Assembly: GCA_903876625.1 (NCBI GenBank)
Contig: CAIRAO010000395.1
Span: 1 to 40,436, forward strand
DNA from: an uncultured Gallionellaceae bacterium
Lineage (GTDB): Bacteria > Pseudomonadota > Gammaproteobacteria > Burkholderiales > Gallionellaceae
Direction of reading: 5' to 3'
Length of the DNA stretch: 40,436 nt
Positions 1 through 40,436 of the stretch are shown one piece after another. Made by a program: the position numbers and the translations under genes. The notes under the pieces are model-generated. The model saw only the letters and a program-made list of their open reading frames with translations. It made no database searches and was not told where the DNA came from. Numbering within the stretch: the stretch's first letter is position 1; the number at the start of each line of letters is the position of its first letter.

Positions 1-417
1 CATTTCCGTTTTGTCGATATAAACGACCTTGAGAAACAAATTGAAGAGAAACTTGGTGATGGGTGAATGGTAATTCGAACTTTCTCCTGCGCCGAAACCG
101 GTCAACACAATGAGCGGTACTTTCGAGCCGATTTTTTGTTGTACCTGAATCAGCACGCGTGCCGATTCTGAGAATAAAGTGGTCGCTTTGATACTGCTAC
201 CAGTTCCCAGAGTTATCAGTATAACTTCGGCCCCCGATAATGCAGCTTCCATATCCTTAGGGTTTGTTGAGCTTCCCTGAACTTTGGTTAACATTGGGTT
301 TTGCGGAAGCGTATCAATACTGCGCGAAAGTGTTGTTACTTGATGGCCTTGCTGTAAAGCACGGTGAGTGGTTTCAAGACCTACTCCGGCAGAGGCTCCG
401 ATGATGGAAATTTTCAT
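1..417 (-). CDS. NAD(P)H-binding Rossmann-fold protein, NmrA/SDR-like (3' part outside window)
   Basis: The gene starts at the ATG complementary to 415-417 and runs off the left edge, leaving 139 residues. The protein begins MKISIIGASAGVG, a glycine-rich dinucleotide-binding loop directly after the first beta strand. It is followed by an alternating beta/alpha pattern with VILITLG and PLIVLTGFGAGESS, as in atypical short-chain dehydrogenases of the NAD(P)H-binding (NmrA-like) group. Such proteins are cytosolic and either reduce small substrates or act as redox sensors; the substrate cannot be told here. It is transcribed away from the cyclase gene at 912, so the interval between them must hold its promoter. 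Family assignment is good, function is unknown. Confidence 0.75.
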   Translation of the reverse strand, partial: MKISIIGASAGVGLETTHRALQQGHQVTTLSRSIDTLPQNPMLTKVQGSSTNPKDMEAALSGAEVILITLGTGSSIKATTLFSESARVLIQVQQKIGSKVPLIVLTGFGAGESSNYHSPITKFLFNLFLKVVYIDKTEM

Positions 418-534
418 TTTATGTTTCCTCTCGATTCATTTAGTTACGTGGTTGGTCAGACTTCCCCTATACCATGTTAAAAAGAAAAAACAGGACAAAT
501 CTACTATGATTTTTGGATAAACCAACTAGCAAAA

Positions 535-670
535 TTGGATAAATGTACGTTGGCTGCGTTAGTGTGTCAGCGTAACATCATTTCCGCAATTGTATCTCCC
601 CCAAGTTTTGCAATTGCATTGTATCTCCTCCTTAATTTAGCGCGTATCTGTGATGGGTACGCGCGTTTTT
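535..670 (+). ncRNA. Candidate small RNA with CUCC repeats ending in a terminator
   Basis: A terminator-like hairpin on the plus strand sits between two divergent genes, so neither neighbour needs it; it must serve either an independent short transcript or a leader of the cyclase gene. Just before it are two copies of ATTGTATCTCC extending into CTCCCCC and CTCCTCC. Such unpaired CU-rich runs resemble the anti-Shine-Dalgarno motifs of known trans-acting sRNAs. The 5' end is not defined and no convincing promoter was found. The call rests on layout and motif, not on a known sRNA family. Confidence 0.3.
640..670 (+). terminator. Rho-independent terminator-like hairpin
   Basis: GCGCGTA (640-646) pairs perfectly with TACGCGC (658-664) across an 11-nt loop, and after one G comes TTTTT (666-670). 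Stem and T-run fit a terminator read on the plus strand. Confidence 0.55.
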
Positions 671-911
671 ATGGAAAATGGGCCCATCATTTGGTTTTTG
701 AGCGCGCTGTCCAAAGATTTTAATTGTGCTGATGAATCGATATTCATCTGTTGTGTTGGAACGCCACTTCCCAAGTGCTTGATATAAAGTTATAATTGAT
801 CCATTCCATTAAGGTCAGCCAAGCTGGTTTATATTGGCATCTGTAAAACCCTGTAAATAGCAGGGTAGTTAAGAGTTTTTTGATCATTCCTTAATTTGAG
901 GGATACAACCT

Positions 912-2204
912 ATGCAATTTAAAACGAATGAATTAGTCGCCTTGATCGTTGTGTCAATTATGGCGCTTTTGGCAAATTTGCCGGATCATATTATTGGTCA
1001 TTTGGTTGACAGAAACCTCCTGTTGATAGGGTTGGTAGTGACCGTCACTATTTCTCTATTCCTGTATGTCAAATTAATGCTGTGCATTACGGTGTCAATA
1101 TTGGCAATTGGCGCGAACTTGCCTGATCAATTCGCTGTGCAGTTAGGTATCAGCCGTCCCGCAATGATTGTGGCCTCCGGGCTGATTGTTGTCATGGGCC
1201 TGCTCTATAAGTGGTACTACATGCGGCCGGAAAAAGAAAATACCGCAGAAATTGAAGATGTCAAAGTTGTACCCAGAAATTATAAATTCGATACGATCAA
1301 ATCTCGAACTGAAATAATCAATGCAATATTCAGTGGTAACTTGTCTGCTCTTCATCAATTAATTAATTCTGATGTAGAACTGAACTTTATTCAAAACGGA
1401 ATAAGTCCGATTTTTCTTGCAATAGAAAAAGGCTATGCCGATATTGTTTTGATGCTATTAACCTGTGGTGTGAACCTGGAGGTTAAAAACAAAGAAGGGA
1501 ATTCTCCGTATGAGTTTGCCTTGCTAAGTAAAGAAACGCGTATTGCAGAAATGCTTGAGTATGCTTCCAACCAGAACATAGCAATTAAAAGCAAAACGGA
1601 ATCTTCGATTCGAACGATTGGCAAAGCAGTCATCATGTTTGTTGATATTTGCGGGACCACCGATTTGTACGATGAAATGGGAAACGAACCGGCGTATCTT
1701 CTAATTACCCGCGCTTTAAACATACTTAGTCAGAAAGTTGCCGAATTCAATGGCACACAGATCAAAATAATGGGGGGGCAAATCATGTGCTCCTTCCAGA
1801 CAATTCCGCTGGCTACTCATGCCGCCTGTGCTATGCATTTTGCACTTGAAGCAAGACGTCCGGGAGGAGACCGCCCGATGCATGCCCGAATAGGGTTTCA
1901 TTATGGTGAGGTTATTCAACAAGGGAACGATGTGTTTGGAGATACCGTTAATATTGCTTACAGAGTGACGGCTACAGCAACAGCAAGACAGATATTGACC
2001 ACCCTCGCTTCAGTTAAATCATTGCCCATCGAGTTCGCAGAAAAGATACGGCCTTTGATGCGTGTAGTCTTTCAAGGCAAGCAAGAATCGTTTGGCGTAT
2101 ATCAGATCCTTTGGGAACCGGAAACTACCTTCGTTGGCAGGGTTGATAAATCTATCTTGATCAAACCACAAAACGAAGATCGCAGCGAAAGGTGGATTCG
2201 TTAA
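912..2204 (+). CDS. Membrane-anchored ankyrin-repeat protein with degenerate class III nucleotide cyclase domain
   Basis: The 430-residue protein has about four hydrophobic segments in residues 8-105, ankyrin-like repeats at roughly 140-217, and a class III adenylate/guanylate cyclase domain from about 238 to 400. The first metal-binding Asp is present in FVDI (D245), as are a substrate-type Lys (K285), an adenine-type Asp in FGDTVN (D344) and the transition-state pair N347/R351 in VNIAYR. The usual second metal-binding site GDG is instead GGQ (residues 288-290), so the second Asp is gone. The enzyme may therefore be inactive or act as a nucleotide sensor. It stands alone, with GAGGGA before the ATG. 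The family call is firm; cyclase activity is doubtful. Confidence 0.85.
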   Translation: MQFKTNELVALIVVSIMALLANLPDHIIGHLVDRNLLLIGLVVTVTISLFLYVKLMLCITVSILAIGANLPDQFAVQLGISRPAMIVASGLIVVMGLLYKWYYMRPEKENTAEIEDVKVVPRNYKFDTIKSRTEIINAIFSGNLSALHQLINSDVELNFIQNGISPIFLAIEKGYADIVLMLLTCGVNLEVKNKEGNSPYEFALLSKETRIAEMLEYASNQNIAIKSKTESSIRTIGKAVIMFVDICGTTDLYDEMGNEPAYLLITRALNILSQKVAEFNGTQIKIMGGQIMCSFQTIPLATHAACAMHFALEARRPGGDRPMHARIGFHYGEVIQQGNDVFGDTVNIAYRVTATATARQILTTLASVKSLPIEFAEKIRPLMRVVFQGKQESFGVYQILWEPETTFVGRVDKSILIKPQNEDRSERWIR

Positions 2205-2256
2205 ATCGAATTTGCTTTCTTGGAAAAAACCGATCAAGCAAACAAGGATGGGTTTC

Positions 2257-2757
2257 CTACAGTTTAATTTTAAACTGTAAAGAAATTCCGCCATGCAATT
2301 GTTCACTGTAATTCGGAATCACAATAATATTCGCACCAATGTTTTTATATTCATAACCTGCAGCTGGAATCACCACTGGAAACCAGCCACCGTTAGCGAA
2401 TTTTGGATAACCATCTATAACACCCATTTCCGCCCCAAAACTAACTGGACCTAAAGCAACAGGTCGCCAATACCACCCGACATAATCAGAAGTAACCCAA
2501 TCACTATTATGGAATTCACCTAGCACAATTGAGGAAGTCGTTGAATAGCGATACTCTCCGCCTAATCCCAAATTGTTGTCGTTCAAATGCAAATTGCTCT
2601 GGAAGTGGTAAGTAAAAAATCCCGCGTTTAACCAGAACTCGTTAATAGGGGTTGATTCGATATTTGAAATGCCTGCCCAAGATTCGGCATTGGATGTGGA
2701 TGAGATTATAGTCATGCAAACACAAATCAATGTGTTTAGTAAACCATGCACTTTCAT
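2257..2757 (-). CDS. PagP-like outer-membrane beta-barrel protein
   Basis: I place the start at the ATG complementary to 2755-2757 (MKVHGLLNTL), because longer readings run into the tRNA-His gene. The 166-residue product has a signal peptide ending near SNAES, then alternating amphipathic strands rich in Gly, Tyr and Trp. Its layout resembles the lipid A palmitoyltransferase PagP: a His in TYHF near the start of the barrel, then FHNSDW where PagP has FKDSW, then WYWRP matching PagP's STWRP region. By this alignment the catalytic Asp is Asn while the Ser is kept. It may be a divergent acyltransferase or only a barrel of the same fold. It lies just downstream of two tRNAs on the same strand and could be cotranscribed. 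Confidence 0.6.
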   Translation of the reverse strand: MKVHGLLNTLICVCMTIISSTSNAESWAGISNIESTPINEFWLNAGFFTYHFQSNLHLNDNNLGLGGEYRYSTTSSIVLGEFHNSDWVTSDYVGWYWRPVALGPVSFGAEMGVIDGYPKFANGGWFPVVIPAAGYEYKNIGANIIVIPNYSEQLHGGISLQFKIKL

Positions 2758-2778
2758 TTCGCCAAGCCTACGAGAATA

Positions 2779-2855
2779 TGGGGTGGCTGAACGGGCTCGA
2801 ACCGTCGACAACTGGAATCACAATCCAGGGCTCTACCAACTGAGCTACAGCCACC
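2779..2855 (-). tRNA. tRNA-His (anticodon GTG)
   Basis: The minus strand gives a full cloverleaf starting GGTGGCTGTAGCTCAG, including the extra 5' G typical of tRNA-His, a GTG anticodon in the ATTGTGATT loop, a GGTTCGAGCCC T-arm and an encoded CCA end. The length of 77 nt is standard. Confidence 0.95.
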
Positions 2856-2882
2856 ATTGAACCGGTTAGAAATAAGTCTTAC

Positions 2883-2959
2883 TGGTGTGCCCGACTGGAA
2901 TCGAACCAGCAACCCCCAGCTTAGAAGGCTGGTGCTCTATCCGGTTGAGCTACGGGCAC
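2883..2959 (-). tRNA. tRNA-Arg (anticodon TCT)
   Basis: The minus strand reads GTGCCCGTAGCTCAACCGG, with an anticodon loop CTTCTAA (anticodon TCT), a GGTTCGATTCC T-arm, an acceptor stem GTGCCCG/CGGGCAC and an encoded ACCA end, 77 nt in all. It lies 27 bases upstream of tRNA-His on the same strand, suggesting one precursor transcript. Confidence 0.95.
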
Positions 2960-3033
2960 AATTCGTTTCGGTGACCAATGCGACTTATTTACGAGTTACG
3001 GCAAAATTTAGGTTATTAAAACAACCTGCATCC

Positions 3034-3057
3034 TGCTCGCAAAACAGCGAGCATTTT
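3034..3057. terminator. Hairpin between lutC and the tRNA genes
   Basis: TGCTCGC (3034-3040) and GCGAGCA (3047-3053) form a perfect 7-bp stem with a 6-nt loop. Four T follow on the plus strand. The minus-strand lut transcript would also fold it, but without a T-run after the stem. It may separate the lut operon from the tRNA unit; its role as a terminator is not certain. Confidence 0.4.
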
Positions 3058-3119
3058 AACACAGCAAAATATTTTAGAACAACAAAGCAAGCTGAGAAGC
3101 AAAAGAGATCACTTGTGAT

Positions 3120-3788
3120 TTATTGCGCCGGAGCAAGTATTACCAAAACACGATAAGGCCCATGTGCGCCCATGGTGACAGTCATTTCAATATCGGCAGT
3201 GCGTGAGGGGCCGGAAATAAAATTGACCGCTCTTGGTGGCTGTTTGTATTCCTTGCGCATTAATTCCCAGGCGTCTTCCATGGTGGCAACGATCCGTTGC
3301 GGATCAAGTACGGCAATATGAGTTTCAGGTAGTAAACTGGTGGCTGCAGGCGTTTCGGTGCCTGATAGCATCATCAATGTTCCTGTTTCTGCAATGGCAC
3401 AAAATGCGCCCGTTATTCCCACACCATCCAGGCTGTTTGCTGGACGCGACTCGATATTTAATCCCGCAGCGCTCCATGGCAATTCGGCTAGTGTCGGCCA
3501 GCATATCCCTTGATTTGGCAGCTGTCGTTCGCTGAGGTATTGCGTTATTAGTGCGGGCACTCGCTGGATGTCTGAAGTTTCTAAAACGTCACTGGATAGC
3601 TTGATTGCGCGGTGCTTGAAATTTGCAATTAAGTCGTCTGGAATAGTAGGCTGCGGACCCCGAGGATGACTATGCAAGTAATGTTTTACAGTATCGGGGG
3701 AGTCACTAATTTCGTTCGATTCAGCCTTTGTTCGCAATTGGGCATTGCGAATTTTGTTTAAAATATTTTCGCGAGCATTCATGTTCAT
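3120..3788 (-). CDS. lutC: LutC, LUD-domain lactate utilization protein
   Basis: The 222-residue protein belongs to the LUD (YkgG/LutC) family. Its C-terminal half carries the typical ITGAFCAIAETGTLMMLSG stretch and ends ISGPSRTADIEMTVTMGAHGP, the conserved family tail. LutC works with LutA and LutB in a cytosolic iron-sulfur complex that oxidises L-lactate to pyruvate. Its start overlaps the lutB stop by 4 bases, showing translational coupling. It is the last gene of the minus-strand lut operon. Confidence 0.92.
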   Translation of the reverse strand: MNMNARENILNKIRNAQLRTKAESNEISDSPDTVKHYLHSHPRGPQPTIPDDLIANFKHRAIKLSSDVLETSDIQRVPALITQYLSERQLPNQGICWPTLAELPWSAAGLNIESRPANSLDGVGITGAFCAIAETGTLMMLSGTETPAATSLLPETHIAVLDPQRIVATMEDAWELMRKEYKQPPRAVNFISGPSRTADIEMTVTMGAHGPYRVLVILAPAQ

Positions 3789-5188
3789 TTCCCCTGCTGA
3801 TATAGTTCACGAAAGGTTTGGCCTGTTGGAGCGGGAAAGTCACGCCCATTCGTCCAGCCGCTTGCGCCAGGCAAACTATGCAGCAATCTATCTTTGCCGC
3901 CCATTATGCTCATTATTTTTACGCCGATTTTTGTAGCAAGCTTGTATATATTCGGGTGAAGCGCCAGCCATGTCCATGCCTTAAGCATAAATACTTCGCG
4001 TTGTGTTTTCATACCGCGTTGCATTTGTTTCTCACGTAAATTGCGCAGCAAATCAGGCAATGGAATTTTAACCGGACACACGGCACCACAAGCGCCACAC
4101 AAGGTTGAAGCATTGGGTAAGTCGGGAGCTGCTTCCAGTCCACCCAGCAGTGGCGTAAGTATCGAACCCATCGGACCCGGATAAACCCAGCCGTAAGCGT
4201 GACCGCCAATATTTTGATAAACGGGGCAATGATTCATGCAAGCGCCACAGCGAATGCAACGCAACATTTTCTGCATATCACTTCCAAGAATGCTGCTGCG
4301 CCCGTTATCCAGCAAAATGATATGAAAATGCTCCGGGCCATCATGAGCAGAGCTGTCTTTAGTTCCGGTCAGCAGAGATACATAGTTGGTAATCGATTGT
4401 CCTGTGGCAGAGCGGGGTAGCAAGCGCAGCAGTGTGGTTACATCTTCCAGCGTGGGTACCACTTTCTCTATGCCGGTAATGGCAACGTGCACGCGTGGGA
4501 GGGTGGTGACAAGTCTTCCGTTTCCTTCATTGGTGACGATCAGAACAGAGCCGGTTTCAGCAATCAGAAAATTGCCCCCGGAGATGCCCATGTCAGCATT
4601 GAGAAATATAGGGCGCAAAGTTTCGCGAGCTTCACGACACAACTCGGCGATATCTGTCTTGCGCGGTTTTTGATGTTTTTCCGCAAACAAATCCGCAATT
4701 TCTTCTTTGTTTTTGTGCACGACCGGCGCGACGATGTGCGATGGCGCTTCGTGCGCAAGTTGCAGGATATATTCACCCAAATCGGTTTCCATCACCTGCA
4801 CACCGGCTTTTTCCAACGCATCGTTTAGTCCGCTCTCTTCACTGACCATCGACTTGGATTTTGCTGCAGTACGCACACCGTGAAGTGCAGCGATTTCAGC
4901 GACGATGCGGTTGGCATCATCACCATTTTCAGCCCAGTGAATGACTGCGCCTCGTGCAGTCGCCTGTTGTTCGAATTGCAGCAGCCAATGTTCAAGATCA
5001 TTTAGTGCTCGATCACGGATGGCAGCAGCTGCCACGCGGGTTTCTTGAAAGTCATCGATCTCGCTGATCACTGCCGCCCGACCACCGACAAATCGACTCT
5101 GCAAACGCGACAAAGCATTTTGTAGTCGGACGTCAGCCAGTTTGACCGTAACCTGGCGTTTGAAATTAACAGAGTTGTTTTGCATCAC
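3785..5188 (-). CDS. lutB: LutB, iron-sulfur LUD-domain subunit
   Basis: At 467 residues it matches the usual LutB length. An N-terminal LUD domain contains ISGGNFLIAETGSVLIVTNEGN, cut here to its core GGNFLIAETGS. It is followed by two ferredoxin-like cysteine clusters: CIRCGACMNHCP with Cys at 311, 314, 317 and 321, and CGACGAVCP with Cys at 364, 367 and 371. The subunit carries [4Fe-4S] centres that pass electrons from L-lactate oxidation. It is coupled to lutA and lutC by 4-base overlaps. All metal ligands are present, so it should be functional. Confidence 0.93.
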   Translation of the reverse strand: MMQNNSVNFKRQVTVKLADVRLQNALSRLQSRFVGGRAAVISEIDDFQETRVAAAAIRDRALNDLEHWLLQFEQQATARGAVIHWAENGDDANRIVAEIAALHGVRTAAKSKSMVSEESGLNDALEKAGVQVMETDLGEYILQLAHEAPSHIVAPVVHKNKEEIADLFAEKHQKPRKTDIAELCREARETLRPIFLNADMGISGGNFLIAETGSVLIVTNEGNGRLVTTLPRVHVAITGIEKVVPTLEDVTTLLRLLPRSATGQSITNYVSLLTGTKDSSAHDGPEHFHIILLDNGRSSILGSDMQKMLRCIRCGACMNHCPVYQNIGGHAYGWVYPGPMGSILTPLLGGLEAAPDLPNASTLCGACGAVCPVKIPLPDLLRNLREKQMQRGMKTQREVFMLKAWTWLALHPNIYKLATKIGVKIMSIMGGKDRLLHSLPGASGWTNGRDFPAPTGQTFRELYQQGK

Positions 5189-5919
5189 TCTTCCTTATCA
5201 AGACCGGATAAAACTTCCGCCACATGCAACACCTTGGTTTTATGGTTGCCAGTTCTGCGTAGCCGGCCTTCGATATTCAACAGGCAACCGAGATCACCAC
5301 CCACAATCGCATCGGCATGAGTTTCCGTAATATGCTGACATTTGTTATCGGCCATGCGCGTAGACAATTCGCCATATTTTACTGAGAACGTGCCACCAAA
5401 ACCGCAACAGGTAGTTGACTCTACCATCTCATTGACGGTGACATCCGGCATCGTTGCCAATAATTGGCGTGGTTGTTTGTAGACATCAAGTTGACGCAAG
5501 CCAGAACAAGAATCGTGATAGGTCAGACTGCCTTTAAAATTGCCCGGTGCCTTTTCGAGTTTGGCAATCTTAACCAGAAAGTCGGTTAGTTCAAAAGTTC
5601 GCTGGCTCAATTTTGTGAATCTTGCAAATAACGAGGGATCATCTTGAAAAAGTTCCGGGTAATGCACTTTGATCATGCCAGCGCAAGAGCCTGAGGGTAC
5701 GACCACATATTCAAACGATTCAAACTCGGCAATAAATTTGAGAGCAAGGGCTTTAGCGGATTCCTTATCGCCCGAGTTAAATCCGGGTTGGCCGCAACAG
5801 GTTTGTTGTTTGGGAAAGACGACTTCGCAACCTGTCGACTCCAGCAACTTAATTGTAGCGAACCCGATGCGTGGGCGCATGGAGTCGACTAGGCAAGTGA
5901 CAAATAAACCGACGCGCAT
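5185..5919 (-). CDS. lutA: LutA, CCG-domain subunit of lactate oxidation complex
   Basis: The 244-residue protein has the two cysteine-rich CCG modules of the LutA/GlcF family, CCGQPGFN in the first half and CCGFGG in the second, which ligate an iron-sulfur centre. It is the first gene of lutABC. The ATG is at 5917-5919; 113 bases separate it from the iclR-type gene upstream on the same strand, so it may share that transcript or have its own promoter. Related proteins handle heterodisulfide or glycolate, so another 2-hydroxyacid cannot be excluded as substrate. Confidence 0.92.
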   Translation of the reverse strand: MRVGLFVTCLVDSMRPRIGFATIKLLESTGCEVVFPKQQTCCGQPGFNSGDKESAKALALKFIAEFESFEYVVVPSGSCAGMIKVHYPELFQDDPSLFARFTKLSQRTFELTDFLVKIAKLEKAPGNFKGSLTYHDSCSGLRQLDVYKQPRQLLATMPDVTVNEMVESTTCCGFGGTFSVKYGELSTRMADNKCQHITETHADAIVGGDLGCLLNIEGRLRRTGNHKTKVLHVAEVLSGLDKEE

Positions 5920-6032
5920 TCAGATTCTCCAATTATTGAAACGAGAAGTAAGCTATATTATTTTCATTCTACTGCATTCTGTTTCGCAGTTCGATAGATT
6001 CAGAAAATCAAAGTTGGAAGTTAGAAACCGAA

Positions 6033-6791
6033 TCAGATTGATTGAAAACCAAGTTGACCTGAAAGTTGTTGTCCGGTTTTGATTACAAGCTCAATCCATT
6101 CGTCCTGGCGGCGCTCTATGGGAGCGGAGACAGATAAGCCTGCAACAACCTGTCCGCTACTGTCACGCACTAATGTGCCGATGCATCCTACACCAAGTTC
6201 AGCCTCTTCATTGTCCAAAGCGTAACCGCGGAGCGCGGAACTGACACAGTCTTGTACAAGGGAAGTGATTTTAGTGTGAGTGTTGATGGTGTAAGGAGTT
6301 AGTTTGTTGCGTTTTGCATAACTGCGGCAAGCCGCTTCGCCCTGATCGCCTAGTATCATTTTGCCCACTGCCGTGACATGTAAAGGGGCACGACTACCGA
6401 TCACCTGCTCAACCCGAATCATGCGTTTGGCTAATGAACGTTCAATGTAGACAACCTCGTCGCCTTCGCGCACGGTTAGGTTAACCGTCTCTCCAAGATG
6501 GTCCCGCAGTTTTTCCATCAATGGCAATGCAACTTGTCGAATGTCTAAAGAAGAACTCACCAAGCTGCCCAATTGCATCAGTTTGTGCCCCAATTTGTAA
6601 CTGCCACGCGCAGTGCGTTCCACGAAACCCTGCTCAGCAAGAGATGCGAGTATTCGAAACGCCGTAGAAGGGTGCAATCCCGTTTCGGCAGAAAGGGTTT
6701 TAAGGCTCGCCGAATCCTTGTGGGCAGCAATGACATCAAGTAACCGCGCGAGTCTTTCAATAACCTGAATGGAATTTGAGCTTGTTTGCAT
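6033..6791 (-). CDS. IclR-family transcriptional regulator
   Basis: The 252-residue protein has an N-terminal winged helix-turn-helix (about residues 5-65, with SLKTLSAETGLHPSTAFRIL as recognition region) and a C-terminal IclR effector domain with LHVTAVGKMIL and ALDNEEAELGVGCIGTLV. IclR proteins bind small organic acids and usually control neighbouring catabolic genes. It lies upstream of lutABC and diverges from the ThDP-enzyme gene, with 144 bases between, so it could control both units. Most lut operons are controlled by GntR-type proteins, which makes an IclR partner less usual. The effector is unknown. Confidence 0.9.
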   Translation of the reverse strand: MQTSSNSIQVIERLARLLDVIAAHKDSASLKTLSAETGLHPSTAFRILASLAEQGFVERTARGSYKLGHKLMQLGSLVSSSLDIRQVALPLMEKLRDHLGETVNLTVREGDEVVYIERSLAKRMIRVEQVIGSRAPLHVTAVGKMILGDQGEAACRSYAKRNKLTPYTINTHTKITSLVQDCVSSALRGYALDNEEAELGVGCIGTLVRDSSGQVVAGLSVSAPIERRQDEWIELVIKTGQQLSGQLGFQSI

Positions 6792-6935
6792 TTTTCGTAT
6801 TGTGAAAACGATTGTGTATTGCGCAATTATATAACAACCAGTATTCTGTGACGAGTGCGATTTGCTAAATCATTTTTTTGGCGACTTCGCGTTAAGTCGC
6901 AACAACTGGTGGATATATTTTAGGAGTAACTGGAA
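6792..6935. promoter_or_regulatory. Divergent control region between iclR-type gene and ThDP enzyme gene
   Basis: Two copies of ATTGTG 12 bases apart (6799-6804 and 6811-6816) are followed by the perfect 10-bp palindrome ATTGCGCAAT (6818-6827), close to the iclR-type start: a candidate autoregulatory operator. Nearer the plus-strand gene, GCGACTT (6881-6887) and AAGTCGC (6894-6900) form a perfect inverted repeat with a 6-nt spacer, either a second operator or a 5'-leader hairpin. AGGAG at 6922-6926 is the ribosome-binding site for the gene at 6936. Confidence 0.5.
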
Positions 6936-9143
6936 ATGAAAACTGACGTAATTACAGCTCCCGCTTTTTGTGAAGGCATTCAGCATTTCGGGCCGGTTTG
7001 GGAAGGTTTCTCCCAATATGCCAGTGCAGCCGTCATCAAAGAGGGCAAGGCTTCGATCGACGATTCTAGTGCGCCTGAGGCAGTCTATCAAACATTGCTC
7101 ATGGCTGACGCGTTGCGCTACCTGACATTGCAAACATGCGGCTCAAAAGGTTCCGGCCATCCGGGCGGATTTGCCAGCAGTGCCGAGGCCTATGCTTCAC
7201 TGGTGATGCTGGGCCACACCAATATTGTGACTGAGGTCGGGCATCATGCACCGGGTTTTTACAGCGCAATGTTCCTTGATACCTCATTGGAAGCGATGGG
7301 TATCAAGACGGTGACTGACTTGATGGCACGTTTCCGCGAGAAGCATGGTTTGCTTGGGCACTTGTCCGGCGCGATTCCGGGTTTATTGGCACCCGCAGGT
7401 CCGTTGGGTCAGGGGCAGCATTTCGCCATGGCAGGTGCGTTGCTGCATCCTGGCAAATTATTCCCAGTCACGATCGGTGACGGTGGCATGGGTGAGCCCT
7501 ATGTATTGAATTCGATGATGCACTTTAATACCGCTTATCCAAAAGTAACCAATTTCTTGCCAACATTAGTTTGGAATGGTTACAGCCAGGAGCATCATTC
7601 CATGGTATCGCGCTTTACTGATGAGGAAATGATCGCTTACTGGAAGGGTCATGGCTTTAAGGAAGTGGTCTTGGTCGATGCAAAAGCGTTTGATGACACC
7701 AATCAAACCAGTGCCTATGCGGATAGCTCCTATTTCTCACAAAAACAGCGTTTGGCTTTCGCCGCCGCCGTTTTGGCTGGCGTAGACAAAGCCGCAAAGT
7801 CAGCCTTGCGTGGCACTTTGACTGCCTTCATCATCAAGCAGATGAAAGGCACGGGAGTGCATACAGTCGGAGCCAAATCGCACAATTTGTATCCTGCAGA
7901 CAGTTTAGACAAGCCGCACATGATTGAAGGTTTAAAACGTCGTGCATTGAATCCGGAAGCCTGGAAGATCGTGCGTGAGAATTTTGTACGCGCGGGAGGA
8001 GGTCCAGCGGTTAAGACTTCAGTCACTGAACATGTGATGGAATTGGCGCCGCTCGGAAATATGCCTTTGCACGATTTTCCAAAAGGTGAAAAAGCGGTGC
8101 CTGCAACCGCAATGGGTGCACTGGTGGCGTATGTGGGAACCAAAGACAAGCGGTTCGTCGTGGCTAATGCTGACGGAAATGAAGCTTCTGCAATGAAGAA
8201 CATCAACGATGCATTAAAAATTCGCCATCCGACCGTTGACCCGTTATATAACCAGGAACCGGAAGGACAAGTATACGAGCCACTGAACGAAGATGCTTGT
8301 GCGGGCTTGGCCTCGGCCTTGGCACTGTTTGGTTCGCGCGCATTGTGGTTGTCTTACGAAAGCTTTGCTATTAACGGCTGGCCGATCGTGCAGACCGTAG
8401 CGCAAGCGATGGCCGAATTGCGCCGCAAGACACCCTCCATTGTCACCATGTTTACTGCGGGAGCATTGGAGCAGGGTCGAAACGGATGGACGCATCAACG
8501 CCCGGAGATCGAGAATTTCTTTGCCGCACAAATGCGTAATGGCAATACCTATGCATTATTCCCATGTGATGCAAATGCGATTCAGGCGAGCTACGAATAT
8601 GCCACCAACAGCTCAAACAAATGTATGGTGATTATTGCCTCCAAGAGTCCGTTGCCGGTGTACATGAGTGTAGGGGAAGCCAAAATTGCGGTTGAAGAAG
8701 GTGCTGCGGTAATCTACGAAAGCAAAACTGGCAGTAGGGGTACGGTGGTGTTTGCGGTGACTGGAGATATGATCTTCCTGCCGGTGTTTGATGCCAAAGA
8801 CAAACTCGAAGCAGAAGGTTACAAAGTGCGTATTGTTGCGGTAATCAATCCGCGTCGTCTATACCGACCATCCGACGTGTCATGGAATACAGTATCTCAG
8901 CCGGATAATAAATTTATGGGCGATGCCAACTTCAACAAGTTATTTGATGCAGATATTTTGCTGGCGGTGAGCGGAGGACCGAGTGCGGTGCTGGAGCCGA
9001 TCTTGTTACGTACGCGTGCAGCAAGGCGTGACACTTTTGCGTGGAAGCGCGGCGAAACGACAGCGAGTCCGGCGGAGATCATGGAGTTCAATGGACTCAC
9101 CGGTGTTGCAATGGCTCAACGTGTCAGAACGTTGGTGGTTTAA
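6936..9143 (+). CDS. Divergent ThDP-dependent transketolase/phosphoketolase-like enzyme
   Basis: The 735-residue protein mixes features of transketolase and phosphoketolase. Transketolase-like are SGHPGG (H75), GHHAPGFYSAM and AGPLGQG. The ThDP diphosphate/metal site is GDG (181-183) with N214 in WNGY. The second half aligns with phosphoketolase without gaps around E452 (in NED), the position of the catalytic Glu that activates ThDP, and around NGWTHQ, where H520 matches phosphoketolase H553. Phosphoketolase H548, near the substrate phosphate, is R515 here. It is shorter than usual phosphoketolases (about 800). It should transfer or cleave two-carbon ketol units; the substrate is unknown. It leads a long gene run and precedes a tetronate kinase by 31 bases, which points to acid-sugar chemistry. 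Confidence 0.8.
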   Translation: MKTDVITAPAFCEGIQHFGPVWEGFSQYASAAVIKEGKASIDDSSAPEAVYQTLLMADALRYLTLQTCGSKGSGHPGGFASSAEAYASLVMLGHTNIVTEVGHHAPGFYSAMFLDTSLEAMGIKTVTDLMARFREKHGLLGHLSGAIPGLLAPAGPLGQGQHFAMAGALLHPGKLFPVTIGDGGMGEPYVLNSMMHFNTAYPKVTNFLPTLVWNGYSQEHHSMVSRFTDEEMIAYWKGHGFKEVVLVDAKAFDDTNQTSAYADSSYFSQKQRLAFAAAVLAGVDKAAKSALRGTLTAFIIKQMKGTGVHTVGAKSHNLYPADSLDKPHMIEGLKRRALNPEAWKIVRENFVRAGGGPAVKTSVTEHVMELAPLGNMPLHDFPKGEKAVPATAMGALVAYVGTKDKRFVVANADGNEASAMKNINDALKIRHPTVDPLYNQEPEGQVYEPLNEDACAGLASALALFGSRALWLSYESFAINGWPIVQTVAQAMAELRRKTPSIVTMFTAGALEQGRNGWTHQRPEIENFFAAQMRNGNTYALFPCDANAIQASYEYATNSSNKCMVIIASKSPLPVYMSVGEAKIAVEEGAAVIYESKTGSRGTVVFAVTGDMIFLPVFDAKDKLEAEGYKVRIVAVINPRRLYRPSDVSWNTVSQPDNKFMGDANFNKLFDADILLAVSGGPSAVLEPILLRTRAARRDTFAWKRGETTASPAEIMEFNGLTGVAMAQRVRTLVV

Positions 9144-9174
9144 ATTAATTGCTAACGAAGTCTGGCTATTGACT

Positions 9175-10500
9175 ATGGCAGAAACAAAAATCATCGTGTT
9201 GGATGACGACCCAACCGGTTCGCAAACAGTGCATAGCTGCTTGCTGCTGACACGCTGGGATAAAGAGAATTTGCGCGAGGCGATCCAGGATGCCTCGCCG
9301 CTATTCTTTGTGTTGACCAATACGCGGGGAATGGGAGCAAAGTCAGCGGCCGATATTACCCGCGAAGTATGTAAAAACCTGAAGTTGGCATTGACCGAAC
9401 TAAAAAATATCGGACGCGATATTAATCCGATCATGGTGAGTCGCTCTGACTCAACCTTGCGCGGGCATTATCCTGTAGAAACCGATGTGATCGCTGAGGA
9501 GCTTGGGCCATTCGATGCTCATTTTTTAGTGCCTGCATTTTTTGAGGGTGGCCGGCTTACGCGTGACAGTATTCATTATTTGATTGTTAACGGCAAGGAA
9601 ACTCCGGTGCATGAAACAGAATTTGCTCGAGACTCTGTGTTCGGATATCGCCACAGCTATTTGCCGGAGTACGTGGAGGAAAAAACAGGCGGCCGGATTC
9701 ATAAGTCACAGGTTGAGCGGTTTTTGCTGGAAGACTTGCGCGGCAATAGTTTGCGACGATTGATGAATTTGCATGGCAATATATGTGCGGTTGTCGATGC
9801 CGAGAAGCAAGGCGACCTCAATCATTTCGCAGAGCAATTGCGTGATGCAGCCAGCCAGGGCAAACGTTTTTTATTTCGCAGTGCGGCCAGTTTGCTTACT
9901 GCGTTGGCAAGATTGCCAGCCCAGCCAGTTGCGGCTCAGGATATGGCACGATATGTTCGCAATGGGAAACCGGGTGCGGTGATTGTCGGTTCACACGTCA
10001 AGAAAACGACTGCACAACTTGAGCTCTTGCTAAAAATGCCCGGGATTATTGCAATTGAAGTTAACGTTGATAAATTGCCGGAGCATAGCCAGCAAATGCT
10101 GGAAGATATTTTGAATCAATGCGCACAGGCGCACGCGGCGGGGAATACGCCGGTTGTTTATACCAGTCGACAGGAAAAAGTCTTTTCCGATCAGGCCTCT
10201 CGCCTAGCCTTTGGTGATAGTGTCTCAGCATTTATGATGGATGTCGTACGAAATCTTCCAGCAAGTTTAGGATTCCTTATCAGTAAAGGTGGGATTACTT
10301 CGAACGATGTTTTAAGTTCGGGTTTGGCGTTGCGTACCTCGCGTGTGGTGGGGCAAATATTGCCGGGCTGTTCAGTTGTTTGCTGTCCTGCTGACCACAC
10401 GCGCTACCCGAATTTGCCTGTTGTGATCTTCCCGGGAAACGTCGGTGATGAAAAAGCATTAGCAAGGGCATATGGCATCTTGTCTGGTTTTGATGTTTAA
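9175..10500 (+). CDS. Four-carbon acid sugar kinase (DUF1537; OtnK/DtnK-like)
   Basis: I start at ATG 9175 (MAETKIIVLDDDPTG), since longer readings overlap the previous gene. The 441-residue length fits the family. Marks of DUF1537 are DDDPTGSQTVH at the N terminus, SRSDSTLRGHYPVE in the substrate domain, and ISKGGITSNDVL and FPGNVGD in the C-terminal nucleotide domain. Characterised members phosphorylate D- or L-threonate, erythronate, or 3-oxotetronate at O4, feeding DHAP production. Here no aldolase-type OtnC decarboxylase or PdxA-like dehydrogenase lies alongside; the partner is a ThDP enzyme instead, which is unusual. No clear ribosome-binding site precedes the start, so translation may be coupled. 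Confidence 0.88.
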   Translation: MAETKIIVLDDDPTGSQTVHSCLLLTRWDKENLREAIQDASPLFFVLTNTRGMGAKSAADITREVCKNLKLALTELKNIGRDINPIMVSRSDSTLRGHYPVETDVIAEELGPFDAHFLVPAFFEGGRLTRDSIHYLIVNGKETPVHETEFARDSVFGYRHSYLPEYVEEKTGGRIHKSQVERFLLEDLRGNSLRRLMNLHGNICAVVDAEKQGDLNHFAEQLRDAASQGKRFLFRSAASLLTALARLPAQPVAAQDMARYVRNGKPGAVIVGSHVKKTTAQLELLLKMPGIIAIEVNVDKLPEHSQQMLEDILNQCAQAHAAGNTPVVYTSRQEKVFSDQASRLAFGDSVSAFMMDVVRNLPASLGFLISKGGITSNDVLSSGLALRTSRVVGQILPGCSVVCCPADHTRYPNLPVVIFPGNVGDEKALARAYGILSGFDV

Positions 10501-10635
10501 TTTGCGCCTTCTGAATCAAAGAAGTTTACAAAGCTATTTAAAATGGGAAATTCTTGGTGATTTCGTTTAGTATAAATTTAGCCTGTCAGTAAAACTTAGG
10601 ACATAAATCAATAGCCGAATTTGGGGAGAAATAGT

Positions 10636-12099
10636 ATGAATGAAGCTACAACAGCAGCAATTGAAACAAAAGCCATACCTGAAAAAGCTTCTTTGCTTGC
10701 TTCCGCCTGGCCTCAACTTATCATCGGGATCATATGTATGGTGATGATTGCCAACATGCAGTACGGATGGACCTTTTTTGTTCCAGAAATTCAAAATAAA
10801 TTTGGTTGGGACAGGGCCTCCATCCAGATTGCATTTACCCTCTTTATTTTATTTGAAACGTGGCTGGTGCCTATTGAAGGCTGGTTTGTGGATAATTACG
10901 GACCCCAAGTCGTCGTGTTCGTCGGCGGCCTTGCATGTGCTCTCGGCTGGGTGCTCAACTCCTATGCAACATCTTTAGGGCAGTTTTATACAGCGCAAAT
11001 CATAACAGGGATTGGGGCTGGGGCCGTTTACGGAACTTGTATCGGGAATTCACTCAAATGGTTTCCAAACAGACGAGGTCTTGCGGCAGGTTTAACAGCT
11101 GCCGGATTTGGAGCGGGTTCAGCGTTAACCGTCATTCCGATTCAATCAATCATTAAAAATGACGGTTTTCAGAATGCGTTCCTCTACTTTGGTTTGGGTC
11201 AAGGAATTGTGATCTGTCTGTTTGCCTACTTGATGGCAGTACCTACTGAACAGTTAAGATCGTTAGTCAAAATTCATAAGTCTGTTAATCGGATCAGAGA
11301 ATTTTCAACTCGTGACATTATTGGTCCGAGTCGTCCGTGGATCATTGCGAGTCTATTTACTGTGCTCGGCGGATTGACGATGTGGTCATTGGGTTTGCAA
11401 TTCTATATCCCGCTAGCCTTGGCAATTGTGATTATGATCGTTGGCGGTGGAATTGTATGGGCAAAAGGTGAGCCTGTATTTATCTTGATGTATTTTATGT
11501 TCGTCATCGTGGGGGCGGGTGGTCTGATCGTAACTGCCAACTTAGCGCCGATTTCGCAAGATTTGAAAGTCGGCACCATACCAGTGACGATTGCCTGGTT
11601 GACCTTACCGGCGCTGACTTTTGCGGCCACGATTGATCGTACTCTGAACGGTATAACAAGACCATTTTTCGGCTGGGTCTCGGATCATATTGGCCGCGAA
11701 AACACAATGTTCATCGCGTTCACGCTTGAGGGCATCGGTATATTCATGCTTTATAAATTCGGTGCCGACCCTTTCTGGTTTGTCATACTCAGCGGCATGG
11801 TGTTTTTTGCGTGGGGTGAAATATACAGCCTCTTTCCGGCAACCTGTACTGATACGTTCGGATCAAAATATGCAACCAGTAATTCAGGGCTTTTGTATAC
11901 GGCAAAAGGTACAGCTGCATTACTCGTTCCCTATGCAAGCTCCTTGCAGAAAAGTACAGGAAGTTGGGATGCAGTGTTTCTCATGGCTGCGGCGGTCAAT
12001 ATTCTGGCGGCATTTCTTGCCGTTGGTGTACTTAAGCATTGGCGCCACAAAGTGATTGCCAATCAAGAGCGCAGGGCAATCACCCGGACTCCTGAATAA
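10636..12099 (+). CDS. OxlT-type MFS transporter (oxalate/formate antiporter family)
   Basis: ATG 10636 is chosen because GGGGAGA lies just before it; an upstream TTG would place that site inside the gene. The 487-residue product has 12 or more membrane segments and resembles Oxalobacter OxlT: QYGWTFFVPEIQNKFGW in helix 1, WFPNRRGLAAGLTAAGFG after helix 4, RPFFGWVSDHIGR and YTAKGTAAL. The two charged residues that bind oxalate in OxlT (R272, K355) have counterparts R342 and K424. An inserted hydrophobic stretch sits in the central region near residues 235-280. It probably imports or exchanges a small dicarboxylate or related acid. A TATAAA box lies at 10571-10576, so it may also have its own promoter. 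Confidence 0.85.
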   Translation: MNEATTAAIETKAIPEKASLLASAWPQLIIGIICMVMIANMQYGWTFFVPEIQNKFGWDRASIQIAFTLFILFETWLVPIEGWFVDNYGPQVVVFVGGLACALGWVLNSYATSLGQFYTAQIITGIGAGAVYGTCIGNSLKWFPNRRGLAAGLTAAGFGAGSALTVIPIQSIIKNDGFQNAFLYFGLGQGIVICLFAYLMAVPTEQLRSLVKIHKSVNRIREFSTRDIIGPSRPWIIASLFTVLGGLTMWSLGLQFYIPLALAIVIMIVGGGIVWAKGEPVFILMYFMFVIVGAGGLIVTANLAPISQDLKVGTIPVTIAWLTLPALTFAATIDRTLNGITRPFFGWVSDHIGRENTMFIAFTLEGIGIFMLYKFGADPFWFVILSGMVFFAWGEIYSLFPATCTDTFGSKYATSNSGLLYTAKGTAALLVPYASSLQKSTGSWDAVFLMAAAVNILAAFLAVGVLKHWRHKVIANQERRAITRTPE

Positions 12100-12108
12100 A
12101 GGCAAATC

Positions 12109-12891
12109 ATGGCGCAATGGATTTCATTTATTCATAATGGAAAATCTGGTTTCGGTCAGATAGAAGGTGATCGTGTTGCAGTATATGAAGGTTCTCTGTT
12201 TGCCGAGGCGCGTCGGACAAACAGGGTTCTTGCTATCGCTGATGTAATTATGGATCTACCCTGCCGGCCGGGAAAATTGATCGCACTATGGAACAACTAC
12301 CACGCGCAAGCTTCCAAGCAAAATCTTTCGATACCCGCTGAACCTTTATATTTCATCAAATCGCCAAGCAGTTACTGTGCTCACGAAAATATTGTTCCTT
12401 CGCCGACTTCGTATAACGGCCGGGTTGTTTATGAAGGAGAATTGGGCATTGTCATTGGGCGACTCTGCAAGAACTTGAATGAAGACGAGGCCAGACAAGC
12501 AATATTTGGTTACACCTGCATCAACGACATTACCGCTTTGGACCTGATCTCAAAAGATACTTCATTTGCACAATGGACACGGGCAAAAAGCTTCGACGGT
12601 TTTGGGGTCATTGGCCCAGCCATCACGACCGGACTTGATTGGAGCACATTGAGTGTCAGAACTTTGATCAATGGAAGGGAGCGCCAGAATTATCCCTGCA
12701 TTGACATGATCTTTTCTCCTGAAAAGATTGTTCACGCAATTTCACAGGACATGACGCTGGAGCCGGGTGATGTCATTGCGTGCGGAACTTCGCTTGGCGT
12801 CTTGCCAATGAAACCCGGCACGATCGTGGAAATTCAAATAGAGGGTATCGGTACTTTGCGAAACCAGTATGGAGCAGGCGCATCTGAATAA
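12109..12891 (+). CDS. Fumarylacetoacetate hydrolase (FAH)-family enzyme
   Basis: The 260-residue protein has the FAH C-terminal fold: metal ligands in YEGELGIVIG (two Glu) and in NDITALDL (Asp), the TRAKSFDGFGVIGP loop, and a closing LEPGDVIACGTSLGV. The family contains hydrolases, isomerases and decarboxylases acting on 1,3-dicarbonyl acids, including the oxaloacetate decarboxylase FAHD1. It follows the OxlT-like gene by 9 bases and precedes the PanE-like gene, so it belongs to the same pathway. A role as beta-keto-acid decarboxylase, perhaps on 3-oxotetronate phosphate, is possible but unproven. Confidence 0.88.
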   Translation: MAQWISFIHNGKSGFGQIEGDRVAVYEGSLFAEARRTNRVLAIADVIMDLPCRPGKLIALWNNYHAQASKQNLSIPAEPLYFIKSPSSYCAHENIVPSPTSYNGRVVYEGELGIVIGRLCKNLNEDEARQAIFGYTCINDITALDLISKDTSFAQWTRAKSFDGFGVIGPAITTGLDWSTLSVRTLINGRERQNYPCIDMIFSPEKIVHAISQDMTLEPGDVIACGTSLGVLPMKPGTIVEIQIEGIGTLRNQYGAGASE

Positions 12892-12921
12892 CTTACCAAT
12901 TATTTAATATAAGGCAATTCG

Positions 12922-13935
12922 ATGAAGATTTGTATAGTAGGCGCCGGTGCAATAGGCGGCATGCTGGGTGTTAAATTTGCACTAACCGGACATGATGTCA
13001 CACTTATTTTGCGCGGAGCCAATTTGGCAGCCGTTAAGCAAAATGGTTTGAAACTGATTGAAGAAGATGGCAAAGAGCTGCTTGCGCATCCGATCAAGGC
13101 GACATCTGTAATGACCGAAGCTGGAGTACAAGATGTTGTGATCTTGACATTAAAAGCACATCAAGTAGTTCCAATTGCAGCCGAGCTTCCCTCGCTAATG
13201 CATTCCGAAACGCGAGTGATCACCATGCAGAACGGAATTCCCTGGTGGTACTTCCATAACCTGCCCGGAGAGCTGGGTCAGCGCTATCAGGGAACATCGG
13301 TTAAGTCTGTCGACCCTGAGGGCATTACTGCAAAGTACATTAATGTTGATCGCGTTATCGGCAGCGTGGTTTATCCGGCGAGTGAAGTAATTAGTCCAGG
13401 GGTAATCAAAGTAATTGAAGGCAACCGTTTTTCTCTTGGTGAACTTGACGGGAGTGATACGCCAAGTATTCGCGCCATCAGTGATGCATTCAAAGCAGCG
13501 GGATTCAAGTCGCCAATTTCCAATGACATCCGCTCCGAAATTTGGCTGAAGCTGTGGGGCAATTTGAGTTTCAACCCGATCAGCGCATTGACTCACGCCA
13601 CGCTGGAAGATATTTGTGTTTTTCCCGGCACCCGTGAACTGGCTGCAAATATGATGCGCGAGGCTCAGATCATTGGTGAGAAGTTGGGCGTCAATTTTAA
13701 AGTGAGTCTGGAGAAACGCATCAATGGAGCCCAGGCAGTGGGACAACACAAAACATCCATGCTGCAGGATGTCGAGTTGGGGCGACCACTTGAACTTCAG
13801 GCTTTGGTGGGTTCAGTGATTGAACTCGGGCAAATTACCGAGACTCCCACTCCCAATATCAACGCGGTATACGCGCTGACGTCATTGTTGGCGAATAAAT
13901 TGCAACAGCACAAAGCAACATTAAAAATCTCTTGA
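12922..13935 (+). CDS. PanE/ApbA-family reductase, candidate oxalyl-CoA reductase
   Basis: The 337-residue protein opens with the NADP-binding loop IVGAGAIGGMLG and has the ketopantoate-reductase family layout, including KAHQV, MQNGIPWW and the C-terminal helical domain with WLKLWGNLSFNPISALT carrying the catalytic-type Lys. A housekeeping ketopantoate reductase is unlikely in this setting. In Methylobacterium extorquens a PanE homologue (PanE2) reduces oxalyl-CoA to glyoxylate, and here the gene is followed directly by an oxalate-CoA-ligase-like gene. That pairing is the basis of the proposed role; the sequence alone cannot fix the substrate. Confidence 0.85.
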   Translation: MKICIVGAGAIGGMLGVKFALTGHDVTLILRGANLAAVKQNGLKLIEEDGKELLAHPIKATSVMTEAGVQDVVILTLKAHQVVPIAAELPSLMHSETRVITMQNGIPWWYFHNLPGELGQRYQGTSVKSVDPEGITAKYINVDRVIGSVVYPASEVISPGVIKVIEGNRFSLGELDGSDTPSIRAISDAFKAAGFKSPISNDIRSEIWLKLWGNLSFNPISALTHATLEDICVFPGTRELAANMMREAQIIGEKLGVNFKVSLEKRINGAQAVGQHKTSMLQDVELGRPLELQALVGSVIELGQITETPTPNINAVYALTSLLANKLQQHKATLKIS

Positions 13936-13989
13936 AATTGCACTTCCTGATAATGACTCTCTAATTCTTACTTATCTTTCTCGCCAATC

Positions 13990-15528
13990 ATGAAAAAATT
14001 TACTACTCTTTCTGAAATGATCGCGATTCATGCGAATGCAACACCATCAGCAACAGTGATTACAGCGCCATCGGCAATTCCATTGACATATTTTGGACTG
14101 AATCAATTAATACAAAATACTGTCGCTTCACTTAACAAGTTTGGAATTGGAAGGGGGGACCGCGTCGGAATCGTGATGTCCAATTGCCCAGAGATGGCAA
14201 CAGCATTTATAGCGGTCGCAAGCGGCAGTACTGCAGCGCCATTGAACATGGCCTATCGAGCGGATGAATTGGAATTTTATCTCGACGATTTAAAAGCAAA
14301 GGCACTGATTGTTGCAAAAGGAAGTGAAACACCAGCAAGGGCAGTAGCAGCAAAACTGGGGATCGCTATTCTGGAACTTTCACCTACTCCGGAAAATGGA
14401 GCCGGTAGCTTTACGCTCGCAAGCATATCTCCTGCAAACAGTTCGACTAAGAATGGAGGTCTGGCACAGTCTGCTGATGTTGCTTTGATCCTGCATACAT
14501 CAGGTACCACTTCCCGACCCAAGATCGTCCCTCTCAGCCATACCAATGTTTGCGCATCAGCGAGAAATATAAGTTCAACGCTTAATCTCCAACAGAATGA
14601 TCGAGAGTTGCACGTGATGCCGCTGTTCCATATTCATGGTTTGATTGCAGGAGTTCTTGCTCCAATGGCTGTTGGTAGTCAAATCTTTTGCACACCGGGT
14701 TTTAATGCATTGAAGTTTTATGCCTGGATGAAAGAGTGCAAACCGACCTGGTACACCGCCGTGCCAACCATGCATCAAACCATTTTGTCTCGCGCCGCAG
14801 GAAACATGGATGTCATTCAAAGCAATCCGTTACGGTTTATTCGTTCCTCCTCGTCATCGATGCCGACCCAGGTCATCGGTGAGCTTGAAAAAGTATTCAA
14901 TGCACCATTGATCGAATCCTATGGTATGACTGAAGCTGCGCACCAAATGGCAAGTAATCCGTTGCCACCTGCCAAACGTATTCCCGGCTCGGTAGGAATT
15001 GCTGCCGGACCCGAAGTTGGCATCATGGACACTCAGGGTAATCTGCTGCCAAGCGGAGTCATTGGCGAGGTCGTGATACGCGGTGAGAATGTCACATTGG
15101 GATATGAGAATAACGCTAAGGCCAATGCAGAGGCATTTGTGCACGGGTGGTTTCGCACTGGCGATCAAGGATCTCTATCGAGTGATGGCTATCTAACCTT
15201 AACCGGTCGTTTGAAGGAAATCATCAATCGGGGTGGTGAAAAAATATCTCCTCTGGAAGTAGATGAGGTTCTGATGCTTCACCCGGCAGTGATGCAGGTT
15301 GTCACCTTTGCCATGCCGCACGATAAATTGGGTGAAGATGTGGCGGCGGCTGTGGTGTTGAGGGAAGGCTTCAGTTTGAATGAGAATGAATTGCGCGAAT
15401 TTGCAGGAACCAAATTGGCAGCTTTTAAAGTGCCAAGAAAAATCCTGTTCATGGCTGAAATACCAAAGGGAGCCACGGGTAAATTACAGCGCATCGGATT
15501 GGCTTCCAAATTGGGACTGGGAGAATGA
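13990..15528 (+). CDS. AMP-forming acyl-CoA ligase, oxalate-CoA ligase (AAE3) type
   Basis: The 512-residue adenylate-forming enzyme has HTSGTTSRPKIVPLSH (phosphate loop), ESYGMTEAAHQM, WFRTGDQG, the hinge GRLKEIINRGGEKISP and the C-terminal Lys in KGATGKLQR. Throughout it resembles plant and yeast oxalate-CoA ligase (AAE3/Pcs60), with PLFHIHGL, TWYTAVPTMHQ and SSSSSMP for the usual SCSASL region. It would convert oxalate, ATP and CoA to oxalyl-CoA in the cytosol. The neighbouring PanE-like reductase and OxlT-like transporter agree. Other small acids remain possible. No strong ribosome-binding site is seen before the ATG. Confidence 0.85.
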   Translation: MKKFTTLSEMIAIHANATPSATVITAPSAIPLTYFGLNQLIQNTVASLNKFGIGRGDRVGIVMSNCPEMATAFIAVASGSTAAPLNMAYRADELEFYLDDLKAKALIVAKGSETPARAVAAKLGIAILELSPTPENGAGSFTLASISPANSSTKNGGLAQSADVALILHTSGTTSRPKIVPLSHTNVCASARNISSTLNLQQNDRELHVMPLFHIHGLIAGVLAPMAVGSQIFCTPGFNALKFYAWMKECKPTWYTAVPTMHQTILSRAAGNMDVIQSNPLRFIRSSSSSMPTQVIGELEKVFNAPLIESYGMTEAAHQMASNPLPPAKRIPGSVGIAAGPEVGIMDTQGNLLPSGVIGEVVIRGENVTLGYENNAKANAEAFVHGWFRTGDQGSLSSDGYLTLTGRLKEIINRGGEKISPLEVDEVLMLHPAVMQVVTFAMPHDKLGEDVAAAVVLREGFSLNENELREFAGTKLAAFKVPRKILFMAEIPKGATGKLQRIGLASKLGLGE

Positions 15529-15708
15529 ACTTTTCATACTAATACTCCTAAATCCGGAGAAATATAGTTATCCTTGTAGAAACATAAGTATCATCACAAA
15601 CGTTAAATTTAAGATAAGCTTTAGTTGTTATTGTGTTGGGAAATCGTTGCAAGAAAGCATGTAGTTCATTAAGTGTAATTAATAATAACTTGATTAAGGA
15701 GTGAGAAT

Positions 15709-16911
15709 ATGAAAAATAAAATTAAATCTATTGTAATTGCTATGGCATTGGGAGCATCGTTCTCCGCTTTTGCTGCTGACACTATAAAGATTGGCGTCTC
15801 CGGCCCATACACCGGTGGTTCAAGTCCGATGGGCGCTTCCATGCGTGACGGGGTTCGACTTGCGACGGCAGAAATTAACACCAAAGGCGGAGTTCTAGGT
15901 CGTCAGATCGAGTTGGTAGAGCGCGATGACGAAGCCAAGCCAGAACGTGGCGTGCAAGTAACACAGGAATTGATTAATAAGGAAAAAGTCGTAGCTACAG
16001 TGGGATATATCAATACCGGTGTTTCTCTGGCATCTCAGCGTTTCTATGAGGAAGCCAAGATTCCGGTGATCAACAATGTGGCGACTGGTTCTTTGGTGAC
16101 CAAGCAATTCCTGCCACCAGAATTCGCAGACAACTATGTGTTCCGCACCTCTGCAAACGACACTATCCAGTCCGCGTTGATCGTCAAACAAGCCATTGAG
16201 GTGAACAAGTACACCAAGGTTGCCATCTTGGCGGACTCCACCAATTATGGCCAGTTGGGACGTGCCGATTTGGAAAAGGCGCTGGCTGCCAAAAACATCA
16301 CCCCGGTTGCAGTTGAAAAGTTCAATGTCAAAGATGTAGACATGACTGCACAGTTGCTTAAGGCAAAGGAAGCGGGAGCACAAGCGATTCTGACCTATGC
16401 AATCGGGCCTGAGTTGGCGCAGATTGCAAACGGCATGGAAAAGCTGGGCTGGAAAGTTCCGATGATCGGAAGCTGGACGTTGTCAATGGGCAATTTTATC
16501 GACAACGCAGGCAAGAATGGTGAAGGTGCGCATATGCCGCAAACCTTTATTCAAGAGCCGAATACGCCCAAGCGTAAAGCGTTTATTGATGCTTACTTGA
16601 AAGCCTACAATCCTGCAAACGGACGCATACCTTCACCCGTTTCAGCAGCCCAAGGCTATGACTCAATGTACATCCTGGCAGCTGCAATCAAGCAAGCAGG
16701 CAATACCGATGGCGTGAAGATTCGTCAAGCGCTGGAAAATCTGCAGGAAAAAGTTGACGGAGTCGTAACTACCTATAACCATCCCTATGCTCATGACGAC
16801 CACGAAGCGATCACCATCAATATGGTGGTGATGGGTAAAGTTCAGGATGGCCATGTGGTGTATGCCAACGAATCCGACAAGGCTGTTGCAGTTCGTGAAA
16901 AAGCCAAGTAG
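15709..16911 (+). CDS. Branched-chain-type ABC transporter substrate-binding protein
   Basis: The 400-residue protein starts with a signal peptide cleaved after SAFA, then IKIGVSGPYTGGSSPMG, the ligand-pocket entry of the LivJ/type I periplasmic-binding fold, followed by DGVRLATAEIN and GVLGRQIELVERDD. It delivers substrate in the periplasm to the permease genes downstream. AAGGAG sits at the expected distance before the ATG, and a 180-base gap upstream gives room for a promoter. In this cluster the ligand is likely a carboxylic acid rather than leucine, but no residue proves it. Confidence 0.9.
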   Translation: MKNKIKSIVIAMALGASFSAFAADTIKIGVSGPYTGGSSPMGASMRDGVRLATAEINTKGGVLGRQIELVERDDEAKPERGVQVTQELINKEKVVATVGYINTGVSLASQRFYEEAKIPVINNVATGSLVTKQFLPPEFADNYVFRTSANDTIQSALIVKQAIEVNKYTKVAILADSTNYGQLGRADLEKALAAKNITPVAVEKFNVKDVDMTAQLLKAKEAGAQAILTYAIGPELAQIANGMEKLGWKVPMIGSWTLSMGNFIDNAGKNGEGAHMPQTFIQEPNTPKRKAFIDAYLKAYNPANGRIPSPVSAAQGYDSMYILAAAIKQAGNTDGVKIRQALENLQEKVDGVVTTYNHPYAHDDHEAITINMVVMGKVQDGHVVYANESDKAVAVREKAK

Positions 16912-16934
16912 TAAATCGCACTTGTAGCAAGGAG

Positions 16935-16994
16935 TAGCGCGGATGTGGCGTAGCGTAATCCGGGAGTGTAAGGCGGACAATATTTTCCCGGATT
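16935..16994. repeat. REP-like palindromic extragenic element
   Basis: CGGAT-GTGGCGTAGCGTA-ATCCG resembles the widespread GGATTAGCGTAGCGTAATCC type of extragenic palindrome. Overlapping it, AATCCGGGA (16957-16965) pairs perfectly with TCCCGGATT (16986-16994). It lies between the binding-protein and permease genes, a common site for such elements. Confidence 0.5.
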
Positions 16995-17031
16995 CCATTT
17001 CATTTCATCCGGGCTATGCAGGCTAGTCAGT

Positions 17032-17060
17032 ATTTGGGCCGGGAACTACCCGGCCCAAAT
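17032..17060 (+). promoter_or_regulatory. Strong intercistronic hairpin in the ABC transporter operon
   Basis: ATTTGGGCCGGG (17032-17043) pairs perfectly over 12 bp with CCCGGCCCAAAT (17049-17060) around the loop AACTA. No T-run follows, so it is not a standard terminator. It fits an mRNA stability element that protects the 3' end of the binding-protein message and so sets a higher level of binding protein than of permease. Confidence 0.6.
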
Positions 17061-17083
17061 TGCAACAGAAGGGATACTTTAAT

Positions 17084-17956
17084 ATGGAAATCCTCGCGCA
17101 ACTGATTGTCAGTGGCATCGCGGTAGGCATGATCTACGCGTTGATCGCATTTGGTTATCAACTCACTTTTGCTACATCCGGCACGCTGAATTTTGGTCAG
17201 GGAGAAGCATTGATGCTGGGTGCCTTGGTCGGATTGACTCTGGTAGGGCACATGAGCTATTGGCTGATGATTCCATTGGTGCTGGTGTTCGGTGCGTTAC
17301 AAGGAATATTTGTAGAGCGTGTGGGTGTGCAACCCGCGATAAAGACAAAATCAGAATTCGGTTGGATCATGACCACGATTTCGCTGGCAATCATTTTCAA
17401 GAATGTCGCCGAAAATGTATGGGGCCATGACGATATTACTTTCCCTTCCCCACTGCCGACTTCACCTCTTCAGTTCATGGGAATTCGCGTACTGCCGATG
17501 GAGATATTGGTCGTGGTCGGCGCGCTGGCGATCATGCTGGCTGTGGAGATATTCAACCGTAAATCCATCTATGGCAAGGCGGTGGTAGCGACCTCGAATG
17601 ATCGTGATGCGGCCGGGCTGATGGGCATCAATACCAGTATGGTGATCACTTTTTCCTATGGGCTAAGTTCCATGACCGCGGCTTTTGCCGGCGTGCTGGT
17701 TGCTCCCTTGACGCTCACTGGTTCCACCATGGGCGTGGTGTTGGGTCTCAAGGCATTTTCGGTTGCAATTATTGGCGGGCTGAACAGCGGCATGGGCGTC
17801 ATCGTTGGCGGATTGATCTTGGGAATTGCCGAGACGACTACCGGTTACTACATTTCGACCGGATACAAAGATGTTCCCGGGTTACTGCTGCTGCTGCTTG
17901 TGCTGGCGATCAAGCCGTCGGGCATTTTCGGCAAGTCTGTCATCAAAAAGGTCTAG
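17084..17956 (+). CDS. livH: Branched-chain-type ABC transporter permease LivH
   Basis: ATG 17084 is chosen over an upstream TTG that would sit in the hairpin; GAAGGGA precedes it. The 290-residue product (MEILAQLIVSGIAVGMIYAL) has about eight membrane helices and the LivH signature TLNFGQGEALMLGA, with AARGI-type loop replaced by RDAAGLMGINTS. It forms one half of the inner-membrane channel with the LivM part of the next protein, whose start lies 2 bases after its stop. Confidence 0.9.
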   Translation: MEILAQLIVSGIAVGMIYALIAFGYQLTFATSGTLNFGQGEALMLGALVGLTLVGHMSYWLMIPLVLVFGALQGIFVERVGVQPAIKTKSEFGWIMTTISLAIIFKNVAENVWGHDDITFPSPLPTSPLQFMGIRVLPMEILVVVGALAIMLAVEIFNRKSIYGKAVVATSNDRDAAGLMGINTSMVITFSYGLSSMTAAFAGVLVAPLTLTGSTMGVVLGLKAFSVAIIGGLNSGMGVIVGGLILGIAETTTGYYISTGYKDVPGLLLLLLVLAIKPSGIFGKSVIKKV

Positions 17957-17957
17957 C

Positions 17958-19901
17958 ATGAGTACAATTAAAATTACCTCGATTGTTCTCGCTATCGCGG
18001 TTGCGGCCATCCTACCTACGCTCTGGCCAAATCCCTATTACATCCACTTGATGGTGGTAATTGGCATCTACGCGATCCTGTTGCTTGGTCTCGACATTGT
18101 GGTGGGCTATGTGGGCGAAGTATCGCTCGGTCATGCCGCGTTATTCGGCATAGGTGCCTATACCGCCGGTGTGCTGAACTTTCAGCTGGGTGTTCCTTTC
18201 TTGCTTGCTGTTCCGGTGAGCATAGCTGTCACTGGTTTATTCGGCGCGATACTCGCTTTGCCGGCATTGCGCGTAAACGGCCCCTATTTGGCGATGGTGA
18301 CATTGGCTTTCGGTACGATCATTCAGATATTGATCAACGAGATGACTTTTCTCACCAACGGGCCACTCGGATTGTCAGTACGCAAACCAATATGGTTCAG
18401 TCATCAGGTCACCGGCACAGACTATTACTACATCGTCCTGCTATCTCTGGTACTTGCGCTGCTTGTCGTGCAGCGCATACTCAAATCACACTTGGGACGT
18501 GCTTTCGAAGCATTGCATGACAGCCCTATCGCGTCCGACTGTATGGGCGTAAGTGTGTATGCCTACAAGGTGTACGCTTTTGTTCTGAGTGCGGGATTGG
18601 CCGGTTTGGCTGGCAGTCTTTTTACGTATTCTGAAGAATATATTTCGCCAAACAGTTATAACTTCGAATTGACTATTTTGTTTTTGCTGGCTGTCATCAT
18701 GGGCGGGCGCAAATCACGTACCGGGCCAATTCTGGGCGCGATCATCGTTGTAATGTTACCGAATGTTTTGTCCGATATTGATCTGTTCCGCAAGATTTCC
18801 ACCGGCATCGCAGTCGTGGCGATCGCATACTCCGCTTACATGATCTCAGTCAGGTTGCGTTCATTCAAACAGGTAACAATACCTGTGCTGGTAACGGGCG
18901 CGCTGGCAGTGTCTGGTTACGTAATGGACAACATCACCGATCAGCGACTGACGATATTCGGTGTAATGATCTTGTTCGTCGTGTACTACCTGCCAAATGG
19001 CATCATGGGTTTCTTGCGCAGTATTGTAATGAAGGTCAGACCGCAATGGGTGCACAGGCACACGGTTATTCTTGAACAAGGGGACAAGCAGCATATTTGG
19101 TCAGTGCCTGATCATCCGGTTACAGCGCAGGGGTATTTGCTCGAAGCCCGCAACATTGTGATGCAGTTCGGCGGCTTGAAGGCACTGAACGAGGTCAATC
19201 TGGCCATTGCCAAGAACACAGTACACGGCCTGATCGGCCCCAACGGATCGGGGAAGAGCACCATGATGAACGTCCTAACCGGCATCTACAAACCGACATC
19301 GGGCGAGATTCAGTTCAACGGCAAGATCATTACCGGTACCACTCCGTCATCCATTGCAGGCGAAGGCATCGCAAGAACATTTCAGAATGTTCAGTTATTT
19401 GGTGAAATGACGGCAATTGAAAACGTACTGGTCGGCTTGCATCACACCTTCCGGCATAGTTTGATCGATGTCGTATTTCATACTCCACGGTGCCTTAAAG
19501 AAAAACATGCGGCTGAAATTCGTGCCGCAAGTTTGTTGCAATTCGTTGGTTTGTCGGATCTTGCAAACGACGAAGCGCGCAATCTGCCCTACGGTAAACA
19601 GCGATTACTCGAAATTGCCAGAGCGTTGGCTTTGAATCCAAGTCTGCTGTTGCTGGATGAACCGGCTGCCGGATTGACTGCACCCGATATCAAAGAGTTG
19701 ATCGTGATGATCAACAAAATACGCGGACACGGCATCAGCGTGATACTGATTGAGCATCACATGGACGTCGTCATGAGTATATGCGACACCGTTACGGTGC
19801 TGGATTTCGGTCAAAAGATCGCCGAAGGTAATCCCGCAACTGTCCAATCAAATGAAAAAGTGATCGAAGCCTATCTTGGCGGCAGCGCCAAGGCAGAGTG
19901 A
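17958..19901 (+). CDS. Fused ABC transporter permease and ATP-binding protein (LivM-LivG)
   Basis: ATG 17958 follows the livH stop directly. The 647-residue protein joins two usual subunits. Residues 1 to about 360 are a LivM permease with many helices and GYVGEVSLGHAALFGIGAY. From about 395 follows a LivG ATPase with Walker A GPNGSGKST, signature LPYGKQRLLEIARAL and Walker B LLLLDEPAAGL, ending EAYLGG. Two added helices near residues 300-345 lead into a linker before the ATPase. Fusion fixes permease and ATPase in equal number. It works with LivF, LivH and the binding protein. Confidence 0.92.
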   Translation: MSTIKITSIVLAIAVAAILPTLWPNPYYIHLMVVIGIYAILLLGLDIVVGYVGEVSLGHAALFGIGAYTAGVLNFQLGVPFLLAVPVSIAVTGLFGAILALPALRVNGPYLAMVTLAFGTIIQILINEMTFLTNGPLGLSVRKPIWFSHQVTGTDYYYIVLLSLVLALLVVQRILKSHLGRAFEALHDSPIASDCMGVSVYAYKVYAFVLSAGLAGLAGSLFTYSEEYISPNSYNFELTILFLLAVIMGGRKSRTGPILGAIIVVMLPNVLSDIDLFRKISTGIAVVAIAYSAYMISVRLRSFKQVTIPVLVTGALAVSGYVMDNITDQRLTIFGVMILFVVYYLPNGIMGFLRSIVMKVRPQWVHRHTVILEQGDKQHIWSVPDHPVTAQGYLLEARNIVMQFGGLKALNEVNLAIAKNTVHGLIGPNGSGKSTMMNVLTGIYKPTSGEIQFNGKIITGTTPSSIAGEGIARTFQNVQLFGEMTAIENVLVGLHHTFRHSLIDVVFHTPRCLKEKHAAEIRAASLLQFVGLSDLANDEARNLPYGKQRLLEIARALALNPSLLLLDEPAAGLTAPDIKELIVMINKIRGHGISVILIEHHMDVVMSICDTVTVLDFGQKIAEGNPATVQSNEKVIEAYLGGSAKAE

Positions 19902-19910
19902 GGAGGTAGC

Positions 19911-20633
19911 ATGTTACAGATAAAAGAACTGCATGCCGCTTACGGCAAAGTGGAAGTGCTTCATGGCATTTCAGTAGACGTCCCCAAAGGCAAGGTTGTC
20001 ACGCTGATTGGTTCCAATGGAGCCGGCAAGACGACCACCATGCGCGCGATTTCAGGCATGATCAAACCGGTGAGAGGCGAAATCAGTTTAAACGGCAAAA
20101 ACATTACCGGTTTGGCTTCAAACAGAATTGCGCGCACAGGACTTGCACATTCTCCCGAGGGACGACGAGTATTTGCTACCCTTTCGGTCACTGATAATCT
20201 GCTGCTAGGCGCCTTCCCTCGTCTGACATTTGGGCGGACTCGCGGTGATGTGCAGGGAGATTTGGCCCGAGTGTTTGAATTATTTCCCCGGCTCAAGGAA
20301 CGTGAAAATCAGTTGGCGGGTACATTGTCCGGCGGAGAGCAGCAGATGTTGGCGATGGGTCGGGCGCTGATGTTGAATCCCGATGTGCTTCTTCTGGATG
20401 AGCCTTCGATGGGACTTGCGCCACTTTTGGTGAAAGAAGTATTCCGCATCATTTATGAATTAAAAGGACGAGGTATCACCATGTTGCTGGTCGAGCAATT
20501 TGCCGCTGCCGCACTGGAGGTTGCAGATTATGGCTATGTGCTGGAGAACGGTCGCATCTCAGTGCATGGTCCGGCCGAGCAATTAAAAAACGATCCCGCA
20601 GTTAAGGCGGCTTATCTGGGCGCTGCACACTGA
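19911..20633 (+). CDS. livF: ABC transporter ATP-binding protein LivF
   Basis: The 240-residue ATPase has Walker A GSNGAGKTT, the LivF-type Q-loop region SPEGRRVFATLSV, signature LSGGEQQMLAMGRAL, Walker B VLLLDEPSMGL and a final AYLGAAH. It is the second ATPase of the importer and follows the fused gene by 9 bases with GAGGAGG as ribosome-binding site. Confidence 0.93.
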   Translation: MLQIKELHAAYGKVEVLHGISVDVPKGKVVTLIGSNGAGKTTTMRAISGMIKPVRGEISLNGKNITGLASNRIARTGLAHSPEGRRVFATLSVTDNLLLGAFPRLTFGRTRGDVQGDLARVFELFPRLKERENQLAGTLSGGEQQMLAMGRALMLNPDVLLLDEPSMGLAPLLVKEVFRIIYELKGRGITMLLVEQFAAAALEVADYGYVLENGRISVHGPAEQLKNDPAVKAAYLGAAH

Positions 20634-20644
20634 GTGACACCAGA

Positions 20645-21952
20645 ATGACAACGCAATTGCATCGTCGCATGCGACGTTTACGCTGGACCAGTTATACGCT
20701 AGTAGTAGTGTGCTATATATTGGCCTATTTTCATCGCATGGCTCCGGCTGCGATTTCAACTGATCTACAACAATCCTTTCATGCCAGTGGTGCGTCGCTG
20801 GGTGCTTTGGCTGCCGCTTATTTTTATACTTACACAGTGATGCAAATTCCGGTTGGTGTCATGGCCGACACGTTGGGTATCCGCAAGATCGTCGCTATCG
20901 GTGCAGTGCTTGCCGGACTGGGTTCATTGATGTTCGGTATGGCCGATACGCTCACCGGGGCTACAGCGGGTAGAGTCCTCATTGGTTTGGGTGTGTCCGC
21001 GATGTTTATTTCGCTGATGAAGCTAAATTCAGTTTGGTTTCACGATAGGCATTACGGCACAGTCGCAGGTATGTCGCTCATGCTGGGGAATATGGGGTCA
21101 GTACTTGCTGCCACGCCGTTGGTTTGGGCTGTAACTCATACATCCTGGCGCAATGTGTTTACTTCAGTAGGAATATTTTCCATCGTTGTGGCTGCGCTGG
21201 TCTGGTTACTGGTCCGTAATCATCCCGGTGAAGCAGGGTTGCCATCCATGCGTGAATTGGAAGGCAAAGAAGCGCATCAACGCCATCAAGGGCACTGGTA
21301 TGACGGATTAACTACAGTCATGAAAAACCGTGCAAGTTGGCCGGGATTCTGGCCAAACCTCGGCGTGGGAGGCAGTCTGTTCGCCTTTGCCGGATTATGG
21401 GGCGTGCCCTATCTTCGCGACGTATATGGCATGGAACGCAACGTGGCAGCTAATCACACCATGCTATTACTATTTTCCTTCGCAGTTGGCGCGCTTTTGC
21501 TGGGCACACTCTCCGACCGAATCGGCAAACGTCTGCCCGTGATTGTGGGTGGAATTGGTGTATATGTGTTGTGCTGGGTACCCATGGTGTTTGCCTGGCA
21601 TATGCCGATCAGCGTGAGTTACACACTGTTTGCATTGATGGGGTTTGGAGCCTCGGGGTTTACGCTGACTTGGGCCAGTGCCAAAGAAGTCAATCCTCCT
21701 GCCTTGTCGGGCATGGCGACCAGTGTCGTCAATACGGGAACTTTCTTGGGGGCTGCGATTTTGCAACCGCTGGTTGGCTGGGTAATGGACCAGGGCTGGA
21801 GTGGCAGTTTGTTAGCAGGAGCTCGGGTCTATAGCGAACAGAACTATCAAATCGGCTTGGGCATCATGTTTGTGTTTGCCGTGGTTGGTCTGATAGGTGC
21901 CATGACTATTCGTGAAACGAATTGTCATTACATTACCGTTTCACAGAATTAA
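20645..21952 (+). CDS. MFS transporter
   Basis: The 435-residue protein has about 12 hydrophobic helices. FHRMAPAAISTDLQQSF in helix 1 and GVMADTLGIRK in the loop between helices 2 and 3 mark the major facilitator family, of the kind that carries organic acids or sugar phosphates. It begins 11 bases after livF and so belongs to the same transcript. It gives the cluster a third uptake or efflux system. Substrate unknown. Confidence 0.85.
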   Translation: MTTQLHRRMRRLRWTSYTLVVVCYILAYFHRMAPAAISTDLQQSFHASGASLGALAAAYFYTYTVMQIPVGVMADTLGIRKIVAIGAVLAGLGSLMFGMADTLTGATAGRVLIGLGVSAMFISLMKLNSVWFHDRHYGTVAGMSLMLGNMGSVLAATPLVWAVTHTSWRNVFTSVGIFSIVVAALVWLLVRNHPGEAGLPSMRELEGKEAHQRHQGHWYDGLTTVMKNRASWPGFWPNLGVGGSLFAFAGLWGVPYLRDVYGMERNVAANHTMLLLFSFAVGALLLGTLSDRIGKRLPVIVGGIGVYVLCWVPMVFAWHMPISVSYTLFALMGFGASGFTLTWASAKEVNPPALSGMATSVVNTGTFLGAAILQPLVGWVMDQGWSGSLLAGARVYSEQNYQIGLGIMFVFAVVGLIGAMTIRETNCHYITVSQN

Positions 21953-21999
21953 AATTAGTAGTCAAAAGGCTAAACCTAATTAAGATAAGGAGAAATAAT

Positions 22000-22878
22000 A
22001 TGACGATCAATATTGGATTTATCGGACCCGGTATCATGGGCAGGCCCATGGCGCTAAACCTGATGAAGGGAGGCTACAAATTATGGGCTTACGCCCGCCG
22101 CCCGGAAACTTTACAACCCTTAACAGTTGCGGGTGCAACAGGTTGTGCCTCGGCAAGTGAAGTAGCTAAACATGCCGATGTGATTTTTACAATCGTTTCG
22201 GACACGCCGGATGTTGAAGCGGTAATCTTTGGTGAGCAAGGCATAGCCAAACATGCGCGTCCCGGATCAGTGATTGTAGACATGAGTACAATTTCGCCTA
22301 CGGCCACTAAAGCATTTTCAGAACGCCTGGAAAAACTCGGACTTGAAATGTTGGACGCACCCGTTTCCGGTGGAGAAACTGGCGCGATCAATGCGACCCT
22401 TTCTATTATGGTGGGTGGAAAAACCAAAGTTTTCGAACGCGTAAAACCGCTATTCGAATGCATGGGAAAAAACATCGTTCACATCGGAGAAAACGGCGCA
22501 GGTCAGGTTGCCAAAGCCTGTAACCAGATTGTGGTGGCGGTGACCATTGAAGCTGTGGCAGAAGCGCTGACATTTGCGCGCAAAAATGGTGCTGATCCCG
22601 CTAAAGTACGCGATGCGTTGATGGGGGGATTTGCAGGAAGTAAAATTATGGAAGTGCATGGCAAGCGAATGCTGGATAACGATTTCAAACCCGGCTTCAA
22701 AGTCGGCTTGCACCAGAAAGACATGCGCATCGTGATGGAAACTGCACACCAGTTGGGTTTGGCGTTGCCCGCTGCGGCGATGGTCACACAGCATTTGAAC
22801 GCGTTGATGGGTACCGGTGATGCAAATCTTGATTCGGCGGCAATTGTTAAAGTTATTGCACGCATGTCAGGGATCTAA
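22000..22878 (+). CDS. glxR: Tartronate semialdehyde reductase (2-hydroxy-3-oxopropionate reductase)
   Basis: ATG 22000 follows AAGGAG; a longer reading would overlap the MFS gene. The 292-residue beta-hydroxyacid dehydrogenase has GFIGPGIMGRPMALNL (NAD(P) binding), VDMSTISP, DAPVSGGETGA (substrate loop), catalytic K172 in GQVAKACNQ, and GFAGSKIMEVHG plus LHQKDMRI, which are typical of GarR/GlxR rather than 3-hydroxyisobutyrate dehydrogenase. It reduces tartronate semialdehyde to D-glycerate, the step after glyoxylate carboligase in glyoxylate use. No glyoxylate carboligase lies in this window. Confidence 0.9.
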   Translation: MTINIGFIGPGIMGRPMALNLMKGGYKLWAYARRPETLQPLTVAGATGCASASEVAKHADVIFTIVSDTPDVEAVIFGEQGIAKHARPGSVIVDMSTISPTATKAFSERLEKLGLEMLDAPVSGGETGAINATLSIMVGGKTKVFERVKPLFECMGKNIVHIGENGAGQVAKACNQIVVAVTIEAVAEALTFARKNGADPAKVRDALMGGFAGSKIMEVHGKRMLDNDFKPGFKVGLHQKDMRIVMETAHQLGLALPAAAMVTQHLNALMGTGDANLDSAAIVKVIARMSGI

Positions 22879-22894
22879 TCCGGCTTAAAACACG

Positions 22895-23842
22895 ATGCAT
22901 AAAATAGTTTTTCTTGATCGTTACAGCATCATTGCCGACGTTAAACGTCCGGCCTTTCCTCACGAATGGAAAGAATATCCGGCAACAAGTGCAGACCAAA
23001 CTGTTGAACGGTTAAAGGATGCCAACATTGCAATTACCAACAAAGTGTTGTTGCAACGTGAAGTGCTGGATAAATTGCCTAAACTGAAAATGGTTGCCGT
23101 TGCTGCTACCGGTGTCAACAACGTAGATATCGAATGCTGTCGCGAGCGCGGTATCGTCGTGTCAAATATACGCAATTATTCGGTGAATACTCTACCTGAG
23201 CATGTATTCATGTTGATGCTTGCGTTACGACGCAATCTGCTTGGATTTCGTGCTGATGTTCGCAATGGCGAATGGCAACGTGCAGAACAATTCTGCTTGT
23301 TTACGCATCCGGTAAGTGACCTTTACGGCAGCACTTTGGGTATAGTTGGTAATGGTGCGATTGGGAAAGCGGTAGGCAAGATCGCTCAGGCTTTTGGAAT
23401 GAAAGTATTGATTGCAGAACATAAGGGTGCTGCAGATATCCGCCCAGGATACACAGCGTTTGACAAAGTGTTAGAGCAAAGTGATGTCATCAGTTTGCAC
23501 CTGACCATGACCAAGCAAAATCGTCATTTTATTAGTACGAAAGAATTCAGCCTGATGAAGCCAAATGCTTTGTTGATCAATACTGCGCGGGGAGGGTTGG
23601 TGGATGAGGCTGCACTGCTGGAAGCACTTCGTGAAGGAAGAATTGGCGGAGCCGGATTTGATGTTCTGGAAAAGGAGCCCCCGCGTGAAGGAAATCCATT
23701 GCTAGATTTGGATTTGACCAACTTTATTGTGACGCCCCATGTTGCTTGGTCATCCAGACAAGCGATGCAAATATTGGCCGATCAATTGATCGATAATATT
23801 GAAGCGTTCATAAAAGGAGTACCGGAAAATCGAGTGGCCTAA
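22895..23842 (+). CDS. D-2-hydroxyacid dehydrogenase, glycerate/hydroxypyruvate reductase type
   Basis: The 315-residue protein has the NAD-binding loop LGIVGNGAIGKAVGKIA and the three catalytic residues of the family: R232 in NTARGG, E261 in EKEPP and H282 in TPHVAW. DEAALLEALREGRIGGAGFDV is also typical. Relatives interconvert hydroxypyruvate with D-glycerate or glyoxylate with glycolate. It follows the tartronate semialdehyde reductase by 16 bases, so glycerate/glyoxylate metabolism is the natural reading. Confidence 0.87.
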   Translation: MHKIVFLDRYSIIADVKRPAFPHEWKEYPATSADQTVERLKDANIAITNKVLLQREVLDKLPKLKMVAVAATGVNNVDIECCRERGIVVSNIRNYSVNTLPEHVFMLMLALRRNLLGFRADVRNGEWQRAEQFCLFTHPVSDLYGSTLGIVGNGAIGKAVGKIAQAFGMKVLIAEHKGAADIRPGYTAFDKVLEQSDVISLHLTMTKQNRHFISTKEFSLMKPNALLINTARGGLVDEAALLEALREGRIGGAGFDVLEKEPPREGNPLLDLDLTNFIVTPHVAWSSRQAMQILADQLIDNIEAFIKGVPENRVA

Positions 23843-23930
23843 AAAAAAATTCTGTTGATGTAGGATCAAATGAAAAATATTTCGACACTAATATTTATTC
23901 CAAATTTTCTTAATTTAGAAAGGATTCACA

Positions 23931-24902
23931 GTGACAAATGCGATTAGAGTTCATAAAACCGGTGGCCCCGAAGTATTGCAATGGGAAGAGATCGAAGTGG
24001 GTGCTCCAAAAACTGGTGAAATCAGACTGACACAAACAGCGGTAGGACTTAACTACATCGATGTTTATCACCGCACCGGACTTTATCCATTGCCGTTTCC
24101 CTTCGTGCCGGGAATGGAAGCGGCAGGAATTGTCGAAGAGATCGGTGAAGGTGTCGCTGATCTGAAAGTTGGTGACAAAGTTGCGTATGCCTCGGTCATT
24201 GGTGCATATACCGAAGCAAGGATAATTGCAGCAGATCGGGTAGTAAAGATCCCGGCTTCTATAGATGATCGAACTGCCGCTGCCATGATGTTGCAGGGAA
24301 TGACTGCGCGTTACCTCATTCGCGACATTTATAAAGTCGGGCCGGGTGACACTATCCTCATTCACGCTGCAGCTGGTGGCGTAGGATTAATCGTCTGCCA
24401 ATGGGCTGCCGCGCTGGGTGCAACCGTGATTGGCACAGTATCCAGCGATGAAAAAGCGGCTTTAGCAAAAGCCAATGGTTGTCATCATCCGATCGTCTAT
24501 ACCCGCGAAGATTTTCACGCCAGTCTGCTTGAAATCACAGGCGGGGAAAAACTGCCGGTGGTCTACGATTCGGTGGGCAAAGATACATTCATGAAATCAC
24601 TCGACTGCCTGAGGCCGAGAGGCATCATGGTGCTGTTCGGCTCGTCGTCGGGCCCGGTGCCGCCGTTTGATCTTTCGTTGTTATCACAAAAAGGATCATT
24701 GATGGTCACAAGACCAACGCTGGGCACCTTTGTTGCAAACAAGCATCTGCTGGAAGAAAACTCAGCGGATCTGTTTGACGCAGTCAGTTCTGGAAAGGTG
24801 AAGATCCATGTCAATCAGACTTATCCTTTGAGGAACGCGTCTCAAGCTCATCATGATCTCGAAGCTCGCAAGACAACTGGTTCTACCGTTTTGACTGTTT
24901 GA
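23931..24902 (+). CDS. Zinc-free quinone oxidoreductase (QOR, MDR superfamily)
   Basis: The start is GTG 23931, preceded by GAAAGGA; no in-frame ATG lies nearby. The 323-residue protein shows the QOR marks GLNYIDVYHRTGLYPLP, PGMEAAGIVEEIGEG, and the NADPH motif HAAAGGVGLIVCQWAAALGA, and lacks the zinc Cys/His set of alcohol dehydrogenases. It is expected to reduce quinones or reactive enones with NADPH. Its link with the acid pathway is unclear. Confidence 0.88.
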   Translation: MTNAIRVHKTGGPEVLQWEEIEVGAPKTGEIRLTQTAVGLNYIDVYHRTGLYPLPFPFVPGMEAAGIVEEIGEGVADLKVGDKVAYASVIGAYTEARIIAADRVVKIPASIDDRTAAAMMLQGMTARYLIRDIYKVGPGDTILIHAAAGGVGLIVCQWAAALGATVIGTVSSDEKAALAKANGCHHPIVYTREDFHASLLEITGGEKLPVVYDSVGKDTFMKSLDCLRPRGIMVLFGSSSGPVPPFDLSLLSQKGSLMVTRPTLGTFVANKHLLEENSADLFDAVSSGKVKIHVNQTYPLRNASQAHHDLEARKTTGSTVLTV

Positions 24903-24935
24903 TTTGGCATCACATTGCAGAAGCGGTCTTTGAGA

Positions 24936-26549
24936 ATGAGCCGACAGCAATTTGATTACATCATCATCGGGGCAGGCAGTGCCGGTTGTTTGCTGGCTAA
25001 GCGCCTGACCGAAAATCCTGATGTGAATGTGTTGCTGCTGGAGGCAGGTAAACAGGATAACTACATCTGGATACATGTTCCTGTCGGATATTTATACTGC
25101 ATTGATAATCCCAGAACAGACTGGTGTTTCAGGACGGTTGCAGAGCCAGGCTTGAACGGACGATTTCTGATCTATCCTCGAGGCAAAGTATTAGGCGGAA
25201 GCTCATCCATCAACGGCATGATTTATATGCGCGGGCAGGTTGCAGACTATGAACGCTGGGCTGAGGAAACAGGCGATTTCTCATGGTCATGGACTGAGTC
25301 GCTCAAACGCTATAAAAAATTTGAAGATTATTACGGCGGTGATAATGACTGGCATAAGCAGGGCGGTGAATGGCGCGTTGAGCGACAGCGCCTGAAGTGG
25401 GATATCCTCGAAGTCTTTAAGACCGCAGCTAAAGAAGCGGGCATTCCATATTCTGATGATTTCAATCGCGGGGATAATTTCGGCGTGGGTTATTTTGATG
25501 TTAATCAACGCGCTGGTTGGCGACTGAATACGTCGCGGGCCTTTCTGAAAGAAGCGGCAAAAAGACCTAATCTAACAGTAAGAACAAATTCGCTCGTCAA
25601 GCAATTGAAAATTGATTCAGTAACCAAACGTTGCTTCGGTGTTGAATATATTCAAGACGGACGTATTCATTTTGCTGAGGCAAAAAGAGAGGTGTTGCTG
25701 AGTGCCGGTTCTATCGGAAGCGTGCAAATATTGGAGCGGTCAGGAATCGGTTCTGCAACTCGTCTAAGTAAATTGGGAATTCAAGTTCAAAGCGATTTGC
25801 CCGGAGTCGGTGAAAATTTACAGGATCATTTGCAACTACGCATGATCTATCGGGTGAATGGCATATCGACTTTAAATACCAAAGCAAATTCTATGTGGGG
25901 AAAAGCCATGATCGGGCTCGAGTACTTGCTAAAACGCTCAGGACCAATGGCAATGGCGCCATCCCAATTGGGCGCATTTGCTTTTAGCTCACCTGATCAA
26001 ACCCGTGCCAATCTGGAATATCACGTACAGCCCTTATCACTGGAAAGATTTGGCGAGCCACTGCATCAGTTCAATGCGTTTACCGCCAGTGTATGCAATT
26101 TGCGCCCCACTTCGCGAGGCAGTGTTCATATTGATTCTCCTGATGTGGATAGTGCTCCCAAAATCAAACCAAATTATTTGTCGACTGAAGAAGATCATCG
26201 GGTTGCGATTGACGCTTTAAAGCTAACCAGAAAAATTTTAGCCAGCCCTGCATTTAATCAATACACGCCGGAAGAATATAAACCTGGCAACCAATTTCAA
26301 AATGATGAACAGCTAATAGAAGCCGCAGGAAATATCGGCACAACGATATTTCATCCGGTTGGAACTTGCAAAATGGGACGTCTTGATGATCCGATGGCTG
26401 TTTTGGATTCTGAATTGCGCATGAAGGGTATAAACGGCTTGCGAGTAGTTGATGCCTCAGTCATGCCCTATATCACCTCAGGCAATACAGCGGCACCCAC
26501 CATGATGATTGCTGAGCGTTTGGCGGAGTTGCTGAATCCCTCTGGATGA
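24936..26549 (+). CDS. GMC-family FAD-dependent oxidoreductase (choline/alcohol dehydrogenase-like)
   Basis: I start at ATG 24936 (MSRQQFDYIIIGAG) rather than the upstream TTG. The 537-residue flavoprotein has FAD-binding GAGSAGCLLAKRL, the GMC signature PRGKVLGGSSSINGM, a second signature SAGSIGSVQILERSGIG, and the active-site regions HPVGTCKMG and SGNTAAPTMMIAER. Members oxidise primary alcohols to aldehydes and pass electrons to quinones. It ends the plus-strand run, only 6 bases from the convergent phytochrome gene. Substrate unknown. Confidence 0.88.
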   Translation: MSRQQFDYIIIGAGSAGCLLAKRLTENPDVNVLLLEAGKQDNYIWIHVPVGYLYCIDNPRTDWCFRTVAEPGLNGRFLIYPRGKVLGGSSSINGMIYMRGQVADYERWAEETGDFSWSWTESLKRYKKFEDYYGGDNDWHKQGGEWRVERQRLKWDILEVFKTAAKEAGIPYSDDFNRGDNFGVGYFDVNQRAGWRLNTSRAFLKEAAKRPNLTVRTNSLVKQLKIDSVTKRCFGVEYIQDGRIHFAEAKREVLLSAGSIGSVQILERSGIGSATRLSKLGIQVQSDLPGVGENLQDHLQLRMIYRVNGISTLNTKANSMWGKAMIGLEYLLKRSGPMAMAPSQLGAFAFSSPDQTRANLEYHVQPLSLERFGEPLHQFNAFTASVCNLRPTSRGSVHIDSPDVDSAPKIKPNYLSTEEDHRVAIDALKLTRKILASPAFNQYTPEEYKPGNQFQNDEQLIEAAGNIGTTIFHPVGTCKMGRLDDPMAVLDSELRMKGINGLRVVDASVMPYITSGNTAAPTMMIAERLAELLNPSG

Positions 26550-26555
26550 GGCTGC

Positions 26556-29468
26556 TTAGGTCAAGATTTGCGATTCGTAAAACCGGATCAAATTTCGACC
26601 CGCATCTTTGGCTTGATACATCGCTTTGTCCGCTTGTGTTAGGATTTCTTCCCGGGTACCTTCATGATTTACAAACACGGTCAATCCGATACTTGCCGTG
26701 CAATGATGTTCTATAATTTTACTTGCTTGCGCTCCGCCAAGAACTGTCAATAAATAGGGCGCAGACAAGGTCGATAATATTTTTTCGGCGATGACGCGGG
26801 CTTGGGCGGTAGCGACAATTTTATCGGTATCCAGCTCACATAACATCACCACAAACTCATCGCCACCAAAGCGTGCCACTGTATCCATCGCGCGAATGCA
26901 ACCCTTCAAGCGATTGGCGGCTTCAATTAACAGCAAATCACCCACTACGTGACCATGATTGTCATTAAGCGGCTTGAAGTTATCCAGATCAAGGAACATG
27001 ACTGCACCGTAGCAACCGCTGCGTCTACTGGCTGCCATCGCCTGTGCAAGCCGGTCATCCAGCATGCGTCGATTGGGTAAATTGGTGAGCGTGTCATAAA
27101 ACGCCATTTTCCGAACTTGATCTTCCAGCTGTTTACGTTCTGTAATATCACGGCACAATGAAATAATTCTTAATGATGGCCCGCTTCCAACGACTGTTGC
27201 ATTTATTTCAATTGGAGTAATTCTTTCGTTAACATCGGTGTAATCAATCAATAGATTTTTGATGTATCCATCTCTAACGCATTGCGCAACAGCCAATGCA
27301 TTCTTTTCCATCTCATATTTCGCCGTCCACTCCAATACAGACCTTCCAATGATGTCCTCAAGTTTGTTGTAACCGGTCAGACGCACATATTCCAAATTTG
27401 CATCAACTACCCTACCTTCTCCGTCGATGATCAAGTAACCCGTATTGGTTGTTTCTACCAGACCACGGTATTTTTCTTCGCTGGCTTTCAGAATCTCATC
27501 CGATCTTTTGCGCTCAGTGATATCAGTCAATACTCCGCTCCATAAGATGCTCCCATTGGACAGTCGCTGCGGAGTGGCTGCACCATGCACCCATTTGAGC
27601 TTGCCACTTTTCGTTCTGATTCGATGGTCATGCTCCCACACACTAAAAGTTGCAGCCGAACGTTCCACCGCCTCACGATGAGAATCACGATCTTCAGGCA
27701 AGATGCGATCAGTCAAAGCATGTTGATCACGGTATCCCTCGTCGGCAGTCACCTCATAAAGATCTTCTATGCCATTACTAAGATAGGTGAATTTCCACTC
27801 TCCCTCTACCGTAAGCAGGAATTGATAAACCACACCGGGTACTGAGGCCGTCATCTGTTCCAACTGAAGCCTTGCTGCGAGAGTCTCTTCTTCAGATCGT
27901 TTGCGATCTATTCCAGCTTGTTCAAGTCGCATCTTGCGCGCCATACTTTCCGGAAGTGACAGCGCGATCATCGCGGCAATTCCTGTCTCAACATTTGACC
28001 AGGACAAACTACGCCCACGCCATTGTTCAGTCCAGATTTCAAAAGATTTGCGCGGTGTCAGCCTATAGTCACCGGCTGAGTTCTGGCTTAGACCTGACTT
28101 GTAGTTGCCAGCCCAGTTGATGGTGCGCGGCTTTTCGCTGCGCAGCCAGATGATGCAACTACTCATATCTTTTGAAAGTGGCGTGGTCAAGATACCGGCC
28201 GCTGTGTCTGCATACGCTGCTGCCGGAGGGAATACTTTGCCTAGCTGATCACATTTGAATATTTCCGCAGTGGGCTGGCTGCCCAGCCAGTGCAGCAAGG
28301 CATCCAGGGCTGAGGGGTCAGGCACAATGCCGTGCAAACAACGCTTACCCTCCACCACCATAATTATTCCGGTCGCATTCAGCAGCGTCTTCAATTCCGG
28401 AAGAAGTCTGTCAAGTATGTTTTTTTCTGTATCAACGTTGATATAGTTGAGCAGGTCGCTCACAATCCTGCTGGCTTCGGCAACTTTAGCGGATTGTTCC
28501 AGCGCCTCTATTGAAGATAGCTTTCCCGACACCATTCGACTAATAAAAATGGCTGCTTCGCGCATTGCAAGCGAAACTTTTTTCGGTGACAAATGATGGC
28601 AGGCGATCATGCCCCACAGTCTTCCATTTTGTAGTATTGAAATGACCATGGAGGCGTTGACGCCGATGTTGCGCAAATACTCCATATGGATGGGTGACAA
28701 ACTGCGCAGTGCCGAATAGGTCAAATCAAGAGGTTGTCGAGTAATGGGGTTAATCGCGGGCAGAATGGGAACAGGTACCGCATTCACCTCGGCCACTACT
28801 CGCACCAGATTGGTTGTGTAGAGGCGTCTTGCTTGAGGTGGAATGTCACTCGCGGGAAAGTGCAGCCCCAAATATGACGGTGCCGCTTCCACACGGTCCT
28901 GGCTGATAACTTCGCCATCCCAGTTGGCATCGAAACGATATACCATTACGCTATCGTGTCCAGTCAGTGAGCGAACAAGCGATGCGATCTCATCAAAATA
29001 TTGGGAAAGGTTGGTGTCGGAAGCGGAATTCAGCAGGGATTCCTGGAATGTCAACATGAGTAGCGCAAGATTGTTTTCGCTGTAGTTGGCTTCTTCAGGT
29101 GCCAACTCCATAACAAGCATTCCATCCGAAAAATATAGGTGTGCTGTAACATCCTTAACGCTTTCTTTTAAGGAGATACTAAGAATTCCGGTGGCTGTGT
29201 ATTTCTTCTTGGCTACTTGCGCTAATTTTTCAACTTGCTTGAGGGCTTTCTCGCCAAGAACCTCGGAAAGCGACTTATTGAGAGCCTGTTGAGCAGTCAG
29301 GTTGAGAAGTCTTTCAAGGTTATTGCTGGCCTGAAGAATTTTGTGAGGGCTATCAGTACTGGATACCAGCAAGAAACCCTGTGGCTGTATGTTTCCGATC
29401 TGATGGATAGGCTCCGATGCGCAGTCGCTTAAAGCCTGATCAAACTGTTCTTGTTTATCATTGGCCAT
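26556..29468 (-). CDS. Bacteriophytochrome with PAS-PAS-GGDEF output (diguanylate cyclase)
   Basis: The 970-residue protein has the full phytochrome sensor core: C16 at the biliverdin attachment site in DCASEPIHQIGNIQPQG, a GAF domain with PASDIP (D208) and SPIHMEYL (H261), and a PHY domain with the tongue motif PRKSFEIW. Two PAS domains follow (about 530-640 and 665-780), then a GGDEF domain with intact GGDEF at 868-872 and the inhibitory site RAMD five residues before it. It should make cyclic di-GMP under red/far-red control. No EAL domain and no haem oxygenase gene are nearby. A 17-bp motif shared with the HDOD/rhlE control region lies 163 bases upstream. Confidence 0.93.
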   Translation of the reverse strand: MANDKQEQFDQALSDCASEPIHQIGNIQPQGFLLVSSTDSPHKILQASNNLERLLNLTAQQALNKSLSEVLGEKALKQVEKLAQVAKKKYTATGILSISLKESVKDVTAHLYFSDGMLVMELAPEEANYSENNLALLMLTFQESLLNSASDTNLSQYFDEIASLVRSLTGHDSVMVYRFDANWDGEVISQDRVEAAPSYLGLHFPASDIPPQARRLYTTNLVRVVAEVNAVPVPILPAINPITRQPLDLTYSALRSLSPIHMEYLRNIGVNASMVISILQNGRLWGMIACHHLSPKKVSLAMREAAIFISRMVSGKLSSIEALEQSAKVAEASRIVSDLLNYINVDTEKNILDRLLPELKTLLNATGIIMVVEGKRCLHGIVPDPSALDALLHWLGSQPTAEIFKCDQLGKVFPPAAAYADTAAGILTTPLSKDMSSCIIWLRSEKPRTINWAGNYKSGLSQNSAGDYRLTPRKSFEIWTEQWRGRSLSWSNVETGIAAMIALSLPESMARKMRLEQAGIDRKRSEEETLAARLQLEQMTASVPGVVYQFLLTVEGEWKFTYLSNGIEDLYEVTADEGYRDQHALTDRILPEDRDSHREAVERSAATFSVWEHDHRIRTKSGKLKWVHGAATPQRLSNGSILWSGVLTDITERKRSDEILKASEEKYRGLVETTNTGYLIIDGEGRVVDANLEYVRLTGYNKLEDIIGRSVLEWTAKYEMEKNALAVAQCVRDGYIKNLLIDYTDVNERITPIEINATVVGSGPSLRIISLCRDITERKQLEDQVRKMAFYDTLTNLPNRRMLDDRLAQAMAASRRSGCYGAVMFLDLDNFKPLNDNHGHVVGDLLLIEAANRLKGCIRAMDTVARFGGDEFVVMLCELDTDKIVATAQARVIAEKILSTLSAPYLLTVLGGAQASKIIEHHCTASIGLTVFVNHEGTREEILTQADKAMYQAKDAGRNLIRFYESQILT

Positions 29469-30033
29469 ATCACAACCATTCCTTCAGGTGGCATCTACTT
29501 TAGGTTGGGTGAAATGGCGCGGTTATCGAGTGTCGAGTGTCGAAAGCATATTGCGCTCCTCATTTTTTTGAAGACTGCCAAGTTAAGACTTTTAAAAGTA
29601 CGCCAATTGCACTTATGGGTCAATATGCCTTTTGGCCTAGATACTTTTCAGAAAGGACTAGGCATTAGTGGGTGAATTTGCAGTTTAGGGAGTAAATGAA
29701 CGTTTTGCTCTAGTTAGGAACTCGTTCACCAACGACCGGCATCGAGTTCTAAAAGATTAAAGCTGCCAAAAGGTTATAAGCGGCCCCTCTCGAAGTTAGC
29801 AATCAAAGTCTGCCCAACTCCAGATACAGTTGATTGAAGCAGCAATTAGTAATTTATGAAACTATGATTTTCAACAAAAACGGAGATATGATTGATGGGA
29901 CGGCGTGGAATGGAAAACCTACTAAATGTCGTGGTTAATCAGTTCTACCATTTAGCTTTTGAACACATACTGCTAACGTTTTGAGAGATAAGGCGGGTTT
30001 TAACAATTTATAAATTACTTGGAGTGCGCACAC
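29469..30033. other. Intergenic region upstream of phytochrome and haem-barrel genes
   Basis: About 565 bases without a gene. It contains AAAGTATCTAGGCCAAA on the minus strand (29631-29647), and around it an imperfect inverted repeat pairing GCCTAG (29635-29640) with CTAGGC (29658-29663) and CTTT with AAAG inside. Short TCGAGTG repeats lie at 29526-29543. The open frame at 29451-29675 lacks protein-like features. I see nothing else definite. Confidence 0.5.
29631..29663 (-). promoter_or_regulatory. Candidate operator with 17-bp motif shared with the HDOD/rhlE region
   Basis: The minus strand at 29631-29647 reads AAAGTATCTAGGCCAAA, identical over 17 bp to the plus strand at 33587-33603. The site is embedded in an imperfect palindrome with CTAG in both arms. 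CTAG is rare in most bacterial genomes, which makes the match more notable. Confidence 0.45.
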
Positions 30034-30666
30034 ATGAGTCAATTTTCCGAAGATATATATACCGAGCCATCAAATGTTAATGTTGATACATTGGCGAATC
30101 TTGGACCGCTTCGCGGCATGGCGGGGATTTGGCAAGGTACAAAAGGCCTTGACGTTAAACCGAAAGTGGAAGGTCCCAGGAAGCAAGTTTTCGTCGAGCG
30201 TATTGAACTTCAACCGATCGACCCGCAAACCAACGGCCCTCAATTGTTATATGGCTTGCGCTATCACACCAATATCGTCAAGCCGGAGCAGGTTGGCACT
30301 TACCATGACCAGGTAGGATACTGGTTATGGGAACCTGCAACGGGTACGGTCATTCATACGCTCACTATTCCGCGGGCCCAAATTGTGATGGCTGTGGGCA
30401 AGGCAAGCGCTGATGCAAAAGAGTTTGAGTTGGTTGCGACTCACGACGATGAAAACTTTGGTATCCGCGCAACGCCGTTTCTTGATTATGCTTTCAAGAC
30501 GACGGAATTCAGGATCAAAGTCACCATCAATCCGGATGGAACTTGGACTTACGATGAAGATACGGTTCTGCAAATCAAAGGAAAGTCAGAATTATTTCAT
30601 CACACGGATCGCAATACATTGACCAAGATTGCGGAACCCACACCGAATTCATTGGCAATAAAATAA
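30034..30666 (+). CDS. Haem-binding beta-barrel (nitrobindin/THAP4-like, FABP family) protein
   Basis: ATG 30034 is used because GGAG lies 8 bases before it; the upstream TTG overlaps that site. The 210-residue protein shows LGPLRGMAGIWQGTKG near the start, then GLRYHTN, DQVGYWLWEPATG and VIHTLTIPRAQIVMAVG, the strand order of the FABP-like nitrobindin family (about 150-200 residues). Members bind haem or small hydrophobic ligands in a ten-stranded barrel and can react with nitric oxide or peroxynitrite. It stands alone, convergent with an MFS gene. Confidence 0.7.
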   Translation: MSQFSEDIYTEPSNVNVDTLANLGPLRGMAGIWQGTKGLDVKPKVEGPRKQVFVERIELQPIDPQTNGPQLLYGLRYHTNIVKPEQVGTYHDQVGYWLWEPATGTVIHTLTIPRAQIVMAVGKASADAKEFELVATHDDENFGIRATPFLDYAFKTTEFRIKVTINPDGTWTYDEDTVLQIKGKSELFHHTDRNTLTKIAEPTPNSLAIK

Positions 30667-30703
30667 TTTAGTTTTGTGATTTTACCAATTTTGAAAAATG
30701 GAC

Positions 30704-31921
30704 TTAAACGGAAGCCATGCTGGTTTGCTGAATAGGTTCTTCGCGTATCGGCAAATTGATAATTGCCGCGATTGCGGCGAGCACCATGTCGGCATACCAC
30801 ATCCATCCGTAGTCACCAAACTGAATGATGGCTAGTCCGCCAAGATAGGCGCCAAGAAATGCGCCAGTCTGGTGACTTAACAAGGTAAGCCCAAACAACG
30901 TGCCCAGATAGCGCACACCAAACAGTTTGCCCACAATTGCGGCGGTAGGGGGCACTGTCGCCAGCCAAGTAAAGCCGAGTCCAGCAGCGAACAAATAGAA
31001 ATTGAGCTCGGTTCGAGGGAATATCAAATACAAGAGGATCAATAATGTTCGCGAACCATACATGGCAGCAAGAATATATTTGCTGCGATATTTGGAGACA
31101 CACGAACCTGCATAGAGACTGCCGAATATGTTCGCCAGGCCAATGATGGCCAGCGACCAGCTTGCAACTGAAGGAGGGAGACCGCAAAGTTTGACCTCAC
31201 CGGGCAAGTGAGTAACCAAAAATGCAATGTGAAAACCACAAGTGAAGAAACCGGCATTTAAAAGCAGATAGCTCGGATTTTTAATGGCGGTGTTGATTGC
31301 ATGTAGTACGCCGGTATCTTTTTGAGCATGAACAACTGGAGATTCAACCGGTCTTGTTAGTGTGGCAATTAGCGGCAAAGCAGTCAGAGCCATTACAGCC
31401 ATTGACCACATGGCTCCCATCCATCCTGCAGACTGAATTATTTTTTGCAGGATGGGTGCGAAAACGAACTGGCCTAAGGAGCCTCCGGCATTGATGACCC
31501 CCGAAGCCGAGCCACGTGCTTCATTTGGCAAACGCTGAGCAGCCGCGCCAATCAACACAGAAAAGCTACCTGCTCCGGCGCCGATCGCAGAAAGCAGACC
31601 GAGGGAAATAATCAGACCCAAACCTGAACTCATGAAAGGAGTTAACGCACTGCCAAGAGCCAGAAGTAAAATTCCACCAATTAGTACAACACGCGGGCCA
31701 TAATGATCTGCGATAGCCCCAGCCACCGGCTGAATAGCTCCCCATGTAAATTGACCAACAGCGAGTGCGAGACTGATGGTGGCGATGCCGATACCTGTGG
31801 TGGAGCCAATGGGCCCTACAAATAAGCCAAGTGACTGGCGTGTACCCATTGTTACCATCATGATGCCTGCAGCCGCCAATGTAGTGATGAGGATGTCGCG
31901 CTTGCCTAATGAACGAAACAT
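30704..31921 (-). CDS. MFS transporter, monocarboxylate-type
   Basis: The 405-residue protein has 12 hydrophobic helices and opens with MMVTMGTRQSLGLFVGPI, common to bacterial MFS proteins related to monocarboxylate and YbfB-like carriers. GAIADHYGPRVVLIGG is the loop after helix 2. It diverges from the flavin-reductase-like gene with 83 bases between. The direction and substrate of transport cannot be read from sequence. Confidence 0.85.
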   Translation of the reverse strand: MFRSLGKRDILITTLAAAGIMMVTMGTRQSLGLFVGPIGSTTGIGIATISLALAVGQFTWGAIQPVAGAIADHYGPRVVLIGGILLLALGSALTPFMSSGLGLIISLGLLSAIGAGAGSFSVLIGAAAQRLPNEARGSASGVINAGGSLGQFVFAPILQKIIQSAGWMGAMWSMAVMALTALPLIATLTRPVESPVVHAQKDTGVLHAINTAIKNPSYLLLNAGFFTCGFHIAFLVTHLPGEVKLCGLPPSVASWSLAIIGLANIFGSLYAGSCVSKYRSKYILAAMYGSRTLLILLYLIFPRTELNFYLFAAGLGFTWLATVPPTAAIVGKLFGVRYLGTLFGLTLLSHQTGAFLGAYLGGLAIIQFGDYGWMWYADMVLAAIAAIINLPIREEPIQQTSMASV

Positions 31922-32004
31922 ATTGTGTTATCCCTGAGCTTGAATGAGGTAACTTGCCCTGCGCTATACTATCAGCCAACCAGTCTTGAAAGAAAGTCAT
32001 CTTT

Positions 32005-32628
32005 ATGCAAATCGATCCATCAAATAACTCTTACGCGGACAACTACAAATTGCTCACCAATCTTGTGGTGCCGCGTCCCATCGCATGGGTAACCAGTTTG
32101 AGCAAAACCGGTGTGATCAATCTTGCGCCATTCAGTTTCTTTAATGCAGTCGGTGCTGACCCGATGTATCTGATTATCAGTGTAGGGCTCCGAGACGATG
32201 GCACGCCCAAGGATACAGAGCAAAATATTCAAGATAGCGGTGAGTTTGTGGTCAATATGGTTACTGAAGAATTATTCGAGGCGATGAACATTTCAGCGGC
32301 AGATTTTCCGCCCGGACAAAGTGAGCTTGAAGCAGCTCACTTGCATGCTGCCCCATCAACACACATCAAAGTGCCGCGTGTGGCGGAGGCTCAGGCAAGC
32401 CTTGAATGCAAATTGTTCAGTATGCAAAAGCTAGGCAGTAACACGCTGATAATAGGCCAAGTAGTGATGTTTCATGTTGCCGATCATTTGATGGGGCCAC
32501 GTATGCATATTAATAATTTTGCACCGCTTGGACGGCTTGGCTCGCCTTCTGTCTATTGTCGAACTGAAGATCGATTTGACATTTCGCGAGTTAATTACTC
32601 TGACTGGAGTGAAAAAAACAGAAACTAA
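32005..32628 (+). CDS. Flavin reductase-like, FMN-binding split-barrel protein
   Basis: The 207-residue protein has the DIM6/NTAB-type motif VVPRPIAWVTSLSKTGVINLAPFSFFN, shortened here to its core RPIAWVTS and NLAPFSFFNAV, then DTEQNIQDSGEFVVNMV. These form the FMN pocket of the flavin-reductase-like family. It may reduce flavins or act as a flavoprotein of unknown substrate. AGAAAG precedes the ATG. Confidence 0.88.
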   Translation: MQIDPSNNSYADNYKLLTNLVVPRPIAWVTSLSKTGVINLAPFSFFNAVGADPMYLIISVGLRDDGTPKDTEQNIQDSGEFVVNMVTEELFEAMNISAADFPPGQSELEAAHLHAAPSTHIKVPRVAEAQASLECKLFSMQKLGSNTLIIGQVVMFHVADHLMGPRMHINNFAPLGRLGSPSVYCRTEDRFDISRVNYSDWSEKNRN

Positions 32629-32648
32629 AGCGATTTCTTTAGTAAGAA

Positions 32649-33494
32649 TTACTCGCCATTGAGGAAAGCCAGAACATCTCCCTTGAGTTCTGAAAATTCG
32701 TGCTTTGACATTTCGAGGTGTTCGAGCACGACTTTTTCAAATTCTGGCCAAGCTTTATCTCTAACCAGCAAGTGTTCATCGGCGATACATTCTGCCATGT
32801 GTATTAAGGCGATTAAATTGCGCACGGAAACTTCGATGCCGTCAGAAGAGTGGGAGAAAATAGTAGTGTCATGGTGATGCAAAATTGCTTTGCTGATCTG
32901 TGGTGGCAACATCCAGCTGCGTGTCAGCATATTGCCGACAATAGGGTGCGTTGTTGAAAAATGCTCATTCTCAATGTCGCAGATACGAATGCCAAATCTG
33001 GAATGAGTCATTATTTTTTCGCTGTAATCCGAAAACTTTATCATGAGTAGCGGAATGCCGCAGTCATGAAAAAGAGCTGCCAGATAAGCGTCGTCCTTTG
33101 AAATGCCGTGGAATTTCGGCGCAATTCTTTCTGCAATAGTTGATGTCAAGCTGGATTGCTCCCAAAATTTATCCAAGCCGGGAGTGTTTCCACCGATACT
33201 TTGCCTTAAAGAAATGTTTTGTACGAGGTTCAAGGTATTCTGTATTCCCAATGCATTGATCGCCTGCAAGACGGAAGTGGCTTTGGTGCGCAACCCCACA
33301 AAGGGTGAATTTGCCAATTTGAGTAATGGTCCAGCGATACCCGCATCGCCACTGATTAATTGCGCCAGACGAACGAAGTCGACGTTGGGCTGTTTGGCAG
33401 CGCGCATGATCGAAGTCAGTGATGCCGGACATGCAGGTATGCTAAGCCCTAACAGAGTTTTTTCAGTTACTTCACTTGATAATTGCTGCTGCAT
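32649..33494 (-). CDS. HDOD-domain signalling protein
   Basis: I favour the ATG complementary to 33492-33494 (MQQQLSSEVTEK). A GTG at 33578 would add 28 residues that show no domain and would place the start against the 14-bp repeats; neither site has a strong ribosome-binding site. The 281-residue protein has an HDOD domain: IPACPASLTSIM, the DAGIAGPLLKLANS stretch, AALFHDCGIPLLM and HPIVGNMLTRSWMLPPQISKAILHHHD. HDOD proteins lack the full phosphodiesterase metal site and act as scaffolds in stress and motility signalling. It is divergent from rhlE. Confidence 0.85.
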   Translation of the reverse strand: MQQQLSSEVTEKTLLGLSIPACPASLTSIMRAAKQPNVDFVRLAQLISGDAGIAGPLLKLANSPFVGLRTKATSVLQAINALGIQNTLNLVQNISLRQSIGGNTPGLDKFWEQSSLTSTIAERIAPKFHGISKDDAYLAALFHDCGIPLLMIKFSDYSEKIMTHSRFGIRICDIENEHFSTTHPIVGNMLTRSWMLPPQISKAILHHHDTTIFSHSSDGIEVSVRNLIALIHMAECIADEHLLVRDKAWPEFEKVVLEHLEMSKHEFSELKGDVLAFLNGE

Positions 33495-33580
33495 TATTTG
33501 TTCATCAGCCGGTGCTGAAAGTGTAATGTGTAATTGATCCAAGTAATGTCTATCATGCACAAAATGGACTAAAGTCACAA

Positions 33581-33608
33581 TAGGCCAAAGTATCTAGGCC
33601 AAAGTATC
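33581..33608. repeat. Tandem 14-bp repeat in HDOD-rhlE control region
   Basis: TAGGCCAAAGTATC occurs twice in tandem (33581-33594 and 33595-33608), followed by TAGTACTATCTAGATATC. Reading 33587-33603 gives the 17-bp sequence also found upstream of the phytochrome gene. It lies between two divergent genes and just upstream of the predicted rhlE promoter, a good place for a regulator site. Confidence 0.6.
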
Positions 33609-33650
33609 TAGTACTATCTAGATATCTTTAGAAATGTAGGTTGTTTAGTC

Positions 33651-33659
33651 TGTTACAAT
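33651..33659 (+). promoter_or_regulatory. Candidate extended -10 promoter for rhlE
   Basis: TGTTACAAT has a TG one base before TACAAT, the extended -10 form that works without a good -35 box; none is seen here. It would give a 5' leader of roughly 115 nt before ATG 33782. Confidence 0.35.
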
Positions 33660-33781
33660 GCGCTGCGCGGTGATTGCTTCAGTCTTGATCGCCCGTTACC
33701 GAATCCGGTTCGTTTCCCCTCTATCAGCCTAAGACTGGCGCGCGTTAGCGTGACAGGCCGATGTAATTCAAGAAAGTTAAT

Positions 33782-35131
33782 ATGTCATTTGCATCTCTCG
33801 GCCTGTCCGAAGAAATTCTCCGCGCCGTTTCCGAGCGCGGTTATACCGAACCTACCCCCATTCAAGCACAGGCAATTCCCGTTGTGTTGTCAGGTCGAGA
33901 CCTGATGGGAGGGGCTCAAACAGGTACCGGCAAAACGGCCGGATTTACCTTGCCTATACTTCAACTGCTTACTGCTGCTAAGCCAACTACCGGCAAAGCA
34001 CCAATACGTGCGTTGGTGCTCATCCCCACCCGCGAACTTGCTGCACAGGTGGAAGAAAGCGTGCGCGAATATGGAAAATACTTGTCGCTGAAATCCATGA
34101 CCATGATTGGCGGTGTAAATATCAATCCGCAGATCAAACAACTGCATGGTCGCGTGGATATTCTGGTGGCGACACCAGGGCGTTTGCTCGATCACTTGCA
34201 ACAAAAAACGGTTGATTTGTCACATGTCGAAATTTTGGTGCTGGACGAAGCCGACCGCATGCTGGATATGGGCTTCATTCGCGACATCAAAAAAATCCTT
34301 GCGATCCTGCCAAAAAAACGCCAGAACCTGTTGTTTTCCGCAACCTTCTCCGATGAGATCAAAGCTTTGGCCGATGGACTTCTGACTAATCCTGCGTTGA
34401 TCGAAGTGGCCCGTCGCAATCAGACTGCAGAGCTGATCGAACAACGTGTTTATCCGGTAGATCGTGAACGCAAGCGCGCGCTGCTCACGCATCTCATCAA
34501 AGAACACAACTGGTTTCAAGTGTTGGTATTTACGCGCACCAAGCATGGCGCGAATAATCTTGCTGAGTATCTGATCAAGGACGGTATTCCTGCGATGGCG
34601 ATCCATGGCAACAAAAGTCAGGCCGCACGGACTAGAGCTCTTGCAGAATTCAAAACCGGTAAGCTTCAGGTACTCTGTGCAACTGACATAGCTGCACGCG
34701 GCATCGACATCAGTGAGTTGCCGCATGTGGTCAACTATGAGCTTCCCAATGTCCCTGAGGATTATGTGCATCGCATCGGACGAACCGGGCGCGCCGGGAG
34801 CAATGGAGAAGCAAGTTCGCTGGTGTGCATCGACGAGCATAAATTGCTGTACGATATCGAACGCCTGATCAAACGCGAGATTACCGTAGTGCAGGTGCCC
34901 GGATTCGAACCCGACCCGCGCATCAAAGCCGAACCGATTTTGAACGGGCAAAATCGTGGCGGTGGAGGTGGGCAACGTCAGGGACAAGGCCGCAGTAAAC
35001 CGCGAACAGGTGGCGGACAAGCTCGTGCAGGCGGAGGGCCGCGAACCAGTGCAGGCGGAGCAAAGCAAGCGTCTGGCGCAGGTCGTGGAGCGGCACCTGT
35101 GCTGCATCGTTCCGGTGGGCGTGGTCGATGA
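33782..35131 (+). CDS. rhlE: DEAD-box ATP-dependent RNA helicase RhlE
   Basis: The 449-residue protein has all core helicase motifs: the Q motif ([10 protein letters not shown]), [42 protein letters not shown], and in the second domain TDIAARGID and [10 protein letters not shown]. The end is a basic tail rich in Gly, Gln and Arg, as in RhlE proteins, for RNA contact. RhlE acts in ribosome assembly and RNA turnover, especially in the cold. Its stop overlaps the start of the DUF1415 gene by 4 bases. Confidence 0.95.
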
Positions 35132-35700
35132 TGAATCCAACTATTACTAACGAAGAAGCCATCGCTGCAACCAAGCTATGGTTAGAACGTGCAGTGATCG
35201 GCTTAAATCTGTGTCCTTTCGCAAAAGGCGTGCACGTCAAGAACCAGATTCGTTACGTGGTTAGCGAAGCACATACTCCGGAAGAATTATTACAGGACGT
35301 GCTGAGTGAATTTGAAGTGCTGGCAGAGGCGAGTCCTGCAGGCATCGACACCACGCTGTTGATTCACCCTTATGTGCTGACAGACTTCCTTGACTATAAC
35401 GACTTTTTGGAAGTGGTTGATGCGGCATTGGAGGACGTTGATCTCGCTGGTGTGTTGCAAGTAGCAAGCATGCATCCGCAATATCAGTTTGCCGAGACTA
35501 AGATTGACGATATCACCAACTACACCAACCGCTCACCTTACCCGACGCTGCATTTGCTACGCGAAGATAGTATAGATGAGGCAGTGAAAGCATTTCCAGA
35601 AGCAGAACAAATATTCGAAAAGAATATCGAAACGATGCGCAAGCTCGGACATGAAGGTTGGAATTCGCTAGGATTAGCTGAAGTTCAGAGAGGCAAATAA
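35128..35700 (+). CDS. DUF1415 family protein
   Basis: The 190-residue protein begins [27 protein letters not shown], abbreviated here to its key part [10 protein letters not shown], which with LIHPYVL and [11 protein letters not shown]-like [12 protein letters not shown] and [13 protein letters not shown] marks the DUF1415 family. No function is established. A Cys in LCPFAK and several conserved His hint at a metal or redox site. It is translationally coupled to rhlE. Confidence 0.9.
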
Positions 35701-35753
35701 GTTAATTGAGTTCTCATTTCCTCGTGAGTCAGAATGGCGGTATGCTAGCTCCC

Positions 35754-36743
35754 ATGGAAAATAATACAGAGCTTTCTTTCGCCTCTCTTACGCCCGACTG
35801 CGTGTTGAATGCACTCGAGAGTATCGGTCTGCGTTGTGACGGTAGACTGCTTGTGCTCAATAGTTATGAGAACCGCGTTTATCAAGTAGGTATAGAAGAA
35901 GGCGCGCCGTTAGTGGCGAAATTTTATCGCCCGGCGCGCTGGACGGATGAAGCAATTCTCGAAGAACATTCTTTTGTGCAAGAGCTGGTCGAGCGCGAAA
36001 TACCAGTGGTGCCAGCCTCGACAATCGATAGTACAACCCTGCATCACTTTGACGGATTCCGTTTCTCGGTTTTTCCCAAACATGGTGGACGTGCACCGGA
36101 ATTGGAAAATCGAGACACGCTGGAATGGCTGGGGCGCTTTCTCGGGCGCATTCACGCTGTCGGCGCAATTAAAAATTTTCGGCATCGTCCCACATTGAAT
36201 ATTGAGACATTCGGTACTGAGCCGCGGGATTATTTATTGGCAAACGGCTTTATTCCGAAAGATATCGACGCAGCTTATCGTAGTGTTGTCGACCAGGCGC
36301 TTGACGGTGTTCACCATAGTTTTGCCCGTGCGGGAAATGCAAAATTTTTGCGCCTGCATGGTGATTGTCATGCTGGTAACGTGCTGTGGACTGACGATGG
36401 CCCACATTTTGTGGATTTTGATGACAGCCGTATGGGGCCCGCTGTGCAAGATTTGTGGATGCTGCTCTCTGGTGAGCGTGAAGATCGTGTCCGTCAAATG
36501 GGCGATGTACTCGCAGGATATGAAGATTTCTATGAATTTGATGCGCGTGAACTTCACCTCATAGAAGCGCTCCGAACCTTGCGGCTTATTCATTATTCAG
36601 CGTGGTTGGCAAGGCGTTGGGACGATGCAGCATTCAAACAGGCATTCCCGTGGTTCAACACACAAATCTATTGGCAGAATCGTATACTTGAATTACGTGA
36701 ACAAATTGCTTTGATGGAAGAAGCGCCTCTGTGGCAAAACTGA
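35754..36743 (+). CDS. srkA: Stress response kinase A (SrkA/YihE-type Ser/Thr kinase)
   Basis: ATG 35754 (MENNTELSFASLTPD) matches the N terminus of E. coli YihE best; an in-frame ATG four codons earlier is possible. The 329-residue protein shows LNSYENRVYQV, VAKFYRPARWT and ILEEHSF in the N-lobe, then the catalytic loop LHGDCHAGNVLW with the Asp/His pair, and the metal site FVDFDD followed by GPAVQDLWMLLSG. SrkA protects cells from stress-induced death, partly by countering toxin activity. It sits in a row with rhlE, DUF1415 and ychJ. Confidence 0.93.
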   Translation: MENNTELSFASLTPDCVLNALESIGLRCDGRLLVLNSYENRVYQVGIEEGAPLVAKFYRPARWTDEAILEEHSFVQELVEREIPVVPASTIDSTTLHHFDGFRFSVFPKHGGRAPELENRDTLEWLGRFLGRIHAVGAIKNFRHRPTLNIETFGTEPRDYLLANGFIPKDIDAAYRSVVDQALDGVHHSFARAGNAKFLRLHGDCHAGNVLWTDDGPHFVDFDDSRMGPAVQDLWMLLSGEREDRVRQMGDVLAGYEDFYEFDARELHLIEALRTLRLIHYSAWLARRWDDAAFKQAFPWFNTQIYWQNRILELREQIALMEEAPLWQN

Positions 36744-37135
36744 ACAAGCAAAATCTGCCCGATCTTTGTCCGTGTGGTAGCGCTAGAAAATATATCGAGT
36801 GTTGTTCACGTTATTTGGACAACACTGAATCTGCACCAAACGCTGAAGTACTCATGCGTTCCCGTTACACTGCCTTCACCCTGCAACGGGAAGATTATCT
36901 GTTGGCAACTTGGCATAAATCAACTCAACCTCAGGCGCTCGGTTTGGCTGAAGAGGTTGATACCAAATGGATCGGCTTGGTCGTAAAGAGACACGAACAA
37001 CAAGATGCCGATCACGCAATTGTCGAATTTGTTGCTAAGTACAAAGTGAAAGGTCGAGCACATAAGTTGCACGAAGTCAGCCGCTTCGTGAACGAAGAAG
37101 AAAAATGGTTTTATGTGGATGGAGATTTATCCTAA
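36731..37135 (+). CDS. YchJ-like UPF0225 protein with SEC-C zinc motif
   Basis: The gene starts at GTG 36731 inside the last codons of srkA (13-base overlap). The 134-residue protein has the SEC-C zinc motif CPCGSARKYIECC at its N terminus, then MRSRYTAFTL and FVAKYKVKG, the core of the UPF0225/YchJ family. The SEC-C zinc finger also ends SecA. Function is not established. Confidence 0.9.
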   Translation: MAKLNKQNLPDLCPCGSARKYIECCSRYLDNTESAPNAEVLMRSRYTAFTLQREDYLLATWHKSTQPQALGLAEEVDTKWIGLVVKRHEQQDADHAIVEFVAKYKVKGRAHKLHEVSRFVNEEEKWFYVDGDLS

Positions 37136-37187
37136 GGATTTTAGGATACTAATGACGCATTAAGATTAGATAATGAGACAGGAAAGT

Positions 37188-37418
37188 TTAGTCGGACACA
37201 AGCGTGAAATCGTGTTTTTTCCATGTCTCGGCTGTCAGCTCAAGACCATCTGCATTTTCGATGTCCTCTTTGTAGGCAGGGTCACAACCCTCGACAATGA
37301 AAGTGGTTCCAATATCTTCATCAACATCTGGAATGACAACATCCACCACATAAACCAGCATGGATGAGTCGGTCCGGGAAACATAAGTACGTCCTACCTG
37401 CGGGGCTTCAATTGCCAT
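37188..37418 (-). CDS. Small acidic hypothetical protein
   Basis: A 76-residue frame with protein-like composition: rich in Asp, Glu, Val and Thr, with one Cys (EGCDPAYKED). It lies in the gap between ychJ and the DUF2461 gene. No signal peptide or membrane helix. The ribosome-binding site is weak. I do not recognise a family; it could be a real small protein or chance. Confidence 0.5.
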   Translation of the reverse strand: MAIEAPQVGRTYVSRTDSSMLVYVVDVVIPDVDEDIGTTFIVEGCDPAYKEDIENADGLELTAETWKKHDFTLVSD

Positions 37419-37480
37419 GATATATATTACCGATAGTTGTGAAGATATGTAACCCTACAATAAACAAGTTGTCTCTGCAA

Positions 37481-37504
37481 CCGAGAGAATCTCCGAGAGA
37501 ATCT
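37481..37504. repeat. Tandem 12-bp duplication
   Basis: CCGAGAGAATCT occurs twice without a gap, in the space between the small protein gene and the DUF2461 gene. It looks like a recent slippage duplication. Confidence 0.6.
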
Positions 37505-37533
37505 TAGACTTCAAGCCAAATAAACCTGGTTGA

Positions 37534-38208
37534 CTAATAGGGTACTTCTAGCGCGGCACACAAAAATTTCATTAGTGAAACTGTTTCGGTAAATCTTTTT
37601 TCGGCGAGTGCAACCAAATCTTTCCCGGTGACTTCCTTTATTGACAAAGGAGTAAGGGCAACGAAATCTTTACGCTTGATTTCTTCGATAGCAATATGAT
37701 CAGAGGTGTATCCTCGAGGAGGTCGACTTAGGCTTTCGCCCCAAAGTTCCCATTGTGTGGCAAATTTTTTATCGTTTCGCACCGAGAACCATTTTTCTGG
37801 TTTTTGCGCGATGAGGTCACGTATCTTTCCTAACGCATCCGGCTCAGGATGCCAGCAGCCAGCCCCAAAAAAACATTCGTCAGTGGCAATATGCACATAG
37901 AAGCCGGGCGCGTGAACATCTTTTCCAAGCGAGTGACGAAATTGAATTCCAATATTGGTTTTGTAGGGTGTCTTGTCGCGCGAGAAGCGGGTGTCGCGAA
38001 ACACGCGCATCAGAGAGCCGCCGACTTTGCGGGGCTCTGCACGTAAATTCGGCGCAAACTTTCTTAACGCCGGCTCCATTGCTTCGATAAAGGCGAGCGC
38101 GGGTTCTCTTACCAAAGATTCATAGCGTGATTTATTTTCCTCGAACCATGCCCGGTTGTTACTGGCGGCAAGTTCATCGAGAAAAGAAAAAGTGGATTTG
38201 GTAAACAA
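37534..38208 (-). CDS. DUF2461 (TIGR02453) family protein
   Basis: The 224-residue protein opens FSFLDELAASNNRAWFEENK, which with VGGSLMRVFRDTRFSRDKTPYKTN (core RVFRDTRFS) and GFYVHIATDECFFGAGCW marks the DUF2461/TIGR02453 family, found in bacteria and fungi. No biochemical role is established. It is transcribed alone, away from the oxidase gene. Confidence 0.9.
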   Translation of the reverse strand: MFTKSTFSFLDELAASNNRAWFEENKSRYESLVREPALAFIEAMEPALRKFAPNLRAEPRKVGGSLMRVFRDTRFSRDKTPYKTNIGIQFRHSLGKDVHAPGFYVHIATDECFFGAGCWHPEPDALGKIRDLIAQKPEKWFSVRNDKKFATQWELWGESLSRPPRGYTSDHIAIEEIKRKDFVALTPLSIKEVTGKDLVALAEKRFTETVSLMKFLCAALEVPY

Positions 38209-38441
38209 GTGCCCCCCTTTCTTAAATTATCGGCGAGACGAAATCACAATCAAGATGAGATAGTTTATGTGCTCATCATGCCGTTGTCGAGTGAATAGCA
38301 TGTTGCAAAGTTAGAACGAGAAGTGGAATGCCGATTATGTGAGTGCGTTAGCATACTGAATTGAAGCCAAACCCGGTGCATGTTTCGTAACTTGCGCTAA
38401 GGGTATCACCTTGGTATTGGTTAACACACCGGGAAACTGAC

Positions 38442-39068
38442 ATGACTGCTTCACTTATTCTTGATTATCATTATGCACCGAGAAATTTTCGCGACAGGAT
38501 TGCGTTCAGCTTCATACGATTTTTGCGGCTCGGTGCCGACATCTTATTCTCGAAGCGCTATGGCCACCGTGCGGTTGTGCTGGAAACGGTGGCGGCAGTG
38601 CCGGGCATGGTAGGTGGTACGCTTCAGCATTGTCGGGCACTGCGTCGAATGAAAAGTGATCACGGCTGGATACAAACGCTTCTAGGTGAAGCCGAGAATG
38701 AACGTCAGCATTTGATGACGTTCATTCATATTGCCAAACCATCAAAATTTGAGCGGCTTCTAGTGCTTATGGTTCAAATCGTTTTTTACAATGCTTACTT
38801 TCTGCTTTATTTGATTTCTTCCAAAACAGCACACCGGGTAGTGGGTTATCTGGAAGAAGAAGCTGTCCACAGTTACAGTGAATATTTGGCTGGAGTTGAT
38901 AATGGTACCTACGCCAACGTTCCCGCTCCTGAAACTGCTATTGTCTACTGGAAGCTAGCATCCGATGCACGCTTGCGCGAAGTTATTATTGCTGTGCGAG
39001 CTGATGAATGTCTGCACCGCGATGTGAATCATGGATTTGCCAATGAACTGGACAGATTAGCACGTTGA
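38442..39068 (+). CDS. aox: Bacterial alternative oxidase (di-iron ubiquinol oxidase)
   Basis: The 208-residue protein has all di-iron ligands of alternative oxidase: E48 in LETVAAVPG, E87 and H90 in ENERQHL, E138 in YLEEEAVHSY and E189 and H192 in RADECLH. Y145 fits the conserved catalytic Tyr. The usual NERMHL is NERQHL. It is shorter than plant forms because the N-terminal targeting part is absent. It sits on the inner-membrane face and oxidises ubiquinol to reduce oxygen to water without pumping protons, bypassing cytochrome oxidases. Upstream, GATGAG (38254-38259) and CTCATC (38272-38277) form an interrupted inverted repeat. Confidence 0.9.
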   Translation: MTASLILDYHYAPRNFRDRIAFSFIRFLRLGADILFSKRYGHRAVVLETVAAVPGMVGGTLQHCRALRRMKSDHGWIQTLLGEAENERQHLMTFIHIAKPSKFERLLVLMVQIVFYNAYFLLYLISSKTAHRVVGYLEEEAVHSYSEYLAGVDNGTYANVPAPETAIVYWKLASDARLREVIIAVRADECLHRDVNHGFANELDRLAR

Positions 39069-39140
39069 AGAATACCAAACCATCATGCCGCGAAAACTTT
39101 CAATAGACCAAACGCCCTTGGGTTGGGAAGAAAAGACGGC

Positions 39141-40208
39141 TCAACTTGCTGACACCCATTGGGCGACGGAAGCCAGTGGAGTGGCACGAACATATACGCC
39201 TGACTCCTGCTTAACCTGGGACTTCGTGTATCCCTCGTGCTTCACCAATCTATTGGTTACTTGCTTCAATAAATTTTGAAAACGAGCGTCGGTTGAAATC
39301 TCAATTTTGCCGCAAACGCAGTAGTTTTCTTTTCCAACAGGAATGAATTCAACAGCCAGACCTGTGGTTGCCGAGCGCAATGCAAAGGTAACGTTCGCAG
39401 CGCCGGCCGCAACTGCAAGAACAACGCTGTATTGGGTAAATTCTTCATGTAGATAACCGCGAATATCTTTTGGGTCGATGCCCTTTGATTTGAGAAGTTC
39501 GTCCAAGCGTTGTCGCGTGCCTGACTTTCCCTGACGGTTGATGAAAACGACATCCGGTCGAACCAAATCTTCGATACTTTGAATTTTTAAGGGGTTGCCA
39601 ATTGCGACCACCAAGCCCAATTCACGGCGCATGATCGGTTCCACGAAGAAGCGTGGGTCGTTCCATAACTCTTTCATTCCGGGTTGGCTGGCAACTTTCT
39701 CAAGAAGATGGAATCCTGCCATGTCGACTGTTCCTGCGCGCAATGCATCGATGGCTTTTTGCGAACCCATGTTGCGGATGTCCCAGTCCGGTAACAAACC
39801 AGCCTGAGCACAATCTTCGAAGACAATGTCATGACTACAGGCAAGCCGCAGTTTTCTAGGCTCAGATGAAAAAGTATTGCGGAAACTGTTTTCGAATTCC
39901 TCTTGGTCTGTGAGGGCGTTACTCCGAAGGTTAAGGGTCAACTTGGCGACCAGATTTTTCAATTGCTCTCCGGCCTGGGTCAATACACTGCCATGTCCTT
40001 TGTTTTTGATAACCAGTTGTTGCCCCAAAGCTGCCTCAGCTGCGTCGAGTTTCCCCCATACATTACGGTAAGAAATTCCCAGTTGATCTGCTGCTGCACG
40101 AACCGTACCGGTTGCTGCGATACCTTCCAGCAATTGAGCGATAGTAGCCAAATCAAGTGTTAACCCGCCGATTTCCCAATCAACTCCAATGTGAACCCTG
40201 AGTACCAT
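39141..40208 (-). CDS. ModE/LysR-type HTH regulator with periplasmic-binding-like sensor domain
   Basis: The 355-residue protein has an N-terminal winged helix like ModE (about residues 18-85: LLEGIAATGTVRAAADQLGISYRNVWGKL, core AAADQLGISYRNVW), then a substrate-binding-protein-like domain (about 115-320) with RLACSHDIVFED, AIDALRAGTVDMAGFHL and NRQGKSGTRQRLDELL, as in PBP-domain regulators that sense molybdate or related anions. It diverges from a ferredoxin-like gene; two 12-bp direct repeats begin at its start codon, so it probably regulates that unit. Ligand not provable here. Confidence 0.85.
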   Translation of the reverse strand: MVLRVHIGVDWEIGGLTLDLATIAQLLEGIAATGTVRAAADQLGISYRNVWGKLDAAEAALGQQLVIKNKGHGSVLTQAGEQLKNLVAKLTLNLRSNALTDQEEFENSFRNTFSSEPRKLRLACSHDIVFEDCAQAGLLPDWDIRNMGSQKAIDALRAGTVDMAGFHLLEKVASQPGMKELWNDPRFFVEPIMRRELGLVVAIGNPLKIQSIEDLVRPDVVFINRQGKSGTRQRLDELLKSKGIDPKDIRGYLHEEFTQYSVVLAVAAGAANVTFALRSATTGLAVEFIPVGKENYCVCGKIEISTDARFQNLLKQVTNRLVKHEGYTKSQVKQESGVYVRATPLASVAQWVSAS

Positions 40209-40243
40209 ATATGCAAATTACACCCTATTGAATATGCAAATTA
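40209..40243. promoter_or_regulatory. Direct-repeat operator candidate
   Basis: ATATGCAAATTA occurs at 40209-40220 and again at 40232-40243, 23 bases apart (about two helical turns), just upstream of the regulator start and in front of the divergent ferredoxin-like gene. This suits binding by a dimeric winged-helix regulator. Confidence 0.5.
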
Positions 40244-40395
40244 TTCTACTATTAATCAATCTGCTTCATATACCGAAATTTTGAAAAGAGAAATTTCAAA
40301 TATGATTTGACTTTCATATTACGGTTTGCTCTAATTTCTTGCAAGCAGTCGGGTAAATTTATGATGAAATAATAATCAGCAGGGGAGGCAGGGCG

Positions 40396-40436
40396 ATGCA
40401 AAAAAGTCTATATCTAGATCCAGTAAAGTGTACAGG
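40396..40436 (+). CDS. Start of a probable 4Fe-4S ferredoxin-like protein (cut by window edge)
   Basis: ATG 40396 follows a strong ribosome-binding site AGGGGAGG (40381-40388). Only MQKSLYLDPVKCTG is visible. The D-P-x-K-C-T-G start is typical of the first cysteine cluster of 4Fe-4S proteins, such as electron-transfer subunits next to tungsten or molybdenum enzymes. The next cysteines are outside the window, so the call is tentative. Confidence 0.5.
   Translation, partial: MQKSLYLDPVKCT

Follow-up and report, generated by a model that had tools for sequence, protein, structure and literature searches.

A conserved pair of genes for a ThDP-dependent enzyme and a DUF1537 kinase, proposed to consume glyoxylate in Calvin-cycle bacteria

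A ThDP-dependent enzyme of the phosphoketolase/transketolase superfamily and a DUF1537 kinase form a conserved module, which is linked in operons to glycolate oxidase genes. We propose, with confidence evenly divided, that these two genes consume glyoxylate, mainly so that aerobic bacteria with the Calvin cycle can salvage phosphoglycolate. The full scenario, to which we give marginally less credit, is an unrecognised natural salvage route among iron, sulfur and related proteobacteria that use the Calvin cycle. A Calvin-cycle sugar would supply the ketol unit that the ThDP enzyme adds to glyoxylate; the 3-oxotetronate so formed would be phosphorylated, and the carbon would come back as DHAP, at no cost in nitrogen or reductant. 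How chemolithoautotrophs recycle 2-phosphoglycolate has been described as an open question, with other routes left to later work (Claassens et al. 2020, excerpt of PMC7486775). The same excerpt gives 0% malate synthase in the RuBisCO genomes of 9 Acidithiobacillales, 6 Halothiobacillales and 14 Nitrosococcales. For Thiomicrorhabdus genomes, a 2025 paper reports no annotated key genes for three of the four known routes, the C2 cycle being assumed (PMC12175532).

In the proposed route, Rubisco oxygenation would yield 2-phosphoglycolate and then glycolate. Glycolate oxidase, in the form of GlcDEF or perhaps of LutABC in Gallionella-type loci, would convert glycolate to glyoxylate. The ThDP enzyme would detach a C2 ketol unit from a ketose phosphate, which leaves a shortened aldose phosphate, and join this unit to the aldehyde group of glyoxylate; the product would be 3-oxotetronate, which the kinase would phosphorylate at C4. 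The resulting 3-oxotetronate 4-phosphate, a beta-keto acid phosphate, may break down to DHAP and CO2, either spontaneously or through a further enzyme. The net reaction would be Xu5P + glyoxylate + ATP -> GAP + DHAP + CO2 + ADP, without nitrogen or reductant. The window, that is, the whole stretch of 40,436 nucleotides analysed, belongs to an iron-oxidiser-type genome and carries the pair in the following setting:

3120..3788, - strand: LutC-like LUD-domain protein (LUD_dom, 108 bits)
3785..5188, - strand: LutB/LldF iron-sulfur subunit (TIGR00273, 481.7 against a cut-off of 444.8)
5185..5919, - strand: LutA/LldE-like subunit (CCG, 121.3 bits), named from its position and CCG domains
6033..6791, - strand: IclR-family regulator, divergent from the pair (IclR_C, 143.1 bits)
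6792..6935, no strand: intergenic region between regulator and pair, a likely control region judging by position only
6936..9143, + strand: ThDP-dependent enzyme of the phosphoketolase/transketolase superfamily, 735 aa, proposed ketol transferase to glyoxylate (Pfam, fold, alignment)
9175..10500, + strand: DUF1537 (SBD_N/NBD_C) kinase, 441 aa, proposed 3-oxotetronate 4-kinase (Pfam, fold, conserved start)
10621..12099, + strand: MFS transporter of the oxalate/formate antiporter type (TIGR04259, 591.2 against a cut-off of 335), a local neighbour and not a conserved part of the module

The adjacency of the two genes, already noticed in the original prediction, holds: both open reading frames lie in place, and Pfam domains of both score over cut-off. 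The kinase frame was listed from 8983, overlapping the ThDP gene; its start is likely at 9175, since starts are conserved in relatives. In the class-level sample, the ThDP gene was found in 35 of 370 genomes under 24 family labels, and the kinase was present in all 35 carriers, within about 1.4 kb in 34 and about 750 kb away in the other (G318). The kinase followed the ThDP gene in 69/69 testable named loci and in 29/31 sampled loci. For the named loci we kept the 80 best among 159 relatives, which biases their counts towards close relatives; many of these loci are short, and named and sampled loci may overlap in genomes. Because the kinase accompanies the ThDP gene in both sets, this adjacency is not due to chance. 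Kinase matches at E<=1e-10 occurred in 41/370 genomes, the 35 carriers and six others. In G214, G374 and G160 these matches lie near contig starts or are a short fragment, and three genomes of one genus, which lack the ThDP gene, have a kinase match of 40-42% identity. The ThDP gene was found in 3 of 397 genomes of the phylum sample and not in G667, a genome of the same family. We found no report of the pair in open-licence papers, preprints excluded; a report in a subscription journal or preprint could exist.

The ThDP enzyme passes the Pfam cut-offs for XFP (48.1 against 22) and XFP_N (37.8 against 23.7), and its XFP_C score (23.1) is just under the cut-off of 23.4. Its best PDB fold is the phosphoketolase 3ahi (Z 35.9, rmsd 5.5 over 654 residues). 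This would suit an ordinary phosphoketolase giving acetyl phosphate, a reading that we consider very improbable. Indeed, the best score against the curated phosphoketolase models was 107.8 bits, far from a cut-off of 777, and the others, with cut-offs of 962-1518, were not reached either; the transketolase model TIGR00232 gave 41.4 against 682.25. Moreover, the genome has a separate phosphoketolase that passes its cut-off (1540 against 1143); an acetate-kinase-like ORF, truncated at the end of the locus, comes after it. In a tree of 20 rows (15 of the 30 in alignment A1, three plasmid phosphoketolases, and the phosphoketolase and transketolase of this genome), the ThDP family formed a separate, fully supported but very long branch; branch lengths run from 3 to 10 changes per column, and this tree does not resolve where the family stands between phosphoketolase and transketolase. 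A plasmid collection gave 95 records, all below 60% identity, with 21 to 28% among the 40 matches listed.

The alignment shows that His 75, 103, 142, 316 and 520, which we take to be the active-site histidines, and Glu452, presumably the catalytic glutamate of ThDP chemistry, are kept. Among the positions that we assume to match ketose-phosphate-binding residues, K570 and N516 are kept and A417, A419 and R515 are changed, segments 414-417 and 508-524 being modelled below pLDDT 50. Arg515 is invariant in the family, where phosphoketolase has His. A phosphate site that differs from those of transketolase and phosphoketolase raises a rather unlikely alternative, in which glyoxylate or a related 2-oxo acid is consumed by the pair but turned into another product, for instance because the donor is unphosphorylated (hydroxypyruvate or glycolaldehyde) or because the kinase acts on another acid. 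The kinase itself is a member of its family, with SBD_N at 186.9 (cut-off 25) and NBD_C at 131.2 bits (cut-off 28.3) in Pfam. Its predicted fold matches 3dqq, 4xfr, 4xgj, 4xg0, 5dmh and 1yzy; these six entries account for the eight chains that Foldseek returned at E<=0.001, five being titled DUF1537 and 3dqq putative tRNA synthase. The only NCBIfam kinase equivalog matched at E<=0.001 was the D-threonate kinase NF047819, at 68.1 against a cut-off of 450, which also leaves room for another acid. Against this, the DUF1537 kinases known from the threonate pathways, as excerpted from PMC12540250, act on four-carbon oxo-acids. A ketol unit added to glyoxylate would give an acid of this kind, and we count this for the proposal.

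At 22000-22878, 11.5 kb from the pair, is the gene for a member of the threonate-dehydrogenase superfamily. It passes the cut-off for tartronate semialdehyde reductase (379 against 340.75) and misses that for L-threonate dehydrogenase (198 against 350). This gene also speaks for another product, but such a reductase-type cluster was found in 9 loci, window included. No OtnC-type (Aldolase_II) or PdxA domain was found by Pfam in 20 ORFs of the window at 3.1-29.5 kb. This agrees with the first statement from the sequence, that OtnC, PdxA and threonate dehydrogenase are missing beside the pair. The original prediction had also raised the reverse direction, with an acid sugar phosphorylated or cleaved in catabolism, and DUF1537 kinases are known from acid-sugar catabolism (excerpt of PMC12540250). 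We consider it improbable, given the lack of OtnC-type and PdxA domains in these 20 ORFs and conserved partners that are glycolate oxidase subunits.

The distribution of the pair points to the Calvin cycle. In the class sample the ThDP gene occurs only in genomes with RuBisCO: strong matches (E<=1e-95) were present in 35/35 carriers against 181/370 genomes overall (Fisher p 2e-12, relatedness uncorrected). As controls we took the first 45 of 49 genomes, being every third of the 146 RuBisCO-positive genomes (E<=1e-95) without the ThDP gene; 17 genomes with a weaker PF00016 match were left out. A GlcD-type gene was found in 34/35 carriers against 29/45 controls (p 0.0003) at E<=1e-140, a threshold chosen after the gap between match groups was seen; the exception, G224, has weaker or fragmentary matches only and was scored as a miss. 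The curated TIGR00387 cut-off was passed by only 6/80 GlcD matches, three in carriers and three in controls. In 20/35 carriers the GlcD-type gene lies on the same strand within 8 kb downstream of the pair. The prediction would have suffered had the pair mostly occurred apart from glyoxylate-forming genes, and by these counts it is not refuted. Of the 33 named loci that extend 7 kb or more to either side, 26 have at least two Glc or Lut subunits no farther than 8 kb away; neither Glc nor Lut genes were found nearby in six long-flank named loci. The one GlcE and one GlcF neighbour scanned both exceeded their NCBIfam cut-offs, and the LutA-like gene is conserved close to the regulator together with LutB and LutC.

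The glyoxylate more likely comes from glycolate formed by Rubisco oxygenation than from oxalate. The downstream genes of the window had been thought able to make glyoxylate; their matches are transporters, reductase-type dehydrogenases, a GMC oxidoreductase and others, with no curated glyoxylate-forming enzyme among them, and the TIGR04259 gene encodes a transporter. An OxlT-like gene lies near the pair in just 2/80 named loci (61 of the 80 extend 2.5 kb or more downstream), and oxalate assimilation as the main setting was rejected. Another possibility, unlikely but to be reckoned with, keeps the same chemistry in another role: external glycolate, lactate or oxalate would be assimilated, and the Calvin cycle would merely supply pentose phosphate. 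It would account for the transporters after the pair in the window and, among the 80 named loci, for TRAP (9) and BCAA-type ABC (14) neighbours besides the OxlT-like ones, and for at least one LutABC gene in 18. However, in a number of loci GlcDEF comes immediately after the pair and none of the transporters searched for is present, and every class-sample carrier has RuBisCO.

The divergent IclR-family regulator precedes the pair in 67/68 testable named loci. Its best NCBIfam match is BhcR (165.9, under the cut-off of 350), followed by the PcaR, KdgR, IclR and AllR models. It belongs to the same family as the glyoxylate-responsive regulators IclR, AllR and BhcR and keeps three of the five glyoxylate-oxygen positions, which a table in PMC11323563 gives as IclR residues 160, 161, 212, 239 and 241: the equivalents of 212, 239 and 241 are kept in 61/61 rows with letters. 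Unlike them, it has Ala at the equivalent of 160 (62/63) and Val at that of 161 (61/63), and misses the BhcR cut-off; glyoxylate is a candidate ligand. Altogether, the prediction is supported in part: the core idea of ketol transfer followed by a tetronate kinase gains independent support from the glycolate oxidase linkage, the resemblance of the regulator to glyoxylate-responsive ones and the RuBisCO-only presence in the class sample, whereas the reactions stay putative and the oxalate setting is not supported.

Carriers of the pair may dispose of glyoxylate in other ways. Malate synthase (11/35 carriers against 7/45 controls, p 0.11) and glycerate kinase (PF13660, 22/35 against 19/45, p 0.08) did not separate the groups, and a C2-type route is possible in those 22 carriers. 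Glyoxylate carboligase (Gcl) exceeded its cut-off in 0/35 carriers, 1/45 controls and 0/8 named carriers; being nearly absent from both groups, it does not discriminate and shows only that carriers lack it. As a consequence, 24/35 carriers have neither Gcl nor malate synthase, which counts for the proposal. Other answers exist, since 23 of the 29 GlcD-positive controls lack Gcl, malate synthase and the pair. In the window's genome, the best GlcD match lies on another contig, C25, together with glycerate kinase and malate synthase, so that this genome need not depend on the pair. A comparative survey describes glycolate oxidase, by EC number, as rare and depleted in Calvin-cycle genomes, with no Calvin-specific adaptation of photorespiration (PMC7895386). 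This survey, the C25 alternatives, the glycerate kinase of the 22 carriers, the 23 controls just named, the few GlcD matches over the curated cut-off, the six loci without Glc or Lut genes, the altered ketose-phosphate site and the lack of an OtnC over cut-off in the carriers all count against the pathway. OtnC (NF043034) passed its cut-off in 0/35 carriers searched, with weaker matches (E<=1e-20) in six. In favour of the route, a class II aldolase gene lies directly behind the kinase in 4/80 named loci; the Arthrobacter decarboxylase 2-OtnC has a domain of this type (excerpt of PMC12540250).

If the proposal is true, these bacteria recycle a toxic by-product of Rubisco and oxygen in an unrecognised way. 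Such a natural photorespiratory bypass would lead straight into the Calvin cycle and could be tried in engineered carbon fixation. With the operon, both genes are defined, and a substrate and a product are predicted.

Among known systems, xylulose 5-phosphate/fructose 6-phosphate phosphoketolase shares its fold and catalytic His set with the ThDP enzyme, which differs in its scores far below the curated cut-offs, its phosphate site and its neighbours. The bacterial L-threonate pathway (LtnD-OtnI-OtnK-OtnC, or a three-step 2-OtnK/2-OtnC variant) likewise uses a DUF1537 kinase on a four-carbon oxo-acid and ends in DHAP and CO2, according to part of PMC12540250. There, the oxo-acid comes from threonate oxidation and OtnC takes part, whereas here it would be made from glyoxylate by the ThDP enzyme, in carriers that all fall below the OtnC cut-off. 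In the glycerate pathway of phosphoglycolate salvage (Gcl, tartronate semialdehyde reductase, glycerate kinase), a ThDP enzyme likewise acts on glyoxylate with release of CO2. However, Gcl joins two glyoxylates and is over cut-off in none of the 35 carriers, whereas the pair would add a sugar-derived ketol. A figure legend on Sulfobacillus lists IclR, glcD, glcE and glcF with gcl, hyi and glxR (PMC5418355); by analogy with that legend, it is as if the pair took the place of gcl-hyi-glxR.

In the window, the ThDP gene and the kinase gene lie head to tail:

6936-9143, ThDP enzyme, 735 aa (Pfam: phosphoketolase superfamily)
9175-10500, DUF1537 kinase, 441 aa (Pfam: SBD_N/NBD_C kinases)

The listed kinase ORF begins at 8983, overlapping the ThDP gene, and comparison with relatives indicates the start at 9175. 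The analysis bears out the pairing noticed in the original prediction and shows the two genes to form a discrete, conserved module. The kinase gene directly follows the ThDP gene in 69/69 testable loci among the best 80 of 159 relatives (hereafter the best 80, in which counts lean to close relatives) and in 29/31 loci from an even class-level sample of 370 genomes. The ThDP gene occurred in 35 of these 370 genomes (the carriers; 60-100% identity, 24 family labels), all of which had the kinase, nearby in 34; in a phylum-level sample it was rare (3/397). Within the best 80, close relatives are 70-94% identical over the best segment, and named hosts include Gallionella, Sideroxydans, Sulfuriferula, Mariprofundus, Acidithiobacillus, Thiogranum, Sedimenticola, Thiococcus and Thiobacillaceae; many others are labelled just Gammaproteobacteria or Proteobacteria, and one Campylobacterota. 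We take the named lineages to be mostly Calvin-cycle autotrophs. RuBisCO (E<=1e-95) was found in 35/35 carriers versus 181/370 genomes of the whole sample (Fisher p 2e-12, uncorrected for shared ancestry). One in-frame stop in the ThDP gene of a sampled genome (G304, locus L086) and a kinase split into two ORFs at locus L038 reflect either decay or assembly error.

By curated model cut-offs, the ThDP enzyme does not qualify as an ordinary phosphoketolase (107.8 bits vs 777) or as a transketolase (41.4 vs 682). The window's genome has, besides, an ordinary transketolase (1005 bits vs 682) and an ordinary phosphoketolase (1540 vs 1143), behind which lies an acetate-kinase-like ORF; the ThDP enzyme is therefore a third, separate enzyme. 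Its predicted structure (mean pLDDT 77) best fitted a phosphoketolase (Z 35.9, rmsd 5.5, 654 residues, 18% identity), followed by pyruvate dehydrogenase E1 (29.0) and transketolase (28.9). The kinase model (pLDDT 87) matched eight structure chains at E<=0.001. They belong to six entries, of which five have DUF1537 in the title and the sixth, 3dqq, is titled putative tRNA synthase. Both predictions thus agree with the sequence-based placement. The sole equivalog matched by the kinase, threonate kinase, was rejected (68.1 vs 450). When the ThDP enzyme was aligned with the phosphoketolase and transketolase of this genome, ThDP residues were kept and several phosphate-binding positions were changed (A417, A419, R515, in badly predicted stretches), which could point to a different donor. 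Kinase relatives (40-42% identity) also occur without the ThDP gene in three genomes of one genus (G103, G210, G295), none of which belongs to the 198 genomes matching PF00016; there the kinase may have a related use.

In many loci, same-direction genes behind the pair match glycolate oxidase GlcD, GlcE and GlcF; among one neighbour of each scanned, E and F were above their cut-offs and D slightly below. A GlcD-type gene (E<=1e-140) was present in 34/35 carriers versus 29/45 control RuBisCO genomes without the pair, and lay within 8 kb downstream of the pair in 20/35 carriers; the curated TIGR00387 cut-off was passed by only 6 of these 80 genomes, three carriers and three controls. Of the 33 loci in the best 80 whose flanks both reach 7 kb or more, 26 had at least two Glc or Lut subunits within 8 kb of the pair (Glc 17, Lut 11, both 2); six long-flanked loci had no Glc or Lut gene near the pair, and malate synthase G was near it in 5/80. 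The window's locus is of the Lut type: LutABC genes at 3120-5919 occupy the place of GlcDEF elsewhere, with glycolate or lactate as candidate substrate. On contig C25 of the same genome, GlcD, malate synthase and glycerate kinase lie together. A divergent IclR regulator accompanies the pair in 67/68 loci of the best 80 and in 28/29 sampled loci, and in 15 of the best 80 it adjoins a small gene, one of which scored 120 vs a cut-off of 246:

Gallionella-type loci (L012-L020 and others), some 0.9-1.1 kb upstream of the pair, GlcG-like gene (our label)

Further genes of the window are:

12109-15528, FAH-family, PanE-like and acyl-CoA ligase genes, after an OxlT-like transporter
22000-22878, tartronate-semialdehyde-reductase gene (TIGR01505, 379 vs cut-off 340.75)

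The reductase gene, whose cluster recurs in 9 loci (the window included), is present although Gcl is not over cut-off in this genome; its product could act on another oxo-acid.

Glycolate oxidase yields glyoxylate, and a ThDP ketol transferase requires an aldehyde acceptor. In the relevant passages of PMC12540250, DUF1537 kinases of threonate pathways act on four-carbon oxo-acids, 3-oxotetronate being the kinase substrate of the four-step pathway. The nearest model of the regulator is BhcR (165.9, below the cut-off of 350); an excerpt of PMC11323563 describes BhcR, IclR and AllR as glyoxylate-responsive, and of five oxygen-binding positions taken from it, three are kept in each of the 61 rows bearing letters, the other two being altered. 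We propose glyoxylate as substrate because of the glycolate oxidase neighbours, the need for an aldehyde acceptor, the oxo-acid substrates of such kinases and the BhcR-like regulator. The ThDP enzyme would join a two-carbon ketol to glyoxylate, giving 3-oxotetronate; the kinase would form 3-oxotetronate 4-phosphate, and loss of CO2 would give DHAP. Overall, Xu5P, glyoxylate and ATP would yield two triose phosphates plus CO2, at no cost in reductant or nitrogen. The known decarboxylase OtnC was below cut-off in 35/35 carriers. Another decarboxylase has a class II aldolase domain according to part of PMC12540250, and a gene of this type lies directly behind the kinase in just 4 of the best 80 loci (L031, L037, L048, L049), so the final CO2 loss may be spontaneous or otherwise catalysed. 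This gene is class II fructose-bisphosphate-aldolase-like; three were scanned, all under every aldolase equivalog cut-off, that of L048 barely exceeding the subfamily model TIGR00167 (217.3 vs 215.6), and its product is a candidate 3-oxotetronate 4-phosphate decarboxylase. The glyoxylate interpretation of the original prediction is well supported by gene context, and its oxalate setting is unsupported. Judged from sequence, the chances that this specific route operates in phosphoglycolate salvage appear evenly balanced.

Gcl over cut-off was found in 0/35 carriers and malate synthase in 11/35, leaving 24 with neither, 10 of which also miss the PF13660 glycerate kinase. Such a gap, which also appears for some chemolithoautotrophs in portions of two surveys (PMC7486775, PMC12175532), would be filled by the proposed route, if true. 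A C2-type route may operate in the 22/35 carriers with glycerate kinase. Of the GlcD-positive controls, 23/29 have neither Gcl, malate synthase nor the pair, which is thus one answer among several. According to part of a comparative survey (PMC7895386), glycolate oxidase, identified by EC number, is rare, with a depletion among genomes that have the Calvin cycle; outside cyanobacteria the survey saw no adaptation of photorespiration specific to that cycle. Each glyoxylate would cost the proposed route one CO2, a higher loss than the one per two of the glycerate pathway. A Sulfobacillus figure legend (excerpt of PMC5418355) names IclR, glcD, glcE and glcF with gcl, hyi and glxR; it reads as if the pair replaced the Gcl branch.
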